From NCBI RefSeq assembly GCF_000024905.1, contig NC_013522.1:186001-250000 (forward strand): a stretch of DNA of 64,000 nucleotides, in the 5' to 3' direction. A program made the translations under genes and the position numbers. This stretch comes from Thermanaerovibrio acidaminovorans DSM 6589. GTDB taxonomy: Bacteria; Synergistota; Synergistia; Synergistales; Synergistaceae. Positions 1-64,000 of the stretch are shown here, in pieces (the stretch's first letter is position 1; each line of letters opens with the position of its first letter). The notes under the pieces were generated by a model. That model had not been told where the DNA came from, searched no databases, and saw only the letters and a program-made list of their open reading frames with translations.

Positions 1-600
1 GCCGCCTTCTCGGAGCCCAGGGTCTCCTGCCACTGCCTCCTATGCGGCCAGTGGAGCGACCCGGCGGACCTGATCCCCCGGAACTTCCGGGTCTGGAGGC
101 TCACCGATAAGGGGGTCCTGGCGGCCCAGACGGGGGAGATGCAGAGCCGGTACGAGGTGATGGACACCCTAAACTACATGAAGCCCGAGCCCTTCCGGCA
201 CATCCTGCAGTGGATGCTGAACCTCTCCAGGAGGCCACCGGTGGAGCCCTTCTGCCTGCTTTCCATATCCTTCGGGGACCTGGACGCCTTCGTGGCCCGG
301 GTTGGGCTCCGGCGGGCCATGGAGACCCTTCGCTCCATCATGGGAAGGATAAAGGAGATGATCCGAACCACCGACGTGAGCACCCGGTCCGAGCATGAGG
401 AGATCCTGCTTCTGTTGCCCAAGACCCCCCTGGAGGGGGGGCTGGTGGTGGCCCGCCGCATAGGACAGATTCGGTCTGCCCTGCCCCAGGAGGTGGCCTC
501 CACCTTGCCCCTGGAGGTGAAGATCGCCTCGGTGCCCGAGGACCTGGAGGACTCGGCGGACGTGGACCTGTTCCTTGCGAAGCTGCGAGAGGTGAGGTGA
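1..600 (+). CDS. degenerate GGDEF-domain protein, 5' end cut off by the window
   Basis: The frame is open from base 1 to the TGA at 598-600, so only the C-terminal 199 residues are visible. The first 20 residues contain a Cys-rich motif (CHCLLC) that may bind metal. From about residue 85 of the visible part the sequence follows the GGDEF fold: FGDLDAF, then IRTTD, LLLPKT and VARRIGQI. Where an active cyclase has GGDEF the protein has SEHEE, so I expect no diguanylate cyclase activity; a ligand-sensing or scaffold role is inference. The stop is one base from the start of the next gene, a polysaccharide-type glycosyltransferase, which suggests co-expression and c-di-GMP-linked control of an exopolysaccharide step. 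Confidence 0.7.
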   Translation, partial: AAFSEPRVSCHCLLCGQWSDPADLIPRNFRVWRLTDKGVLAAQTGEMQSRYEVMDTLNYMKPEPFRHILQWMLNLSRRPPVEPFCLLSISFGDLDAFVARVGLRRAMETLRSIMGRIKEMIRTTDVSTRSEHEEILLLLPKTPLEGGLVVARRIGQIRSALPQEVASTLPLEVKIASVPEDLEDSADVDLFLAKLREVR

Positions 601-601
601 C

Positions 602-1954
602 TTGGGACCCTTCCTCGTTACCGATGTCCTGCGGATGGCGGCGGCGGCGATCCGGGGGCTACTGGAGGATCCCCTGTCGTCCCAGGTGTGGGTGGTGATC
701 TTCAAGTTCGTCCCCATGGTGGTCTTCCTGGAGCTACCCTACTACGCCTTCGTCCTGGCTGGGGTGCTCAAGTACGCCATGGAGAGGGCCCTGCTGCCCT
801 GGGAGGAGGTGCAGTACCACCCGAGCGTGTCCTGCATAATCACCTGCTACTCCGAGGGGGAGGACGTGAAGCTCACCATAAGGACCCTGGCGCACCAGAT
901 CTACCCCGGCAGGATCCAGATAATACCGGTCATAGACGGGGCCCTGGTGAACTCCCACACCCACCGGGCGGCGCTGGAGATGATGGACCAGGTGATGAGG
1001 GCTCCCAACCGGGAGCTGCTGGTGTTGCCCAAGTGGCAGCGGGGGGGGCGGGTCTCGTCGCTCAACGCGGGGCTGTCGGTGGCCCGGGGGGAGGTGGTGA
1101 TGGCCCTGGACGGGGACACCTCCTTCGACAACGACATGGTCTCCAAGGCGGTGCGCCACTTCAGGGATCCGAACGTGGCGGCGGTGGCCGGGTGCCTCCG
1201 GGTGCGGAACTGGAGGTCCTCCCTGGCGGCAGCGCTGCAGGGGCTGGAGTACATGCTGGCCATAGGGGTCAGCAAGACGGGCCTTAGCCAGTTCAACGCG
1301 GTGAACAACATATCCGGCGCCTTCGGCATATTCCGGCGGGAGGTGCTGAACCTGATCATGGGCTGGGACGCGGGGAGCGCCGAGGATCTGGACATCACCA
1401 TGAGGATAAAGAACTACTTCGGCCGATACCGGTCGGTGAGGATCCTCTTCGACCCGGAGGTGATAGGGCACACCGACGCGCCCCCCACGTTCCGGGGCTT
1501 CTTCAAGCAGCGCCTCCGCTGGGACGGGGACCTGTTCTACATATACGTCCGCAAGCACCTGAAGTCCTTCTCGCCATCCATGATGGGCTGGAGGAACTTC
1601 ATCACCGTAACCCTGGGAGGGCTCTACTTCCAGATCGTGGTGCCCCTGATCCTGTTGGTCTACACCGCCTTCAGCTTCATCACCTTGCCGCTGGGGACGG
1701 TATTTAGGATCCTCTTGCTGGTATACTTGTTCTACCTGGGGGTCACCTTGGTGTTCTACCTGCTGGGGCTCGCCTTCGTGTCCGAGCGGCCCAGGGATGA
1801 CCTGATCTTGGGCGTCCTGCTGCCCCTCTTCCCGGTCTTCACCTTCGCGTCCCGCCTATGGTCCGCCGCGGCGGTCATCTGGGAGATGGTGGCCCGGGGG
1901 CACCTGGACTCCTCCATGGCTCCCTGGTGGGTCCTCAGGAAGGGAAGGTTCTGA
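602..1954 (+). CDS. membrane glycosyltransferase family 2 (polysaccharide synthase type)
   Basis: A 450-residue processive-type GT2 enzyme likely to polymerise or extend a cell-surface polysaccharide from nucleotide sugars at the inner membrane. The N-terminal membrane segment lies at about residues 25-60. The catalytic core shows IPVIDG, the DxD-type ALDGDT (about residue 163), AEDLDITM and the QRLRW acceptor motif near residue 305. Three further hydrophobic segments follow at about 330-430. This arrangement matches PgaC/cellulose-synthase-like enzymes, but the sugar cannot be told from sequence. The TTG start sits one base after the preceding stop. Neighbours before and after it are GGDEF, HDOD and HD-GYP proteins, suggesting second-messenger control. 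Confidence 0.8.
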   Translation: MGPFLVTDVLRMAAAAIRGLLEDPLSSQVWVVIFKFVPMVVFLELPYYAFVLAGVLKYAMERALLPWEEVQYHPSVSCIITCYSEGEDVKLTIRTLAHQIYPGRIQIIPVIDGALVNSHTHRAALEMMDQVMRAPNRELLVLPKWQRGGRVSSLNAGLSVARGEVVMALDGDTSFDNDMVSKAVRHFRDPNVAAVAGCLRVRNWRSSLAAALQGLEYMLAIGVSKTGLSQFNAVNNISGAFGIFRREVLNLIMGWDAGSAEDLDITMRIKNYFGRYRSVRILFDPEVIGHTDAPPTFRGFFKQRLRWDGDLFYIYVRKHLKSFSPSMMGWRNFITVTLGGLYFQIVVPLILLVYTAFSFITLPLGTVFRILLLVYLFYLGVTLVFYLLGLAFVSERPRDDLILGVLLPLFPVFTFASRLWSAAAVIWEMVARGHLDSSMAPWWVLRKGRF

Positions 1955-1986
1955 TATGTCAATGTGGCGTCTTGGAGGTGATGGGC

Positions 1987-3210
1987 TTGCCGAAGGTTAG
2001 GGTGTCAGACCTCAGGGAGGGAATGGTCCTCCAGGAGGACCTGTTGGCCCCCAACGGCAGGTTCATCCTGCCCAAGGGGGCGGTCATAAGGGAGTCCTAC
2101 ATAAAGACCTTCAAGGCCTGGGGGGTGGTGGAGGCATCGGTGGCGGAAGGGCCCGTGGCGGAGGAGCCCCCGGTGCCGGAGGGCCTGGCGCCGTTCATCG
2201 ACAGGGCCCGGGCTCTGGCGGACATGTTCTTCCCCCGGGAGGGGAGGGACGAGATGCCCATGAGGGAGATCCACCGTTGCGGGGTGCTGGCCATGGCCAA
2301 GTCCCTCGCGGAGGGGGAGGAGTTCCCCCTGGAGGTGGGGTGCATCCCCGTGTCCCCCTCGTCGGTGGGGGTCCGGCGCAAGGTGACCCCTCACGAGCTG
2401 GTGGCGGCCAACGCCTTCGTCACCCTCCCGGACATCTACTATCGGATAGACGAGGTGATAAAGGCCCCGAACAGCTCGGTGGAGCAGATAGCCCGGGTTG
2501 TGGGAAAGGATCCCAGCCTCTCCGCCAAGCTCCTGAAGCTGGTGAACAGCTCCTTCTACGGCCTCCCATCCCGGGTGGATTCGGTGGCCCGGGCGGTGAC
2601 GCTGGTGGGCACCAAGGAGCTCCTGAACTTGGCCATAGGGGTGTCACTGCTGTCCGCCTTCAAGGGGCTGGACCCGGGCTACGTGTCCGTCCGGTCCTTC
2701 TGGACCCACTCGGTGGCCTGCGGGGTCTTCGCCCGGATCCTGGCCGCAAAGATGGGCATCCGGGAGGAGGAACGGTTCTTCCTGGCGGGGCTCATGCACG
2801 ACATAGGGCGCCTGATCCTGTACGTGAAGGTCCCCTTCAGCATGGGGGAGGTGATCCGCCTGTCCTCCCAGGGGCAGGACATCTACGAGACCGAACAGGA
2901 TGTCCTGGGGTTCGATCACGGACACCTGAGCTACTACGCCCTGAGGGAATGGAAGATCCCCTCGTCCATAGGGGAGCTGGTCCGGTTTCACCACAGGCCC
3001 TCCTCCGCCCGCACGCCGGAGGAGCTGGTGGTCCACGTGGCGGACGTGTTCGCCATGGCGGGTCGGTTCGGCACCAGCGGTAGCTTCATGGTGCCCCGCC
3101 TTAGCCCCTACCACTGGGACCAGCTGGGGCTATCGGTCAACGTCATAGAGCCGGTGTTCGTCCAGGGTCAGAGGCAGATCCGGGAGATAATCGGCATGTT
3201 CTTCTCCTGA
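1987..3210 (+). CDS. HDOD-domain signalling protein
   Basis: A cytoplasmic protein of 407 residues if the TTG at 1987 is used. That TTG has GGAGG eight bases upstream (1974-1978), whereas the in-frame ATG at 1981 lies only two bases from it. Residues 1-45 (VSDLREGMVLQEDL, then LPKG) form the small N-terminal module common in HD-type signalling proteins. An HDOD domain occupies about residues 140-350: PDIYYRIDEVI, LLKLVNSSFYG, VARAVTLVGT and the non-catalytic LMHDIGRLIL helix. HDOD proteins are thought to be regulatory rather than enzymatic. It sits between a glycosyltransferase and a GGDEF/HD-GYP hybrid in one plus-strand run, so a c-di-GMP or biofilm role is likely but inferred. Confidence 0.8.
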   Translation: MPKVRVSDLREGMVLQEDLLAPNGRFILPKGAVIRESYIKTFKAWGVVEASVAEGPVAEEPPVPEGLAPFIDRARALADMFFPREGRDEMPMREIHRCGVLAMAKSLAEGEEFPLEVGCIPVSPSSVGVRRKVTPHELVAANAFVTLPDIYYRIDEVIKAPNSSVEQIARVVGKDPSLSAKLLKLVNSSFYGLPSRVDSVARAVTLVGTKELLNLAIGVSLLSAFKGLDPGYVSVRSFWTHSVACGVFARILAAKMGIREEERFFLAGLMHDIGRLILYVKVPFSMGEVIRLSSQGQDIYETEQDVLGFDHGHLSYYALREWKIPSSIGELVRFHHRPSSARTPEELVVHVADVFAMAGRFGTSGSFMVPRLSPYHWDQLGLSVNVIEPVFVQGQRQIREIIGMFFS

Positions 3211-3224
3211 GGGGGTGGGGGGTA

Positions 3225-5270
3225 GTGGAGCAGGACCCTCAGAAGCGGGTCAGGGAGCTGGAGGCCCAGCTGGAGCAGGCCCAGCGGGAGAGGATGGAGG
3301 CGGTGATGGCCCTCCAGATAGCCATGGAGTTCAGCAGCCACCTGCCCTCCTCCTACAAGGATGGCCCCCTGAGGGACATGCTGGACGAGGCGGCCTCCAA
3401 GGTGAGGTCCATCCTCTCCCCAATCGCCTTCGCCTTCTACGTGGTGGCCCCCGGCTTCCCCAGCTTCGACCTGGCGGGCTGTTACCCCTCCTCCAAGATG
3501 CCCCTGCTGGAGAGGGAGAAGGACATCCTGATAGAGGACGGGTCCTTCGCCTGGGCGGTGGAGGTGAGCAAGCGCACCTGGTGCACCTCCAGCGACGGCA
3601 ACCTGCGGATGCTGCTCCAGCCCATGGTGTCCAACGACCGGGTCATGGGGATGTTCCTGGCCGCCATGGACTTCGGCGACGTGCCGGACGTGAAGCTGGT
3701 CTTCCTGTCGGTGATCCTGAGCTCCCTGGCGGGGGCCATCCAATCAAGGCAGCTGATCGACGCCCTCAAGGAGGCCAACGGGGAGCTGGTGAGCCGTTGC
3801 TTCTCCCTGGAGCGGTCCAAGCTGGAGGCCCGGGCGGAGAGGCGCAAGCTGGACCAGGAGATCGCCGAGGCCCGGACCGAGGCCCGTGGGGCCCAGGAGC
3901 GGGTCTTCCAGGTCTTCGAGGCCATGGACGATCCGGTTTTATTGGTGGACCGGGGCCACAGGCTCTCCTACTGCAACGGGGCCTTCCTCTCCCGGTACGG
4001 CCTGTCCATGGATGAGGCGCTTGGCATGTCCCCCGAGGAGCTTCTGGGAGACGGGGACTACGCGGAGACCTGGCGGGGCCTCATCGGCCAGGCCCTCTCA
4101 TCCAGCTCTCCGATCCGCCGGGACGTGGAGTCGGTGGCGGGTGGCTCCCGGGTGGTCTTCGACTCCTCCCTCTTCCCCATGAGGGGCCTCAGCGGAGGGG
4201 TGGAGGCGGTGGGGATCGTCTTGCGGGACGTGACGGAGCGGCGGGCGGCTGAGGAGATGATGCGCTTCATGGGCTACCACGACCCCCTCACTGGGCTCTA
4301 CAACCGGCGGTTCTTTGAGGAGGAGATGAGGCGGCTCGATACGGACCGGCAGTTGCCCCTGTGTGTCCTCATGGGGGACGTGGACGGGCTCAAGCTCACC
4401 AACGACGTGTTCGGCCACCACGAGGGGGACCGGCTTCTGATGGACGTGGCGGAGCACCTAAAGCGGAGTATCCGGCGGGAGGACGTGCTGGCCCGGTGGG
4501 GAGGGGACGAGTTCGTGGTGCTGCTCCCCAAGACGGACCCGGAGGTGGCCATGGAGATAGCCCGGCGGCTGTCGGTGATGGACTCGAGCCGAAAGCCGGT
4601 GCCCTACAAGATAACCTTCGGCCTTGGGGTGAAGACGTCGCCGGAGCAGGACGCGAACTCGGTCCTCCGCATGGCGGAGGACCGGATGTACTCCCTCAAG
4701 GGCCGGGAGAGGGACTGGGTCCGGGAGAAGATCGTCAACTCCCTCATGCTGGACATCGAGAAGAGGTCCTGCGAGACCTGCGAGCACCGTAGAAGGGTAG
4801 CCAACCTGGCGCTGGGGATCGGTAGGGCCATGGGGCTGGAGGACGACGACCTGGAGCGGCTCATGCTCCTGGGGGAGTACCACGACGTGGGGATGATAGA
4901 GGTGGGGGAGGAGGTCCTCCGGAAGGAGGGCCCCCTGGACCGGTACGAGATGTCCCTGGTGATGAAGCACCCGGAGACCGGCTACCGGGTGGCCAACGCA
5001 TCCTCGTCGTCGCTGGGGGAGATAGCCCGGCTGATCCTCCACCACCACGAGAACTACGACGGCACCGGCTACCCCCACGGGCTCAAGGGCAACCAGATAC
5101 CCCTCCTGGATCGGATCTTCCGGGTGGCGGACTCCTACGAGGTTATCACCGGCGGCCGTCCCTATAGGCCCCCCATGAGCCCCGACCAGGCGCTGGAGGA
5201 GATCGCCTCCCGCTCCGGTACCTGGTACGATCCCGCAGTGGTGCAGGCCCTCCTGGGCCTCATGGGCTAG
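3225..5270 (+). CDS. PAS-GGDEF-HD-GYP hybrid (c-di-GMP synthesis and breakdown)
   Basis: A soluble 681-residue protein starting at GTG. Order of parts: N-terminal coiled coil (1-30), a GAF-like region (about 30-185), a second coiled coil (190-230), PAS (about 235-345), GGDEF (about 350-500) and HD-GYP (about 505-680). The GGDEF site is intact (ARWGGDEF) with the substrate motif HDPLTGLYNRR. The HD-GYP half keeps the HD pair (EYHDVGM) and DGTGYPHG, but the Lys normally following HDxG is Met. It probably both makes and hydrolyses c-di-GMP; which activity dominates cannot be read from sequence. Its TAG stop overlaps the stop of the convergent ybaK gene within a single CTAG. Confidence 0.88.
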   Translation: MEQDPQKRVRELEAQLEQAQRERMEAVMALQIAMEFSSHLPSSYKDGPLRDMLDEAASKVRSILSPIAFAFYVVAPGFPSFDLAGCYPSSKMPLLEREKDILIEDGSFAWAVEVSKRTWCTSSDGNLRMLLQPMVSNDRVMGMFLAAMDFGDVPDVKLVFLSVILSSLAGAIQSRQLIDALKEANGELVSRCFSLERSKLEARAERRKLDQEIAEARTEARGAQERVFQVFEAMDDPVLLVDRGHRLSYCNGAFLSRYGLSMDEALGMSPEELLGDGDYAETWRGLIGQALSSSSPIRRDVESVAGGSRVVFDSSLFPMRGLSGGVEAVGIVLRDVTERRAAEEMMRFMGYHDPLTGLYNRRFFEEEMRRLDTDRQLPLCVLMGDVDGLKLTNDVFGHHEGDRLLMDVAEHLKRSIRREDVLARWGGDEFVVLLPKTDPEVAMEIARRLSVMDSSRKPVPYKITFGLGVKTSPEQDANSVLRMAEDRMYSLKGRERDWVREKIVNSLMLDIEKRSCETCEHRRRVANLALGIGRAMGLEDDDLERLMLLGEYHDVGMIEVGEEVLRKEGPLDRYEMSLVMKHPETGYRVANASSSSLGEIARLILHHHENYDGTGYPHGLKGNQIPLLDRIFRVADSYEVITGGRPYRPPMSPDQALEEIASRSGTWYDPAVVQALLGLMG

Positions 5271-5752
5271 CCCTCCCGGGAGATCTTCCCCCAGGAGCCG
5301 GAGGTGGCCCTAAGGAGGTCATGGGGGTTCATGAGGACCTGCATGCCCCTGACGCCGGCGCTCACCGATATGAAGGGGAAGCTCCGGGCGGATTCATCGA
5401 TGTAGGTGGGGAAGTGGCGCTTCATCCCCACCGGGGAGCAGCCCCCCCGGACGTAGCCGGTTAGGGGCTGGAGGTCCTTGAGGTCTATCAGCTCCACCCG
5501 TTTGTTGCCTGATAGGGCCGCAAGGGCCTTCATGTCCGCCTCACGGTTGCCGGGTATCACCGCCACCAGGTGACCGGTCCGGTCCCCCTTGAGCACCAAT
5601 GTCTTGAAGACCTGCTCGAGGGGAAGGTTCACTTTCAGGGCCACCGCCCTGGCGGACAGATCTGACTCGTCCGCCTGATACTCCCTGGTCTCGAAATGAA
5701 TCCCCATCTGTTCCAGGATCCGGATAGCGTTGGTTTTCCCCTTTGACTTCAT
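5267..5752 (-). CDS. ybaK: YbaK/EbsC-type Cys-tRNA(Pro) deacylase
   Basis: A small cytoplasmic editing enzyme of 161 residues that clears cysteine mis-loaded on tRNA(Pro). The YbaK fold is visible across the whole protein: KTNAIRILEQ at the start, VFKTLVLKGD (residues about 44-53) with the conserved Lys, AVIPGNREAD, and RGGCSPVGMK with the Gly-rich loop near residue 105. Length fits the family. Three possible starts lie together (GTG 5761, ATG 5758, ATG 5752); the last has GGAGG eight bases upstream and is chosen. It is a lone gene converging on the GGDEF/HD-GYP gene and divergent from the SpoIIE phosphatase gene. Confidence 0.88.
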   Translation of the reverse strand: MKSKGKTNAIRILEQMGIHFETREYQADESDLSARAVALKVNLPLEQVFKTLVLKGDRTGHLVAVIPGNREADMKALAALSGNKRVELIDLKDLQPLTGYVRGGCSPVGMKRHFPTYIDESARSFPFISVSAGVRGMQVLMNPHDLLRATSGSWGKISREG

Positions 5753-5789
5753 GATCATCACCTCCTGCCGGGACGAGATTGATCGAAAC

Positions 5790-5799
5790 GATTATAATC
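5790..5799. promoter_or_regulatory. overlapping divergent -10 elements
   Basis: The 10-bp palindrome GATTATAATC gives TATAAT on the plus strand (5793-5798) towards the SpoIIE phosphatase gene and TATAAT on the minus strand (5791-5796) towards ybaK. Clear -35 boxes are not visible at the usual distance on either side, so this is a candidate bidirectional promoter only. Confidence 0.4.
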
Positions 5800-5826
5800 T
5801 GACAGAGATCCCTTGGGGGTGATCCG

Positions 5827-6984
5827 TTGAGCGATAAAATCGATCCTATAAGGGACCTGTTGAATTACCATCCGGATATGTTGTTTGTGCTGGATCGATC
5901 GGGCAGGATAGTTGAGGCCGGCGCGTCGGCTTTCGTGTTTTTGGGTCTAATGCCCAACGATATAAGGGGAACCAGCTTCGCCAACTTGTTGCCGCCGGAC
6001 AGGAGGGAGGAGTTCCTTCGCTTTATATCGCGACCCAGGATGCTTAGAATGAACCGTTACCCGATGGTGAGGCACGATGGTGTGGAGGTCACCATGGAGC
6101 TCCACGTGTCCAAGGGCTCCTGGGCGGGAGAGGAGGCCATATACCTCACCGCCATAGACTTGTCGGAACGTGTCCGCTCCGAGGCTCAGGTGGAGTTCTA
6201 CATGGAGGAGATGGAGCGGATCGCCATGAAGTTGCGGCAGACCCAGCAGGCCCTGGACGACCAGCTCCAGAAGGCGGCCAAGCTCCATCGGAAGCTGATG
6301 CCCGCCATCCCTAAGATGGAGGGCATCGTGGGAGCCGGCTGTTTCGATCCCGCCTCTCGCATAGGGGGGGACTTTTACGGGGTGGTTCCCCTGGGGGACC
6401 GGGCGCTGGCGTACCTGGTGGACGTGAGCGGACACGGGCTGGATGGGGCCCTCATCTCCCTTTTCGTTAGGGACTGGGTGGCGGAGTACCTTTCGGGCAG
6501 AACTCCCTCCCAGGTGGACCCCCTGAACCTGCTTGAACACATATCGAGCCGTTTCCTTGGGGAGGAACTCCTGTACGATTACTTCATCTGCCTCCAGATA
6601 GCCCTGTTTGACCGAGGCAAGGGCACGTTTCGCCTGGTCAACGCTGGCAACCCGGTGAGGCCCATGCTGTTCACCCCTGAAGGGGGAGTCGCGCTGTTGG
6701 ACTGCGTTGGGACTCCGGTGGCAGGTTTGGGCGAAGAGGATATAACCCCGGTGGAGGTGCCGTTCCGGAGTGGCTCGAGGCTGCTCCTCCTTACCGACGG
6801 AGTTGTGGATCAGGACTCCTCTGGTGAGAGGTTTGGAGTCTTTAGGGTCAAGGACCTGCTGGAGCGCCACGGTGCGGAGTCGCCTGAGGAGATCCTCCGG
6901 GCGATATACTCCGCCTTCCAGACGTTCCTTGGCGATAAGCCCCGAAGGGACGACGTGACTATGCTGTGCTTCGGAGCGGAATAA
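5827..6984 (+). CDS. PAS-SpoIIE/RsbU-type serine phosphatase
   Basis: A soluble 385-residue protein starting with TTG. A PAS domain covers about residues 8-115 (PDMLFVLDRSGRIVEAG), a coiled coil about 118-160, and a PP2C-like SpoIIE domain about 170-385. Metal-binding acidic residues appear in ASRIGGDFYG, YLVDVSGHG, LLLTDGVVD and RRDDVTM. Such phosphatases usually dephosphorylate STAS-domain anti-sigma antagonists. A STAS protein and an anti-sigma-type kinase are encoded 2-3 kb downstream (9212-9929), so the three may form one partner-switching module, although they are not adjacent. Base composition here is somewhat less GC-rich than in the flanking genes. Confidence 0.85.
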   Translation: MSDKIDPIRDLLNYHPDMLFVLDRSGRIVEAGASAFVFLGLMPNDIRGTSFANLLPPDRREEFLRFISRPRMLRMNRYPMVRHDGVEVTMELHVSKGSWAGEEAIYLTAIDLSERVRSEAQVEFYMEEMERIAMKLRQTQQALDDQLQKAAKLHRKLMPAIPKMEGIVGAGCFDPASRIGGDFYGVVPLGDRALAYLVDVSGHGLDGALISLFVRDWVAEYLSGRTPSQVDPLNLLEHISSRFLGEELLYDYFICLQIALFDRGKGTFRLVNAGNPVRPMLFTPEGGVALLDCVGTPVAGLGEEDITPVEVPFRSGSRLLLLTDGVVDQDSSGERFGVFRVKDLLERHGAESPEEILRAIYSAFQTFLGDKPRRDDVTMLCFGAE

Positions 6985-7011
6985 ACTCTGAGCGCAGAAA
7001 GGGGGATGGGG

Positions 7012-7107
7012 ATGAAGGTTCGCATAACGTCCAGGTTCTGGTTGAACATGGTGTCGAAGCACGGACGTGACTTTAGGATGATTATGAGCACCATAATCGC
7101 CGGGTGA
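7012..7107 (+). CDS. possible 31-residue basic peptide
   Basis: A short open frame with AGGGGG a few bases upstream of ATG 7012 (another ATG at 7006) and a TGA at 7105-7107, three bases before the next start. The product would begin MKVRITSRFW and is rich in Arg, Lys and Met with a hydrophobic tail. I recognise no family. It could be a real small protein, a leader for the next gene, or chance. Confidence 0.3.
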   Translation: MKVRITSRFWLNMVSKHGRDFRMIMSTIIAG

Positions 7108-7110
7108 TGA

Positions 7111-7353
7111 ATGGCCTATAAAGGCCCGTCGGGCCTTTGGGGTGCGCCAGATGATGCGGAGAGACACCTTTTCGTCCCCTTCCAGGTGGAGGGGGAGAAT
7201 GTCACCTGTTGGATTCAGGATCAGGTGTTGGATTGGATGGAGCGAAGTCGTCCATCCCCGGAGGGGGACTACCTATTCTTCGTGGAGGGAGTGGGGCGTC
7301 TTCGCTTCCGCCTGGTGGAAGATGATGTCCGGGTTGATCATGAGAGGGGGTAG
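7111..7353 (+). CDS. hypothetical 80-residue protein
   Basis: A small acidic cytoplasmic protein with no family I recognise. It contains HLFVPFQVEGENVTCWI, then YLFFVEGVGRLRFRL, which looks like a short beta-rich fold. It lies between the SpoIIE phosphatase gene and a thioredoxin-like gene that starts three bases after its stop, so it is probably co-transcribed with the redox genes. The ribosome site is weak (GGGTGATGA). Confidence 0.5.
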   Translation: MAYKGPSGLWGAPDDAERHLFVPFQVEGENVTCWIQDQVLDWMERSRPSPEGDYLFFVEGVGRLRFRLVEDDVRVDHERG

Positions 7354-7356
7354 GAG

Positions 7357-7863
7357 TTGAACTTCAAAAACAGGAGACTTTGGGCTGTTCTGGCGGTAAT
7401 CATGGTGCTGTCCGCGGCCCTGCTGATGAAGGTTTTTGAGCGTCGGCGGGAGGCGGTGGAGGGTTTAACCTTCGAGGTTTCCGCCAGGTCGGAGATTGAG
7501 CGGGCCCTATCATCGGGGCTCCCGGTGATGATTGACTTCGGGTCCGAGTACTGCGGCCCCTGCCGGGCCATGGAGTCGGAGCTCATATGGGCGGAGGCCC
7601 TGGTTCGTGGCAAGGGGATCATTCTCTTCGCCGACGTGTGGAAGGATTCCTCCCTGGCGGAGGGTTTCCCCTTGCGGGTCATCCCCACCCAGTTCTTCTT
7701 CAACCGGGATGGGACCCCCCTGGCGGTGCCCAAGGACGACCAGCTGGGGCTCTTCGAGTACCGGGACGGATCGGGCCGACACGTCTACACCATCCACGAG
7801 GGGCCCTTGACGTCCCACCAGATCCTGGGGCTCTTCCGGCTCATGGGGGTGGACGTGGAGTGA
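7357..7863 (+). CDS. membrane-anchored thioredoxin-like protein
   Basis: A 168-residue protein with one N-terminal membrane segment (residues about 8-25) and a thioredoxin fold facing outwards. The redox motif is EYCGPCRAME (CGPC near residue 67), and the cis-Pro loop is VIPTQFFF. It probably handles thiol-disulfide exchange in the periplasm. TTG is the start, after GAGGGGG. The following CcdA-like gene begins inside its stop codon, so the pair most likely forms a reductant relay: CcdA carries electrons across the membrane and this protein passes them to periplasmic thiols. That pairing is well known for the families; the target is unknown. Confidence 0.82.
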   Translation: MNFKNRRLWAVLAVIMVLSAALLMKVFERRREAVEGLTFEVSARSEIERALSSGLPVMIDFGSEYCGPCRAMESELIWAEALVRGKGIILFADVWKDSSLAEGFPLRVIPTQFFFNRDGTPLAVPKDDQLGLFEYRDGSGRHVYTIHEGPLTSHQILGLFRLMGVDVE

Positions 7864-8504
7864 TCCACGGGGCGAGCCTTGTAGGGGCCTTTGGCATGGG
7901 CCTGTTGGGGGCCCTCTCCCCATGCCTTGCGGTGACGATCCCCATGACGTTGGCGCTGGCGGCGGGCACCCGATCCCCCTCCAGGGCAATGGGACTGGCC
8001 ATGGGGCTTCTGCTGTGGGCCGGGATGGCCCTGGCCCTGGTTCCCCTGGGGGTGGGGGCCTCCTTCCTCGGGGGGGCGCTGAGGGCCCGGCCGGGGCTCC
8101 TCTACGGGGCCTTGGGGGTCCTGACAATGCTGGCGGGGCTGGGGACGCTGGACCTGATCCAGCTCCCCTCCGTGAGGCTCCCCATGCATGGCCGGTTCAC
8201 CGGCCCCCTGGGGGCCCTGGCGGCGGGGTTCGCCATCGCCTTCCTGTCCTCCCCCTGCTCATCTCCCCTTCTCATCGCCGCCCTGGGGCTGTCCGCCTCC
8301 GGCGGGGCCATCAGCGCGGCGGCGGTGATGCTGGCCTACTCGGCGGGGCACTCGGTGCCGTTCCTGCTGGCGGGGGCCTCCGCTGCCCTGGTGCGCCGCC
8401 TCCTGGAGGACCGGCGGCTCACCGGGTCGGTGAGGATCGTAAGGATCGGGGCTGGCCTGGTGCTCCTGGGGCTCTCCGCCCGCTTCTTCTACCTTGCCCT
8501 CTGA
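7860..8504 (+). CDS. CcdA/DsbD-type transmembrane electron carrier
   Basis: An integral membrane protein of 214 residues with about six hydrophobic segments. It has the two Cys-Pro-flanked sites of the family, LSPCLAV near residue 19 and SSPCSSPLL near residue 130, which move reducing equivalents from cytoplasmic thioredoxin to the outside. The GTG start at 7860 overlaps the TGA of the upstream thioredoxin-like gene, giving translational coupling; a much longer upstream reading is out of frame with that gene and is rejected. Likely partners are the anchored thioredoxin before it and the small thioredoxin-like protein at 8938-9174. Confidence 0.82.
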   Translation: MIHGASLVGAFGMGLLGALSPCLAVTIPMTLALAAGTRSPSRAMGLAMGLLLWAGMALALVPLGVGASFLGGALRARPGLLYGALGVLTMLAGLGTLDLIQLPSVRLPMHGRFTGPLGALAAGFAIAFLSSPCSSPLLIAALGLSASGGAISAAAVMLAYSAGHSVPFLLAGASAALVRRLLEDRRLTGSVRIVRIGAGLVLLGLSARFFYLAL

Positions 8505-8513
8505 CCCGTACCC

Positions 8514-8550
8514 TTGGCGATCCGGTTGATATGTGATAATATCGTCACAT
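8514..8550 (+). promoter_or_regulatory. promoter with extended -10 overlapping a dyad operator
   Basis: A possible -35 (TTGGCG, 8514-8519) is followed after 15 bases by TGTGATAAT, an extended -10 (GATAAT at 8535-8540). The -10 lies inside the perfect inverted repeat ATGTGA-8-TCACAT at 8531-8550. Such placement suggests a repressor site controlling the two redox genes downstream. The binding protein is unknown. Confidence 0.5.
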
Positions 8551-8583
8551 GATTTGCGTAGCTCGAACGGAGGGATGCGGTCG

Positions 8584-8907
8584 GTGAGCAGGGGCTTTAT
8601 AGTGGGTCCCAAGGGAAGCAAGGCCAATCCCATCTGTTGCTGTGGGGGCAGTCAGTGCGATCCGGAGATGACCCTTGAGGGGGCGGCGGAGGAGATCCGT
8701 AGGATCCTATCTGCTGAGGGGTTCGAGGACGTGTCGGTGACGGTGGAGGATCCGTCGGATCCGAGTTGTGACCATGTGGCCCGGAGGGCCGCGGAGTCAT
8801 CGCCGGACCTTATTCCCCTGGTGATGGTGGACCACAAGGTGGCCGCCTACGGGGGAGTTAAGCCGGATCTGTTGCTAAGGATCCTTAGGAAGATGAAAGG
8901 GGTTTAG
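8584..8907 (+). CDS. Cys-rich small protein, thioredoxin-fold-like C-terminus
   Basis: About 107 residues; not a family I can name. Residues near 17-24 read ICCCGGSQC, four Cys that could bind metal or an Fe-S cluster. The C-terminal part (LIPLVMVDHKVAAYGGV then LLLRILRKM) resembles the end of small thioredoxin/glutaredoxin folds. The start is uncertain: GTG 8584 is nine bases from GGAGG, ATG 8575 directly abuts it. It lies downstream of a regulated-looking promoter and 30 bases before a thioredoxin-like gene, so a redox or metal-handling role is likely. Confidence 0.65.
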   Translation: MSRGFIVGPKGSKANPICCCGGSQCDPEMTLEGAAEEIRRILSAEGFEDVSVTVEDPSDPSCDHVARRAAESSPDLIPLVMVDHKVAAYGGVKPDLLLRILRKMKGV

Positions 8908-8937
8908 CGCCCCTATACCATTAGGGAGGTGTAGAGG

Positions 8938-9174
8938 ATGGAGATACAGATACTGGGGACCGGCTGTCCCAAGTGCAAGAAGCTGACGGAGATGGCGGAG
9001 CAGGCCGCCAGGGAGCTGGGGCTGGAGTTCACCATCAGGAAGGTTTCGGACATAAACGAGATAATGGAATTCGGTGTAATGTCCACGCCAGGACTGGCGG
9101 TTGACGGTAAGGTGCTGACCGCGGGCCAGCTGCCCACCTACGAAAGGGTCAAGGACCTGCTGTCCAGGCTGTAG
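8938..9174 (+). CDS. small thioredoxin-like disulfide protein (TM0996/MTH895 type)
   Basis: A 78-residue thioredoxin-fold protein with the redox motif TGCPKCKKL near residue 10 and the cis-Pro loop MSTPGLAVDGK near residue 42. Length and motif match the 'redox-active disulfide protein 2' group, often found with ArsR-type regulators or permeases. A clear GGGAGGTG precedes the ATG. It probably exchanges electrons with the CcdA-like protein or with the Cys-rich protein encoded just upstream. A strong hairpin terminator follows. Confidence 0.85.
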   Translation: MEIQILGTGCPKCKKLTEMAEQAARELGLEFTIRKVSDINEIMEFGVMSTPGLAVDGKVLTAGQLPTYERVKDLLSRL

Positions 9175-9180
9175 CCTTTG

Positions 9181-9206
9181 GCCCCGAGGGGATCTCCCCT
9201 CGGGGC
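9181..9206. terminator. bidirectional intrinsic terminator
   Basis: A perfect 12-bp stem (GCCCCGAGGGGA with its complement) around a TC loop, followed by TTCT. It lies between the convergent thioredoxin-like and STAS genes. Confidence 0.8.
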
Positions 9207-9211
9207 TTCTC

Positions 9212-9520
9212 TCAGCGGGGGAAGAAGACCCGGTCCAGCCGGGTCAGCTCGAAGATCTCCAGCACCAGTCCCTGGGCGCCGGTGACGGTGACCCTCCCCC
9301 CCAGGGGGATGACCCGCTTCTGTATGCTTATTAGGAGCCCCAGCCCCGCGCTGTCGATGTAGTTCAGGTCCGTCAGGTCGAACTGGAAGTTCACCACCCC
9401 GTTGGCGATCTCGTCGAAGATCCGGGCCTTCATGTCCGCCACGTCCTCCACGTATAGGTGCCCCCGGACAGCCACGGTGGCCTTCTGTCCTTCAGTGGTT
9501 ATGTTGTATCCCATCCTCAT
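9212..9520 (-). CDS. STAS-domain anti-sigma factor antagonist
   Basis: A 102-residue cytoplasmic STAS protein. The phosphorylatable Ser is in YIDSAGLGLL near residue 57, and the fold is visible from VAVRGHLYVEDV to the C-terminal helix VLEIFELTRLD. In the family, the unphosphorylated form binds the anti-sigma kinase and frees its target; a PP2C phosphatase re-activates it. The gene overlaps the end of the upstream kinase gene by 29 bases, confirming a two-gene operon, and the SpoIIE-type phosphatase at 5827-6984 is the natural third partner. Confidence 0.85.
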   Translation of the reverse strand: MRMGYNITTEGQKATVAVRGHLYVEDVADMKARIFDEIANGVVNFQFDLTDLNYIDSAGLGLLISIQKRVIPLGGRVTVTGAQGLVLEIFELTRLDRVFFPR

Positions 9521-9929
9521 CCCCCCAGTAGGTGTCTAGTGACCTCTTCCGACCGGGCCTGTCCAGCCGGTGTTCCATGATGACCATCCGTCCCCGATCC
9601 TCGAATGCCAGCCGGTCCGCCATGGCTCCCATGAGCCAAAGCCCCCTGCCCCGGGGCACTTCTGGATCGCTGAGCCTGAGACGGGGCACGAAGCCCCTTC
9701 CCCCGCAGGAGACCTTTATGATCAGCCTTTCTTCCCCGGTGGTTTCTCTGGTATGCTTATCTATCTCCAGGACGATCGGGGGTTCCCCATGGAGGGCCGC
9801 GTTGTTCAGTGCCTCGTTGAGGGTTACGAAGATCCTAAGGGCCTTGGAGGGGGCCATGATCCTGAGGACCTGGAGGATCCGGTCCCGGGATCCCGCCAGC
9901 TCTTCCAAGGACTCGAAGACGAACCGCAA
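9492..9929 (-). CDS. anti-sigma regulatory factor, HATPase (RsbW-like)
   Basis: A GHKL-type serine kinase of about 145 residues. The N-box is LNEALNNAALHGEP (near residue 55) and the ATP-lid region is GRGLWLMGAMADRL. The TTG at 9929 has GGGGG eight bases upstream; a GTG at 9938 abuts that site and is less likely. It would bind and phosphorylate the STAS protein encoded immediately downstream. Its sigma factor or other target is not in this window. Confidence 0.8.
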   Translation of the reverse strand: MRFVFESLEELAGSRDRILQVLRIMAPSKALRIFVTLNEALNNAALHGEPPIVLEIDKHTRETTGEERLIIKVSCGGRGFVPRLRLSDPEVPRGRGLWLMGAMADRLAFEDRGRMVIMEHRLDRPGRKRSLDTYWGDEDGIQHNH

Positions 9930-9964
9930 GGCCCTCACCCCCTTGGTCCAATGTTGTTCGTGGC

Positions 9965-9971
9965 TATTATA
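9965..9971. promoter_or_regulatory. symmetric -10 between divergent genes
   Basis: GCTATTATAGC is palindromic about its centre: TATAAT reads on the minus strand (9966-9971) towards the anti-sigma pair, and TATTAT on the plus strand towards RNase HI. The -35 boxes are weak on both sides. Confidence 0.35.
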
Positions 9972-10014
9972 GCATTGCTATTCACCACTAAAATAAGTTT
10001 CACTGGAAGGATGA

Positions 10015-10419
10015 ATGGACTTGTTCAAGGGATATTTCGATGGGGCGTCCCGGGGGAACCCGGGTCCCGCTGGGGCCGGTGCCCTGCTGGAGGATGAGGA
10101 TGGTCGCGTGGTCTGGGAGCACCGGGAGTACCTGGGCAGGAGGACCAACAACGAGGCGGAGTACTGGGCTCTCATAGCCCTACTGGAGGAGGCCCGGTCC
10201 CGGGGGATAGACAGGCTCATCGCCATGGGGGACAGCCAACTGGTGGTGAGCCAGGTGACCCGAAAGTGGAAGATAAACATGCCGCACCTACGGGAGCTGG
10301 CCCGGCGGGTGTGGGAGCTTTCGGAGGGGATGGACGTGTCGTTCCGGTGGATACCCCGGGAGGAGAACCGCCGGGCGGACAGGCTGTCCAACCAGGCCAT
10401 AGACATGGCTAGCGAATAG
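10015..10419 (+). CDS. rnhA: ribonuclease HI
   Basis: A 134-residue RNase H fold enzyme that cuts RNA in RNA-DNA hybrids. The catalytic acids are visible: FDGASRGNPG (Asp near 9), NNEAEYWAL (Glu near 48), AMGDSQLVV (Asp near 72) and the final RRADRLSN (Asp near 125). There is no hybrid-binding N-terminal domain, and the basic handle of the E. coli type is short, so it belongs to the compact bacterial/archaeal form. ATG 10015 follows GGAAGG by four bases. The GntR gene follows 13 bases later. Confidence 0.88.
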   Translation: MDLFKGYFDGASRGNPGPAGAGALLEDEDGRVVWEHREYLGRRTNNEAEYWALIALLEEARSRGIDRLIAMGDSQLVVSQVTRKWKINMPHLRELARRVWELSEGMDVSFRWIPREENRRADRLSNQAIDMASE

Positions 10420-10432
10420 GGGGTCGATCTGG

Positions 10433-11086
10433 TTGATTAGTTCCACCGCCGCGGACGAGGCCTACAGGGCCATACGGCTGAAGATAATGCTGGGGGAGCT
10501 GAAGCCCGGGGAGAGGCTATACGAGAACCTGCTGGCGGACATGCTGGGCATAAGCAGGACCCCGGTCCGGGAGGCCATAAGGCGTCTTGACTCTGACGGG
10601 CTGGTGACCTTGGTCCGTAACGGCGGTGCCTGGGTGTCCAACCCTACGGAGGAGGAGATCCGGGACGCCTTTGAGCTGCGGGTGATTTTGGAGGGCATGG
10701 CGGCCCGCCGGGGTGCCGTGGGGCGCAGGACCTCCACCTTGAGGCGCCTGGAGGAGGTGGTCCACCGGGAGGAGCTGGCAGTGGACCAGGGGGATATGGA
10801 GGGCTACATAGACGCCAGCTGGATGTTCCACCGGCTGGTGGGGGAGTCCTCGGGGAGCAAGACCCTCCTGGAGTGTTTGGATCGTCCCTTGGCCAAGACC
10901 TTCGCCTTCGCGGTGCTGCACCGGGAGCTCTTCGAGGGGGAGATGGGTCTGGGCAGGGCCTCCACGGGTGACCACGCCGCCATAGTCCGGGCCCTGGACC
11001 AGGGGGCCCCGGACCTGGCGGAGGAGCTGGTGCGCCGTCACGTGATCCACGTGGCGGAGAGGATGGGGTTCCCTATCGGTTCCTGA
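10433..11086 (+). CDS. GntR-family transcription regulator (FCD type)
   Basis: A 217-residue regulator. The winged helix is at residues 1-75 (ADMLGISRTPVREAIRRLDSD is the recognition region), and an FCD ligand domain fills about 85-210, with metal-ligand-like residues in WMFHRLV and GDHAAI. FCD regulators usually sense organic acids or amino-acid derivatives. It starts at TTG, 13 bases after rnhA, and its end overlaps the convergent MFS transporter gene by 14 bases. The MFS gene is an obvious possible target, but no operator is visible. Confidence 0.85.
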   Translation: MISSTAADEAYRAIRLKIMLGELKPGERLYENLLADMLGISRTPVREAIRRLDSDGLVTLVRNGGAWVSNPTEEEIRDAFELRVILEGMAARRGAVGRRTSTLRRLEEVVHREELAVDQGDMEGYIDASWMFHRLVGESSGSKTLLECLDRPLAKTFAFAVLHRELFEGEMGLGRASTGDHAAIVRALDQGAPDLAEELVRRHVIHVAERMGFPIGS

Positions 11087-12269
11087 GGCTCGTCATGAGT
11101 AGCCCCCCGGAGAGCAGGGTGAGCACCCCGCCCAGGGCTATCCCCATGGAGACCCCCAGGGCCTTGGAGAGCCCGCCGATGATCAGGCTCCCAAAGGGGC
11201 CCATGCCCATTACCGCCAGGATGTAGAGGCTCATGACCCGGCTCCGCTTGGAGTCCTCCGCGTTGAGCTGCAGGAGGGTGTTGCTGCCGATGAGGCACAT
11301 CACCATGGAGAACCCGGCGCAGGCCACAGAGATCATGGATAGCCCGGTGACCCTGGAGGCCCCGAAGGCGGTAAGCGAAAGGCCAAAGGCCAGCACCGCG
11401 GTGGGGAGTAGCCTCTTGAGGTCCATCCCGCTGGCCCAGGCCATGAAGAGGGCCCCGGTGAGCCCCCCGACCCCGGTGGCGGAGGTGAGGAGCCCCAGGG
11501 TTACGCTGTCCCCCCGGAGGACGTCCCGGGCCACCGCAGGGAGCATCACCAGGTAGGGGAAGGCGAAGAAGGAGAGGGCCGATAGGGTCAGCAGGACCGA
11601 CCGGATGGTGCGGTTCTCCATCCCGTACCGCCAACCCGCCAGCAGGTCATCCAGGGTGGAGGACCTGCTGGCTGGGCGATCCACCCTGGGGAGGTTCATC
11701 ATGGTGAGGGCCTTGAGGGTTGCCAGGTAGGAGACCCCGTTGGCCAGGAAGCAGATCCCCTCCCCCAGCTTCGCTATGGCGAAGCCCGCCACCGAGGGGC
11801 CCACCAGCCGGGCCAGGTTGAAGAGGGAGGAGTTCAGCGCCAGGGCGTTGCCCAGGTCATCCCGGTTGTCCAGCAGCTGGGGCACCATGGAGTGGCGGGT
11901 GGGCATCTCGAAGGAGTTTATGACCCCCATGGCGGCGCTGAGGAGCACCACGTGCCAGAATGATATTACTCCCGCCAGGGTGAGGATCCCCAGCGCCAGG
12001 GCCTGGAGGGCGCAGAGGGCCTGGCATACGAACAGCGTCCTCCTCAGGTCCAGCCGGTCCAGCACCGCCCCGGTGAAGGGGGTGAGGAACAGCATGGGGA
12101 TGGAGCCCGCGAAGTCCACGGTCCCCAGCGCCATGGGGGAGTCAGTGAGCCGGTAGACCAGCCATCCGGTGGCCACCTTCTGCATCCAAAAGCCGGTGAG
12201 GGAAACCGACTGGCCCATGAAGAAGAGCCGGAAGTTCCGGTGCCTAAGGGATCTGAAAAGTCCTCTCAT
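11073..12269 (-). CDS. MFS transporter (EntS-like exporter type)
   Basis: A 398-residue permease with about 12 membrane segments. It opens LFRSLRHRNFRLFFMGQ, a typical start for the EntS/MFS_3 exporter group, and has the loop motif DRLDLRR between segments 2 and 3. Start is taken at ATG 12269; upstream in-frame codons would add a hydrophilic tail without a ribosome site. The substrate cannot be inferred. It is transcribed divergently from the small gene at 12331, with a TATAAT-containing spacer between them. Confidence 0.82.
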   Translation of the reverse strand: MRGLFRSLRHRNFRLFFMGQSVSLTGFWMQKVATGWLVYRLTDSPMALGTVDFAGSIPMLFLTPFTGAVLDRLDLRRTLFVCQALCALQALALGILTLAGVISFWHVVLLSAAMGVINSFEMPTRHSMVPQLLDNRDDLGNALALNSSLFNLARLVGPSVAGFAIAKLGEGICFLANGVSYLATLKALTMMNLPRVDRPASRSSTLDDLLAGWRYGMENRTIRSVLLTLSALSFFAFPYLVMLPAVARDVLRGDSVTLGLLTSATGVGGLTGALFMAWASGMDLKRLLPTAVLAFGLSLTAFGASRVTGLSMISVACAGFSMVMCLIGSNTLLQLNAEDSKRSRVMSLYILAVMGMGPFGSLIIGGLSKALGVSMGIALGGVLTLLSGGLLMTSLRNR

Positions 12270-12291
12270 GGAACCCAACGCCCCTTCCGAA

Positions 12292-12297
12292 TATAAT
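12292..12297 (+). promoter_or_regulatory. candidate -10 box
   Basis: TATAAT lies 34 bases before the ATG at 12331 in an AT-rich patch shared with the divergent MFS gene. The -35 at the proper distance (TGGAAC) is poor. Confidence 0.4.
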
Positions 12298-12330
12298 TTT
12301 GAGGATAACCATCCACTCGGAGGTATTGCC

Positions 12331-12729
12331 ATGAGCGTTACGCCCGACTCCCCGGAGGATCGTCTCCGCCTGAGCGCCTACAACGCGGAGCGCCTGGTGG
12401 CGGTGCTGGCCACCTTGGCGGACCGGATCGACCAGGCGGTGTCCAACCGGAACCAGGAGCTGGTGGATCACTACCAGCGGGAGTTCCAGAAGGCCTCCCT
12501 CAAGTTCATGGGCAACGTGGAGGCCCTGCTGGACGAATACTACCTCATGAGGGGCCGCAAGAGGTCCCGGATCGCCAACGAGCCCCTGGAGCCTAGGGAG
12601 CTGGAGGAGATCTACGCCTCGGTGAGGCGCATGATCGACCTGCTCCCTCCGGAGGAGGTCCAGCGCCTGGAGGCCGCCTCCCCCCAACGGTCCCCGCTAC
12701 CCAAGGGCAGGCTGGACGTGAAGGGCTAG
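12331..12729 (+). CDS. hypothetical 132-residue helical protein
   Basis: A small cytoplasmic protein of mainly charged helices: RLVAVLATLADRIDQAV, then a second helix around LKFMGNVEALLDEYY and a third LEEIYASVRRMIDLL. No known family comes to mind and no catalytic motif is seen. The ATG has GGAGGT six bases upstream and a TATAAT in the leader, so it is a well-supported gene. A long upstream extension of the frame runs antisense through the MFS gene and is rejected. Its TAG overlaps the stop of the convergent EamA gene in one CTAG. Confidence 0.65.
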   Translation: MSVTPDSPEDRLRLSAYNAERLVAVLATLADRIDQAVSNRNQELVDHYQREFQKASLKFMGNVEALLDEYYLMRGRKRSRIANEPLEPRELEEIYASVRRMIDLLPPEEVQRLEAASPQRSPLPKGRLDVKG

Positions 12730-13622
12730 AGGGCCCCGATGATGGCGGAGCCCAGGACCACCATGCCCACCCCGATCCACTGATGCCTGGCCAGCCTCTC
12801 CCCCATGAAGGCCACCGCCACTAGGGCGGTGATTATGGGGCTGGAGGCGGTTATGGGGGTTATCAGCGACGCGGGGGACATGGTGAGGGCCACCGCGAAG
12901 GTGTAGCCCCCCAGGGCTAGCCCTATGGCCCCCGCCACGTTCAGGATCAGCCAGGTCTTGAGGGGTATCCGGGCCAGGGCCCGGCGCCTCTCCGGTCTCG
13001 ACCCGGGCCCCCTGAACCAGAGCCCCCAGGCCACCACCACCAGCGTAAGGGACCTCCACCAGTTGGCCCCCACCGGCGAGAGCCCGCCGGCGGTGACCAG
13101 CCACCGGGTCATGGGGATGCTCACCCCCCAGCAGGCGGCGGCCCCAAGGGCCTTTATGTAGCCCCCTATGGGGTAGACCCTCTCCCCTTCCCGATGAGGC
13201 TCCATCTTGAGGAGCACCAGCCCCAGCACGATCAGCCCCGTGGCCATCAGGTGTAGCACCCCGGGCCTCTCCTTGAGCCACAGGACGGACACCAAAGTCA
13301 CCATCAGGGGATAGGAGCTGCCCACCGACACCGCCCGGCTCACCCCAAGCTCCTTTATGGCCCCGAAGTAGAGCTGGTCCCCCAGGTAGTTCCCTAGCAC
13401 CACGTTCAGCACCACCATCACCGCCGCCAGTGCCCCGTTGGGCACGAACCCCCCGGAGCGGGTCAGGAGGGCTATGAGGGTCATCCCCAGAAGGAACCCG
13501 AAGGACCTCATGGGGTTCACGTCCTCCCGCCGGACCCCCCTCATCCCGACCTTTAAAAGTATGGGGGATATGGCCCAAAAACAGGCGGTAACTAATCCAA
13601 GAAACAGGCCTAACATGCTCAC
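12726..13622 (-). CDS. EamA/DMT-family permease
   Basis: A 298-residue membrane protein with ten predicted segments arranged as two EamA repeats; the repeats begin LGLFLGLVTACFWAISP and IKALGAAACWGVSIP. Conserved features include LKERPGVLHLMATGLIVLG and MGERLARHQWIGVGMVVLG at the ends of each repeat. The family exports or imports amino acids and small metabolites; the substrate is unknown. It starts with GTG (13622) or the nearby ATG (13616). A good promoter lies at 13660-13688. Confidence 0.85.
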   Translation of the reverse strand: MSMLGLFLGLVTACFWAISPILLKVGMRGVRREDVNPMRSFGFLLGMTLIALLTRSGGFVPNGALAAVMVVLNVVLGNYLGDQLYFGAIKELGVSRAVSVGSSYPLMVTLVSVLWLKERPGVLHLMATGLIVLGLVLLKMEPHREGERVYPIGGYIKALGAAACWGVSIPMTRWLVTAGGLSPVGANWWRSLTLVVVAWGLWFRGPGSRPERRRALARIPLKTWLILNVAGAIGLALGGYTFAVALTMSPASLITPITASSPIITALVAVAFMGERLARHQWIGVGMVVLGSAIIGAL

Positions 13623-13659
13623 CGGATAATCGGCCTCCTCGTCTTACTTGGTAAGTTTG

Positions 13660-13688
13660 AGCATAGGCCCAAAGGGCCCAAAGGTCAA
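13660..13688 (-). promoter_or_regulatory. sigma-70-type promoter of the EamA permease gene
   Basis: Read on the minus strand: TTGACC (13683-13688), 17-bp spacer, TATGCT (13660-13665), about 40 bases before the start codon. Confidence 0.5.
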
Positions 13689-13777
13689 AGGGGATGTTAT
13701 CATCATCATGGGGTCCGTGGTAGCCGGGTCTTGGCTTGGGGGCGGGCCCCATTAGATCGGCCGTGGGGGGATGAGGG

Positions 13778-14224
13778 TTGAGCGGATCTGGCGGGTTGGA
13801 GTTCCTTTTGGAGTCCATCCAGCGGGGGGTTAAGTTGGGGCTAAGGACCACCTGGACGCTGGTGAAGATATCGGTGCCGGTCTACGTGGTGGTGTCCCTC
13901 CTGGGGGCCACGCCGGCTTTGGGGTGGGTGGCCAGGCTCTTTGGCCCCCTGATGGGGATCTTCGGCCTGCCCGGGGAGGCCGCCATGGTGCTGGTGGTGG
14001 GGAACGCCATAAATCTCTACGCCGCCATAGGGGCCATGAAGGCCCTGGATCTCACCGGTTACCAGGTGACCACCCTGGCGCTGATGCTGTCCTTTTCCCA
14101 CAACCTCTTCGTGGAGGGGGCCCTGTGCCGCAAGATGGGGGTCTCCTTCTGGCTCATGGCGGCCATCCGGTTGGGCATGGCGTCCGCCGCGGGGCTTTTG
14201 ATGGGCACGTTAGGGGGTGCGTGA
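13778..14224 (+). CDS. nucleoside-recognition (gate) domain membrane protein, first of a pair
   Basis: A 148-residue membrane protein with about four segments. It carries the gate-domain pattern TWTLVKISVPVYVVVSLL, then VGNAINLYAAIGAM and LSFSHNLFVEGALCRK. Half-length gate proteins of this type usually come as two adjacent genes (SpmA/SpmB-like), as here. The function is unclear; transport or membrane remodelling are possibilities. TTG 13778 has GGGGGG seven bases upstream. The second gene overlaps it by eight bases. Confidence 0.72.
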   Translation: MSGSGGLEFLLESIQRGVKLGLRTTWTLVKISVPVYVVVSLLGATPALGWVARLFGPLMGIFGLPGEAAMVLVVGNAINLYAAIGAMKALDLTGYQVTTLALMLSFSHNLFVEGALCRKMGVSFWLMAAIRLGMASAAGLLMGTLGGA

Positions 14225-14702
14225 GGTGGATCTGGCGTTGAAGATAGCCCTTGGGGCTATGAGGTCCGTGAAGAACCTGGCGGTGGTGGTGATCCCCCTG
14301 ATGATCTTGATGCAGCTGGCCAGGGACTACCGGCTGATGGAGCGGCTATTAGGGGCCTTCGCGCCGGTCTCCCGGGCCCTCGGGATGTCCAAGCGGGCGT
14401 CGCTGCCCCTCCTGGTTGGGCTCGCCTTCGGCCTGGCCTACGGGGCAGGGGTCATAATCCAGGCCTCGGAGGAGGAGGGGCTCAGCCTGAGGGACCGGTT
14501 CCTGGTGATCCTCTTCCTGGTGGGGTGTCATGCGGTGGTGGAGGACACCCTGGTATTCGTGGCGGTGGGGGCCAACGGCTGGCTCCTCATAACCGCCCGG
14601 ATCCTGGCCGCCTCGGCCATAACCGTCCTTTGCGCCCGGTTCCTGCCCAGGAGCGCCTTCCGGGTCAAGGTGGATCCCCATGGGGACCGCTGCGGGGGGT
14701 AG
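14217..14702 (+). CDS. nucleoside-recognition (gate) domain membrane protein, second of a pair
   Basis: A 161-residue membrane protein, partner of the gene just before it. It shows the same fold in the second-half form: MRSVKNLAVVVIPLMILMQ, GLAFGLAYGAGVII and LVGCHAVVEDTLVFV, where His and Glu face each other in the membrane. GTG 14217 overlaps the previous stop; GTG 14226 is an alternative. Neither gene's substrate is known. The metallophosphoesterase gene starts within its last 23 bases. Confidence 0.7.
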   Translation: MREVDLALKIALGAMRSVKNLAVVVIPLMILMQLARDYRLMERLLGAFAPVSRALGMSKRASLPLLVGLAFGLAYGAGVIIQASEEEGLSLRDRFLVILFLVGCHAVVEDTLVFVAVGANGWLLITARILAASAITVLCARFLPRSAFRVKVDPHGDRCGG

Positions 14703-15891
14703 GGGCCTCACGCTCCGGCGGGCCTACGTGGGCCATGCGGTGGCGGCGCTGGCCACCTTCGCCCTCCTTGCCGGCGGCCTCTTCGCCTACCGCCGGTGGG
14801 TGCTCCCCTTCGACGGGGCCCTGACCGCCCTCCTGCTCCTCGCCCCGGTCACCGGCTTCTCCCTCCTCACCCCCTTCCTCCGCCGGCGTCTTGCGGGTCC
14901 CATCGGGGACTTGGTGGAGGACGCATCCTACCTGGCGGTGCCGGTGGGGTTCCTGTGGGGGCTACTGACCTGGGGGCTGGTGGCCCTCCGGTGCCTTGGG
15001 CTCTGGCGGGCGGTGTCGGCGGTGCCTTTGGGGGCCCTGTGGCGCCTGATACCCGCCCCCTGGGACCTGGGATTGACCCTTGGGGTCTCGGTGCTGGCGG
15101 TGGCCTGGGGGCTCGGGGAGGCGTCCCGGGTGCGGGTGGTCCGGTACGTGGTGGGATCCGATCGACTCCCCCCGGGGACCTCCATAAGGGTGGTCCAGAT
15201 ATCGGATCTGCACCTGGGGATGGTGAACGATCGGGCCTTCGTGGCCAGGCTCTGCGAGACCTTGAGGGGGCTCGAGCCCCACCTGCTGGTCTCCACCGGG
15301 GACCTGTTGGACGGGCCGCCGGAGGGGCTTAGGGACCTGGCGGAGGCTCTGGCGTCGGTGCCGCACCCCCTGGGGGCCTACGCGGTGTTGGGCAACCACG
15401 AGCACTACGCGGGGTTGGAGGAGGCCATGGAGTTCCACCGGGCCTGCGGTATGCGGATCCTCCGGGACCAGTGGGTCCCGGTGGGGCCCCTTAGGATCGT
15501 GGGGGTGGACGATCCGGGCTACCTTTCGGGGCCCGGGAGGTCCCGGGAGGAGGCGGAGCTCTGGGGATCGGTGCCGGAGGACGGGGTCTTCACCCTGGCT
15601 CTGAAGCATAGGCCCACTGTCCACCGGTGTTCCGCCGGCAGGTTTCAGCTTATGCTATGCGGTCACGTGCACGGGGGGCAGATCTTCCCCTTCACCCTGC
15701 TGGCCCTGTCCGCCTACCGGCACTCCAAGGGGCTCAAGCGGATGAAGGGGCCCTTCGAAGGTAGCCTGGTCTACGTGAGCGCCGGCACCGGCACTTGGGG
15801 GGCTCCGGTGAGGCTGATGGCCCCCCCGGAGGTGACGGTGTTCCAGCTGGTCCACCGGAGCTCAGAGCTCCGGGGAGAGGAGGCGGAATGA
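14680..15891 (+). CDS. membrane metallophosphoesterase (YkuE/YaeI-like)
   Basis: A 403-residue protein with four or five N-terminal membrane segments (residues about 10-150) and a calcineurin-type phosphoesterase domain after about residue 165. Metal ligands are seen in QISDLHLG, STGDLLDG, LGNHEHYAG and LCGHVHGGQ. Related enzymes cleave phosphodiesters in lipid precursors such as UDP-diacylglucosamine, but this one could have another substrate. The gene runs 30 bases into the convergent cardiolipin synthase gene. It follows two gate-domain genes in one operon. Confidence 0.8.
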   Translation: MGTAAGGRGLTLRRAYVGHAVAALATFALLAGGLFAYRRWVLPFDGALTALLLLAPVTGFSLLTPFLRRRLAGPIGDLVEDASYLAVPVGFLWGLLTWGLVALRCLGLWRAVSAVPLGALWRLIPAPWDLGLTLGVSVLAVAWGLGEASRVRVVRYVVGSDRLPPGTSIRVVQISDLHLGMVNDRAFVARLCETLRGLEPHLLVSTGDLLDGPPEGLRDLAEALASVPHPLGAYAVLGNHEHYAGLEEAMEFHRACGMRILRDQWVPVGPLRIVGVDDPGYLSGPGRSREEAELWGSVPEDGVFTLALKHRPTVHRCSAGRFQLMLCGHVHGGQIFPFTLLALSAYRHSKGLKRMKGPFEGSLVYVSAGTGTWGAPVRLMAPPEVTVFQLVHRSSELRGEEAE

Positions 15892-17442
15892 GGAGTCCAG
15901 TAGCCTCTCCCACAGCCCCCGGGAGGCCCACTCCTCCCGGGTGACCAGGTGGCTGTCCATGAAGTCCTTCACGAAGTCCGCCTCCAGCCGCTCCACCGTC
16001 CGCCGGTGGTGGATGAACGCCTGGACCTCGTAGTTTATCTCCAGGCTCCTCACGTCCAGGTTCAGGGTCCCCACCGCCGCCAGCTCCCGGTCAACGATCA
16101 TGGTCTTGGCGTGGATGAACCCCCGCTGATACCGATATACCTGGACCCCCGCCTCCAGCAGCTCCCCTATGTGGTGCCTGGATGCGAAGTAGACGGTCCG
16201 GTGGTCCGGCCTGCCGGGGATCACCAGCCTCACGTCCACCCCCCGCATGGCGGCGGTCCTCATGGCCTCCATCACCTCCATTCCGGGCACCAGGTAGGGG
16301 GTGGTGAGCCACAGCCTCTCCCGGCAGGCCCCCATGGCGGCCAGGTAGGCGTGCTTGAGCGGGTCCCCCGGCGAGTCGGGGCCCCCGGTGGCCACCTGGA
16401 CGAAGGGCCCCCCCCACGCGGGGGGCGGGTTCCAAAGGGGAAGCTCCTCCCCGGAGGCGAAGCGCCAGTCCCGACGGAACACGTCGTCCAACCCCAGGGC
16501 CCCGTCCCCCCGGATCCTCAGCATGGTGTCCCGCCAGGGGGATAGCCCCTTGGCCAGCCCCACGTACTTGTCCCCCACGTTGAAGCCCCCCACGAAGGCC
16601 ACGGACCCGTCCACCACCAGGATCTTCCGGTGGTTCCGGTAGTTGAACTCCCGGCGGAACATGGGGAACGATATGGGCAGGAACGGCACCGCCCGGACCC
16701 CCGCGGCCTTTAGCTCCTCCAGCAGGTCCCTCTCGAGCCCCCAGCTTCCCACCCCGTCGTACAGGAGCCGCACCTCCACCCCCCGGCGGCGGGCCTCCGT
16801 CAGCAGCTGGGCGAACCTGCGGCCGGTGCCGTCGCTGGTCAGGGAGAAGAACTGGGCGTGCAAGTACCCCTTGGCCTCCTCCAGGGCGGCGAACATGGCG
16901 CCGAAGGCGCTGGCCGAATCGGACAGGATGGTAGGATCCTGGAAGGCCAGGGGAAAAGCCCCGTTGGTCCTGACCAGAAGCCTGGCCACCCCCTGAAACT
17001 CCGAAGGGGGGATCTCCACCTCGAGGGGGTATCTTCGGTGACGAGCTAGCTCCTGGTGCCGCCGCCTCAGGGCCCGGGCGGAGGCGAACTTGGGGCCCAC
17101 CAGAAGGTAGGCCACCAGCCCCAGGAGGGGCACCAGCGCCAGGGCCATGAGCCAGGCCACCGTCCGGTCCGGGTTCCGGTTCTCCAGCAGTATCACCGCC
17201 CCAATGACCACCCCGTACAGGGCCACCGAGAGGGGGTTGAAAAGCGCCCCCCGGGCCAGGGCGTAGCCCCGTCCCACCAGCCCCAGGAGCTCCCGGATCA
17301 GCCCCCCGTGGGCCCAGCCCCGCTGGATGGCCCCCAGGGCCAGCCTGAAGGACGGCAGGTTCGAAAGGATCACCAGGAGGAGCCCCAGTCCCAGGAGGGC
17401 CAGCAACGTCCCCCGCTTGATGCTACCCCTCCTCAGGGCCAT
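15862..17442 (-). CDS. cls: cardiolipin synthase, two-HKD phospholipase D type
   Basis: A 526-residue membrane enzyme joining two phosphatidylglycerols into cardiolipin. Two or three N-terminal membrane segments (about 10-125) precede the catalytic half. The two HKD motifs are HRKILVVDGSVAFVGGFN near residue 245 and HAKTMIVDRELAAVG near residue 435. Length fits the bacterial ClsA group. The ATG at 17442 overlaps the end of the glutamate dehydrogenase gene by ten bases; the long upstream extension would run through that gene in another frame and is rejected. Confidence 0.88.
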   Translation of the reverse strand: MALRRGSIKRGTLLALLGLGLLLVILSNLPSFRLALGAIQRGWAHGGLIRELLGLVGRGYALARGALFNPLSVALYGVVIGAVILLENRNPDRTVAWLMALALVPLLGLVAYLLVGPKFASARALRRRHQELARHRRYPLEVEIPPSEFQGVARLLVRTNGAFPLAFQDPTILSDSASAFGAMFAALEEAKGYLHAQFFSLTSDGTGRRFAQLLTEARRRGVEVRLLYDGVGSWGLERDLLEELKAAGVRAVPFLPISFPMFRREFNYRNHRKILVVDGSVAFVGGFNVGDKYVGLAKGLSPWRDTMLRIRGDGALGLDDVFRRDWRFASGEELPLWNPPPAWGGPFVQVATGGPDSPGDPLKHAYLAAMGACRERLWLTTPYLVPGMEVMEAMRTAAMRGVDVRLVIPGRPDHRTVYFASRHHIGELLEAGVQVYRYQRGFIHAKTMIVDRELAAVGTLNLDVRSLEINYEVQAFIHHRRTVERLEADFVKDFMDSHLVTREEWASRGLWERLLDSSFRLLSPEL

Positions 17443-18683
17443 ACCCCCTTGAGCTTCATTGCCCTGAGCACCCTGCCCACCCCCCTTACGAAGGCGGCGG
17501 TCCTCAGGGGTATGCCGTAGGTCTCCGATAGCTCCAGGGTGTCCCACATGGCCCCCTTCAGCTTCTCCTTCAGCTTACGGACCACCTTTGAGTGGCGCCA
17601 TACCTCCCCGGATCTGCACTGGACCCACTCGAAGTAGCTCACCGTGACGCCCCCGGAGTTGGCCAGCACATCGGGGATCACCACCGTACCCTTGTCCGCC
17701 AGGATCTGATCCCCCTCCGGCGTGGTGGGGGCGTTGGCCAGCTCCAGCACGATCTGGGCCCTCACCGCTGGGGCGGTCCGGTCGTTTATGGCGCACTCCA
17801 GCGCGGCGGGGACCAGCACGTGGCAGTCCACCCCGAAGATCTCGTCCCCGGTAATGTTGTCCGCGTCCCGGTAGTCCCTTAGGACCCCGGTCATTATCTT
17901 GTGGGAGCTAAGGTCCTCCGGGTCAAGTCCCCCCTCCCGGTAGACCCCCCCGTGGCTGTCCGTGATGGCCACCACCCTGAACCCCATGGCGCTCAGCGCC
18001 CGGTGGGCGGTGATCCCCAGGCTGCCGTACCCCTGGATGGCCACCTTCATTCCCCTGGGGTCCTTGCCCATCCGGCGGAGCACCTTCTCCAGCACGAAGG
18101 CGCCCCCCATGGCCCCCGCCTCCCCCCGGCCCTGGGAGCCCCCCACCTCCGGTGGCTTGCCGGTGAAGGCCCCGGGGGAGCTGATACCCCGGACCTTCTC
18201 GAAGGTGTCCAGCATCCAGGCCATTATCTGGGGGTTGGTGTTCACGTCCGGGGCGGGGATCTCCACCTCCTCCCCGCTGTCGGAGGCGATGGCCATCCCG
18301 TATAGCCGGGCCAGCCGCTCCAGCTCCTCGTGGTCCAGCTGGTGGGGGTCCACCTTGACCCCCCCCTTGGAGCCCCCGAAGGGGAGCCCCGCGGCGGAGC
18401 ACTTGACGGTCATCCAGCCCGATAGGGCCATGATCTCCTCCCGAGAGGCCTCCCGGTAGAACCGGACGCCCCCCTTGTAGGGACCCAGGGCGTTGTTGTG
18501 CCGGCTCCGCCAGGCCTTTATGGGCCGGATGGTGCCGTCGGACATGCGAAGCGGGAGGGTGTACTCGGTCACCTCCCGAGGCTCCAGGAAGATGGGAAGG
18601 AGCTCCGAGTTGGCCCCCAGGTAGGGTTCCGCCCTCTCCACCTGCTTAACGAACATGGAGTAGAGATCGTAGACCACCGTCAT
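17433..18683 (-). CDS. gdhA: glutamate dehydrogenase
   Basis: A 416-residue enzyme that interconverts glutamate and 2-oxoglutarate plus ammonia; in a fermenter it would mainly oxidise glutamate. The substrate-site Lys are in GPYKGGVRF and GGSKGGV, the catalytic Asp in IPAPDVNT, and the nucleotide-binding loop is IQGYGSLG near residue 215. The length and the alpha-6-type sequence match the NAD-type hexameric form; cofactor choice is inference. Start is ATG 18683, but GTG 18677 has a better-spaced GGGGG. It is read together with cls. Confidence 0.92.
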   Translation of the reverse strand: MTVVYDLYSMFVKQVERAEPYLGANSELLPIFLEPREVTEYTLPLRMSDGTIRPIKAWRSRHNNALGPYKGGVRFYREASREEIMALSGWMTVKCSAAGLPFGGSKGGVKVDPHQLDHEELERLARLYGMAIASDSGEEVEIPAPDVNTNPQIMAWMLDTFEKVRGISSPGAFTGKPPEVGGSQGRGEAGAMGGAFVLEKVLRRMGKDPRGMKVAIQGYGSLGITAHRALSAMGFRVVAITDSHGGVYREGGLDPEDLSSHKIMTGVLRDYRDADNITGDEIFGVDCHVLVPAALECAINDRTAPAVRAQIVLELANAPTTPEGDQILADKGTVVIPDVLANSGGVTVSYFEWVQCRSGEVWRHSKVVRKLKEKLKGAMWDTLELSETYGIPLRTAAFVRGVGRVLRAMKLKGVWP

Positions 18684-18706
18684 ACCCCCTTCGTCCCTCT
18701 GGACGG

Positions 18707-18735
18707 TTGAATGCCTGATGGTATGAGAATATCAT
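18707..18735 (+). promoter_or_regulatory. sigma-70-type promoter of rmuC
   Basis: TTGAAT (18707-18712), 17-bp spacer, TATCAT (18730-18735), about 60 bases before the TTG start of rmuC. It lies in the divergent spacer shared with gdhA. Confidence 0.55.
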
Positions 18736-18794
18736 AACGGTTCCGCGGGCGGTCTCGGTGGTCCGCGAAACATGGGTGAACTGGAGGTGCGGAT

Positions 18795-20132
18795 TTGAAC
18801 TACCTTGTTTTGGCCCTATCGGGCCTCGGGGTCTCGGCGGCCAACCTGGCGGTGTCCATTTGGATCCTTGGCAGGGTGAGGGCCCAGCAGGGGGAGGTCC
18901 AGCGGGACATCAGGCGCCTGGAGGAGGCCCTGTCCAGGGAGGCGGGGCAGGTCCGGATGGACATGAGGTCCCTCCGGGAAGAGCTCCTCAAGTACCAGCA
19001 GGACCAGCGGGTGGAGCTGAGGAACCTGGTGGAGACCTCGTCCATCCGCCAGATGGACGCCCTGTCCCGGGGGATGGAGTCCCTGGGGCAGGGGCAGGCC
19101 TCCCAGCTGGAGAGGATCCTGAAGGGGCTGGAGGCCTCCTCATCCCGGGTCTTCCAGGGGCTGGGGACCATGAACGAGTCGGTGCTTAGCGGTCTGTCCC
19201 GGGTGCAGGAGGTCCTTGCGGAGGGGATGGAGCGCATAAGGCGGGGCAACGAGGAGAAGCTGGACCGGATGCGGGACGTGGTGGAGGAGAAGCTCCAGGG
19301 GGCGCTGGAGAGGCGGCTTGGGGAGGCCTTCAGCTCCGTGTCCGAGAGGCTCGAGAAGGTCCACCAGGGGCTGGGGGAGATGAGGGCCCTGGCCAGCGAC
19401 GTGGGGGACCTGAAGCGGGTGCTATCCAATGTGAAGAGCCGGGGGATCTGGGGGGAGATCCAGCTGGGGAACATGCTGGAACAGGTCATGTCCCCGGACC
19501 AGTACGGGGTGAACGTGCAGGTGGTTCCCGGGTCCTCCAACCGGGTGGAGTTCGCGGTGAAGCTGCCGGGGGACGAGAGCCCCGTGTGGCTCCCCCTGGA
19601 CTCCAAGTTCCCCCAGGAGGACTACCATCGGCTGCTCAGCGCCCAGGAGGCGTCGGATCCGAAGGGGGCGGAGGAGGCCCGGCGGGAGCTGGCGAACCGG
19701 ATAGTGGCGGAGGCCAGGTCCATAAGGGACAAGTACGTGTGTCCCCCCCACACCACCGACTTCGCGGTCATGTACCTGCCGGTGGAGGGGCTCTACGCGG
19801 AGGTGCTGAAGGCTCCCGGGCTGGCGGAGAGGCTTATGACCGAGTTCCGGGTGGTCCCCTCGGGCCCCATGGTCCTGGCGGCGCTGCTGAACAGCCTGCA
19901 GATGGGCTTCAGGACCCTGGCGATCCAGCGCAGGTCCGGGGAGGTCTGGAAGCTACTGGGTCAGGTGAAGGGAGATCTCAGGAGGTTTGGGGAGATGCTG
20001 GAGAAGGCCCGGCGGAAGATCCAGGACGCGGGGGACGAGCTGGACCGGGCGGCCAGCCGGAGCAGGACCATGGAGAGGCGCCTTCGGGACGTGGAGGAGC
20101 TACCAGAGGAGGCCGGGCAGGGGGTGGAGTAG
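18795..20132 (+). CDS. rmuC: RmuC-family protein
   Basis: A 445-residue protein with an N-terminal membrane anchor (residues 1-20), a long coiled coil (about 25-200) and a RmuC nuclease-fold domain (about 205-400). Typical motifs are RGIWGEIQLGNMLEQ, PLDSKFPQEDY, FAVMYLPVEGLYAEV and LNSLQMGF. RmuC limits inversion at short repeats in E. coli; the exact activity is not settled. TTG is the start, with GGAGGTG upstream. A short hairpin terminator follows. Confidence 0.88.
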   Translation: MNYLVLALSGLGVSAANLAVSIWILGRVRAQQGEVQRDIRRLEEALSREAGQVRMDMRSLREELLKYQQDQRVELRNLVETSSIRQMDALSRGMESLGQGQASQLERILKGLEASSSRVFQGLGTMNESVLSGLSRVQEVLAEGMERIRRGNEEKLDRMRDVVEEKLQGALERRLGEAFSSVSERLEKVHQGLGEMRALASDVGDLKRVLSNVKSRGIWGEIQLGNMLEQVMSPDQYGVNVQVVPGSSNRVEFAVKLPGDESPVWLPLDSKFPQEDYHRLLSAQEASDPKGAEEARRELANRIVAEARSIRDKYVCPPHTTDFAVMYLPVEGLYAEVLKAPGLAERLMTEFRVVPSGPMVLAALLNSLQMGFRTLAIQRRSGEVWKLLGQVKGDLRRFGEMLEKARRKIQDAGDELDRAASRSRTMERRLRDVEELPEEAGQGVE

Positions 20133-20150
20133 GGGGGAGTCGCCTCCCCC
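20133..20150. terminator. short bidirectional hairpin
   Basis: GGGGGAG-TCGC-CTCCCCC between the convergent rmuC and BCCT genes. No long T tract, so efficiency is uncertain. Confidence 0.5.
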
Positions 20151-20161
20151 CTGTGAACGTA

Positions 20162-21739
20162 TCAGGCCCCCTTGGGAGCCTCCGCTGGATCCGTCTCCTG
20201 GTCCACCGGTCCCATGCCCTTCATGATCGCCCTGGCGGTCCCCAGGGCCATGAGGCACATGAAGAAGAGGATGGGGAACCCCGCCACGGTGGCTATCTGC
20301 TTGGTGGCGTCGATGCCGGATATCTTGCCGGAGCTGCTCAAGAGGTTGATTATGGCCATTGAGGCCATGGTGATGCCCCAGAAGATCTTCATGGGCGCCG
20401 GGGGCTCCTTGCCCTCCAGGTGGCTCCCGGTCATGGACAGGGACGCCACGGTGGTGGTCATGGAGTCGCAGAGGGTGACTATGGAGAGGATCAGCACCGA
20501 TATGAAGATCCAGGACCAGGCGGTGCCCAGGGGGTAGTTCTTGAGGAAGGAGAAGACCGAGACCTCCAGCCCCGACTTCTGGATGGAATCCCATATCTGG
20601 CCCCCGTGTATCTGGGAGTGGATGGCGTTGCCCCCGAAGATGGAGAACCAGAGGAGGCCGAAGGCCGAGGGGAGAACCACGTTGAAGAGCAGGAACTGCC
20701 TTACGGTCCTGCCGTAGGAGAGCCGGGCCAGGAACATGCCGATCAGCGGCGCGTAGGCGAGCCATATGGCCCAGTAGTAGACGGGCCACCACCTGGGCCA
20801 GGGGCTCCCGTCTATGGGGGACAGGAACATGGTCCGCTCGAAGAAGGAGTCCAGGAAGTGGCCGAAGCTCTGGACCCCCAGGTTTAGGATGAAGCTGGTG
20901 GGACCGACAACGAAGAAGAAGAGCATCATCAGGAGGAAGATCTTGGCGTTGTAGTCCGAAAGGATCCTTATGCCCCTCATGATGCCAGAATAGGAGGAGA
21001 CCACGTATATGGTGACCGTTATGGCGAGCACCGTCGCCCATACGGTTTTGCCGGTCTTGATCCCCGTCAGGGTCTGAAGGCCGCTGCCCGCCTGCATGGC
21101 CCCCACTCCAAGCACTGCCGCCACGCCGCCGGCGATGGCAAGGAGGCATATGTTGTCCACCAGTGCGCTTACCGTTCCCCGGGTTCGGTTGCCGAAGAGG
21201 GGATAGAGGGTGGAGCTTACCGAGTAGGGGAGCCCCATGTTGTAGGCGCAGTAGGCTATCCCCAGCCCCGCTATGCCGTACATGCTGTAGGGGATGAAGG
21301 TCCAGTGGATGAAGGTGGTCACCATGGAGAACATGGCGGCCCCCTCGCTCTGGGGCTTGAGACCCAGCACGTCCGGAGGGCTCATGAAGTGGGTTATGGG
21401 CTCCGCTATGCCCCAGAAGAGGATCCCGGTGGCTATCCCGCCGCAGAGGGAGATGCTGAACCACTGCCAGTCGGTAAGGGTCGGTTTGGCATCCTTGCCA
21501 CCGAACTTTATGTCCCCGTACTTGGAGAACCCGAGGTAGGTGCATATGGCGAGAAACATGACGCTGGACAGCTGAAACAGCCAGCCGAAGTTGACGAAGG
21601 CGAACTCCACTATGGCGTTCTCCGCCTTGTAGAACGCCTCGGGGGCCGCAATGCCAAGGGCTATGGCGCCGATGAAGATGGCCGCCATTGGGTAGAATAC
21701 CTCCTTGCGGACCTTCATGTCTCCGTTTCCTGCTAACAT
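20162..21739 (-). CDS. BCCT-family carrier for a betaine-like quaternary amine
   Basis: A 525-residue carrier with 12 membrane segments. BCCT signatures are GILFWGIAEPITHF (segment 4), and YYWAIWLAYAPLIGMFLARL with SYGRTVRQF (segment 8 and the loop after it). The family moves betaine, choline, carnitine and similar trimethylammonium compounds. ATG 21739 follows GGAGGGA by seven bases. It is the last gene of a five-gene minus-strand operon whose other members are a MIO-less HAL homologue and a three-subunit molybdenum hydroxylase. Ergothioneine, itself a histidine betaine, is my favoured substrate; this is inference from context. Confidence 0.85.
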   Translation of the reverse strand: MLAGNGDMKVRKEVFYPMAAIFIGAIALGIAAPEAFYKAENAIVEFAFVNFGWLFQLSSVMFLAICTYLGFSKYGDIKFGGKDAKPTLTDWQWFSISLCGGIATGILFWGIAEPITHFMSPPDVLGLKPQSEGAAMFSMVTTFIHWTFIPYSMYGIAGLGIAYCAYNMGLPYSVSSTLYPLFGNRTRGTVSALVDNICLLAIAGGVAAVLGVGAMQAGSGLQTLTGIKTGKTVWATVLAITVTIYVVSSYSGIMRGIRILSDYNAKIFLLMMLFFFVVGPTSFILNLGVQSFGHFLDSFFERTMFLSPIDGSPWPRWWPVYYWAIWLAYAPLIGMFLARLSYGRTVRQFLLFNVVLPSAFGLLWFSIFGGNAIHSQIHGGQIWDSIQKSGLEVSVFSFLKNYPLGTAWSWIFISVLILSIVTLCDSMTTTVASLSMTGSHLEGKEPPAPMKIFWGITMASMAIINLLSSSGKISGIDATKQIATVAGFPILFFMCLMALGTARAIMKGMGPVDQETDPAEAPKGA

Positions 21740-21795
21740 CCCAATCCCTCCTCTCATGTCTCGTAAAGCCCATGGATCGTCGCTTGCAAAACCCC

Positions 21796-23319
21796 TCAAA
21801 GGTCCCGGTAAGCCACCACCTCCCCCAGTGCATCCCTGGATGCCTTAAGCAGACCTCCCCCGGCGATGAGGGCCTGGGCGGAGAGGATGTCGCACGACAG
21901 GTCCCGGTCCACATCCAGGAACGCCACCTCCCGCCGGAGACGTTCCAGGGCGGCGGAGGATCCGACGCCGTAGCGGGCGCCCCTCAGGTCCATCCCCTGG
22001 GCTGCGTGGATGGCCTCGATGGCCAGGAGGGCCTCCAGCCTCTGGGCGATCTGACCCAGCTGGTCCATCACCATGGGGGTGTTGCACCCCCGGTCCTCCT
22101 GGTCCTCCGAGAGGGACTCCACGTCCATGGAGCAGGGGTTGCACAGGTGCCGCACCTCCGCCAACAGGTAGGACAAGGTCTTCTGGATCACCCCGAAGGC
22201 GTGGCAGTTGCAGGGATCGTTGTTCAGGAACCGGGGAAGGCCGGTGAACCGGTCGGAGCCTAGCCTCAAGGTCCTCCGGGCCACAGTCTGGGCCAGGTGT
22301 CCGAGGGCCACCTTGAGGCCCTCGAAGTGGACCACCCACGGCAGGGGCTCGAACAGGGCGGAGGGGACCACAGTCCCGTCCGGGAACGCCAGGGGGTTGT
22401 CGTCCGGGGCGTTGATGTGGGCGGTGAGGACCTTAATGCAACGCCGGATCAGGTCCCTCACGGTCCCGTGGACCATGGCGGAGCAACGGAGCGACAGGGG
22501 ATCCTGAAGGGACTTCGGGTCATCCCAGATGTAGCTGCCCGCCAGAAGCGACCGGACCGTCTGGGCGCTCCTTTGGGCCCCCGGGGAGGGGTAGAGGTCC
22601 ATGGCCCTTGGGTCCAGGGGGGAAGGGTTGCCGTGGAAGGCCTCCAGGGTCATGGCGTAGACCAGGTCCGCGGTATCCACGATCCTGCCGATCCGGTCCA
22701 GGATCAGGGCCCCCAACGCTTCCCCCAGGGCGTTGGAGGTAACCAGTCCCAACCCGTCCTTGGGCCCCGGCTGAACGGCCTCGAGCCCCATCCGCTCCAG
22801 CTCCGGGCCGGAAGGAACCGGCCTGCCATCCTGGATCACTAACCCCTGTCCGGTCATCACCAGCCCCAGGTGCGATAGGCACGCTATGTCCGCCTCCCCC
22901 ACGGAGCCCCTAAGCGGTATGGCCGGGTGGACCCCCAGGTTTATCATGTCCTTGAGGAGGGTTATGAACCGGGGCGTTATCCCCGTGTAGCCCATGAGGA
23001 GGTGGTTCAGCTTGATCACCATCACTGCCCGGGCCTCCTCCAGGTTCCCGTAGGGGGGGAGCCCCACGCAGTGCACCTGAAGCATGTTCATGTTGTAGCG
23101 GCAGTAGCTGTCCTTGGTGACCTCCTGGTCCTTGTTTATCCCCACCCCGGTGTTGAGGCCGTATACCTTGGGGTGTCCCCTGTTGGCTATGTCCATCAGC
23201 GCCTCCCAGGTGGCGGTGCACCTCTGGAGGGCCTCCGGGTGGATCTCCACCCCCTCCCCCCGGGCCACCGATAGGACCTGGTGGATCGAGATCGGGCGGT
23301 CGCCAAGGGTGACGGTCAT
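21796..23319 (-). CDS. HAL-family lyase without the MIO triad; candidate ergothionase
   Basis: 507 residues, the usual length of histidine ammonia-lyase, and clearly homologous throughout. HAL landmarks kept: Tyr53 (VYGLNTGVG), Asn196 (LVTSNALGEA), Arg278 (DPLSLRC) and Glu408 (EDQED). What is missing: residues 142-144, which in HAL are Ala-Ser-Gly and cyclise to the MIO electrophile, are Glu-Ala-Asp here (GSVGEADIACLSH), and the active-site Tyr of HAL's DPYSLR is Leu275. MIO-dependent ammonia elimination should therefore not occur. Ergothionases are known HAL relatives that lack MIO because trimethylamine is a better leaving group. With a BCCT carrier next door, ergothionase is the best guess; another betaine lyase is possible. 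Its ATG overlaps the TGA of the Mo-subunit gene. Confidence 0.75.
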   Translation of the reverse strand: MTVTLGDRPISIHQVLSVARGEGVEIHPEALQRCTATWEALMDIANRGHPKVYGLNTGVGINKDQEVTKDSYCRYNMNMLQVHCVGLPPYGNLEEARAVMVIKLNHLLMGYTGITPRFITLLKDMINLGVHPAIPLRGSVGEADIACLSHLGLVMTGQGLVIQDGRPVPSGPELERMGLEAVQPGPKDGLGLVTSNALGEALGALILDRIGRIVDTADLVYAMTLEAFHGNPSPLDPRAMDLYPSPGAQRSAQTVRSLLAGSYIWDDPKSLQDPLSLRCSAMVHGTVRDLIRRCIKVLTAHINAPDDNPLAFPDGTVVPSALFEPLPWVVHFEGLKVALGHLAQTVARRTLRLGSDRFTGLPRFLNNDPCNCHAFGVIQKTLSYLLAEVRHLCNPCSMDVESLSEDQEDRGCNTPMVMDQLGQIAQRLEALLAIEAIHAAQGMDLRGARYGVGSSAALERLRREVAFLDVDRDLSCDILSAQALIAGGGLLKASRDALGEVVAYRDL

Positions 23320-25562
23320 CGTACGTTCCCTCCATTCATGGCGGAAACTATCCTCTCGGGGGTGAAGGGCAGCTCCGTCATGGAGGTGCCCAGCGCCATG
23401 TTCACCGCGTTGCATATGGCGGGGGCCACCGGCACGGTGGCTATCTCCCCAATGCTCTTGGCCCCGAAGGGCCCTCCCTCCTCCCCCTCCTCCACCAGGA
23501 GGACCTTCACGTCCGGCATGTCCGGGCAGTTGGGCATGTGGTACCGGCTCAGGGAGCCGCAGAGGGGCCTGCCGGATCGGTCGTACCGGAGCTCCTCGCT
23601 GAGGGCCATGCCGATCCCCATCTGGACCCCCCCCAGAATCTGGCCCCGCAGGAGCTTGGGGTTTATGGCCCGGCCCACGTCGTGACAGGCCAGGTAGTCG
23701 GTGACCCGCACCAGGCCGGTGAGGGTGTCCACCTCCACCTGGGCGAAGTGGACCCCGAAGGATGCGGGGTTGTCCACCGGGTGGTGGGTTCCATGGGAGG
23801 CCAGCTCCAGCTTCAGCTCCCGCAGGGCCCTGGTGGCCAGATCCCGATAGGTCATGGAGGTCCCGTCCAGCTCCAGCCTTCCATCCGCGAACCGGACCCG
23901 GCTCGGGTCCCCCTCCAGCCCCGCAAGGCGGAGGAAGGCCTCCGCCATGAGGTCCTTGAGGGACCTTGCGGCCTCCAATACCGCGGATCCGCATACGTAG
24001 GTGACCCGGCTGGCCACGCAGCCCACGTCGAAGGGGCTCAGATGGGTGTCCGCCTCGCTCACGAAGACCCTCTCCACCGGCAGCGACAGGGCCTGGGCGG
24101 CTATCTGGGTCATGGCGGTCATGGTGCCGTTGCCCAGCTCCTGGAAGGCGCCGCTCACTAGGGCGGAGCCGTCCTCGGCGAGCCGGATGGAGATGCCCAT
24201 CACGTCTAGGAAGGGGGAGCCGAAGTAGCCGTTCCCGTGGGAGGCGCAGGCGAGCCCCACCCCTTGGACGAACCGGCCCCCCTTGCCATTCTCCAGCTCG
24301 TCGCGCCTCTCCGCCCAGCGGAAGGCCTCCATGCCCCGGGTGAGGCAGTCCCTGACCCGGGCGTTACCCAGGTTCGGGGCCCCGGTGGGGTCCGGGTCGA
24401 AGGGGTGCACCAGGTTGCGGAGCCTCAGCTCCGCCGGGTCCATCCGGAGGCGCCGGGCCATCAGGTCCATGGCTATCTCGGTTATGGCGTGAATCTGGGG
24501 GGATCCGTAGCCCCTGCAGGGCCCGCTGGGGACCGTGTTGGTGAACACCGTGATGCCTAGGAACTCCTGATGGGGGATTCGGTAGAGCCGGAAGGCCTTC
24601 TTCCCCATGGCCATGGTTATCCTGTGTCCCCCGGAGGCGTAGGCCCCTGCGTCGCAGATCACGTGGATTCGGCGGCTGAGTATCCTCCCGTCCCGCCGGG
24701 CGGTCATGTGAACCTGCCCCACCGTGGCGGCCCGGCTCCTGGTGGAGTTGATGGTCTCCTCCCGGGAGGTGGTTAGGAGCACCGGGCGCCCGGTGAGCAG
24801 GGTCATGAGGGCGCATCGGGTCTCCAGGATCACCTCCTGCTTGCCCCCGAATGTGCCCCCCATGGGGGCCTTGATCACCCGGACCCGGCTCATGGGGAGT
24901 CCCAGCGCCTGGGAGAGCACGTACCGGACCGCGAAGGGCATCTGGCAGGGGGACTCCACCACCAAGGTGGGGCCATCCATGTAGCTGAGGCAGATGTGGG
25001 GCTCCATGGCCCCGTGGTGTACCTTTGGGGTGCTTGCCGTCACCGAGAGGGTCTCGCACTCCTCCTGGTGAACCTCCTCCCCGGCGGATATCCGCCCCTC
25101 CAGCCGCCCGGGCCTTGAGTCCAGGAAGGGCCTCTCGAGGGCCTGGTGGATGGACACCACCGGCTCCATCGCCTGACATAGGACCCTGACCCTTAAGGCC
25201 GCCTCCGCTGCCCCCTGGGGTGTCCTGGCCAACACCGCCCCGACTATGTCCCCCACGAAGAGGGGCCGGTCGGTGAATATCCTCTCGTCCCTAAGGTCCG
25301 TCTGGTCCTCCATGTAGACCGCGCTGTTGAAGGGTTTGAGGAGCGGGTCATCCTGGGGGGTGAATATGCGCACCAGGCCGTCCACCCGGTTGGCTTCAGA
25401 GACCTGGAACCCGTGGACCCAGCCGTTGGCCACCGGGCTGGTTATTAGCCTCCCGTGGAGCACGTCGCCGGGGAGCCGATCCGCCAGGAAGCGGAAGGTG
25501 CCCCGCACCTTGGCCTCCCCGTCCAGGCGGTTCAGGGGGATCCCAACCTTGCCTTCCCTCAA
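23316..25562 (-). CDS. xanthine-dehydrogenase-family molybdenum-binding subunit
   Basis: A 748-residue large subunit of a molybdenum hydroxylase. The N-terminal part (about 10-110) is the a/b hammerhead domain (FVGDIVGAVLA); the molybdopterin part shows GGTFGGK near residue 240, PCRGYGSPQ near 345 and the catalytic Glu in GAKSIGE near residue 707. The TTG start at 25562 has GGGAGG eight bases upstream and lies five bases after the FAD-subunit stop; a longer frame reaching 25892 overlaps that subunit and is rejected. The family hydroxylates N-heterocycles or aldehydes. Context suggests an imidazole or thio-imidazole derivative rather than xanthine, but this is inference. Confidence 0.86.
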   Translation of the reverse strand: MREGKVGIPLNRLDGEAKVRGTFRFLADRLPGDVLHGRLITSPVANGWVHGFQVSEANRVDGLVRIFTPQDDPLLKPFNSAVYMEDQTDLRDERIFTDRPLFVGDIVGAVLARTPQGAAEAALRVRVLCQAMEPVVSIHQALERPFLDSRPGRLEGRISAGEEVHQEECETLSVTASTPKVHHGAMEPHICLSYMDGPTLVVESPCQMPFAVRYVLSQALGLPMSRVRVIKAPMGGTFGGKQEVILETRCALMTLLTGRPVLLTTSREETINSTRSRAATVGQVHMTARRDGRILSRRIHVICDAGAYASGGHRITMAMGKKAFRLYRIPHQEFLGITVFTNTVPSGPCRGYGSPQIHAITEIAMDLMARRLRMDPAELRLRNLVHPFDPDPTGAPNLGNARVRDCLTRGMEAFRWAERRDELENGKGGRFVQGVGLACASHGNGYFGSPFLDVMGISIRLAEDGSALVSGAFQELGNGTMTAMTQIAAQALSLPVERVFVSEADTHLSPFDVGCVASRVTYVCGSAVLEAARSLKDLMAEAFLRLAGLEGDPSRVRFADGRLELDGTSMTYRDLATRALRELKLELASHGTHHPVDNPASFGVHFAQVEVDTLTGLVRVTDYLACHDVGRAINPKLLRGQILGGVQMGIGMALSEELRYDRSGRPLCGSLSRYHMPNCPDMPDVKVLLVEEGEEGGPFGAKSIGEIATVPVAPAICNAVNMALGTSMTELPFTPERIVSAMNGGNVR

Positions 25563-25567
25563 GGGGC

Positions 25568-26389
25568 TCACCTCCCGTGAGTCAAAATGCACCTGGCCAG
25601 GTCCTCGCCGAGCCCCATTACCGCCCTGCGCTTGTAGGGCATGGAGGCCCTGGTTGGGATCGCCATCTCCACCGCCCTGGAGAGGATCCGGGGGAGTTGC
25701 TCCATCAGGTCCCGCCCCTTTAGGGCCAGTATGGCCTCCTCCGCCTGGGGGCACCGGACCGGGGTGGGTCCGATGGCGCCCATGAAGACCCGGCAGACGT
25801 TGGAGCCCAGGTCCGCCGCGAAGGCCAGGTTGAGCTTCGATATGGTCACCTGCCGACGGGATCCCACCTTGCCGAAGAAGGATATGTCCCATCGGTTGGT
25901 CACCCGGAAGGACACGATCAGGTCCAGCGGGCTCTGGACCACCCGACCCCGGGTGGACAGTAGCCCCTCCAGGGGCTCCAGCCGGGTCATGTGATCCCGG
26001 GGGTTCAAGACCTCCACCCGGGCGTCCAGGGCCAGCAACATCGGGACCGCGTCCGCCGCGGGGGAGAGGTTGGCCACGTTGCCCCCCAAGGTCCCCCGGT
26101 TCCTTATCTGGGGGGATCCCACCATGGACGCCATGTCCCTGAGCCCTTGGGGGACCGATGCCTGGGCCACCTCCGCGAAGGTGACCCCGGAGCTAAGGAG
26201 GATCTGGTCCCCCAGCTGTAGCCTTCGAAGCTCCGGGACCGACGTGAGGTCCACCAGGGGCCCTGGCAGGCCGTGGCGGTTGATCTGGGGCACCAGGTCG
26301 GTGCCGCCGGCGATGTAACGGGTCTCCTCCGGCGCGCAGGCGACGGATTTGACCAGCTGGTCCAGGCTGGTGGGCTTCAGGTGAGTCAT
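25568..26389 (-). CDS. xanthine-dehydrogenase-family FAD-binding subunit
   Basis: A 273-residue CoxM-type subunit that passes electrons from the Fe-S clusters to FAD and on to NAD or another acceptor. FAD-binding loops are YIAGGTDLVPQ (residues about 25-35) and IRNRGTLGGNVANLSPAAD (about 95-113). The C-terminal CO_deh_flav_C part includes VTISKLNLAFAA. Its ATG overlaps the TGA of the 2Fe-2S gene (ATGA at 26386-26389), giving strict translational coupling. Confidence 0.88.
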   Translation of the reverse strand: MTHLKPTSLDQLVKSVACAPEETRYIAGGTDLVPQINRHGLPGPLVDLTSVPELRRLQLGDQILLSSGVTFAEVAQASVPQGLRDMASMVGSPQIRNRGTLGGNVANLSPAADAVPMLLALDARVEVLNPRDHMTRLEPLEGLLSTRGRVVQSPLDLIVSFRVTNRWDISFFGKVGSRRQVTISKLNLAFAADLGSNVCRVFMGAIGPTPVRCPQAEEAILALKGRDLMEQLPRILSRAVEMAIPTRASMPYKRRAVMGLGEDLARCILTHGR

Positions 26390-26850
26390 GATCCCCTAAG
26401 CCTCCTGGCGGCGTCCAGCACCGCCTCCACCATGGGGACGTAGCCGGTGCAGCGGCACAGGTTACCCGACAGGGCCTCTGCCACCTGCTCCCTGGTGGGA
26501 TCCGGGTTTGACGAGAGGAGGGCGTAGGCGGACATGATCATCCCCGGAGTGCAGAAGCCGCACTGGACCGCGTCGTTGTCCACGAAGGCCCGCTGGATCG
26601 GGTGGAGTACCCCCATCCTCTCCAGCCCCTCCAACGTGAGGATCTCCGATCCGTGGGCCTGGAAGGCCATCACGGTGCAGGAGGTAACCGGGCGGTGGTC
26701 CATGAGGACCGTGCAGGCCCCGCACTCCCCCTCTCCGCACCCCTCCTTTACGCTCCTCATGCCCAGGTTCCGTAGCATGTCCACGAGCCTCTCGGAGGGG
26801 GCTGGGGAGTAGGTCACGGGGCTCCCGTTCAGGGTGAACCGTACTGACAT
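26386..26850 (-). CDS. xanthine-dehydrogenase-family 2Fe-2S subunit
   Basis: A 154-residue CoxS-type subunit. The N-terminal plant-type cluster uses KEGCGEGECGACTV with a later Cys in TSCTV; the C-terminal four-helix cluster uses VQCGFCTPG and NLCRCTGY. All eight cluster Cys are present. ATG 26850 follows AAGGGGGG by six bases. It is the first gene of the five-gene operon, and its ribosome site lies in the right arm of a hairpin (26855-26877). Confidence 0.9.
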   Translation of the reverse strand: MSVRFTLNGSPVTYSPAPSERLVDMLRNLGMRSVKEGCGEGECGACTVLMDHRPVTSCTVMAFQAHGSEILTLEGLERMGVLHPIQRAFVDNDAVQCGFCTPGMIMSAYALLSSNPDPTREQVAEALSGNLCRCTGYVPMVEAVLDAARRLRGS

Positions 26851-26854
26851 GTAA

Positions 26855-26877
26855 ATCCCCCCTTGTACAGGGGGGAT
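26855..26877 (-). promoter_or_regulatory. hairpin enclosing the ribosome site of the lyase/hydroxylase operon
   Basis: On the minus strand ATCCCCCC-TGTACAA-GGGGGGAT forms a perfect 8-bp stem. The right arm contains the Shine-Dalgarno sequence of the 2Fe-2S subunit gene, six bases from its ATG. It could block translation until opened, or act as a terminator after the sensor kinase gene, though the T tract that follows is poor. Confidence 0.45.
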
Positions 26878-26910
26878 CATAGCGCACCTCTGTCAAAACA
26901 TCGTCAACGG

Positions 26911-28628
26911 TCAGCGGGCCCTTATGCCTATCCTCTCGTACTGGTCAATCACCTGTTTGGCGAAGTGCTCCACCCGTTCCACCAGCCCATCCGGGTCCGG
27001 GGAGGCGCCAACCTTGATGTCCTCCTCCAGCTTGGCCAGGTACTCCCGAGCCCCTGAGTGGCCCACGGTGGCGAACCGGCCCTTCAGCTTGTGCACCACC
27101 GATGCGGCACCCGCCAGGTCCCGCCGGTGTAGCAGCATTCGTAGCGTCTCCAGCATCAGGGGGACCCCCTCCTTGAAGAGGGTCAGGGCCCTCTCCATCA
27201 CCTCCACCTGTCCCATGGCCATGTCGGACAGCACGCTGGTATCCACCTCTGCATTCTGGTCCCCCTGCCCGTCCCGCTCTCCCGTCCCTCCTTTGACTCC
27301 GAAGAGACCATCTATGGCGGATTGAAGTTCCATGACCGACACGGGTTTTGTTATGAACAGGTCCATTCCCGCATTGAGGCACCGCTGTTTGTCGTGCTCC
27401 ATCACGCAGGCGGTTAGGGCCATTATGGTGGTCTTACCCCTCGAGGGATGTCTGGCTTCGATCCGGCGGATCTCCTTGGTTAGCCACACCCCATCTCCCT
27501 CTGGCATGTTAACGTCCAGGATGGCCAAGTCGAACCTCTTTTGGAGGAAGAGGTTCAAAGCCTCAATGCCGGTGGATGCGCTGGTGACCTGGTGGCCCAT
27601 GGAGACCAGCATGGCCTCCACCAGCTCCCGGTTCAGGTTGTCGTCCTCCGCCAGCAGGATGTGGAGTTTCGGCGTGCTGCGGTCCTCCACCTGCTCCTCA
27701 CCTCCCTGTTCCGTCTTCGAATCCCCCTGCACCAGGGGCAGATAAAGGGTGAAGGTGGACCCCTCCCCGGGGGCGCTCTTGAGGGCCATGGTCCCCCCCA
27801 TGGACTCCGCCAGTTTCTTGCATATGGCCAGTCCGAGTCCTCGCCCTTTATCCCGGTCCTCCGGGGAGGCCTGGTAGAAGGGGAGGAACACCTTCTCATG
27901 TTGGTCCTCCGGGATCCCCCGTCCGGAGTCGATGACCGATATGGCCAGCCGCTGATCCTCCACCTCCGCCTCCACGGAGATCATCCCCCGGTCGGAGAAC
28001 TTTATTGCGTTGGTGAGCAGGTTCAGCAGGATCTGCCTCACCCGGTCCTGATCGCCGTTTACTAGCTCCGGCACCGACTGGGATACCCGGGTCAGCATCA
28101 TTATCCCCTTGGATTCCGCCATGGGTGCCACGAACCGGGTGGTGTTGGCGACCAGCTTCCTCAGGTCGTAGGGGACCGCCTTGAGGGCCATCCGGTCCCC
28201 GGAGATCTCCGACAGGTCAAGCAGATCGTTGGCGATCCGGAGCAGGTGCCCCGAGGCCTCCCTTATGCACTCCAGCCACCGCCGGTTGGGGGAGGCGGAG
28301 ACATGAGGCACATCTCCGACATGCCTATTATGTTGCTCAACGGGGTCCTGATCTCGTGGCTTATCTGGGAGATGAGCAGGTCCTGACGCCTCCCGTGGAT
28401 CATCTCCACCAGGATGAGGAGCTCCCCCTGGGGGAGGGTACAGAGCCTCACGGGCCTGAAGGGGCGCCCCTCCAGGGTCACCGTCCCGTCGGGTTTAAGG
28501 GACGATAGCTCCTCCGGGAAGCGGGACAGGATCCGCTCCCCTTCCTGGTTGGCCCCCACCGGGGGGCCGTCAGGGGGCAGGATTATGGCCGGCAGCTCCA
28601 GATCCTCCAGGTCCACCTTTAAGGCCAT
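26911..28628 (-). pseudogene. hybrid histidine kinase (HisKA-HATPase-REC-Hpt) with a frameshift
   Basis: Two overlapping frames make one protein. The first (28628 down to 28263) has a short PAS-like start and the phospho-acceptor site SHEIRTPLSNI, then stops after MSPPPPTGGG. The second continues at SPNRRWLECI in the -1 frame and carries HATPase_c (NLLTNAIKF, GRGLGLAI), a REC domain (LLAEDD, ILDVNMPEGDG, ITKPV) and an Hpt domain (HKLKGRF). Adding one C to the C5 run (G5 at 28288-28292 on the plus strand) rejoins them as about 572 residues. This may be a real inactivation, a phase-variable or programmed slip, or a sequencing error. It lies just upstream of the hydroxylase/lyase operon, which it might control. 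Confidence 0.75.
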
Positions 28629-28642
28629 TTCACCTCACCCGC

Positions 28643-29320
28643 CTATATGGGCTGGTACTTCTTTATGGGGCGCCCCTTTGGCTGGTAGTGGTTCTGGGCT
28701 ATCAGCCTACCGGTGGATACCAGGGCCTCGCAGTACTTGCGGACCGTTATCCTGGATATTCCTATCTTGTCGGCGATCTCCCCGGCGGAAAGGGGCCGCT
28801 CCTCCTGGGAGAGCACGTCCATGATACGCTGGGCCGTGTCCCCCCGCTGGATCCCCGAGGTGGAGTAGAGGTTGAGCCGGCTCTCGGGGTAGAAGACCCG
28901 GTCCAGCTGCTCCTGGGCCAGTTCCGCGGGCAGCGAGGCCCGGTAGCGGAACGCGTCCTTGTAGGAGTCCAGGGAGACCCGGAGCCGATCGTAGGAGAAG
29001 GGCTTCACTATATAGTCCCAGGCGCCGAGCCTGAGGGCCTCCACCGCGTCCGCCTTCCGGTAGGAGCTGGTTATTATTATCACGTCCGAGTCCAGGTCCT
29101 CGTTCCGGATGGTGAGCATCACCTCCTTGCCGTCCACCTCCGGCATGGACAGGTCCAGCAGCACCAGGTCCACCTTGTGGGCCCGGATCTGCTCCAGCGC
29201 TTCCCGACCGTTCTGGGCCTGGCCCACCAGGAGGAAGTCCCCCAGGGAGTTCACCAGCCGGCCTATGATGAAGGACACCATGGGGTCGTCCTCGGTTATC
29301 AGGGTCCGTACGGGCTTCAA
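28643..29320 (-). CDS. response regulator, CitB/DcuR-like
   Basis: A 225-residue regulator: REC domain (about 1-120) with the acidic pair TEDDP, phospho-Asp in LVLLDLSMPEVDG and Lys in IVKPFSYDR; a linker; and a C-terminal winged helix (LSAGEIADKIGISRITVRKY). This is the architecture of regulators for organic-acid use. TTG 29320 has GGGGG eight bases upstream. The kinase gene follows 14 bases after its stop, so the two form a two-component pair. Because the next operon downstream on the same strand codes for the lyase, hydroxylase and carrier, those genes are a plausible target. Confidence 0.85.
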   Translation of the reverse strand: MKPVRTLITEDDPMVSFIIGRLVNSLGDFLLVGQAQNGREALEQIRAHKVDLVLLDLSMPEVDGKEVMLTIRNEDLDSDVIIITSSYRKADAVEALRLGAWDYIVKPFSYDRLRVSLDSYKDAFRYRASLPAELAQEQLDRVFYPESRLNLYSTSGIQRGDTAQRIMDVLSQEERPLSAGEIADKIGISRITVRKYCEALVSTGRLIAQNHYQPKGRPIKKYQPI

Positions 29321-29466
29321 ACTAAGCACCCCCTTTAGTTCTGACACCCAATAATATATAGCATAAGTTTCAATATGGCCATAGGGCACCCAAAAAATCC
29401 TTTAATGCTCCCCCTTGGGCGGGTGTGATGTATCATTGGAGCATCAATCTGTTGGAGGTGGGGGAT

Positions 29467-30558
29467 TTGAGGCGGGACAGGATCGAAGGGCTTCTCGCGC
29501 GGCTTAGTGAGGAGGGGATGGACGGGATCTTCCTTGGTCCATCGGGGGATCTCACGTACCTGACCGGGCTGGAGCTGTTCCCCGACGAGAGGTGCAAGGG
29601 GCTGATGGTTTCCGGAGCCGGCTGTTTCGGCCTGGTGCCGCTCCTCTACCGGCAGGAGATGGGGGAGCGGCTGGAGGGGATACCCCTCTTCGTGTGGGAC
29701 GACCGGGAGGGTTTTTTGGGGGCCTTTGCCCGGGGCTGTGCCTCCCTGGGACTGGTGGGCAAGGTGATAGGGATCAACTCCGGCATGAGGGCGGTGGATC
29801 TGATAGAAGCCATGGGGGTTGTGAGGGCCCGCTACGTCAACGGCTCCAAGGTGATGGATCCGTTGCGGCGGGTCAAGGATCCGGGGGAGCTGGATCTCAT
29901 GAGGTCCGCATCGGAAATGGCTGACCGGGTGATGTGGCGGGTCTTTGAGAGCCTTCGCCCCGGGGTCACCGAGAGACAGGTGCGGGACCTGATCCTGAGG
30001 TCCTTTGAGGAGATGGGGGTGGTTCCCTCCTTCGAGCCCATCGTGGCCTTCGGGGCCAACGCCTCCATGCCCCACTACTCGGGGGGCGATGGCGTGGCCC
30101 GGGAGGGGGACTGCGCGGTGTTGGACTTTGGGTGCCGTTTCAAGGGCTACTGTTCCGACATGACCAGGACGTTCTTCGTTGGGGATCCATCCGATGAGGC
30201 CAGACGGATATATCGGGTGGTGCTGGAGGCTCAACTGGCGGGGCTGGCGGCGGTCCGTACCGGGGTGGAGGCCCAAATGGTGGACCGGGCCGCCCGGGAG
30301 GTGATATCCCGGGCCGGTTACGGGGAGTTCTTCCTCAACCGCCTGGGGCACGGGATAGGCCTGGAGGTCCACGAGGGGCCCTACATAGTTGAGGGCAACT
30401 CCAACCCCTTGGAGGCGGGGAACGTGTTCAGCGTGGAGCCCGGGATCTACATACCGGGCCTGATGGGGGTCCGGATCGAGGACCTGGTGGCGGTCACCCC
30501 CCAGGGGTGCCAGGTGCTCAACTCCTTCCCCAAGGAGTTCATGGTGGCGGGCCGTTGA
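29467..30558 (+). CDS. M24 Xaa-Pro peptidase
   Basis: A 363-residue aminopeptidase P/prolidase-type enzyme that releases the residue before Pro in peptides. The N-terminal creatinase-like domain fills about 1-120; the pita-bread domain holds the metal ligands VLDFG, CSDMTRTF, GHGIGLEVHE, SVEPGIY and IEDLV. TTG 29467 has GGAGG eight bases upstream; the in-frame ATG at 29425 has no ribosome site. It fits peptide use by a fermenter. An alkaline phosphatase gene follows after 84 bases with its own possible promoter. Confidence 0.88.
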   Translation: MRRDRIEGLLARLSEEGMDGIFLGPSGDLTYLTGLELFPDERCKGLMVSGAGCFGLVPLLYRQEMGERLEGIPLFVWDDREGFLGAFARGCASLGLVGKVIGINSGMRAVDLIEAMGVVRARYVNGSKVMDPLRRVKDPGELDLMRSASEMADRVMWRVFESLRPGVTERQVRDLILRSFEEMGVVPSFEPIVAFGANASMPHYSGGDGVAREGDCAVLDFGCRFKGYCSDMTRTFFVGDPSDEARRIYRVVLEAQLAGLAAVRTGVEAQMVDRAAREVISRAGYGEFFLNRLGHGIGLEVHEGPYIVEGNSNPLEAGNVFSVEPGIYIPGLMGVRIEDLVAVTPQGCQVLNSFPKEFMVAGR

Positions 30559-30584
30559 TCTTTCCTTAGCCTTTTGGTTAATAT
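30555..30584 (+). promoter_or_regulatory. candidate promoter of the alkaline phosphatase gene
   Basis: TTGATC (30555-30560, overlapping the peptidase stop), 18-bp spacer, TAATAT (30579-30584). The start codon lies 58 bases downstream. Confidence 0.35.
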
Positions 30585-30642
30585 ATCGTTACGCTTGTCC
30601 TGTAGAGTGGGGGCATCAAAGTCGAGGAGGAGGTAGGTAGGG

Positions 30643-32268
30643 ATGGTTCGAAGGATCCGATGTTGGGTGATGCTGTTGGCCCTGTTGCTGGTGACCGCCC
30701 CGGCGGACGCCAGGGCCAGGAACGTCATAGTCCTGATGTGTGATGGCACCGGTGCCACCCACACCACCGTGGCCCGTTGGTACAAGGGGGGTCCCCTGGC
30801 CATGGATCAGATGTACGTGGGGCGGGTGCGCACCTGGGGGGCGGAGAGCCTCATAACCGACTCGGCCCCGGCGGCCACCGCCTTTGCCACCGGCCACAAG
30901 GCCAGCGACAAGGCCATAGGGGTAATGCCCTGGTCGGTAGCCATGCCCGGCGTGCCGGCGGTCACGGAGGAGACCAAGGCCCGTCCGGTGGCCAGCGTCC
31001 TAGAGGCCGCCAAGCTGGCCGGCAAGGCCACCGGTATAGTGGTCACCTCCAACGTGCAGCACGCCAGCCCTGCCGCTTATTCGTCTCACTGGCCCGATCG
31101 AAACGATTACAACGAGATAGGGGAGCAGCAGCTGTATTTGGGGATGGACGTGATCTTCGGCGGGGGCAGCCGATACCTTATCCCTGCGGAAAAGGGGGGT
31201 GCCCGGAAGGATGGGGAGGATCTTATGGAGGAGGCCCGGCGACTTGGCTACCGGGTGGTGTCCGATCGCTCCGGCATGATGTCGCTGAGCTCCGGCAGGG
31301 TTTTGGGCCTCTTTGCCCCGGACGACCTGTCATACGAGTTTGACCGTCCGGTGCTCACCCCATCCCAGCCCTCGCTGTCGGAGATGACCGCCAAGGCCAT
31401 AGAGATCCTATCCAAGGATCCGGACGGCTTCTTCCTCTTCGTGGAGGGATCCAAGATAGACTGGGCCTCCCACGCCAACGACCCGGTGGGGGTGGTGTCC
31501 GACGTGCTGGCCTTCGACGACGCGGTCCTGGTGGCCCTGGACTTCGCCAGGAGGAGCGGGGACACGGCGGTGCTGGTCTTCTCCGACCACGGGAACGGAG
31601 GCATGTCGCTGGGCAGCAAGGTCACCGACGCCAGCTACTCCAAGCTGCCGCTGAACGCCCTGGTGGAGCCCTTGAGGCGGGCCAGGCTGACCGGTGAGGG
31701 GGTTGAGCGGTTGCTGGGAGACCAGAGGACCGAGTCGGGTATCCGGGAGGTGGTGGCCTCCAACTACGGGATCACGGATCTGACGGATGACGAGGTGAAG
31801 GCCATAGCCCAGGCCGAGAAGGGCCGGATGAACTACGTCCTGGGCCCCATCCTATCCAGGCGGAGCCCCATCGGGTGGACCACCAATGGCCACACCGGAG
31901 AGGACCTCTTCATAAACTACTATGGTCTCAAGGAGCCGCTCAAGACCATAGAGAACACCGACATAGCCAGGATCTGTGCCCGGGAGATGGGGGTGAACTT
32001 GGATGAGGCCACCTCTAGGCTCTTCGTGGACGCCTTTGCCGTCTTCGGCTCCATGGGTGCCTCGGTCAGGTTGGATAAATCGGATCCCAACAATCAGGTC
32101 CTGGTGGTGGAGAGGGGCAGGGTCAGGGCTGAGATCCCGCTGAGCAAGAGCACGATGCGCCTTGGCGGCAGGGTTGTTAGCACCGGTGGGTTGTCGGTCC
32201 TGTCCCCCATAACGGGCAAGGTCTACGTGCCCCAGCGGGCGGTGGAGGTCTTCAAGGCCGCAATGTAG
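30643..32268 (+). CDS. phoA: secreted alkaline phosphatase
   Basis: A 541-residue exported phosphomonoesterase. The signal peptide is clear (MVRRIRC, hydrophobic core, TAPADARA). The nucleophile Ser is in TDSAPAATAFATG near residue 74, with metal ligands in VLMCDGTG, FVEGSKIDWASHAND, FSDHGNG and the C-terminal GHTGEDL. The last 85 residues (from about VDAFAVFGSMGASV) look like the copper-amine-oxidase N-terminal-like repeat often attached to exported proteins of anaerobes. No Pho box was recognised. A strong hairpin follows. Confidence 0.88.
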   Translation: MVRRIRCWVMLLALLLVTAPADARARNVIVLMCDGTGATHTTVARWYKGGPLAMDQMYVGRVRTWGAESLITDSAPAATAFATGHKASDKAIGVMPWSVAMPGVPAVTEETKARPVASVLEAAKLAGKATGIVVTSNVQHASPAAYSSHWPDRNDYNEIGEQQLYLGMDVIFGGGSRYLIPAEKGGARKDGEDLMEEARRLGYRVVSDRSGMMSLSSGRVLGLFAPDDLSYEFDRPVLTPSQPSLSEMTAKAIEILSKDPDGFFLFVEGSKIDWASHANDPVGVVSDVLAFDDAVLVALDFARRSGDTAVLVFSDHGNGGMSLGSKVTDASYSKLPLNALVEPLRRARLTGEGVERLLGDQRTESGIREVVASNYGITDLTDDEVKAIAQAEKGRMNYVLGPILSRRSPIGWTTNGHTGEDLFINYYGLKEPLKTIENTDIARICAREMGVNLDEATSRLFVDAFAVFGSMGASVRLDKSDPNNQVLVVERGRVRAEIPLSKSTMRLGGRVVSTGGLSVLSPITGKVYVPQRAVEVFKAAM

Positions 32269-32294
32269 CGCTTCCAGGTGGCGCTTAAACGAGC

Positions 32295-32322
32295 GGCCGG
32301 GAGGGGCAAGTCCCTCCCGGCC
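32295..32322. terminator. bidirectional intrinsic terminator
   Basis: An 11-bp stem (GGCCGGGAGGG with its complement) around GCAAGT, between the convergent phosphatase and YfcC genes. Confidence 0.7.
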
Positions 32323-32333
32323 CGCCGTTTCCG

Positions 32334-33851
32334 CTACTTTAGGCCCATTACGACTCCTCCCACCACGAAGAGGGAGCCGAACAGGAAAAGCAGTCCCTGG
32401 AACTTTATTTGCCACCGGGCCCATTGGGTCCAGTCCATCCTGGCGGCGCCAAGGCAGGCCATGAGCACCCCGGAGGTGGGGACTATGAGGTTGGTGAACC
32501 CGTCCCCCAGCTGGAAGGCCAGCACCGCCACCTGGCGTGAGACTCCTAATATGTCCGACAGGGGCGCCATGAGGGGCATGGTGAGCGCCGCCTGGCCGGA
32601 GCCGGAGACCACGAAGAAGTTGAAGCAGGACTGGAATATGTACATGAGCCAGGCGGAGACCGCCGCGGGCAGCCCCTTGAAGGCCTCGCCGGCGTAGTGA
32701 AGCACCGTGTTGAGCACCGTGGGGGTGGATGGGTCGGTGCCGCCTAAGACCAACACGATGCCCTTGGCCATGCCCACCACCAGGGCGGCCCCCACCAGGT
32801 CCTCCGCCCCCTTGCGGAAGCTGACGGCTATGTCGTTGACCTTCATGCCCTCCAGTCTGAAGACCACCCCGATGATTCCCGCCACCAGCCCCATTACGAA
32901 GAACTGGGTGGCTATCTCCGGGATGTAGTAGCCCTCCTCAACCACGCCCCAGATGACCCACACGATGCCCAGCGCCACGGTGAACACCACCAGACCGTGT
33001 CCCAGGGTGAAGTTGCCCCCCCTGGAGCTGTGCTCCGATATGTCCTTGCGGAAGAACTCGTCGGTCTTGTAGGAGATTGAGGAGGTGGGGTTCTCCTTTA
33101 CCTTCTTGGCGTAGCGAAGCGTGTACCCGATGCCGAAGAGGGTGAAGAAGCTCCACATGGCGATCCTGAAGCCCGCGGCGGACAGGACCGGTATCTGGCT
33201 GACCCCCTGGGCTATGGCCACGCTGAAGGGGTTCATCCAGCTGGTGGCGAACCCTATCTGGGTGGCCACGTAGGAGACCAGGATGGCGGTTATGGAGTCG
33301 TAGCCCATGGCCACGCACACGGGGCAGAGGATCATCACGAAGGGTATCGCCTCCTCCCCCATGCCGAAGACCGCCCCGCCCAGGGAGAAGAGGACGAAGA
33401 GGATCGGCAGGAGGAGGATCTCCTTCCCCTGTAGCCTGCTTATGATGGTCATTATGCCGTTCTCCACCGCTCCGGTCCTCAGTATGATCCCGAAGGCTCC
33501 GCCTATGACCAGGATGAAGGCCACCACACCCACGGCGGAACCCCACTTGTCCCCGGACACCAGCCCCTCGAACACGTAGTTGAGGAAGCCCACCTCCCCG
33601 CCGGGCTCGAAGAGAGCTATCCCCTTCTTGAGCGGGTTGCCAGATTCGTCCTTCACGATGGTGAAGGACTCGGGCTTTAGCACCGTCCGGGTCTTCTCCT
33701 TCCCCGACATGGTGTACTTGATCTCGTGGGTCTCGAACTTGCCCACCGGTACCACGTAGGTTAACGCCGCCATGAAGGCCACCACAAGGAAGATTATGAT
33801 GTACGTGTCCAGCATCCAAGTGGTCTTGTTCTTAGACTCCGGTCCGCTCAT
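32334..33851 (-). CDS. YfcC-family carrier (C4-dicarboxylate/amino-acid type)
   Basis: A 505-residue permease with about 12 membrane segments. It matches the YfcC / DcuC-superfamily outline: a first segment IIIFLVVAFMAALTYVVP followed by an outer loop, then GMGEEAIPFV, ATSWMNPFSVAIAQG and VSGSGQAALTMPLMAPL. Relatives move arginine/ornithine, dicarboxylates or peptides' products. ATG 33851 has GAGGGGG six bases upstream. It is divergent from a GntR-iadA operon, with a palindromic operator between, so aspartate, isoaspartyl peptides or related compounds are likely substrates; this is inference. Confidence 0.8.
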   Translation of the reverse strand: MSGPESKNKTTWMLDTYIIIFLVVAFMAALTYVVPVGKFETHEIKYTMSGKEKTRTVLKPESFTIVKDESGNPLKKGIALFEPGGEVGFLNYVFEGLVSGDKWGSAVGVVAFILVIGGAFGIILRTGAVENGIMTIISRLQGKEILLLPILFVLFSLGGAVFGMGEEAIPFVMILCPVCVAMGYDSITAILVSYVATQIGFATSWMNPFSVAIAQGVSQIPVLSAAGFRIAMWSFFTLFGIGYTLRYAKKVKENPTSSISYKTDEFFRKDISEHSSRGGNFTLGHGLVVFTVALGIVWVIWGVVEEGYYIPEIATQFFVMGLVAGIIGVVFRLEGMKVNDIAVSFRKGAEDLVGAALVVGMAKGIVLVLGGTDPSTPTVLNTVLHYAGEAFKGLPAAVSAWLMYIFQSCFNFFVVSGSGQAALTMPLMAPLSDILGVSRQVAVLAFQLGDGFTNLIVPTSGVLMACLGAARMDWTQWARWQIKFQGLLFLFGSLFVVGGVVMGLK

Positions 33852-33914
33852 GAACATCCCCCTCTCTCGGTTTTCAGGTCCGCCCACCCCGCAGCGCTTC
33901 CCCCCTCCCTGGGG

Positions 33915-33942
33915 TTGATTTGGGCGTATGGCCCGCTATAAT
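33915..33942 (+). promoter_or_regulatory. promoter of the GntR-iadA operon
   Basis: TTGATT (33915-33920), 16-bp spacer, TATAAT (33937-33942). The -10 runs into the inverted repeat at 33941, so a bound repressor would block it. Confidence 0.65.
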
Positions 33943-33970
33943 GGATCCAATAATAGCATATTGGATCCAT
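33941..33970. promoter_or_regulatory. perfect 12-bp inverted repeat, likely GntR operator
   Basis: ATGGATCCAATA-ATAGCA-TATTGGATCCAT. Each arm contains the self-complementary core TGGATCCA, and the two cores are 20 bp apart centre to centre, about two helical turns. It sits over the -10 and likely start site of the GntR gene and in front of the divergent yfcC-like gene, so it probably controls both. Confidence 0.65.
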
Positions 33971-33987
33971 AGATGGGAGGGGGGCAG

Positions 33988-34728
33988 TTGGAGGATCAAC
34001 TGGGGGCGATGCAGAAAGTGGAATCCCACGTCCTGTCCCGGATAGTGAGCCGCCGGTACCTGCCGGGGGACCGGCTCACCGAGCCGGCCCTGGCGGAGGA
34101 GCTGGGGCTCAGCCGGACGCCGGTGCGGCACGCCCTGTCCGCCCTGGTGTCCGACGGGGTCCTGGTGAGGGAGGAGGGGCGGCGTGGCTACCTGATACCC
34201 AGGCTCACCCGGGAGGACATGACGGAGGTCTTCTCCGCCCGGGAGGTGCTGGAGGGCTTCATGGCCCAGAAGGCGGCACTGGCCGCCACCGGGGAGGACA
34301 TAGGGTGCCTTAGGGCCATCAACGCCAAGGAGGAGGCCCTGGCCAACTTGGGGGACGTGGAGGGCTACTGCGCCGCCAACGACGAGTTCCACATGGCGGT
34401 GGCCCGGATGGCGAGGAACGGCTACCTCATGAAGGCCTTCAAGCTGGTCTACTGGAGGAGCCAGCTTTACGTCCACGCCCTGATCGACTTCCTCCCCCCG
34501 TCGGAGGACGGGGGATCCCAGAGCCTCCTGGAGCACCGGCGGATAGTGGACGCCATAGAGAGGCGGGATCCGGAGGGGGCCCGGCGGGCGGCGGAGGAGC
34601 ACCTGAGGAGCACCCGGGGCTACCGGATAGCCTTCGGAGGGCGGGAGGCCCTGTTTCTGGACATGTTCGAAGGGGAGAAGAGACACCGGAGGGGCCGAAG
34701 GGCCCCTGGGAGGGAGGATCGGATTTGA
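33988..34728 (+). CDS. GntR-family regulator (FCD type) of the iadA locus
   Basis: A 246-residue regulator with winged helix at about 10-75 (ALAEELGLSRTPVRHALSAL) and an FCD domain at about 85-220 (EFHMAVARMA, EHRRIVDAI). TTG 33988 follows GGAGGGGGG; the ATG at 33973 lacks a ribosome site. Its stop overlaps the iadA start (TTGA). The palindrome at 33941-33970 in front of it is probably its own operator. Confidence 0.86.
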   Translation: MEDQLGAMQKVESHVLSRIVSRRYLPGDRLTEPALAEELGLSRTPVRHALSALVSDGVLVREEGRRGYLIPRLTREDMTEVFSAREVLEGFMAQKAALAATGEDIGCLRAINAKEEALANLGDVEGYCAANDEFHMAVARMARNGYLMKAFKLVYWRSQLYVHALIDFLPPSEDGGSQSLLEHRRIVDAIERRDPEGARRAAEEHLRSTRGYRIAFGGREALFLDMFEGEKRHRRGRRAPGREDRI

Positions 34729-35897
34729 GGTCTTATCTTTTGAGAGGCGGGGATGTCTTCTCCCCCGAGCCCCTGGGGAGATGCGATGTGCTCTGCGTGG
34801 GGGAGAGGATAGCGGCGGTGGGGGATCTGGGGGGCGTGTGCCTGCCGGACCTGGAGGTGGTGGACGTCTCGGGGCTCGTGGTCCTGCCGGGGCTGATCGA
34901 CAACCACGTGCACATCCTGGGGGGCGGCGGCGAGGGTGGCCCCGCCACCAGGACTCCGGAGCTGTCGGTGGAGGAGGCCTTCAGGTCCGGAGTCACCACC
35001 GTGATAGGGGTACTCGGGACCGACGACGTTACCCGGTCGGTGGCCTCCCTGGTGGCCAAGTCCAGGGGGCTTGCGGCGGAGGGGATGAGCGCCTGGGTCA
35101 TGGTGGGGTCCTACCAGTTGCCGGTGGCCACCCTGACGGGCAGCATCCGGTCCGACATAGCCCTGGTGGAGGCGGTGATCGGCGTGGGGGAGGTGGCTCT
35201 GTCGGACCACCGGTCCAGCCAGCCCTCCTTCGAGGAGTTCGTTCGTCTGGCCGCCGCCGCCCGGGTAGGGGGCATGCTCAAGGGCTTCGGCGGCAAGGTG
35301 AACGTCCACATGGGGGACGGGCCCAGGGGGTTGGAGATGCTCCGCCGGGCCGCCCGGGAGACGGAGATACCGGTGGATCAGTTCATCCCCACCCACGTGA
35401 ACCGGAACCCGAAGCTGTTCGATGAGGCGGTGGCCTACGCCCTGGAGGGCGGGGTGGTGGACCTCACCACCAGCACCACCCCGGTCTTCCTGGCGGAGGG
35501 GGAGGTGAAGTGCTCCCTGGGATTGCGGCGGCTTCTGGATGCGGGGGTGCCGGTGGAGCGGATCTGCTTCAGCTCCGACGGACAGGGTAGCCTGCCGGAC
35601 TTCGACCCGGAGGGTAACCTGCGTGGGCTGACGGTTGGAGGGGTGGGCTCCCTTTGGGAGGAGGTTCGGGACTCGGTCCTGTCCGAAGGGGTGCCGCTGG
35701 AGAGGGCGGTCCCGGTGGCCACCTCTTCCCCCGCCCGTTTCCACCGGCTGCCCCGGAAGGGTTCGGTGGCGGAGGGCTTCGACGGGGACCTGTTGGTGGT
35801 GGACCAGGACCTCCGGCCGGTCCACGTGATGAGCCGCGGCTCCATGGCGGTTAGGGATCGGGAGCTAATCATGCGGAGTACCTTCAGCCGCCGCTGA
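34725..35897 (+). CDS. iadA: isoaspartyl dipeptidase (amidohydrolase)
   Basis: A 390-residue metal-dependent amidohydrolase that cleaves beta-aspartyl dipeptides formed from damaged proteins. Metal ligands and landmarks: LIDNHVHILGGGGEGG near residue 57, the bridging-Lys region, HVNRNPKL (His), and the Asp in CFSSDGQGSLPDF near residue 287. The sequence ending FDGDLLVVD is typical. The TTG start overlaps the stop of the GntR gene, so the two are coupled. With the divergent YfcC carrier it may form a peptide or aspartate utilisation unit. A strong terminator follows. Confidence 0.88.
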   Translation: MRSYLLRGGDVFSPEPLGRCDVLCVGERIAAVGDLGGVCLPDLEVVDVSGLVVLPGLIDNHVHILGGGGEGGPATRTPELSVEEAFRSGVTTVIGVLGTDDVTRSVASLVAKSRGLAAEGMSAWVMVGSYQLPVATLTGSIRSDIALVEAVIGVGEVALSDHRSSQPSFEEFVRLAAAARVGGMLKGFGGKVNVHMGDGPRGLEMLRRAARETEIPVDQFIPTHVNRNPKLFDEAVAYALEGGVVDLTTSTTPVFLAEGEVKCSLGLRRLLDAGVPVERICFSSDGQGSLPDFDPEGNLRGLTVGGVGSLWEEVRDSVLSEGVPLERAVPVATSSPARFHRLPRKGSVAEGFDGDLLVVDQDLRPVHVMSRGSMAVRDRELIMRSTFSRR

Positions 35898-35909
35898 GGC
35901 CCGGATGCG

Positions 35910-35936
35910 GCCCGGGGGCCCATGGGGCCCCCGGGC
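35910..35936. terminator. bidirectional intrinsic terminator
   Basis: A perfect 12-bp stem (GCCCGGGGGCCC with its complement) with loop ATG, followed by TTGATTT. It separates the convergent iadA and HD-GYP genes. Confidence 0.8.
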
Positions 35937-35963
35937 TTGATTTGATCTCGGACTCGATCGATC

Positions 35964-37127
35964 TTAGACGTCCAGCGCCCGCTTGATGAACAGCTTCCGG
36001 TGGACCTCCTTGTGGAGCTCGATTATCCTGGTGGTCCCGTCGGGCTCCTTGACCATTATCTTGGGCTGCAACAGGTTCCCCTCCGTGGATGCCGCCACGG
36101 TTCCGATGGTCCCGTCCGACAGCTCCACCACCGATCCCGGGGGATATATGCCCATGCCGCTGAGCAACACCTTGCAGACCTCCGGGTCGAAGTGGGTCTC
36201 GTTGGCGCTCATGACGAAGTTGAAGGCCGCCTTGGCGGAGACCGCCTGCTTGTAGGACCTGTCACTGGTCATGGCGTCGAAGGTGTCCGCCACCGCCAGG
36301 ATCCGGGCGATCAAGGGGATGTCCTTTTCCGTGAGGCCGTCCGGGTATCCGGAGCCGTCCCACCGCTCGTGGTGGTGCCTTATGCCCAGCAGGATGTCCG
36401 GGTCGTCCACCCCCGACTCCCGGGCGATCCGCTCGCTGTGGAGGGGGTGCTGGCGGATCAGCGCCCGCTCCTGGTCGGACAGGGGCTCCGACTTGTCCAG
36501 CACCTCCTTGGGGATGGCGGTCTTCCCCAGGTCGAAGAGCAGCCCCGCCCTTATGGCCTTGTCCACCACGGGTTCCTGGCATCGGTTGATCTCGCAGAGC
36601 CTCTTGGCCAGGTATCCCGCCAGGAGCGAGACGTTGAGGCTGTGGGTGTGGGTGTAGCTGTCCGCCCGGTCCGCCGAGGCCAGGGAGTAGAGGATCTGGT
36701 TGGTCCTGCGGATCTCGTCACCCAGCATGTTCCCCAGCCGGTCCACCTCCCCCTTGGGGAAGTTGAACTTTTGGTCTATGGTGAGCCTGGAGAACACCTC
36801 CGACAGGGTGTCGCTCACCTCCTGGCTCACCTTGGGGTCCACGGTCTCGAAGGAGGAGTCGATCTGCTTGAGCAGCTCCCTCATGACCCCCTTGTCCACC
36901 CGGTGGGAGAACTCCAGCTCCACCTGGTCTATCCCCTCCGCCTTGAGGGACGACACTAGCCGCTCCGGGTTCCTGAACTTGCCCAGGATCTCCCCTATGG
37001 GGACCTTGTTGGGCACCAAGAGGGCGCTTCCGGAGGAGCTGAAGATGTTCTTGACGAACACCGCGTCCGGGTAGGACGCTATCTCCTCCACTGGGACTGT
37101 CCTTCTGTAGCTGGCGGTATGCTTCAC
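35964..37127 (-). CDS. HD-GYP-domain protein with altered HD motif
   Basis: A 387-residue soluble protein. An N-terminal region of about 120 residues ([20 protein letters not shown], then [10 protein letters not shown]) precedes an HD-GYP domain (about 125-345): [44 protein letters not shown] and [15 protein letters not shown]. Where active enzymes have HD in LHDIGK, this one has FD, so a metal-ligand His is lost. It may bind c-di-GMP without cleaving it, or work with a reduced metal site. The GTG start has GGAGG eight bases upstream. It is a single gene, divergent from the binding-domain gene at 37283. Confidence 0.85.
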
Positions 37128-37282
37128 TTCCGATTCCTCCCTGGGGAGGTCCCCCGTGTGATTCTATCCGGACTTAAGTATATATGAAAAACAAAAGATT
37201 TGCACACCTCTAGGGGCCCGGCTCCCGTCCCTTTATCGGGTGGTATAAAATTGGACTTAAGCTTGGAGATGGGGGAGATCCT

Positions 37283-38839
37283 TTGGACCAGTCGATGGCG
37301 CTAGACCGGATAGGGGAGATATTGGACAGGTACGGCCGGGAGCTGTTGGAGGACCCGGACAGGCTTCAGCATCTGCTGGAGGGGGAGTGGGGAGCAGGCC
37401 GGGAGTGGTTCTTCCCCTTCGTGATGGCGGTCCGGACCGCCCGGGAGGTGGGCTACTCCATGCCCCTCAGCTCCCCCATGGGGGCGGTGGTGGCGGACGC
37501 GATGGTGGATCGGTTCGGGATCGACCCGGAGACCGCCCGATGGGCCTCCTCCGGCCTGGTGTTGCTGTCCCGTCGCCACTACGGGTCCAGCTCCGAGGTG
37601 ACCCGGTCGCGGGTGGTGGACCTGGAGGGGGTGCCCCGGCGGAGGCCAATGCTCTCTCCCAGCCAGATCTTGTGGGCGGTCATGGGGCTCCTGTGGTTCT
37701 TCGCCGCCCTGTCGTTCGGGGTCTACCGGATGTTGGCGGACCGGAGGCCCGAGGGGGGGGAGTTCCGGATAACCCTGATGGCCCCCCTGACCGGTCCTGG
37801 GGGCCCCGCGGGGCAGGCCATGCTGAGGGCCGGGCAGCTGGCGGTGGAGCAGGTTAACGCTCAGGGGGGCATAAGGGGCTATCGGGTGAGGCTCCTGGGC
37901 TTCGACTCCTTCGCCCCCGACGGGGCCGGTGCGGCGGAGATGGCGGACCGGATGAAGGCCAAGACCAGGCCCCACGTGGTGGTGGCGGCGGTGGGGGACG
38001 CGGGGGCCCTGGAGCTGGTGAATTGGAGCCAGTCCACCCTTACGCCGGTCATAGCGCTGGACGCCAAGGATCCCAAGGTGCCGGCGGTTAGCCCCTACAA
38101 GCCCAACCCCTTCATGTTCGCCCTCCTGGCGGGGCCCAACGTGGAGGGCAGGTCCCTGGCCCACCTGGTCTCCAGGGGGCTGAACCGGCGCCGGGTCCTG
38201 CTGGTCTTCGACGGTGGAAGCCCCAGGTCCGTGGAGGCCCAGCGCCGGTTCGAGTCCGCCTTCCCCGCCGCCGGTGGGGAGGTGGCCAACCGGTTCGACG
38301 TGTCCCAGGGATCCCTGGACCAGCTCCAGCGGGTGTTGGACGAGGCGGCCCTGGCTGAGTCGGACTCGGCGGTGGTGGCCCTGGTGTTCGATCACCGGCT
38401 GGTGGACCTGGCGAGGATCCTGAGGCTCCGCTTCAGGGGCCCTTTGGTGGGGCTGGGGCTTCCCAGGGAGGCCCACCTGGAGGCGTTTCGCAACAGCTGG
38501 TGGCTGGACGATTTGGCCCCCGGGGACGTGTACGTCCAGCCCTTCGTGGTGGCCTACCGCCAGAGGTACAAGGAGCAGCTGCCCCGGGATCTGGTGGCCC
38601 CGGCGGTGCTGAGCTACGACGGGGTCCGGTGGGCGGCGGACGCCATATCCAGGGCCTCCTCCTACCGGCCGGAGGGCATAAGGTATGCGCTGGCGGACAC
38701 CAGGTCGGTGCCGCTGGTGCACGCCACCCTCACCATAGACCCATCGATCCACGCCCCCTCCAGCAAGGCCATGGCGCTCATATACGTGGGCGACCGGGGC
38801 CCCGCCTTCCAGCGGAGGATATGGGTGAGGGGCCGCTGA
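37283..38839 (+). CDS. membrane-anchored protein with Leu/Ile/Val-type binding domain
   Basis: 518 residues with an unusual layout. Residues 1-120 form a soluble N-terminal domain (IGEILDRYGRELLEDPDRLQHLLEG) similar to short adaptor regions seen next to signalling domains; one membrane segment follows at about 129-148 (ILWAVMGLLWFFAALSFGVY); residues about 158-515 are a periplasmic-binding fold of the branched-chain amino-acid type (LMAPLTGPGGPAGQAM, VEQVNAQGGIRGY, PAVLSYDGVRWAAD). The binding domain would face outwards on an internal anchor. No ABC transporter genes are adjacent, so sensing rather than uptake is more likely. TTG is the start. Confidence 0.72.
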   Translation: MDQSMALDRIGEILDRYGRELLEDPDRLQHLLEGEWGAGREWFFPFVMAVRTAREVGYSMPLSSPMGAVVADAMVDRFGIDPETARWASSGLVLLSRRHYGSSSEVTRSRVVDLEGVPRRRPMLSPSQILWAVMGLLWFFAALSFGVYRMLADRRPEGGEFRITLMAPLTGPGGPAGQAMLRAGQLAVEQVNAQGGIRGYRVRLLGFDSFAPDGAGAAEMADRMKAKTRPHVVVAAVGDAGALELVNWSQSTLTPVIALDAKDPKVPAVSPYKPNPFMFALLAGPNVEGRSLAHLVSRGLNRRRVLLVFDGGSPRSVEAQRRFESAFPAAGGEVANRFDVSQGSLDQLQRVLDEAALAESDSAVVALVFDHRLVDLARILRLRFRGPLVGLGLPREAHLEAFRNSWWLDDLAPGDVYVQPFVVAYRQRYKEQLPRDLVAPAVLSYDGVRWAADAISRASSYRPEGIRYALADTRSVPLVHATLTIDPSIHAPSSKAMALIYVGDRGPAFQRRIWVRGR

Positions 38840-38842
38840 AGA

Positions 38843-38851
38843 TGCTATAAT
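38843..38851 (+). promoter_or_regulatory. extended -10 promoter of the acyl-CoA synthetase gene
   Basis: TGC directly precedes TATAAT (38846-38851), 41 bases before the ATG. No good -35 is present, as often with extended -10 promoters. Confidence 0.45.
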
Positions 38852-38892
38852 TAAAAAATGCCGTTTGTAGAAGATGCGAGAGGGGAGAGTCC

Positions 38893-40377
38893 ATGGATCG
38901 TTTGGAGAAGTTCCTGAAGGGCAAGCTTGAGGAGTCCCCGGGGACCAACTGTTACTGGTGGAAGGGCCAGTGGAGGACCAGGCGGGACCTGGCGGACCTG
39001 GTGGTCCATTCCAGGAGGACCCTGGAGGAATCGGGTTTCCGGGAGGGTATGAGGCTGGGGCTCATGATGCCCAACTGCCCCATGGTGTTGGCCCTTTCCA
39101 TAGCGGCCTGGAGCCTGGGCGGGGCGGTGGCCCCCCTGAACCTCCGGTCCGGCTTCGAGGGGCTCATGAGGCTCATATCGATGCTGGACCTCCACGGGGT
39201 GGCCTTCATGGAGGACCGGCCGGAGATAGGGGAGGGGCTCAAGCAGGCGGGGATACCCTCGTCCCCCTGTGGCCTGGAGGGGCCCTTGCGGCCCTTCACC
39301 GGCCGGGGGGCCTCCCAGCTGGACCTGCCGGACGTGGCGGTGATCTTCAGCACCTCGGGCACCACCGGCCTCCCGAAGGCGGTCCCCATATCCCACCGGA
39401 ACATAATGAGCAACGTGACCGCCGTGATAGATCACGTGGAGTTCCTCCGCCCCGGGGAGGTGCTCCTGAACGCCCTTCCCAACTTCCACACCCTGGGCTA
39501 CAGCGTGGCGGGGATGTTGCCCCTCATCGGTGAGATATCCCAGGCCATCATTCCCTCCTTCATCCCCCCGGATCAGGCGCTGGCCGCCATCAACGCGGCG
39601 GCTGTCACGGGGATAATCGCGGTCCCCACCATGATATCCATGCTGGTGGGCTCCGTGGCCAGGGGTGGTGAGCGGCCTCGGGGGGTCAACTTCGTCATCT
39701 CCGGGGGGGACAAGCTGAACGTGGAGATGGACCGCCGGTGCGGCGAGCTGCTGGGGGCCCCCATCCTGGAGGGATACGGGCTAACCGAGTGCTCTCCTGT
39801 GGTGGCGGTGAACCGAAGCTACGATAAGCGCCGGCTGGGCACCGTGGGCCCCATAGTAAAGGGCTACGAGTGGCAGATAAGGGACCTGAACGACAACCTC
39901 CTGGAGGATGGGAGCGAGGGGGTCCTGTGGGTCAAGGGACCGTCGGTGACCGCCGGCTACTTCAGGGACCGGGAGAACACCCAGGCCCGGTTCAGGGACG
40001 GCTGGTTCAACACCGGCGACGTGGTCCGGATCGACCCGGACGGCTACGTTACCATCCTGGACAGGGCCACGGACATAATCATCGTTGGGGGCTTCAACGT
40101 CTACCCCCAGGAGGTGGAGCTATGCCTCCTGGAGCACCCGGCGGTGGCCGCCGCGGTGGCGGTGGGGGAGAGGAACAGCATGACCGGTGAGGTTGTAAAG
40201 GCCTTCGTGGTGCTGAAGGAGGGGGCCTCCGCCTCGCCGAGGGACATCATCGACTTCGCCAAGGATAAGCTGCCCCACTTCAAGGTGCCCCGCAAGGTGG
40301 TGATCCTGCCGGAGCTGCCCATCTCCAGCACCGGCAAGGTCAGCCGCCGGGCGCTCAGGGAGATGGACGCCCAGTAG
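38893..40377 (+). CDS. AMP-forming acyl-CoA synthetase
   Basis: A 494-residue adenylate-forming enzyme that activates a carboxylic acid to its CoA thioester. Motifs in order: the P-loop FSTSGTTGLPKAV near residue 153, YGLTECSP near 295, NTGDVVRIDPDGY near 375, DRATDIIIVGGFNVYP and the catalytic Lys in GKVSRRALRE near 482. The overall form is close to long- or medium-chain fatty acid ligases; an aryl substrate is possible. It appears monocistronic, with its own promoter and a strong terminator. Confidence 0.86.
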   Translation: MDRLEKFLKGKLEESPGTNCYWWKGQWRTRRDLADLVVHSRRTLEESGFREGMRLGLMMPNCPMVLALSIAAWSLGGAVAPLNLRSGFEGLMRLISMLDLHGVAFMEDRPEIGEGLKQAGIPSSPCGLEGPLRPFTGRGASQLDLPDVAVIFSTSGTTGLPKAVPISHRNIMSNVTAVIDHVEFLRPGEVLLNALPNFHTLGYSVAGMLPLIGEISQAIIPSFIPPDQALAAINAAAVTGIIAVPTMISMLVGSVARGGERPRGVNFVISGGDKLNVEMDRRCGELLGAPILEGYGLTECSPVVAVNRSYDKRRLGTVGPIVKGYEWQIRDLNDNLLEDGSEGVLWVKGPSVTAGYFRDRENTQARFRDGWFNTGDVVRIDPDGYVTILDRATDIIIVGGFNVYPQEVELCLLEHPAVAAAVAVGERNSMTGEVVKAFVVLKEGASASPRDIIDFAKDKLPHFKVPRKVVILPELPISSTGKVSRRALREMDAQ

Positions 40378-40397
40378 AGAGCCGTCGTCGGATCTAA

Positions 40398-40441
40398 GGG
40401 AAGGGTTCGAGGGTGGCCATGGCCCCCCTCGAACCCTTCCC
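40398..40441. terminator. bidirectional intrinsic terminator
   Basis: A 16-bp perfect stem (GGGAAGGGTTCGAGGG with its complement) with a 12-base loop, between the convergent acyl-CoA synthetase and MOSC genes. Confidence 0.75.
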
Positions 40442-40447
40442 GGACCC

Positions 40448-40891
40448 TCAGTCTAGGACCGTGACCGGGTCGCCGGTGCGCACCAGCCCGGACCGGAGCA
40501 CCCGGCAGAAGATCCCCCTCCGGGGCATTATGCAGTCCCCGGTGGTGTGGTAGATCTGGCACCGGGTGTGGCACTCCTTGCCTATCTGGGTAACCTCCAG
40601 CAGCGCCTCCCCAACCTGGATCCTGGTGCCGATGGGCAGCGAAGACAGGTCTATGCCGCTCACCCCAATGTTCTCCCCGAAGCTGCCGTTCACTATGCTG
40701 GACAGCTTTTCTGCCATCATGTCGATGTCCTCCTGGGCCAGCAGGCTCACCTGTCGGTGCCAGTCACCCCCGTGGGCGTCCCCCTCCAGGCCGAACCCCT
40801 CCAGGATCCGGGCCTGGTCCACCCGGTGTTTGACGGTCCCCTTGGATTCGGACAAGCAGACCGCCGTGACCCTCCCCTCAGTCCGCGGCAC
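40448..40891 (-). CDS. MOSC-domain protein
   Basis: About 147 residues, a stand-alone MOSC fold. The family Cys is in GKECHTRCQIY and the fold core includes GLEGDAHGGDWHRQVSLL and GENIGVSGIDLSSLPIG. MOSC proteins handle sulfur on molybdenum cofactor or similar carriers. It overlaps the end of the nifU gene, so sulfur from the NifS desulfurase could pass to it; that would suit sulfuration of the molybdenum hydroxylase encoded in this window, though the link is inference. The start is uncertain; GTG 40891 is chosen because the sequence before it does not look like the family. Confidence 0.78.
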   Translation of the reverse strand: MPRTEGRVTAVCLSESKGTVKHRVDQARILEGFGLEGDAHGGDWHRQVSLLAQEDIDMMAEKLSSIVNGSFGENIGVSGIDLSSLPIGTRIQVGEALLEVTQIGKECHTRCQIYHTTGDCIMPRRGIFCRVLRSGLVRTGDPVTVLD

Positions 40892-41330
40892 GGCTCTCCA
40901 TCCCCTCCTCGTCTTCGTGGTGGGAGAAGCAGCTCCCCCCCGTGGGCTCCGGAGACTCACCCCGCTGGCGCCTCAGGTAGTCCTCGATGGCGGCCCTTAT
41001 GCCCTGCTCCGCCAGGAGGGAGCAGTGGACCTTCTCCGGTGGCAGGCCCCCCAGGGCCTCCGCCACGTCCTTGTTGGTCACATTGAGGGCCTCATCGATG
41101 GTCTTGCCCTTCACCATCTCGGTCACCATGGAGCTGGTGGCGATGGCGGCGGCGCAGCCGAAGGTCTGGAACCTTACGTCCTCTATCTTACCATCCCTTA
41201 TCCGGAGGTATATCTTCATCACGTCCCCGCACTTGGGGTTCCCCACCTCCCCCACCCCATCCGGGTCGGGCAGCTCCCCCACGTTCACCGGGTTCATGAA
41301 GTACTGGACCACCTTCTCGCTATAGGCCAT
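40878..41330 (-). CDS. nifU: NifU/IscU-type Fe-S scaffold protein
   Basis: A 150-residue scaffold on which 2Fe-2S or 4Fe-4S clusters are assembled. The three cluster Cys are in NPKCGDVMKI, TFGCAAAIATSS and KVHCSLLAEQ, at the classical spacing, with the Asp after the first. The C-terminal tail (about 30 residues, FSHHEDEEGMES) is a hydrophilic addition with an extra Cys. It follows nifS by 15 bases in the isc-like operon. Confidence 0.9.
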   Translation of the reverse strand: MAYSEKVVQYFMNPVNVGELPDPDGVGEVGNPKCGDVMKIYLRIRDGKIEDVRFQTFGCAAAIATSSMVTEMVKGKTIDEALNVTNKDVAEALGGLPPEKVHCSLLAEQGIRAAIEDYLRRQRGESPEPTGGSCFSHHEDEEGMESRAAD

Positions 41331-41344
41331 GACAGATCATCTCC

Positions 41345-42511
41345 TTACGCCTTCTTGTAGGGGGACATGTCCCTTAGGGTCTTTATTATGGGGGGAAGGA
41401 CCGACAGCACGTGATCCACGTCCTCCTGGGTGGTGTCCTTCCCAAGGGTGAGCCGCAGCGACCCGTGGGCCAGCTCGTGGGGGAGCCCTATGGACAATAG
41501 CACGTGGCTGGGGTCAAGGCTGCCGGAGGTGCAGGCGGACCCGCTGGAGGCCGCCACCCCGGCGAAGTCCAGCCGCAACACCATGGCCTCCCCTTCCACC
41601 CGGGGGATGCAGAAGCTGGCGTGAAAGGGCAGTCGATGGGTCCTGCTTCCGGTGACGAAGGAGTCCTCCACCGACGAGAGCACCCCCTCGATAAGCCGGT
41701 CCCGGAGCTGGGCCTCCCGCTCGTGCTCCCCCTTTGAGAGCCTCTCAGCCGCCATCTCCGCCGCCATGCCGAAGCCCACCACCAAAGGCACGTTCTCCGT
41801 GCCGGACCTGAGGCCGAACTCCTGGCCTCCCCCGTGGATCAGGGGGGTGAGCTTTATGCCCCTCCGGACGTACAGGGCCCCTATCCCCTTGGGACCGTAC
41901 ATCTTGTGGGCCGCCATGGTCAGCATGTCCACCGGCAAGGACCGGACGTCCAGTGGCATGTGACCCGCCGCCTGGACCCCGTCGGTGTGGAAGAGCACCC
42001 CCCGCTCCCGGCAGATCCCCCCCAGCTCCCCGATGGGCTGGACGGTGCCGATCTCGTTGTTGGCGAACATGATGGACACCAGGGTGGTGTCAGGCCTTAT
42101 GGCCCCCCTCAGGTCCTCGGGGGAGACCAGCCCCTCCCGGTCCACGGGCAGCACCGTCACCTCGAACCCGTTCTTGCCCAGCCACTTGAAGGCGTCCAGC
42201 ACCGCGTGGTGCTCTATGGCGCTGGTTATTATGTGCCTGCCCCGGTCCCTCATGGCCCAGGCGGCGCCCTTTATGGCCAGGTTGTCCGCCTCGCTCCCGC
42301 CGCCGGTGAATATGATCTCCTTGGGCTCCGCCCCTATTAGGGACGCCACCTGACCCCTCGCCCGGTCCATGGCGGATCGGGCCTCCTTCCCCCAGCCATG
42401 CAGGCTGTTGGGGTTCCCGTAGTGCTCGGTGAAGAAGGGCACCATGGCCTCCACCACCTTGGGATCCACCGGGGTGGTGGCCGAGTGATCCATGTAGACC
42501 CGCCTACTCAT
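41345..42511 (-). CDS. nifS: cysteine desulfurase, NifS/IscS type
   Basis: A 388-residue PLP enzyme that takes sulfur from cysteine. The PLP Lys is in MAAHKMYGPKG near residue 202; the N-terminal MDHSATTPVDPKV and the sulfur-carrying Cys in GSACTSGSLDPSHVL near residue 327 are present. It overlaps the end of the Rrf2 gene by eight bases, so the regulator, desulfurase, scaffold and MOSC protein form one operon. Confidence 0.92.
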   Translation of the reverse strand: MSRRVYMDHSATTPVDPKVVEAMVPFFTEHYGNPNSLHGWGKEARSAMDRARGQVASLIGAEPKEIIFTGGGSEADNLAIKGAAWAMRDRGRHIITSAIEHHAVLDAFKWLGKNGFEVTVLPVDREGLVSPEDLRGAIRPDTTLVSIMFANNEIGTVQPIGELGGICRERGVLFHTDGVQAAGHMPLDVRSLPVDMLTMAAHKMYGPKGIGALYVRRGIKLTPLIHGGGQEFGLRSGTENVPLVVGFGMAAEMAAERLSKGEHEREAQLRDRLIEGVLSSVEDSFVTGSRTHRLPFHASFCIPRVEGEAMVLRLDFAGVAASSGSACTSGSLDPSHVLLSIGLPHELAHGSLRLTLGKDTTQEDVDHVLSVLPPIIKTLRDMSPYKKA

Positions 42512-42944
42512 CTTCGCTTACCTCCTCTGCTGTTATCCCATCCACCAGGTCCTGGAAGGTGGTGCCGTCGTAGACCTCCTCCAGGGCCCTGGCAGCCCTA
42601 GCCCAAAGAGGCCTGAAGCTGCACTGGCCCGAGAGCCTGCAACCCCCCCGCCCTATGAGACAATCCACCGGCGAGAGGGGCCCCTGCACGTCCCTGATCA
42701 CGTCCCCGATGGATATCTCCCAGGGTGGACGGGCCAGCACGTAGCCCCCCTCCCGCCCCCGGAGGGACTCCACGTAGCCCATGGCCTTCAGCTCCGACAG
42801 GATCACCTCCAGGAACTTCCTGGGTATCCGTTGGGCCTCCGCTATGCGGGCTATCTTCACTGGCCCCGCCCGGTATTGAACCGATAGCTCATATAGGGCC
42901 CTCAGAGCGTACTGGGTCTTCTGGTTGACCCCAATGGGGACCAC
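42504..42944 (-). CDS. Rrf2-family regulator (IscR-like)
   Basis: About 146 residues. The winged helix is TQYALRALYELS and IPRKFLEVILSELKAMGYV; the Cys triplet typical of Fe-S-sensing Rrf2 proteins is CLIGRGGCRLSGQC near residue 98. It probably senses cluster status and controls the operon it heads. The start is not certain: GTG 42944 is used, since the extension up to 43028 contains non-family sequence and the promoter. Confidence 0.82.
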   Translation of the reverse strand: MVPIGVNQKTQYALRALYELSVQYRAGPVKIARIAEAQRIPRKFLEVILSELKAMGYVESLRGREGGYVLARPPWEISIGDVIRDVQGPLSPVDCLIGRGGCRLSGQCSFRPLWARAARALEEVYDGTTFQDLVDGITAEEVSEDE

Positions 42945-42966
42945 CCCATCTCTATCTTTTTGGTAG

Positions 42967-42995
42967 ATATTACACCCCCCGGGGCGGGAAGTAAA
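42967..42995 (-). promoter_or_regulatory. promoter of the isc-like operon
   Basis: On the minus strand: TTTACT (42990-42995), 17-bp spacer, TAATAT (42967-42972), about 23 bases before the chosen start of the Rrf2 gene. Confidence 0.5.
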
Positions 42996-43122
42996 TACCC
43001 CCGTGCTGAATTCCGGATTGAACCCCACGGTAGGTTGAATTAGAATTTCTCCCGAGACCTATGCCCGGAGAGAGCCAGAGAGGGACACCAATTGGCCCCT
43101 GGGGGGCGGGAGGTTTTGCCGC

Positions 43123-44847
43123 ATGAGGTCACAAGTGGATTCCACGTCTTCCCTTCTGCTGGACGCGATCGAGAGCGTGGGGATAAAGGCCCAGCAGTCC
43201 TTCTCCGACGGGGCCCTTCAGGGCAAGGCGGCGGAGGAGCTGCGCCAGGGGGTCCTGTCCATCCGGGACCGGGTGTCCTCCCTGTCCAAACGTATGGGGG
43301 AGGTCTCCGGGGACGTGATGGGCCTTTCGGAGGAGCTGAAGCGGCTGGAGGCCTTCTCTGTGGAGGCCTCCCAGGCGGAGGCCAGGTCCAAGGACCTCAT
43401 CGGCGGCGCCCTGGGGGAGATGTCCCAGATGCAGCGCTTCCTGGAGGCCATGGAGGCCTCCTCCCGGGCCAACCAGGAGCTCCTCTCCGGCCTTGTCCAG
43501 GCGGCGGAGCAGGTGAGCGGCCTTCTGTCCCAGATAGGCAAGGTGACCCGGCAGACCCAGATGCTGGCCCTGAACGCCGCCATAGAGGCCGCCCGGGCGG
43601 GGGAGGCGGGCAGGGGCTTCTCGGTGGTGGCCCAGGAGGTGGGGAACCTGGCCCTCTCCACCCAGGACATAGCCCGACGGATAGATGCCTCCATGGGGGA
43701 CCTGAAGTCAAAGCTGGCGGAGGTGACCCGGGCGCTGGAGGGCACCCGGGACGGGCTGAGCCAGGGAAGCTCGGCCCTCAGGACCACCTCCTCATCGGTG
43801 GAGGAGGCGGGGAGGGCGGCGCTCGAGATGGGGGGACGCCTCAAGGAGATGGCCCAGATGGTGCTCCGCCAGTCCAAGCTGGCGGAGGAGGTGGCCCAGA
43901 AGACCGCCTCCATGTCCCAGGAGGCCCTGGAGGCCTGGTCCACCACCGCCCAGATGGATCGGCTCCTGACCAAGGAGGCCCAGTCTGCCAAGCGCCTTAG
44001 GGATGGGTTGAGGTCCCTGGTGGCCCTGGTGGAGACCCTTCAGGGCCGTTGCGCTCAGGTAAGGCCCCAGGATGAACTGTGGGTGGGCTTCACCCCCTTC
44101 ACCTCCCCGGAGGAAATAAGGGACTCCTACGGCCCCATCGTGGAGGCCCTGGCGGACCGGATGGGCAAGCGCTGCCGGCTCTTCGTATCCTCCGACTACG
44201 GCTCCCTGGGAGAGGCCCTGCGGGATGGGCGCCTCCAGGTGGCCTGGTTCTCCCCCCTGGCATACGTGGTGGCCGCCGAGAAGGTCCCCATGAGGGTGCT
44301 GGGGATCCCCAAGGTCAAGGGCAAGCCCTCCTACCGGGGGCTGATAATAGCCAGGAAGGACTCGGGCATAGGCTCCATAGGGGACCTCAGGGGAAGGAGG
44401 TTCGCCTTCGTGGACCGGGCCAGCGGCTCCGGCTACCTCTACCCCCGGGTGCTCATGGCCAAGTCCGGCCTCAACCCCGACCGGGACCTGGGGGACGTGG
44501 CGTTCCTGGGCACCCACGACCGGGTGATCGAGGCGGTGCTGGCCGGGGAGGTGGATGCTGGGGCCACCTACACCGACGCCTGGGACGCGGCGGCCAAGAA
44601 GATGAACCTTTCGGAGCTGGCCATCGTGGCCACCACCGATGACATCCCCAAGGACGCGGTGGCGGTGCGGGCCGACTCCCCGGAAGAGGAGATCTCCCGG
44701 GCCTCCGGTGCGTTGCTGTCCCTGTCCACCCAGGACCCACGGTGCGGCGGGGCCATGAGGGCCCTGGGGATCGACGGGTTCGTCCGGGGGGACGACTCAA
44801 TGTACGATGTCATAAGGGAGGCCCAGAGGATGGCCAAGGGCTCCTAG
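43123..44847 (+). CDS. soluble chemoreceptor fused to a PhnD-like binding domain
   Basis: 574 residues without signal peptide or membrane segment. Residues about 1-310 are a coiled-coil methyl-accepting signalling domain with the conserved hairpin tip ([20 protein letters not shown], then [10 protein letters not shown]). From about residue 317 a phosphate/phosphonate-type binding fold begins ([15 protein letters not shown]), with [27 protein letters not shown] and [11 protein letters not shown], as in PhnD proteins. The order, signalling first and binding domain last, and the cytoplasmic location are unusual. It may steer the flagellar or twitching system by an internal metabolite. Confidence 0.78.
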
Positions 44848-44850
44848 GGA

Positions 44851-46290
44851 TCATCGAGGGACCCACCGTAGCGTGGCGTCCCCCTCCAGCATCAGGAGCA
44901 GGACCAACCCATCGCGGGTCACCGAGACGGAGTCCAGCGTCACCCGCCTCACGGACCCGTCGATGCGAACCTCCCCCCCGATGGAGCGGTCCCTCAACAT
45001 GGCGTCCAGGGACCGCTCCAGCTCCTCCAGCCTCTCCCCCATGGGGAAGACCGCGGACGCCTCCAGGGCCTTGAGCAGCTCCGGCCGGATCACCCAGCTG
45101 GCCGCCCGGGCCAGCCCCCGGATGGTGCCCGGGTCGAAGTCCACCTCCTCGATCCGGATGGTGCGGCTCTCCCGGTCCCACCGGGGGACGCCGGTGACGT
45201 ACCCGGTCCCCTGGATGCGGCGGGGGAGGAACCATGGCCCCTCCGACGCCTCCAGCTGGACCGCCAGGGTGAGGGCCTCCCCGTTGGGGCGCACCTCCAC
45301 CCCACTTATCTTTACGCTCCCGCGGCCCCCCAGGGGGATGGACCTGCCCGCCAGCTCCCGGTTGAGGATCCGGTTCATGGCCTGGTACCCAAGCGTGGCC
45401 GCCGCCTGGATCCTGAACCCGCCCCCATCGGATCCCCCCTCCTCCGGGGAGGGCAGTGGGGTCAGGTCCCGGGAGGCGGGGAGATCGGTGGTGATCCCCA
45501 CCCGGGCCCCAATCGTAACGTCCAGCAGGACCCCCCGGGGGGTCACCTCCACCGGCGGTACCCGGATGGAAAGGGGAGACACCATAAGCCACAGCGGGGG
45601 ATCCTCCGAAAGGGCCACCGGCTCCTGGAGCTCCCGCCACCGTTCCTCAATCAGCCCCTTGAGTCCCAGCTCCCGGTCGATCCAGGCCTCCATCTCCCCC
45701 CGTCTCCGGCGGACCGTGTCCTCCACGAACCGGTCCGCCGCCCCCTGGAACGTCATGGACACCCCCAGGATCTCCGCCCTGGGGGGCTCCCGCCACTGGA
45801 CCCAAACCTTGAGATCCGGTGCCACCCGCCAGTCCCGGTCCACCCGGGGCCTGGTGGATAGGCCTATCACCGGGGAGCCCTGGGCGGACACGGAGACCGG
45901 GATGGATATCCCCAGCACCTCCCCGGAGCCGGTCACCTGGGCCTGGAACCGGGCGGGGACCGATAGGGTAAGGCGCCCATCCCGGGCTATCACCGCCACG
46001 TCCCCCTGACGCTGCACCCTGTAGCGGCCGATCCCCCGGAAGGCCCCCTCCCGGATGGGGCCGGAGCCGGTCATCTCGGACGGTATCCCCCGGTCGGCCA
46101 GAGACCTCAGGTCCTCCATTGAGACCCAGATGGGCACCTGAATTCGGGAGACCGGGGGCGGCGGTAGCTCCCCCGGGGGGGTCATCTCCGGCCTCTCCAC
46201 CTGAATTGACCCCCTGGGGGCCATGACCAGCCAGCCCAACGGGGTCCCAATCAATGCCAAGAGAATCAGGAACCGGTGCAGTGTTTTCAC
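44851..46290 (-). CDS. DUF4403-like exported or anchored protein
   Basis: A 479-residue protein with an N-terminal hydrophobic segment (residues 5-25) and then a long beta-rich region. Repeated halves contain IQVPIWVSMEDLRSLADRG near the start and GSVKISGVEVRPNGEALTLAV later, in line with the DUF4403 group, thought to be related to lipid-binding tubular folds. Family assignment is from memory of its outline. The GTG start follows GGGGTGATGG. It ends three bases from the convergent chemoreceptor gene. Confidence 0.65.
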   Translation of the reverse strand: MKTLHRFLILLALIGTPLGWLVMAPRGSIQVERPEMTPPGELPPPPVSRIQVPIWVSMEDLRSLADRGIPSEMTGSGPIREGAFRGIGRYRVQRQGDVAVIARDGRLTLSVPARFQAQVTGSGEVLGISIPVSVSAQGSPVIGLSTRPRVDRDWRVAPDLKVWVQWREPPRAEILGVSMTFQGAADRFVEDTVRRRRGEMEAWIDRELGLKGLIEERWRELQEPVALSEDPPLWLMVSPLSIRVPPVEVTPRGVLLDVTIGARVGITTDLPASRDLTPLPSPEEGGSDGGGFRIQAAATLGYQAMNRILNRELAGRSIPLGGRGSVKISGVEVRPNGEALTLAVQLEASEGPWFLPRRIQGTGYVTGVPRWDRESRTIRIEEVDFDPGTIRGLARAASWVIRPELLKALEASAVFPMGERLEELERSLDAMLRDRSIGGEVRIDGSVRRVTLDSVSVTRDGLVLLLMLEGDATLRWVPR

Positions 46291-46361
46291 CCCATCACCC
46301 CTTCAGCTATCCTAATCCAAACGCACCCGGCGTGTCCCGGGATCAATCGGAGGTGATCGCC

Positions 46362-46559
46362 TTGTACCTGCTCTTTCGCCTGTCGGGGCTGCTCGCCCTC
46401 TTGGGGCTCTTGGGGGCGGCGGTGACCGGCCTCGGGGGGGCGATCCTGAGGAGGCTGGTGGATCCCCGGCGCATTCTTAGGCTCCACCGGGCCCTTGGGA
46501 TCCTGGGGGTCATCGGGGGGCTGGTCCACGGGGCAATCTACTGGACCCAGTTTCGCTGA
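46362..46559 (+). CDS. small membrane protein with paired His
   Basis: 65 residues with two hydrophobic helices (about 3-25 and 40-60). The second reads LHRALGILGVIGGLVHGAIY, two His 13 residues apart, as in the haem-binding helices of ferric-reductase-like or b-type cytochrome proteins. With only two helices it would need to pair with itself or with others to hold haem. TTG 46362 has GGAGG eight bases upstream; a longer frame up to 46254 runs antisense through the neighbouring gene's start. A terminator follows. Confidence 0.62.
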   Translation: MYLLFRLSGLLALLGLLGAAVTGLGGAILRRLVDPRRILRLHRALGILGVIGGLVHGAIYWTQFR

Positions 46560-46568
46560 TCCAAGATG

Positions 46569-46607
46569 ACGGAAGGGGAAGGGACCCTCGGCCCCCTCCC
46601 CTTCCGT
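46569..46607. terminator. bidirectional intrinsic terminator
   Basis: A 10-bp stem ACGGAAGGGG / CCCCTTCCGT with a GC-rich loop, between the small membrane protein gene and the nitroreductase gene. Confidence 0.6.
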
Positions 46608-46610
46608 TCC

Positions 46611-47165
46611 CTACTCTTGGAGGAAAGTCCAGACCTCCTCCGCGGGCCTACGGACCCGCTCGGGCACCCCGAGCCCCTCCGGGGGGTACCCCATGGCCAC
46701 CATAAAGAGGGGCCTCAGGTCCCCGGGGAGGTTCAGCAGGGACCCGACCGCCTTGAAGTTGAAGAACCCGAGCCAGCAACTGCCCACCCCCTCGCTGGCC
46801 CCCTGGAGGATAAGGTGTTCGGTGGCCACCGCCGCGTCGCAGGGGGCGAAGGGGACGCCGCCGATGAACTGACCGATCCGGGCGGTCCAGGGCAGGGGGG
46901 TAGAGACCACCACCACCAGCACCGGCGCCTTGGCGGCGAAGGAGTTCATCCTGTAGGGCCCCCCGAAGGCGGCCTCCGCCAGGCGCCCCCTCATGGGCTC
47001 CCGATCCGCCACGAAGAACCGCCAGGGCTGTCCGTTGCAGGCCGAGGGGGCCAGCCGGGCGGCCTCCAGGCACCGCTCCAGCACCTCCCGGGGCACCGGC
47101 CGGGGGTCGTAGCGCCTCAGGCTGTACCTGGCCTGGGCTATGGCCAGGAAGTCCACGTAGGGCAA
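46611..47165 (-). CDS. nitroreductase-family flavoprotein
   Basis: A 184-residue FMN-dependent reductase. Family features are YSLRRYDPRPVP at the N-terminus, RLAPSACNGQPWRF, the mid-helix AVATEHLILQGASEGVGSCW and the C-terminal MGYPPEG. The natural substrate is unknown; such enzymes reduce nitro groups, quinones or flavins using NAD(P)H. It follows slyD after 14 bases on the minus strand. Confidence 0.86.
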   Translation of the reverse strand: MPYVDFLAIAQARYSLRRYDPRPVPREVLERCLEAARLAPSACNGQPWRFFVADREPMRGRLAEAAFGGPYRMNSFAAKAPVLVVVVSTPLPWTARIGQFIGGVPFAPCDAAVATEHLILQGASEGVGSCWLGFFNFKAVGSLLNLPGDLRPLFMVAMGYPPEGLGVPERVRRPAEEVWTFLQE

Positions 47166-47179
47166 CGCCTGCTCCCTCC

Positions 47180-47611
47180 CTAGGACCTCTGGATCCCCAC
47201 CAGGGTGATCTTGAAGGTTAGGTCCTTACCCGCCAGCGGGTGGTTGGCGTCCAGCGTCACCGTCTGGTCCTCCACGGCGCAGACCGTGGCGGCCATGTCC
47301 TCCCCGGAGGGGAGCGAGAGCCGGACCACCATCCCCTCCTGGGGCTCGAAGGGGAAGGCCTCCCGGTCAAGGCTGAAGACCAGCTCCTGGCTCCATGGGC
47401 CGTAGGCCCTGTCACTGGGGATGGTGACCTCCTTGCTCTGCCCCTCCTCCATGTCGATCACCGCCCGGTCGAAACCCTCGATGACCGACCCGGAGCCCAC
47501 CACGAACTCCAGGGGGTCCCTCCCCTCGGAGGAGTCGAACACGGTCCCGTCCGCCAGGGTGCCGAGGTAGTGCACCTTCACAGTGTCGTCCTTCTGAGCC
47601 TTTAGAGCCAT
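47180..47611 (-). CDS. slyD: FKBP-type prolyl isomerase, SlyD-like
   Basis: A 143-residue peptidyl-prolyl isomerase and chaperone. FKBP core residues are KVHYLGTLADGTVFDSS, VIEGFDRAVIDM and the flap insert AYGPWSQELVFSLDRE; LDANHPLAGKDLTFKI closes the fold. The His/Cys-rich metal tail of E. coli SlyD is absent. ATG 47611 is used; the extension to 47668 has no ribosome site. Confidence 0.88.
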   Translation of the reverse strand: MALKAQKDDTVKVHYLGTLADGTVFDSSEGRDPLEFVVGSGSVIEGFDRAVIDMEEGQSKEVTIPSDRAYGPWSQELVFSLDREAFPFEPQEGMVVRLSLPSGEDMAATVCAVEDQTVTLDANHPLAGKDLTFKITLVGIQRS

Positions 47612-47677
47612 CTCATCACGTCCTTCCTTGTGGACCCCTTGGGGTCGTGGGACCAATGGTACCAGCAAAACCGATCC

Positions 47678-48874
47678 TTAGCCACCGATCCCCTGGTCCG
47701 CCGACACCGCCTCCAGGTCCCTCTCCCGGGGGATCATATCCTGGTGGAAGACCTCCACCCGGTTCCTTCCGAGCCCCTTGGCCCGGTACAGGGCCGCGTC
47801 CGCGTCGTCCAGGAGGGCGTACATGGTCTTCTGCCCCTCCAGCTTGGCCAGACCCACGCTGACCGTGTAGGAGATCCCCATGACGGAGGCCCTCTCCGCC
47901 TCCGCCCGGATCATCTCCGCCGTCTCCAGTGCCTGCGGGTCCGACAGCCCGGTGAGCAACGCCCCGAACTCCTCGCCGCCGTATCGACAGGTGAGGTGGC
48001 AGGGTAGCACCTTGGCCATGATGAACGCCAGGTCAGCTATTATCTCGTCCCCCGCGGAGTGCCCGAAGGTGTCGTTGATGGACTTGAAGTGGTCTATGTC
48101 GATCATCATGGCCCAGAGTGGTGTCCCCTCCTGCCTGGCCCGGCGGAAGAGGTCCTCCCCAATCCGGGTGAAGGCCCGCCGGTTGTAGAGGTGGGTCAGC
48201 GGGTCCTGGTCCGCCATGATCCTCACCTGTCGTAACGCCATCTCCTTCTTGAGGAGCCCGTAGGATATGGCGCTGACGGTGGATATGGCGAAGGCCCCCA
48301 GGATGGAGAGCACCTGGGGGAGCGCCGGATCTGACAGGGCGTAGCGGGAGATGCTGGTGAGCCACACGGCCCTGAACCCCAGGACGAGCCCCATGGACAG
48401 GTAGAAGCCGGTCAGCACCCGTCTCAGGGGAGATGACCTGGGACATGACACGAAGAACCAGCCGCTTGCCACCATGAGGGCCCCGTGGACCAGGGTCCCC
48501 ACTAGGAACATGGCCTCCCGGGATATGAGACCTAATGGCTCCAGGGCCACCGCCCCGCTGAAGAGAAGCCACGCTGACAGGTAGATCCGACGGAAATACC
48601 TGGGGGCCCCGCCGGATATGGCCACCAGGGAGGCGGAGTCGAGGCATATGCCGGCGAACATGGCACAGTTGCCCACCAGGACCGACAGCCCATCGGGCAG
48701 CACGTCCCGGTAGAAGATCATGGTCCAACCGATGATCTGAAGGACCCGCCCGGACAGGAACGACAGGTCCCGCCTCTCCGGGTCCTTCATCAGGTCCGCC
48801 CCGAGAGCCCCCAGGGCCGCCAGCTGAACCACTATGAAGGCCAGAATCAAGCTGTAGGTGTCAACCAACCGCAA
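47678..48874 (-). CDS. membrane diguanylate cyclase (GGDEF)
   Basis: A 398-residue protein with about seven membrane segments in the first 220 residues and a GGDEF domain at about 225-385. The active site is RYGGEEFG, with the nucleotide motif DQDPLTHLYNRRAFTR and the metal Asp in MIDIDHFKSINDTFGH. It should be an active c-di-GMP synthase. An RxxD inhibitory site is not obvious at the normal place. It is a single gene, divergent from malic enzyme. Confidence 0.88.
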   Translation of the reverse strand: MRLVDTYSLILAFIVVQLAALGALGADLMKDPERRDLSFLSGRVLQIIGWTMIFYRDVLPDGLSVLVGNCAMFAGICLDSASLVAISGGAPRYFRRIYLSAWLLFSGAVALEPLGLISREAMFLVGTLVHGALMVASGWFFVSCPRSSPLRRVLTGFYLSMGLVLGFRAVWLTSISRYALSDPALPQVLSILGAFAISTVSAISYGLLKKEMALRQVRIMADQDPLTHLYNRRAFTRIGEDLFRRARQEGTPLWAMMIDIDHFKSINDTFGHSAGDEIIADLAFIMAKVLPCHLTCRYGGEEFGALLTGLSDPQALETAEMIRAEAERASVMGISYTVSVGLAKLEGQKTMYALLDDADAALYRAKGLGRNRVEVFHQDMIPRERDLEAVSADQGIGG

Positions 48875-48984
48875 GCCCCAAGTCCCCCCGACGTCTTTGC
48901 ATGTAGTATAACCCCTAAGTTACGGATCCGGAATTTGATTTTCCCGCCCGGTTAGTTTACTTTTAGGGTGAAAGGAGTGATCCC

Positions 48985-50163
48985 ATGAGCGACGTTTACC
49001 AGAGGTCCCTGGAGCTTCATCGGGCTCACCGGGGCAAGATATCGGTGGAGAGCCGGGTGCCCATCGAGACCCGGGAGGACCTGGCCCTGGCTTACACCCC
49101 CGGTGTGGCGGAGCCCTGCAGGGCCATAGAGGCGGATCCGGCGGAGGCCTACCGGCTCACCTCCAAGGGGAACATGGTGGCGGTGGTCACCGACGGCAGT
49201 GCGGTGCTTGGCCTTGGGGACATAGGCCCCCTGGCGGCCCTGCCGGTCATGGAGGGCAAGTGTTGTCTGTTCAAGCATTTCGCCCAGGTGGATGCGGTGC
49301 CCCTCTGCGTGGACGAGAGGGATCCGGACCGGTTCGTGGATGCGGTGGCCAAGGTGTCGGTCTCCTTCGGCGGGATAAACCTGGAGGACATAGCGGCCCC
49401 CCGGTGCTTCGAGATAGAGCGCAAGCTTCAGGAGAGGCTGGACATTCCGGTCTTCCACGATGACCAGCACGGGACCGCGGTGGTGGTGGCCGCGGCGCTG
49501 ATGAACGCCCTGGAGCTCCTGGGCCGCCCCCTGGAGGACTGCCGGGTGGTGATGAACGGCATAGGGGCCGCCGGGTCCTCCATCGCGGAGATGCTGATCC
49601 ACCTGGGCTGTCGGGACCTGGTGCTCTGCGACCGCTACGGGGTAATGGACCGGGATGACCCGAGGCTATCGGACCGCCAGCGGGAGCTGGCGGGGCTCAC
49701 CAACCCTAGGAGGGTCAAGGGGGGCCTGGCGGAGGCCCTTTCGGGGGCCCAGGTGTTCATCGGGGTCTCCAAGGGGGGGATACTCACCCGGGAGATGGTT
49801 TCCTCCATGGCCAAGGACCCTATCGTCTTCGCCATGGCTAACCCTGTGCCGGAGATCTTCCCTGAGGAGGCGCTGTCCGCCGGGGCCTTCGTGGTGGCCA
49901 CCGGCAGGAGCGACTTCCCCAACCAGGTGAACAACTGCCTGGGCTTCCCGGGGATCTTCAAGGGGGCCCTGTCGGTCCGGGCCCGGGAGATAAACATGGA
50001 GATGAAGCTGGCCGCCGCAAGGGCCATAAGGGACGTGATCGCCTCAGAGGTCGAAAGGGACCGGGTCATCCCCGATGCGCTGGATCCTAGGGTGGTGCCC
50101 GCGGTGGCCCGGGCGGTGGCGGAGGCGGCGGTGAGGACCGGGGTGGCCAGGACCATTGGCTGA
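48985..50163 (+). CDS. malic enzyme (short form)
   Basis: A 392-residue enzyme that decarboxylates malate to pyruvate. Motifs: [11 protein letters not shown] (Tyr), [31 protein letters not shown] with metal ligands near residue 155, and the nucleotide fold [10 protein letters not shown] near residue 193. The second metal/substrate region is [13 protein letters not shown]. It lacks the phosphotransacetylase tail of the long form. NAD or NADP use is undetermined. The start has AAAGGAG; the glycosylase gene overlaps its end by eight bases. Confidence 0.9.
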
Positions 50164-50731
50164 GGGCCCGATCCGCTGCCCCTGGTGCCTCAAGGACCCC
50201 CTCTACGTGGCCTACCACGACCTGGAGTGGGGGGTGCCGGAGAGGGATGAGCTTAAGGTCTTCGAGCACCTGTGCCTGGAGACCTTCCAGTGCGGTCTGT
50301 CCTGGCTGCTCGTCCTCCGGCGTCGACGGCACCTCCGTGCGGCCCTCCTGGGCTTCGATCCGGAGGCCCTGGCCTCATGGGGGGAGGGGGAGATATCCGC
50401 CGCCCTCCGGGCGGAGGGGATGATCCGGTGCGTTTCCAAGGTGAGGGGGGTGGTGCGGAACGCACGGACCCTCCTGGACCTGTGGGACCGGGGGCTCCGC
50501 CTGTCGGACCTGGTCTGGTCCCCCTTTGGTGGTGAGACCCGGGTGAACCGGCGAAGGCTGGGGGAGGCGCTGCCCCCCAGCACCCCCGAGTCGGAGGACC
50601 TGTCCAGGCGACTAAGGGGGCTGGGCTTCTCCTTCGTGGGCCCCGTGGTCTGCTATTCGCTCATGCAGGCCCTGGGCGTGGTGGACGACCACGTGGTGGA
50701 GTGCGTGAGACATCCTTCTAGACGGGGGTGA
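50156..50731 (+). CDS. tag: DNA-3-methyladenine glycosylase I
   Basis: A 191-residue repair enzyme that removes 3-methyladenine. The Zn-binding N-terminus RCPWCLKDPLYVAYHDLEWG and the C-terminal DDHVVECVRH supply the Cys-His-His-Cys site. EWGVPERDELKVFEHLCLE and GLSWLLVLRRR continue the family pattern. TTG 50156 overlaps malic enzyme; the AOR gene follows seven bases after the stop. Confidence 0.9.
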   Translation: MAEGPIRCPWCLKDPLYVAYHDLEWGVPERDELKVFEHLCLETFQCGLSWLLVLRRRRHLRAALLGFDPEALASWGEGEISAALRAEGMIRCVSKVRGVVRNARTLLDLWDRGLRLSDLVWSPFGGETRVNRRRLGEALPPSTPESEDLSRRLRGLGFSFVGPVVCYSLMQALGVVDDHVVECVRHPSRRG

Positions 50732-50738
50732 AGTTAAG

Positions 50739-52586
50739 GTGATTCTGACCCGTTTTCACGTGGACCTGTCCTCCCGCCGGGTGGAGCGGGAGGATGTGGA
50801 CCCGGTGGAGGTGCGTCGATGGGGTGGCGGCAAGGGGCTGGCGCTACCGGTCCTACTGGACCGGATCGGCCCATCGGTGGACCCCTTGGGTCCCCAGAAC
50901 GTGCTCATCCTGGCGGCGGGGCTTCTGACCGGCATGCCCTTTCACGGCATGTGCCGCTACGGGGCCTACGCCAGGAGCCCCCTCACCATGGGCTACGGGG
51001 AGAGCGAGGCGGGGGGCTTCTTCGGCCCCGGCATCCGATCCCAGGGGGTGGACTCCCTGGTCCTCACCGGCAGGGCGGATGAGACCTGCTACCTGTGGGT
51101 CCAGGACCGCCAGGTGTCCGTGATCCCCGATCCGGCCATGGCGGGGATGGAGACCGGGGAGGTGATGGACCGCCTCCGGGATCGCCACGGGGACTGCACC
51201 GCCGTGGTGGTGGGCCCCGCGGCGGAGGCCCTGGTGCGGTTCGCCTGCATCGTCAACGACCTGCACCACGTTAACGGCCGCTCCGGGCTGGGGGCGGTGA
51301 TGGCCTCCAAGAACGTGAAGGCGGTGGCGTGCCCCTCCCCCAGGGCGCTCCCGGTGCAGGACCGGCAGCTCCTGTCGGAGCTACAGCGGCTCTTCGCCGG
51401 CTGGCGGGATCACCCGGGGGCCATGGGGCTCCACCGGTACGGCACCTCCGCCACGCTGATGGGGCTCAACTCCATGGGGATGCTCCCCACCCGCAACTTC
51501 CGGGAGGGGATCTTCGAGGGGGCCCAGGCCATAGGCCACGAGGCGCTGACGGACCGGTACCTGATCGACCGGGGCGGGTGCTTCGCCTGCGCGGTCCGGT
51601 GCAAGCGGGTTGCGGGGGGAGGCCGGTACGGGGCGGACAGCCGCTACGGGGGGCCCGAGTACGAGACTTTGGCATCCTTCGGGTCCCTCTGCGGGGTGGA
51701 CGACCTGGAGGCGATCCTCAAGGCCCACGAGCTCTGCAACCGGCTGGGGCTGGACACCATATCCTGCGGCATGTCCATCGCCTGGCTCATGGAGTGCGTG
51801 GAGGAGGGGCTTGTGGACCCGGGGGACGCGGTGGTGTCCGGCTTCGGCGACCCGGAGGGGATGCTCAGGCTGATCCCCATGATTGCCTCCCGGACCGGGG
51901 TAGGGGACCTGCTGGCGGAGGGGACCCATCGGGCCGCCAAGAGGCTGGGCAAGGGTAGCTCCCGGTTCTGCCTCACCATAAAGGGCCAGGAGATGGCCAT
52001 GCACGACCCAAGGGGGAAGGTGGGGGTGGCCCTGGGGTACGGGGTGGCCGCCTCCGGGGCGGACCACCTGCAGGTGCCCTACGACACCCTCTTCACCAAC
52101 CCGGAGTCCTTCGCCTGTGAGGCGGTGAAGCCCCTGGGCATCCTGGAGAGCATGGACCTCACCGGCTTCGCCCCGTCGAAGGTGGCCGCCATGGGGGAGC
52201 TGTGGAAGATATGGGGGGCCATAAACCACCTGGGGGGGTGCTACTTCGTCTTCGCCCCCAGGAGCTACTTCCCCCTGGAGCGGATACCGGACCTGGTGAG
52301 CGCCATGACCGGCTGGAGGACGTCGCTGATAGAGATATCCAAGATGGGGCACCGGGGACACTGCGCCGCCCGGATCCTGAACCGCCGGCTGGGTCAGGGG
52401 GCGGAGGACGACAGCCTGCCCCTTAGGATGCACCAGCCCCTTCCCCACGGGCCCTTCGAGGGGCGCCCCATAGACCCGGGGGAGTACCGGCGGGCTCTGG
52501 AGATGTTCTACCACCTGATGGGATGGGACCGGGAGGGGAACCCCACAGAGCACACCCGGCTGGCGCTTGGGCTTCCTTTGGATTAA
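50739..52586 (+). CDS. aldehyde ferredoxin oxidoreductase (tungsten type)
   Basis: A 615-residue oxidoreductase that oxidises aldehydes to acids with ferredoxin, using tungsten bis-pterin. The 4Fe-4S Cys are in GGCFACAVRCKR (C-x2-C-x3-C, near residues 283-290) with the fourth in HLGGCYF near residue 500. N-terminal domain features include GGKGLALPVLLD and YARSPLTMGYGESEAGGFFG. It is typical of amino-acid-fermenting anaerobes, where it clears aldehydes from 2-oxoacid decarboxylation. GTG start. No ferredoxin gene lies next to it. Confidence 0.9.
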   Translation: MILTRFHVDLSSRRVEREDVDPVEVRRWGGGKGLALPVLLDRIGPSVDPLGPQNVLILAAGLLTGMPFHGMCRYGAYARSPLTMGYGESEAGGFFGPGIRSQGVDSLVLTGRADETCYLWVQDRQVSVIPDPAMAGMETGEVMDRLRDRHGDCTAVVVGPAAEALVRFACIVNDLHHVNGRSGLGAVMASKNVKAVACPSPRALPVQDRQLLSELQRLFAGWRDHPGAMGLHRYGTSATLMGLNSMGMLPTRNFREGIFEGAQAIGHEALTDRYLIDRGGCFACAVRCKRVAGGGRYGADSRYGGPEYETLASFGSLCGVDDLEAILKAHELCNRLGLDTISCGMSIAWLMECVEEGLVDPGDAVVSGFGDPEGMLRLIPMIASRTGVGDLLAEGTHRAAKRLGKGSSRFCLTIKGQEMAMHDPRGKVGVALGYGVAASGADHLQVPYDTLFTNPESFACEAVKPLGILESMDLTGFAPSKVAAMGELWKIWGAINHLGGCYFVFAPRSYFPLERIPDLVSAMTGWRTSLIEISKMGHRGHCAARILNRRLGQGAEDDSLPLRMHQPLPHGPFEGRPIDPGEYRRALEMFYHLMGWDREGNPTEHTRLALGLPLD

Positions 52587-52641
52587 AATAAACCTAAGGT
52601 AAGTCGGCCACCGGGCCGAGAGAGGAAGGAGAGTGGGTTTC

Positions 52642-53907
52642 ATGTTGGACGTGAACAGCGGCTCCTACCGGGAGCTAATGAGGCGCAGGCCCCTTAACGT
52701 TCAGGCCCGATTCGGCGGCGAGGACGTGGCGTTGGTGAGCGGCCGGGACGTGGCGGGCGCCATGGGTGAGGCGGGGGCCATCGCCCTGGCGGCCAACGCC
52801 AGGAACGCCCTGGTGATCAAGGGGGTCCTCAAGGCGGCCAAGCGCTGCTCCGCCGCGGTCTACATAGAGCTGGCCAAGTCGGAGTCCACCTACTGCGGGG
52901 CCAACTACGAGAACATACCGGAGTACGCGGCCCGCTACTCCGCGGAGCTGGGGCATGGGGTGGTCTTCGCCCTCCACGTGGACCACTACGGCATAAAGGG
53001 GGAGGAGGACGTCCTCAAGGGGGTGTCCCACCTTCAGCACATCATATCCCGGGGCTTCACCTCCGTGGCGCTGGACGCATCCCACCTGCCGGACTACCAG
53101 AACCTGTGCGCCACCCGGGACCTGGCGGACTGGATCCCCTCGGGCCTGGGCCTGGAGGTTGAGGTGGGGGAGATAAAGGGGGCGGGTGAGCTCTCCACCG
53201 TGGAGGAGGCCCTCTACTTCATCGGGGGGCTCAACGCCTGGGGTGTCTTCCCCGACTACCTGGCCATATCCAACGGGAGCCTCCACGGCACCTACGACTC
53301 CTCCGCCGGGGTGGTGGAGGGCATAGACCTGGGGCGCACCAAGGAGATCGCGGACGCCATAGCCCCCTACGGGGTGGCCATAGCCCAGCACGGCATCTCC
53401 GGCACCCCCCTCGACAAGGTAAAGGCCTTCAGGAGCTACGGCATAAGGAAGGGCAACGTGGCCACCCTCTTCCAGAACGTGGTCTTCGGCCTGGAGATGG
53501 ACCCCGACACGGGGAACGCGGTCATCCGGGACGGATCCTACGTAAAGGACCCCTCCCGGGGGGTCAGCAAGGCCCTCTGGGACAGGATGGTGGAATGGTG
53601 CGACTCCAAGGGGATGAGCCGCAAGAGCGGGGACTACAAGAAGCTGAACCTGCCCTTCCACGACGCCATCATGGAGGAGTCGGAGGATATCCGGGACAGG
53701 ATAGTTGACGAGGTCGCCTGGTGGGCCGAGCGGTTCATGAAGGCCTTCGGCGCCGAGGGCACCGCCGAGAAGGTGATGGAGATAGCCCTCCGCCGGAGGG
53801 ATCACAACGCCTCGCCGGAGAGGAAGGTCCTGGGCTGTCGGGCGGACTTCGGCCCCGAGAAGGCCCCCAACTCCACCAAGAGCTCCAACGGGGACTACAG
53901 CGACTGA
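52642..53907 (+). CDS. class II fructose-bisphosphate aldolase family protein
   Basis: A 421-residue member of the Zn-dependent aldolases, longer than the common form. Metal and substrate motifs: LHVDHYG near residue 114, DASHLPDY near 150, LEVEVGEIKGAGE near 172, SNGSLHGTY near 215 and AQHGISGTPLDK near 250. The first 45 residues (SYRELMRRRPLNVQARF) match the long family members of anaerobes. The C-terminal 110 residues are extra. Substrate could be fructose 1,6-bisphosphate or a related ketose phosphate. ATG 52642 is preferred over GTG 52633 by spacing from AAGGAG. Confidence 0.83.
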   Translation: MLDVNSGSYRELMRRRPLNVQARFGGEDVALVSGRDVAGAMGEAGAIALAANARNALVIKGVLKAAKRCSAAVYIELAKSESTYCGANYENIPEYAARYSAELGHGVVFALHVDHYGIKGEEDVLKGVSHLQHIISRGFTSVALDASHLPDYQNLCATRDLADWIPSGLGLEVEVGEIKGAGELSTVEEALYFIGGLNAWGVFPDYLAISNGSLHGTYDSSAGVVEGIDLGRTKEIADAIAPYGVAIAQHGISGTPLDKVKAFRSYGIRKGNVATLFQNVVFGLEMDPDTGNAVIRDGSYVKDPSRGVSKALWDRMVEWCDSKGMSRKSGDYKKLNLPFHDAIMEESEDIRDRIVDEVAWWAERFMKAFGAEGTAEKVMEIALRRRDHNASPERKVLGCRADFGPEKAPNSTKSSNGDYSD

Positions 53908-53916
53908 TCCGGTCCA

Positions 53917-53944
53917 GGGGCGGGGGCGGTCCTCCGCCCCTTTT
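53917..53944 (+). terminator. intrinsic terminator after the aldolase gene
   Basis: GGGGCGG / CCGCCCC stem with a ten-base loop, followed directly by TTTT. Confidence 0.7.
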
Positions 53945-53972
53945 GATATATTTACGATTGAGCTCGTTATAG
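53943..53972 (+). promoter_or_regulatory. candidate promoter of the FapA-like gene
   Basis: TTGATA (53943-53948), 18-bp spacer, TTATAG (53967-53972). It begins within the T tract of the preceding terminator. Confidence 0.4.
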
Positions 53973-54010
53973 CTTGAATCGGGGTTTCACAAGCGGAGGG
54001 GGTGAGCCAG

Positions 54011-55516
54011 TTGAGCCAAGGCGACGACCGGGACAGGAGCAGGGAGGAGCTGTTCGCCGAGAACCTGGAGAGGTTCATCGCCGACATGGACCGCCGCCTG
54101 TCCGGCATGGAGCTTGGGCGGGACGTGGTGGACGCCAGCTACCGGCTGGAGGTCTCTAGGGACCGCATGTCCGCCCGGCTGGACCTTTTCCCCCCCTTGA
54201 ACGGCGGTAGCCCCCTGGACTGGCTGGTGCTGGTGGATCGGCTATCCTCCGAGGGGTTGAGGGGGCTCCTGACCGAGGAGATAGCCTCCGCGGTGGACCG
54301 GTGCAACTCCGGCCAGGTGGTCAAGGATGTCGTGGTGGCCCGGGGGACCCCGCCGGTGCCCTCCGAGGAGGGGCGGGTGGAGATCCTCTTCCCCTTGAGC
54401 ATGGAGGAGAGCCTGGATGAGGACCAGGACCTGCCCCTTCATCTCCGCAAGGTGGTGAAGGTAAGGGCGGTGCGCTCCGGGGATCGCCTGGCGATCTTCC
54501 ATCCCCCCAAGCCGGGCAGGAACGGCGTTGACGTTTATGGGGAGGAGATCCCCGTTGAGGATCCCAAGGACGTGTCCCTGTTTCCCGGTCCTGGGGTATC
54601 GATCCTGGAGGACGCGAGGACCTACGTGGCCTCCCGGGAGGGGCAGCCGGTGCTGGATGGCCGGACGCTTCGGGTGGACCCGGTCTTCGAGGTCCGGGGT
54701 GACGTGGGGGTCTCCACCGGGAACGTCCGGTTCGACGGCAGCATCGTGGTCCGGGGAAACGTCTCCGAGGGGTTCTCGGTGGTGGCCGGCGTGGACCTGG
54801 AGGTCTTCGGGGGGGTCTTCAACGCATCGATCCAATGCGGCAGGGACTGCGTGGTCCACGGGGGCGTGGTTGGGGAGAGGGCCTCTGTTGAGGCGATGGG
54901 TAGCGTTCTCCTTCACCACCTGGAGCACGGCCGGGTAATATCCGATGGGCCGGTGACGGTGGAGAGGTACTCCCTGAACGGCAAGATAAGCTCCGGCGAC
55001 CGGGTCACCGTCAAGGGCAACCGGGGGGTGATGGGGGGGGTGGTGATCGCCCTGTCCACGGTGGACGTCACCTCCGCCGGTAGCCCAGCGGAAGTTAAGA
55101 CCCTGCTGGCGGTGGGGACCAGCTTCCGGGTCCAGGCCCAGCTGGAGAGGCTCAAGGGGGAGCTCCGGGACGTGGTGGCCTCCATAATGAGGGCGGAGAA
55201 CCTGGTGAGGGCCGTGTCCGACCGGGTCAAGGACCTGAGCTCCCTGCGGGAGGATGTGCGGGAGCGGATAGGCAAGGTGATGGCCCTCTACGAAGGCCTC
55301 AAGAGACAGGAGGGGGAGATCAAGGCCCGGATAGCTGTGTTGGAGGAGATGCTCAGGTCCTCCGCCCAGAACGGGCTGGTGAAGGTCCGGGGGGAGGTGC
55401 ACCCCGGGGTGGTGGTGGAGGTCTCAGGGGTCAAGAGGTACGTGATGGAGCCCATGAGGTACGTGTCCTTCTACCTGGGGGAGGACGGGGAGGTTACCTT
55501 CGGCCCCTACAGGTGA
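54011..55516 (+). CDS. FapA-like (DUF342) protein
   Basis: A 501-residue soluble protein with three parts: an N-terminal alpha/beta region (about 1-170), a right-handed beta-helix (about 205-365: VRFDGSIVVRGNVSEGF, CVVHGGVVGERASVEA, SGDRVTVKGNRG), and a coiled coil (about 375-460) ending in a small beta domain. HPPKPGRNGVDVYGEEIP before the helix is a hallmark of the family. FapA proteins are linked to cell polarity and membrane-associated signalling. TTG 54011 has GGGGG eight bases upstream. Confidence 0.85.
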   Translation: MSQGDDRDRSREELFAENLERFIADMDRRLSGMELGRDVVDASYRLEVSRDRMSARLDLFPPLNGGSPLDWLVLVDRLSSEGLRGLLTEEIASAVDRCNSGQVVKDVVVARGTPPVPSEEGRVEILFPLSMEESLDEDQDLPLHLRKVVKVRAVRSGDRLAIFHPPKPGRNGVDVYGEEIPVEDPKDVSLFPGPGVSILEDARTYVASREGQPVLDGRTLRVDPVFEVRGDVGVSTGNVRFDGSIVVRGNVSEGFSVVAGVDLEVFGGVFNASIQCGRDCVVHGGVVGERASVEAMGSVLLHHLEHGRVISDGPVTVERYSLNGKISSGDRVTVKGNRGVMGGVVIALSTVDVTSAGSPAEVKTLLAVGTSFRVQAQLERLKGELRDVVASIMRAENLVRAVSDRVKDLSSLREDVRERIGKVMALYEGLKRQEGEIKARIAVLEEMLRSSAQNGLVKVRGEVHPGVVVEVSGVKRYVMEPMRYVSFYLGEDGEVTFGPYR

Positions 55517-55540
55517 CCATTTATCTTGGGAGGTGATGGT

Positions 55541-56059
55541 TTGTCCCGGTCAGACACGTTCGAGATAAGGGACGGGGTCCCGGCCGACGCGGGGCGCCTG
55601 ACCCAGATAGCCTACGCCGCCAAGGCCCACTGGGGTTACGACCCCGCCACCATAGACCAGTGGGCGGGGCCGCTGACGGTGACGGAGGATTACATATCGA
55701 GCAACCGGGTCTTCGTGGCCTGCGACGGGTCCGGGTACCCGGTGGGCTTCTCGTCTCTTTTGTGGGATCAGGGCCGATGCGAGCTGGATCACATGTGGGT
55801 GGATCCCCCCCACATGGGGCTAGGCCTTGGCCGCCGGCTCTTCGAACACGCGGTGAGGGAGGCGGCCCGGGCGGGGGCCAAGTGGGTTTGGATCCTGTCG
55901 GACCCCTTCGCCGAGGGGTTCTACCGCCACATGGGAGCTTTCCGCATCGGCGACTGGCCCACGGTGGTGACGGGGGAGCGGCGGATAATCCCCGTGATGG
56001 CCTACGACATAGAGCCCGGGGCCTACGACAGGTACGGAAGGGTGGATCAGCCAAGGTGA
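55541..56059 (+). CDS. GNAT-family N-acetyltransferase
   Basis: A 172-residue acetyl-CoA-dependent acyltransferase. The fold begins FEIRDGVPADAGRLTQIA; the acetyl-CoA loop is MGLGLGRRLFEHAVREAA near residue 95, followed by AGAKWVWILSDPFAEGFYRHMGA. The target is unknown. TTG 55541 has GGAGG eight bases upstream. The helicase gene starts inside its stop (GTGA), so the two are coupled, as if acetylation and an RNA helicase worked together; that is inference. Confidence 0.85.
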   Translation: MSRSDTFEIRDGVPADAGRLTQIAYAAKAHWGYDPATIDQWAGPLTVTEDYISSNRVFVACDGSGYPVGFSSLLWDQGRCELDHMWVDPPHMGLGLGRRLFEHAVREAARAGAKWVWILSDPFAEGFYRHMGAFRIGDWPTVVTGERRIIPVMAYDIEPGAYDRYGRVDQPR

Positions 56060-57702
56060 GACGGCCCGACAGGGAAGAGGATCTGGAGTTTCAAGGCTCC
56101 CCTGGGGAAGGTGGGGGCCTGTTCTATCCGTGGCAGGAGGAGGCCTGCCACGCCATAGGGGGAAGGGATGCCATCCTGTCCGCCCCCACCGGTAGCGGCA
56201 AGACCTGGGTGGCCTACCGCTGGGCGGGACTCATGGACCGGGAGGGGCGGCCCAACATGCCCGCCGGCCGGGTTATCTTCACCGCCCCCATAAAGGCCCT
56301 CTCCAACGAGAGGTACCTGGACCTTAGGAACATGGGGTTCGACGTGGGGCTGGAGACCGGGGACTTCAAGAAGAACTCCGATGCCCCGGTGCTTTGCTGC
56401 ACCCAGGAGATATACACCCTAAAGTACTGCCGCAGGCCCAACCAGCGGGTGATAGTGGACGAGTTCCACTTCATCTTCGGCGACCCCGACCGGGCCAGGG
56501 CCTACATGGACGGCATAAGGGGGACCCACAGGGACTCCCGGCTTCTGGTCATGTCCGCCACCTTCGGGAACCCGGGCACGGTTAAGGACTACCTGGAGGA
56601 GATGGCCCAGAGGGATTTCGTCCTCTACGAGACCTCCCAGCGGGTCACCAGGCTGGTTTTCCGCCGGAAGGGGGTCAAGTTCTCCCAGATCCACGACGCC
56701 CTGGTCTTCGCCTTCTCCCGCAAGGGGGTGGAGTACGTGGCCCGGGAGATAGCCCGGACCCGCAAGAGGCTCCCCCGGGAGGACCGGTCCAGGCTTAGGG
56801 AGATGGCCTACATACTTGAGGTGGACCAGATCCCGGAGGTGCTCCTGAAGGGGGTGGGGATCTACTACGGCAGCCTCCTACCCAAGGAGAAGCTCTTGGT
56901 GGAGATGGCCTTCCGGGAGCGGGTGCTGGACGTGGTGGTGGGCACCGACGCCCTGTCGTTGGGGGTTAACCTGCCCGCCGAGACGGTGGTCTTCGCCCAG
57001 CTGGCCAAGTTCTTCGACGGGCCCCTCACCAAGAACGAGTTCCTCCAGATGTCCGGCCGGGCGGGCCGGAGGGGCTTCTTCGAGACCGGGTACGTGACCT
57101 TCATACCCAAGAGCCGTTGCGAGCACCCGGACTACGACACCGAGCGGCTCTACGCGAAGCTCCTGGGGGCCCCCAAGGAGCCCGCCAGGATCGAGGTGCG
57201 CCCCGCGGTGGGGGCCCTCCTCCGGAAGGAGCGCACCTACGAGGAGGAGGCCCGGGTGGTGGCCCAGTGCTCCCTCCCCAAGCGGGAGTTCGAGACGGTG
57301 CTGGCGGAGATAGAGGAGACCATGTACCTCATAAACCGGACCGTGGGGCTGGTGAAGGACCCCGAGACCCGCCGGCGGCTCAAGCGGGTCCTGGGGGACC
57401 TGTGGTTCGACGAGATGAGCGTCCCCTCCAACATAGGGGCCGCCCACCTGTTTGTGCGCCACGGCACCCCCCACGCGCTGGACCTGGCGGAGGTCCTGAG
57501 GAGGGAGGAGAGGAACTACCTCCAGGCGCTCCTCAAGGTGAAGCGCTACGCCAACCGGCTCCCCGAGGGGTACTCGATCCAGGGGCTGGACGAGCTGGAT
57601 CAGGAGGTCAACCGGATCGACCCCACGGTCTTCGGCTTCGAGGAGAAGATAGGGCAGCTCAAGGTCTCCGAGGAGGGCTGGGACCTGGATGAGGAGGTCT
57701 AG
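56056..57702 (+). CDS. Ski2-like DExH helicase
   Basis: A 548-residue superfamily 2 helicase. Motifs: APTGSGKTWVA (I, near residue 38), TAPIKALSNERY (Ia), VDEFHFIFGD (II, DEFH), VMSATFGN (III), GTDALSLGVNLPAE (V) and QMSGRAGRRG (VI). The PIKALSNERY and GVNLPA forms are those of Ski2/Mtr4-like RNA helicases rather than RecQ or UvrB types. The C-terminal 180 residues lack the long arch domain. GTG 56056 overlaps the preceding stop; a frame reaching 55660 runs through the GNAT gene and is rejected. Its TAG shares CTAG with hisIE. Confidence 0.85.
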   Translation: MRRPDREEDLEFQGSPGEGGGLFYPWQEEACHAIGGRDAILSAPTGSGKTWVAYRWAGLMDREGRPNMPAGRVIFTAPIKALSNERYLDLRNMGFDVGLETGDFKKNSDAPVLCCTQEIYTLKYCRRPNQRVIVDEFHFIFGDPDRARAYMDGIRGTHRDSRLLVMSATFGNPGTVKDYLEEMAQRDFVLYETSQRVTRLVFRRKGVKFSQIHDALVFAFSRKGVEYVAREIARTRKRLPREDRSRLREMAYILEVDQIPEVLLKGVGIYYGSLLPKEKLLVEMAFRERVLDVVVGTDALSLGVNLPAETVVFAQLAKFFDGPLTKNEFLQMSGRAGRRGFFETGYVTFIPKSRCEHPDYDTERLYAKLLGAPKEPARIEVRPAVGALLRKERTYEEEARVVAQCSLPKREFETVLAEIEETMYLINRTVGLVKDPETRRRLKRVLGDLWFDEMSVPSNIGAAHLFVRHGTPHALDLAEVLRREERNYLQALLKVKRYANRLPEGYSIQGLDELDQEVNRIDPTVFGFEEKIGQLKVSEEGWDLDEEV

Positions 57703-58316
57703 CCCCGGGCCTGGTGACGGGCCATGAGGACCTGCTCCGCGTCAAGCAGAGTGGCGTCCACCCGCCGGAGGGCCACGGTGAGGTGGTACAGCAGGTCCGC
57801 CGCCTCCTCCACCGCCCTCTCCCGGTCCATGGTGGCCACCGCCAGGGCCACCTCCACCCCCTCCTCCCCCACCTTCTGGGCGATCCTGGAGGCCCCCCTC
57901 TCCCAGAGGGAGCGGGTGTAGCTCCCCTGGTCACCCCGGGAGATCCGCTGGTCCACGATCTCTGCAAGCCGGTGCAGGAAGAGGCACGCCTCGCCGCCGG
58001 AGCCCTTGAGCACCCGGTGGAAGCAGGACCTCTCTCCGGTGTGGCACGCGGGGCCCGACTCCTCCACCAGGTACAGTATCGAGTCCCCGTCGCAGTCCAG
58101 CCGCACCTCCAGGACCCTCATGGTGTTCCCGCTGGTCTCCCCCTTGCGCCACAGCCTCCCCCGGGAGCGGCTGAAGAACCAGGCCTCCCCCCTGTCCAGC
58201 GTGAGATCCAATGCCTCCCGGTTGGCGTAGGCCAGCATTAGCACCCGGCCGCTCCTGGCGCTCTGGACCACCACCGGAAGCAGATCTTCATTTCCCCACT
58301 CGATCCGGTCCGTCAT
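57699..58316 (-). CDS. hisIE: HisIE bifunctional enzyme (histidine steps 2 and 3)
   Basis: 205 residues. The N-terminal HisI part (about 1-110) hydrolyses phosphoribosyl-AMP; SRSRGRLWRKGETSGN and the metal sites LDCDGDSILYLV and GPACHTGERSCF are present. The C-terminal HisE part (about 115-205) removes pyrophosphate from phosphoribosyl-ATP; KVGEEGVEVALA and EEAADLLYHL are its motifs. Its ATG overlaps the hisF stop (ATGA). It is the last gene of the his operon. Confidence 0.93.
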   Translation of the reverse strand: MTDRIEWGNEDLLPVVVQSARSGRVLMLAYANREALDLTLDRGEAWFFSRSRGRLWRKGETSGNTMRVLEVRLDCDGDSILYLVEESGPACHTGERSCFHRVLKGSGGEACLFLHRLAEIVDQRISRGDQGSYTRSLWERGASRIAQKVGEEGVEVALAVATMDRERAVEEAADLLYHLTVALRRVDATLLDAEQVLMARHQARG

Positions 58317-59071
58317 GCCCTCACCCCCCTCCTAACCGGGATCCCATGGGAGCTCAGGAAGTCCTTCAGGTCCCCGATGGGTATCCCGCCGTAGTGGAAC
58401 ACCGAAGCGGCCAGGAGCCCGTCAGCGCCGGCCCGGGCGGCCTCCAGGAAGTGCTCCCTCCGTCCCGCCCCGCCGGAGGCTATGATGGGCAGGTCCGTGG
58501 CCTCCCGGGCGGCCTGGAGGGCCTCCAGGTGGAACCCCTCTTGGGTCCCGTCCCGGTCGATGGAGGTGAGCAGTATCTCCCCCGCCCCCAGGGATTCCAC
58601 CCGCCGGATCCAGTCCACCATGGATATCCCGGTGGGTTCGGTGCCCCCGCAGGCGTGGACCTGGAACCCCAGGGGGGAGCTCTTCACGTCCACCGCCACC
58701 ACCACCGCCTGGCTGCCCAGCGCCAGGGCGCAGCGCCTAACCAGGTCCGGGTCCCGGAGGGCGGCGGTGTTCAGGCTCACCTTGTCCGCCCCAGCCCGGA
58801 CCAGCTCCACCGCCTGCTCCGGGCTGGATATGCCGCCCCCCACGGTGAAGGGGATGGTCATCACCTCCGCCACCCTGCAGGTCCACCCACGCATGGTGCC
58901 CCTTCCCTCGCCGGAGGCGGCGATGTCCAGGAAGACCACCTCGTCGGCCCCCTCGATACAGTACCTCTCCCCCAGCTCCGCCGGGTCCCCCGCGTCCCTA
59001 AGGCCCTGGAAGTTCACCCCCTTGACCACCCGTCCGCCCTTCACGTCCAGGCAGGGTATGATCCGTATCAT
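58313..59071 (-). CDS. hisF: imidazole glycerol phosphate synthase, cyclase subunit
   Basis: A 252-residue TIM barrel that, with HisH, makes imidazole glycerol phosphate and AICAR. The catalytic Asp are in IPCLDVKGGRVVKG and VVAVDVKSS. Phosphate loops TVGGGISS and IASGGAG are present. ATG 59071 lies eight bases from GAGG; TTG 59077 is an in-frame alternative. It overlaps or abuts hisA. Confidence 0.94.
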   Translation of the reverse strand: MIRIIPCLDVKGGRVVKGVNFQGLRDAGDPAELGERYCIEGADEVVFLDIAASGEGRGTMRGWTCRVAEVMTIPFTVGGGISSPEQAVELVRAGADKVSLNTAALRDPDLVRRCALALGSQAVVVAVDVKSSPLGFQVHACGGTEPTGISMVDWIRRVESLGAGEILLTSIDRDGTQEGFHLEALQAAREATDLPIIASGGAGRREHFLEAARAGADGLLAASVFHYGGIPIGDLKDFLSSHGIPVRRGVRA

Positions 59072-59073
59072 GG

Positions 59074-59772
59074 TCAAAGCCTCATCGCCTCCTCGATGGA
59101 GATCGCCCCCTCGTACAGGGCCTTGCCCAGCACCGCCCCCGCGGCCCCCGCGTTCCTAAGGCCCCTAAGGTGTCCCAGCTCCCCGATGCCCCCGGCGGCG
59201 ATTATCCCGTACCGGGCGCATATCTTCCGGTACCCCTCCAGGTCCGGCCCCGAGAGGGTCCCGTCCCGGTCCCCGTCGGTGACCAGGAAGAGGGAGAACC
59301 CCACCCGGGACAGGTTCTCCAGCGCCCGATCCACCGGTATGTCCGTCCCCTGGGTCCAGCCCTTGACGGAGACCCTCCAGCCCCGGTGGTCTACCGCGGG
59401 CAGGATTGCGGGGCCGAAGAGACGGTGCGCCTCCACTACGTCCACCGACCGGTCGAAGAGGGCGCTTCCCATCATCACCCGGGTTGCCCCGGCGGAGAGG
59501 GCGTCCCGGACCGACTGGATGCTGCGGATCCCACCGCCGAACTGGACCTTGAGTCCCGCCCCGGCGAAGGCCTCCAGGGCCCACAGGTGGACGGGCCTTC
59601 CGGTCTTTGCCCCCTCCAGGTCCACCACGTGGGCCCACCGGACCCCCGCCTGGGCGAAGAGGAGGGCCATCTCCCCCGGGGAGGTGGGGTAGACGGTGGC
59701 GTCCTGGAACCTGCCGCCGGTGAGCCGCACCACCTTGCCCCCGTACAGGTCCACCGCCGGGTAGATCTCCAA
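59074..59772 (-). CDS. hisA: ProFAR isomerase
   Basis: A 232-residue TIM barrel catalysing the Amadori rearrangement in histidine synthesis. IYPAVDLYGGKVVRL carries the N-terminal catalytic Asp; the C-terminal half has PAVDHRGWRVSVKGW, where the second Asp is expected. Phosphate-binding loops are QFGGGIRS and AAGGIGEL. TTG is the start, directly after the hisH stop. Confidence 0.93.
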   Translation of the reverse strand: MEIYPAVDLYGGKVVRLTGGRFQDATVYPTSPGEMALLFAQAGVRWAHVVDLEGAKTGRPVHLWALEAFAGAGLKVQFGGGIRSIQSVRDALSAGATRVMMGSALFDRSVDVVEAHRLFGPAILPAVDHRGWRVSVKGWTQGTDIPVDRALENLSRVGFSLFLVTDGDRDGTLSGPDLEGYRKICARYGIIAAGGIGELGHLRGLRNAGAAGAVLGKALYEGAISIEEAMRL

Positions 59773-60354
59773 CTAGACCACCTCCCCGATGGCCCACCGG
59801 AGCAACTCCAGCCCCTCGGGGCCGCTGCGCTCCGGGTGGAACTGGAAGCCCATCACGCTGCCCTCCCGCACCGCCGCCACGAATTGCTCCCCATCTGAGC
59901 CGCAGATGGCCGCCTGAGATGGGCAGCTGCGGGCGCAGTAACGGTGGACGAAGTAGAATGTGTCCGCCCCCGGCCCCCCCTGGGTCCACTCTACCCGGTC
60001 CCAGCCCATGTGAATCCGCCTGCCCCCCCGATAGGGCTCCACGGTGCCCCGGAAGATCCCCAGCCCCCGGTGTCCCCCGTCCTCGAAGCTGAACTCCATC
60101 ATCATCTGCATGCCGAGACAGATGCCTATGAGCCCCCGCTGGGCCTCCGCCCATCCGATCAGGGCCCGGTCCCATCCGGAGGCCCGGAGGGATCCCATTG
60201 CGCTGCCGAAGGACCCGACCCCGGGCAGGAAGAGGAGCTGGAGCCCCTCCGCCTCGCCGGGGGATCTGAGCACCCGGGCGTCCCGTCCGATCCTGGTGAG
60301 GGCCCGCCTCAGGTTCTCCAGGTTCCCCGCCCCGTAGTCCACTATGCCGATCAC
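59773..60354 (-). CDS. hisH: imidazole glycerol phosphate synthase, glutaminase subunit
   Basis: A 193-residue class I glutamine amidotransferase. Catalytic Cys in GICLGMQMM near residue 80, and His-Glu in FQFHPERSG near residue 176; the oxyanion loop is LPGVGSFGSAM. It feeds ammonia to HisF. GTG starts one base after the hisB stop. Confidence 0.94.
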   Translation of the reverse strand: MIGIVDYGAGNLENLRRALTRIGRDARVLRSPGEAEGLQLLFLPGVGSFGSAMGSLRASGWDRALIGWAEAQRGLIGICLGMQMMMEFSFEDGGHRGLGIFRGTVEPYRGGRRIHMGWDRVEWTQGGPGADTFYFVHRYCARSCPSQAAICGSDGEQFVAAVREGSVMGFQFHPERSGPEGLELLRWAIGEVV

Positions 60355-60355
60355 T

Positions 60356-60925
60356 TCACATCGCCCCCTTGGTGCTCATGGTCCCCTCCGCTGGTGCGAG
60401 AGCCTGCCGGAGGGCCCGGCCCATGGCCTTGAAGCAGGCCTCCACCGTGTGGTGCAGGTTTACCCCCTTGAGGACGTCCAGGTGCATGGTGATCCGGGCC
60501 TCGTTGGAGAGCGCCCTTGCGAACTCTAAGACCAGCTCCCCGTCGAACCCGCCGCAGCTCCCCCGGGGTAGCTCCCCGGAGGTGAAGGCCCCGGGCCTCA
60601 TGGACAGGTCCACCGCGCACCGGACCAGCGCCTCGTCCATGGGGATCACCGCGTGACCGTACCGGACCCTTGGGGACCCGGGCCATATCTCCAGGAGGCA
60701 ACGGCCCATGACTATCCCCAGGTCCTCGGTGAGGTGGTGCATGTCCACGTGGAGGTCCCCCTGGGCGGAGCCATGGAGGTCCATGCCCCCGTGGAGGACC
60801 AGGGCCTCCAGCATGTGGGTTAGGAACGACGGCTCCATGTCCACCTGGAACAGGCCCGTGCCCGGGTGGGTCAGCTCCAGGGATATGCGGGTCTCCCGAG
60901 TGGACCGGTCACACCGGGTTATCAT
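60356..60925 (-). CDS. hisB: imidazoleglycerol-phosphate dehydratase
   Basis: A 189-residue single-function IGPD. Metal-binding His and Glu are kept in SFLTHMLEA, MHHLTEDLG, LHHTVEACFKA and the C-terminal STKGAM, but the common FFDHML is FLTHML and DDHHTVED is DMHHLTED, so it is a divergent member. No phosphatase domain is fused, so another protein must supply histidinol-phosphatase; the HAD gene at 62876 is a candidate. ATG 60925 has GGGAGG eight bases upstream and overlaps the hisG stop. Confidence 0.9.
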   Translation of the reverse strand: MITRCDRSTRETRISLELTHPGTGLFQVDMEPSFLTHMLEALVLHGGMDLHGSAQGDLHVDMHHLTEDLGIVMGRCLLEIWPGSPRVRYGHAVIPMDEALVRCAVDLSMRPGAFTSGELPRGSCGGFDGELVLEFARALSNEARITMHLDVLKGVNLHHTVEACFKAMGRALRQALAPAEGTMSTKGAM

Positions 60926-61545
60926 CCGCTCACCTCCCGTATCCTCTCCAGCATGGGCCTTATCCGGTCCCACTGGAGGTTGAGGGCCCCCGGGTTGGCT
61001 ATGAGGCGCATGGTGACCGGGAAGAGCTCCATGAGAACCGAGAGACCGTTGGCCTTCAGGGTGTTCCCGGTCTGCACTATGTCCATGATCACCTCCGCTA
61101 TGCCAAGCGCTGGGGCTATCTCCACCGAGCCGTGCAGGGGCACCGTTACGGTCCTTAGCCCCCTCTGGGGTAGCACCTGGTCGGCGGTCCTCACGTACTT
61201 GGTGGCCACCCGCAGCTTTCTGTTGGGGCTGTTCATCAGCCCCTCCCGGGCCTTGGGGGGGCCCGCTATGACCATCCGGCAGGGGCATAGCCCCGTGTCG
61301 TGGAGCACCGCCACCCTGGCGCCGGACTCCAGGATCACGTCCTGCCCCGCCAGGCCCAGCTGGGCGAAGCCCATGTGCACCAGGGGCGGCACGTCCTGGG
61401 GCTTCACCAGGATGATCCGCATGTCCCTGAGGGGTATCTCCAGTCTACGGCCCGGGTCGGTGTCGGGGGGCAGGATGTCCGCCTTGGTGAGGAGCTCCGC
61501 CGCGTCCTCCATGGACCTTCCGGTGGGGATCGCCATGGTCAGCAT
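60922..61545 (-). CDS. hisG: ATP phosphoribosyltransferase, short catalytic form
   Basis: A 207-residue HisG without the C-terminal regulatory domain, so it needs HisZ. Motifs: MAIPTGRSMEDAAELL, the periplasmic-binding-like core MGFAQLGLAGQDVILE, and the PRPP loop EIAPALGIAEVIMDIVQTG. ATG 61545 has AGGAGA seven bases upstream and overlaps the hisZ end by seven bases. An upstream extension to 61770 would run through hisZ and is rejected. Confidence 0.93.
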   Translation of the reverse strand: MLTMAIPTGRSMEDAAELLTKADILPPDTDPGRRLEIPLRDMRIILVKPQDVPPLVHMGFAQLGLAGQDVILESGARVAVLHDTGLCPCRMVIAGPPKAREGLMNSPNRKLRVATKYVRTADQVLPQRGLRTVTVPLHGSVEIAPALGIAEVIMDIVQTGNTLKANGLSVLMELFPVTMRLIANPGALNLQWDRIRPMLERIREVSG

Positions 61546-62726
61546 GGGGAGTTCTCCTCTATGAAGCGGCTCACGGTGAGCCTCTCCCCGGTGGGCAGAT
61601 GGATGGCCAGGCCCCCGGAGGGGTCGATCCAGTAGCGGATCCCCTTCATGGCGCAGATCTCCATGGACGATTGGGCCCTCCCGTGCCAGCTGACCTCGAA
61701 GGTTATCCCCCGGTCCGCCAGCCGCCGGGTGAACTCCAGCCCCTTGGAGGGGGGTAGGGGGCCGCACCACACCATGGCCCTTGGGGGAGGGACCTCCATG
61801 GGGGCCTTGGAGCCCAGGGCGGTCAGGTCCAGGGAGAAGCCCACCGCCTGGCCAAGCAGCCCCGCCCGCCGGAGCAGCCCGTCATACCTGCCGCCGCCCC
61901 CCAGGTGGGTCCCGTCTGGGGCGTATATCTCGAACGCGGGGCCGCTGTAGTAGTCCGGGTTGCGGGTGAGGGACAGGTCGAAGACGATCCTGACCCCCGA
62001 GTCCCGGGCGAACTCCCCGATCCTGTCCAGGTCCTCCAGCTCCCTTGGATCGAACCGGTGGCGCACCCGGTCCAGGAGGGACGGATCCCCCTTCATGTTG
62101 GGTATGTCCCGGAGGAGCTGGGCCTTGGGCGGGTCCCCAAGCCCATCCAGGATCCCCCGGTAGGCCACTAGGTCCCGCCGGCGCAGGGCCCCCATGAGCT
62201 CCTGCCCCATCCCCCTGGGCAGCCCCCGGAGGGCCCGGCGGAGCATGGCGGGATCCCCCACAACGAAGAGGTGATCCCCCATGCCCATCTCCCGGAGGGC
62301 CCGGTCCGCCAGGTAGATGGCCTCGCAGTCTGCCCCCTCCCCGTCGGCCCCCACGATCTCCGCCCCCGTCTGGTAGGCCTCGAAGGACTCCTCCGGGGGA
62401 TCCGGCCGGCGGAAGGCCCGCTCGGCGTAGCATATCCTGATGGGCCGCTGGCGCCGCTCCTCCTGGCGCATCAGCTTCAGCACCGCCGATACGGTCACGT
62501 CGAAGGTGAGGGCGCAGGGCTCCCCGTGGGGGGACGTGAGGGGTACGATGGAGCCCGCCTTGGAGGGCTCCAGCACCTCCCAAAGGTCGTCCAGCCTCTG
62601 CACCGACGGGGGATAGATGGGCCTGTAGCCGTGCCGGATGAAGACCTCCATGGCCTTCATCCGGCAGGCCTCCATGGAGTAGGATAGCTCCTGGTGGGGG
62701 TTAAGCGCCCCTCTGGGGACCCGCAT
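61539..62726 (-). CDS. hisZ: HisZ, regulatory subunit of ATP phosphoribosyltransferase
   Basis: A 395-residue class II tRNA-synthetase-like protein lacking tRNA ligation, found with short HisG. Synthetase-like features: HGYRPIYPPSVQRLDDLWE (motif 1 area), RICYAERAFRRPDPPEESF (motif 2), GGGGRYDGLLRRAG (motif 3). The C-terminal anticodon-domain-like region is short. It is the first gene of hisZ-G-B-H-A-F-IE. ATG 62726 has GGAGG nine bases upstream, and a small upstream frame (62784-62701) overlaps its start. Confidence 0.9.
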   Translation of the reverse strand: MRVPRGALNPHQELSYSMEACRMKAMEVFIRHGYRPIYPPSVQRLDDLWEVLEPSKAGSIVPLTSPHGEPCALTFDVTVSAVLKLMRQEERRQRPIRICYAERAFRRPDPPEESFEAYQTGAEIVGADGEGADCEAIYLADRALREMGMGDHLFVVGDPAMLRRALRGLPRGMGQELMGALRRRDLVAYRGILDGLGDPPKAQLLRDIPNMKGDPSLLDRVRHRFDPRELEDLDRIGEFARDSGVRIVFDLSLTRNPDYYSGPAFEIYAPDGTHLGGGGRYDGLLRRAGLLGQAVGFSLDLTALGSKAPMEVPPPRAMVWCGPLPPSKGLEFTRRLADRGITFEVSWHGRAQSSMEICAMKGIRYWIDPSGGLAIHLPTGERLTVSRFIEENSPC

Positions 62727-62784
62727 TACGGGGCACCTCCTCCCGGGGGACCCACCTGAGTTGGCGGTTAGGTGACATGGTCAT
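62701..62784 (-). CDS. possible 27-residue leader peptide overlapping hisZ
   Basis: A short frame with a well-placed GGAGG before ATG 62778 (and an in-frame ATG 62784), reading MTMSPNRQLRW and ending inside hisZ at TAA 62701-62703. It has no run of His codons, so it is not a classical his attenuator. It may couple ribosomes to hisZ, or be chance. Confidence 0.3.
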   Translation of the reverse strand: MTMSPNRQLRWVPREEVPRNAGPQRGA

Positions 62785-62875
62785 ACCTCCAGTGCCTTGT
62801 TAGCGTGATGAATTGGTAGCCGAAAGCGTGGTTTGCATGATATCATGGGGGCCGCGGAAAATCAACGGAGGTGTT

Positions 62876-63694
62876 GTGAAGTTGCGAATCGACGGGGTGA
62901 TATTCGACGTGGATGGGGTGCTGGTGGACGTGGGGGGCTCGTATCCAAGGGTTATCCGTAGGGCGGTGGCCTGGGGATGGGAGGCCCTGGGGGGGGAGGT
63001 GGACTGCGAGGGTTACACCGATGAGCATCAGCGGGTCACCAAGGCCCACCGGGCCTTCAACGACGACTACGACATCCCCTGGGCCATGCTGTGCATGGCC
63101 AGATGCCGGGGGATAGGCCCCTTGAGCCGGTCCTTCCCGATCCCTGGTGAGTGGGAGGAGGAGCTGGCCTTATTTGACGGAGACGACCCGGTCCCCTGGG
63201 CCATGGAGCGGTTCGGAGAGCCGGAGTTCGACGGGTCCTTCCGGGAGGCGGTGAGGGGTTTCTGTGACAGGCTCTACGTGGAGGGGCTGGATGGGGAGGA
63301 GCCCTACTTTAAGTACGAGAGCCCCCTGATACGCCGCCGGTTCGACCATATACCCCTGCCGGTGGGGATCTACACCGGGCGTCCCTGGCGGGAGCTGGAC
63401 CTGGCGTTCCGGTTGCTGGGGTGGGAGGACTTCCCCCGGCACCTGGCGGTGACCCCCGACAGTGGGATACTGAAGCCCTCCCCGGAGGGGCTGAGGATCC
63501 TGTGTCAGGAGCTAAACATCTCCAACCCCGCCTTCTTCGGCGACTCGGAGAGCGACCGGGCCGCCATGGAGGCCTTCGGCCGGGGGGTCTTCGTGGCCAT
63601 AGGGGACAGCCCCGGGGGCGATGGTCCCAGGTTCTCCAACGTGGAGGAGGGGTTGGACTGGGTCCTGTCCCAGGCGGGGGGTGAGGGGCCTTGA
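62876..63694 (+). CDS. HAD-family phosphatase, candidate histidinol-phosphatase
   Basis: About 272 residues. HAD motifs: IFDVDGVLVD (I, near residue 12), GIYTGRP (II), LKPSPEGL (III Lys) and FFGDSESDRAAM (IV). The cap is large. A HAD subgroup of this type is often found beside or fused with histidine enzymes. Here its stop overlaps the start of hisC, and hisB carries no phosphatase domain, so histidinol-phosphate hydrolysis is a good guess. GTG 62876 is four and TTG 62882 ten bases from GGAGG; either could be the start. Confidence 0.75.
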   Translation: MKLRIDGVIFDVDGVLVDVGGSYPRVIRRAVAWGWEALGGEVDCEGYTDEHQRVTKAHRAFNDDYDIPWAMLCMARCRGIGPLSRSFPIPGEWEEELALFDGDDPVPWAMERFGEPEFDGSFREAVRGFCDRLYVEGLDGEEPYFKYESPLIRRRFDHIPLPVGIYTGRPWRELDLAFRLLGWEDFPRHLAVTPDSGILKPSPEGLRILCQELNISNPAFFGDSESDRAAMEAFGRGVFVAIGDSPGGDGPRFSNVEEGLDWVLSQAGGEGP

Positions 63695-64000
63695 CGTTCC
63701 AGTTCGAGGCGCACCCCAAGCGGTCGCTGGAGAAGCTGGCCCCCTACGAGGCGCTCCCGTCCGGGGTTGACCTGCCCCGAGGGGACCTGGTGGTGATGAA
63801 CGCCAACGAGAGCCCCTACGGTCCCTCTCCCCGGGCGCTGGAGGGTGCCCTGGGGGCCCTCAAGGGAGGGGTGAACCGGTACCCGGACCCCTCCGCCCGG
63901 GACCTCACCGGGGCCTTGAGCGCCCACTGGGGGGTGGAGGAGGACCGGATCCTGGTGGACAACGGGCTGGACGGGGTCATAACCCTGCTGGGGATCACTT
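63691..64000 (+). CDS. hisC: histidinol-phosphate aminotransferase, 3' end outside the window
   Basis: The first 103 residues of a PLP aminotransferase: LEKLAPYEAL, the substrate-loop NANESPYGPSP, NRYPDPSARDL and the start of the cofactor domain VDNGLDGVITLLG. These are the N-terminal signatures of HisC. TTG 63691 overlaps the HAD stop (TTGA). It continues beyond the right edge. Divergent from hisZ, it completes all visible steps except hisD, which is not in the window. Confidence 0.88.
   Translation, partial: MTFQFEAHPKRSLEKLAPYEALPSGVDLPRGDLVVMNANESPYGPSPRALEGALGALKGGVNRYPDPSARDLTGALSAHWGVEEDRILVDNGLDGVITLLGIT

Follow-up and report, generated by a model that had tools for sequence, protein, structure and literature searches.

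The question raised by this locus is what five adjacent minus-strand genes of Thermanaerovibrio acidaminovorans might jointly accomplish, given that they encode a three-subunit molybdenum (Mo) hydroxylase, a homologue of histidine ammonia-lyase (HAL) lacking the MIO triad, and a carrier of the BCCT family. The genes lie in the 64,000-nt stretch of DNA analysed here (the window), within a genome of one contig of 1,848,474 bases. A sequence-only reading had proposed that the set serves the uptake, elimination and further oxidation of ergothioneine, and had regarded the role of the hydroxylase as new. Our analysis suggests that the operon is very probably one for anaerobic catabolism of ergothioneine, an antioxidant known from mushrooms, proceeding through uptake, trimethylamine elimination, reductive desulfuration and the Hut route to glutamate. 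The host strain, Su883T, comes from the reactor of a sugar refinery and is a thermophile and strict anaerobe that lives by fermenting amino acids. Histidine and glutamate are fermented to acetate and propionate, H2 is the sole reduced end product, and betaine does not support growth (PMC3035242).

Inspection of the sequence confirmed five intact open reading frames between positions 26850 and 20162, and their Pfam assignments agreed with the families first named. In the order of transcription, they encode XdhC-, XdhB- and XdhA-like Mo-hydroxylase subunits, the lyase and the carrier. These genes and the features around them are as follows.

26386..26850, minus strand: XdhC-like [2Fe-2S] subunit, 154 aa (Pfam Fer2_2, 116.6 bits; Fer2, 34.3 bits)
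25568..26389, minus strand: XdhB-like FAD subunit, 273 aa (Pfam FAD_binding_5 and CO_deh_flav_C)
23316..25571, minus strand: XdhA-like molybdopterin subunit, 751 aa, proposed thiourocanate desulfhydrase (Pfam Ald_Xan_dh_C and MoCoBD_1/2)
21796..23319, minus strand: putative ergothionase-family trimethylamine lyase, 507 aa (Pfam Lyase_aromatic, PDB match, fold and tree)
22888..22896, minus strand: E142-A143-D144, found where MIO enzymes have the triad Ala-Ser-Gly(-Asp) (from alignment to HutH and to relatives)
20162..21799, minus strand, start probably at 21739: BCCT carrier, proposed ergothioneine importer (Pfam BCCT, 453 bits)
26911..29389, minus strand: two-component system of hybrid kinase and response regulator, candidate regulator (families)
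26857..26875, minus strand: inverted repeat CCCCCC-TGTACAA-GGGGGG, possible operator or leader hairpin (read from sequence)

The gene overlaps previously noted were upheld at the three upstream joins (XdhC/XdhB, XdhB/XdhA and XdhA/lyase), where stop and start codons do overlap. The lyase/BCCT overlap is probably not real, since it requires a TTG start at 21799, whilst the ATG at 21739 follows a GGAGG and appears the better candidate. When the operon was scanned for promoters and terminators, no hit rose above chance. The inverted repeat at 26857-26875 is perfect and directly precedes the gene for the XdhC-like subunit, with which the operon begins. The two-component system, which is found at the corresponding position in the two other Thermanaerovibrio genomes, may possibly regulate the operon. 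Its hybrid sensor kinase gene (26911-28628) is interrupted by a frameshift at about 28270-28310, in a CCTCCCCC stretch, relative to another copy (genome G175, locus L033) that forms one open frame; the frameshift may reflect a real mutation, a sequencing error or slippage.

The lyase was aligned with the MIO-type HutH that the same genome encodes separately, revealing GSVG-EA-D in place of GSVGASGD; the triad is absent, as had been recognized from the sequence, and one residue is deleted. In the ergothionase of Treponema denticola and the ergothionase-type relatives examined, the triad is likewise replaced with a one-residue deletion. The T. denticola enzyme (6s7j) was also the best PDB sequence match, at 328 bits compared with 182 bits for the best HAL, and the score against the hutH equivalog model TIGR01225 was 293 bits, far below the cut-off of 539. 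When an AlphaFold2 model of the lyase (mean pLDDT 92.1) was used for structural searches, 6s7j ranked first in Foldseek (TM 0.93-0.96) and had a Z of 48.3 in VIA-align 2, where the next entry scored 45.2 and HALs 42-43. Ergothionases and HALs are not separable by fold alone, however; it is the MIO triad and the tree that separate them.

A quick tree was built by maximum likelihood from 93 sequences (80 ergothionase-type, 8 MIO-type and 5 of a third type). A branch with support 100 set all 80 ergothionase-type proteins, including the T. denticola enzyme, apart from HutH and from the third type, which is the opposite of the placement among MIO enzymes that the sequence-only reading had named as fatal to it. 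As judged from its sequence, the lyase is thus ergothionase-type and not a MIO-dependent HAL, and the elimination step that had been predicted holds up. Within the tree, it belongs to a basal subclade of five, together with proteins from the two other Thermanaerovibrio genomes and from two genomes (G112 and G114) that share a genus with a Dethiosulfovibrio record. Residues Y53, N62-K63-D64, H83, D188, K380 and E408-D409, invariant across 37 relatives, are all kept in the window lyase, whereas its subclade has I, A or V instead of W61 and EDR instead of EDH. These two replacements give rise to our main reservation on the lyase substrate, and the preference of this subclade might differ from that of the T. 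denticola ergothionase.

Other HAL-family genes were observed near ergothionase operons. A third clade, with GSVGY---L and a three-residue gap at the MIO site, occurs in Synergistota, Natroniella and spirochaetes (L042:15378-16916, L120:13379-14905, L133:8188-9723, L135:4499-6118 and L041:390-1979). There are also adjacent pairs of HAL-family genes, one member having GSTGLSDL (L097:15017-17850, L080:8668-11463, L052:16147-18555 and L086:144-2463), which possibly encode a two-subunit lyase.

The neighbourhoods of lyase genes were surveyed in one scan of named genomes and another of 188 Synergistota genomes, with loci read to about 20 kb. An XdhA of the same clade as that of the window lay no more than 8 kb from the lyase in 26/31 loci of Synergistota, 22/23 of Clostridia, 8/11 of Tissierellia and both loci in each of Negativicutes, Spirochaetia and unclassed Bacillota (2/2 each), but in none of the 27 from Bacilli. 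It was missing nearby in five of the 31 Synergistota loci and in some others. Chance placement in the T. acidaminovorans genome would give such proximity in roughly 4% of cases, and the association is not due to chance. The contrast between non-Bacilli loci (62/73) and Bacilli loci (0/27) yielded a Fisher value of about 6e-16 which, because the loci are related, measures association rather than independent events. The adjacency of lyase and XdhA is kept in at least three phyla, and the BCCT gene is linked to the lyase across phyla. A single dedicated Mo-enzyme clade travels with ergothionase in Synergistota, Clostridia, Tissierellia, Negativicutes and Spirochaetia.

The Bacilli loci instead contained a thiohydantoin desulfurase (25/27) and a thiourocanate hydratase (22/27). 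One representative of each was called by its NCBIfam cut-off (hydratase NF058530, 1024 bits against 930; desulfurase NF058529, 615 against 440) and the remainder by clustering. No surveyed locus carried XdhA together with either of these enzymes. The proximity of this lyase clade to thiourocanate-specific enzymes in Bacilli gives the strongest genomic support for ergothioneine as the substrate, and the pattern suggests two solutions for one intermediate, a Mo enzyme in anaerobes and a hydratase with a desulfurase in Bacilli. A large AAA/TPR regulator of about 1000 aa, which may control ergothioneine use, was encoded near the lyase in 45 loci (e.g. L046:2037-5033); Thermanaerovibrio has the two-component system in its place.

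The 43 lyase-linked XdhA proteins (that of the window and 42 others) formed one clade with support 100, outside of which were found the three other XdhA-like proteins of the genome, a second XdhA type encoded near some of the ergothionase operons, and 4-hydroxybenzoyl-CoA reductase. The window XdhA scored 550 bits against the xanthine dehydrogenase equivalog model NF043082, short of its cut-off of 780, and the XdhC-like subunit also lay below the cut-offs of XDH-type equivalog models. Whilst the generic Mo-site motifs Q, RGYG and GAKxxGE are retained, the Q of the GQG loop is replaced by C, N, H, S or T in 43/43 linked proteins (G480-N481-G482 in the window) and is present in 11/11 unlinked ones. 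The superfamily does not have GQG throughout, as an alignment with PaoC showed GTG. The clade-wide loss of Q offers a sequence marker by which annotation may separate likely desulfhydrases from xanthine dehydrogenases. Whether the enzyme hydroxylates or reduces is not readable from sequence. The best PDB sequence match of XdhA was 4-hydroxybenzoyl-CoA reductase (1rm6, 257 bits), a member of the same superfamily that provides a precedent for reductive chemistry in the xanthine-oxidase family; it nevertheless occupies another branch of the tree and keeps the GQG loop that is changed in the ergothionase-linked clade.

The genome encodes an XdhC/CoxI maturation gene. MocA, YqeC and MoeA-like genes were observed near several Clostridia and Peptoniphilus operons (L070, L081, L122, L068, L120, L136, L137 and L140), which suggests cytidylated or selenium-type cofactor maturation there. 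They prompted consideration of a selenium-dependent Mo hydroxylase in T. acidaminovorans, an idea that was set aside as YqeC was not found in its genome. At six other loci (L052, L058, L059, L062, L086 and L113), a second XdhA/XdhC/XdhB set adjoins the ergothionase gene; it forms a separate clade with about 30% identity to the window XdhA.

Genes for a true urocanase, about 67-76% identical to the HutU of the T. acidaminovorans genome, were found at several anaerobe loci, and those for HutI and FtcD were also present at both Sporomusa loci; their position beside several operons points to urocanate as the product of the Mo enzyme. Amongst the Synergistota genomes, urocanase was encoded in 27/29 of those with the lyase and 87/159 of those without (Fisher p of about 3e-5, from raw genome counts uncorrected for kinship or genome completeness). 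In T. acidaminovorans, HutH, FtcD, HutI and a cyclodeaminase-like gene are clustered and HutU is located elsewhere. The latter is the sole urocanase-family gene of the genome, of true HutU type and with approximately 30-35% identity to the Bacilli hydratases; a thiourocanate hydratase was not found in this genome.

The carrier was placed in the BCCT family by a Pfam score far above the cut-off of 27, and no second BCCT was found in the genome. It scored below the cut-offs of the carnitine and choline models and gave 393 bits against the glycine betaine model NF047988, for which the cut-off is 650. Its aromatic-box positions W166, Y171, Y174 and W346 are kept, the roles of which we take to be those of their counterparts in BetP. 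From its linkage to the lyase we infer that it transports ergothioneine, and the uptake step first envisaged is likewise favoured by the occurrence of this linkage across phyla.

The proposed pathway would begin with import of ergothioneine by the BCCT carrier, followed by elimination of trimethylamine by the MIO-less lyase to give thiourocanate, as its membership of the ergothionase clade suggests. The XdhCBA enzyme would then reductively remove the ring sulfur, consuming two electrons that probably enter via the FAD and [2Fe-2S] subunits, to yield urocanate and H2S. Urocanate could pass to glutamate through the Hut route, for which the genome holds the complete gene set (HutU, HutI and FtcD). 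For a fermenter with H2 as its only reduced product, the desulfuration would provide a two-electron sink per ergothioneine.

The sequence-only reading had the Mo enzyme acting in further oxidation, and oxidative hydroxylation of thiourocanate or a downstream imidazole would accord with a subunit plan that is that of the oxidative hydroxylases and with the retained generic motifs, from which the direction stays unfixed. We consider it unlikely: a gut-bacterial xanthine-oxidase homologue is described as reductively cleaving the aromatic C-S bond in ergothioneine catabolism, according to a PNAS paper citing Feng et al., JACS 2025 (PMC12771579), and for this reason 'further oxidation' was probably the wrong direction. 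Several of the loci also encode true urocanase, HutI and FtcD, enzymes whose substrates are urocanate and the compounds derived from it, and oxidation would impose an extra reducing burden on an organism disposing of electrons as H2 alone. On the same account, the role of such an enzyme in ergothioneine catabolism was already described, and is hence not new as had been supposed. A further scheme, which we regard as improbable, is that the basal lyase of the Thermanaerovibrio/Dethiosulfovibrio type and the GNG-loop Mo enzyme use a related but different substrate, or that the Mo enzyme runs another reaction (e.g. hydroxylation or hydrolytic sulfur removal), constituting a separate anaerobic branch.

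It is very unlikely that the operon serves hercynine (histidine betaine), which the lyase would convert directly to urocanate, with the Mo enzyme acting on something else. The deviations of the window subclade at W61 and the H of EDH, otherwise well-kept positions, would suit such a substrate, yet hercynine requires no Mo enzyme, and the link between the lyase and the XdhABC clade recurs from phylum to phylum. Moreover, XdhA proteins of the window's subclade are paired with main-branch lyases in other Synergistota (G044 and G110), therefore both lyase types share one type of XdhA partner, and the Bacilli relatives adjoin thiourocanate-specific enzymes. An accidental adjacency of an ordinary HAL, a xanthine dehydrogenase and a glycine betaine carrier is what generic family names would yield in annotation, but is extremely improbable given the missing MIO triad, the HutH, XdhA and betaine BCCT equivalog scores below cut-off, the presence elsewhere in the genome of a MIO-type HutH and of three further XdhA-like genes, and a host with no reported growth on betaine; such an annotation was ruled out by the trees, cut-offs and linkage.

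Ergothioneine catabolism with reductive desulfuration thus remains the preferred reading, and can be compared with known systems. The T. denticola ergothionase (6s7j/6s7q), reportedly the subject of work by Maurer et al. in 2019, shares with the window lyase its fold, the MIO deletion, a supported clade and the invariant Y53, NKD, H83, K380 and ED residues, but the two are only 37-38% identical, and the window subclade is without W61 and has EDR for EDH. The hydratase/desulfurase route begins with the same step, carried out by the same lyase clade, whilst its enzyme pair was not seen at any XdhA-bearing locus.

The operon also resembles the gut pathway of Feng et al. which, as secondary sources describe it, employs an ergothionase and then a xanthine-oxidase-family enzyme on the C-S bond in anaerobes, as the window operon would. 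The window Mo enzyme is of the xanthine-oxidase family and linked to ergothionase in anaerobes, matching the description of thiourocanate desulfhydrase, which releases H2S according to another paper (PMC13405746). The desulfhydrase of Feng et al., known here through secondary description, would belong to the ergothionase-linked XdhA clade. Relative to that pathway, the window host is a thermophilic Synergistota organism from a bioreactor, and the BCCT and Hut links come from the genome data presented here. The pathway was already reported from gut bacteria in 2025, and the window operon is a well-supported example of it. This analysis extends it to Synergistota and adds the swap between the Mo enzyme in anaerobes and the hydratase/desulfurase pair in Bacilli, the link to the Hut route, the loop signature, and a cultured type strain for anaerobic ergothioneine breakdown to trimethylamine and H2S.
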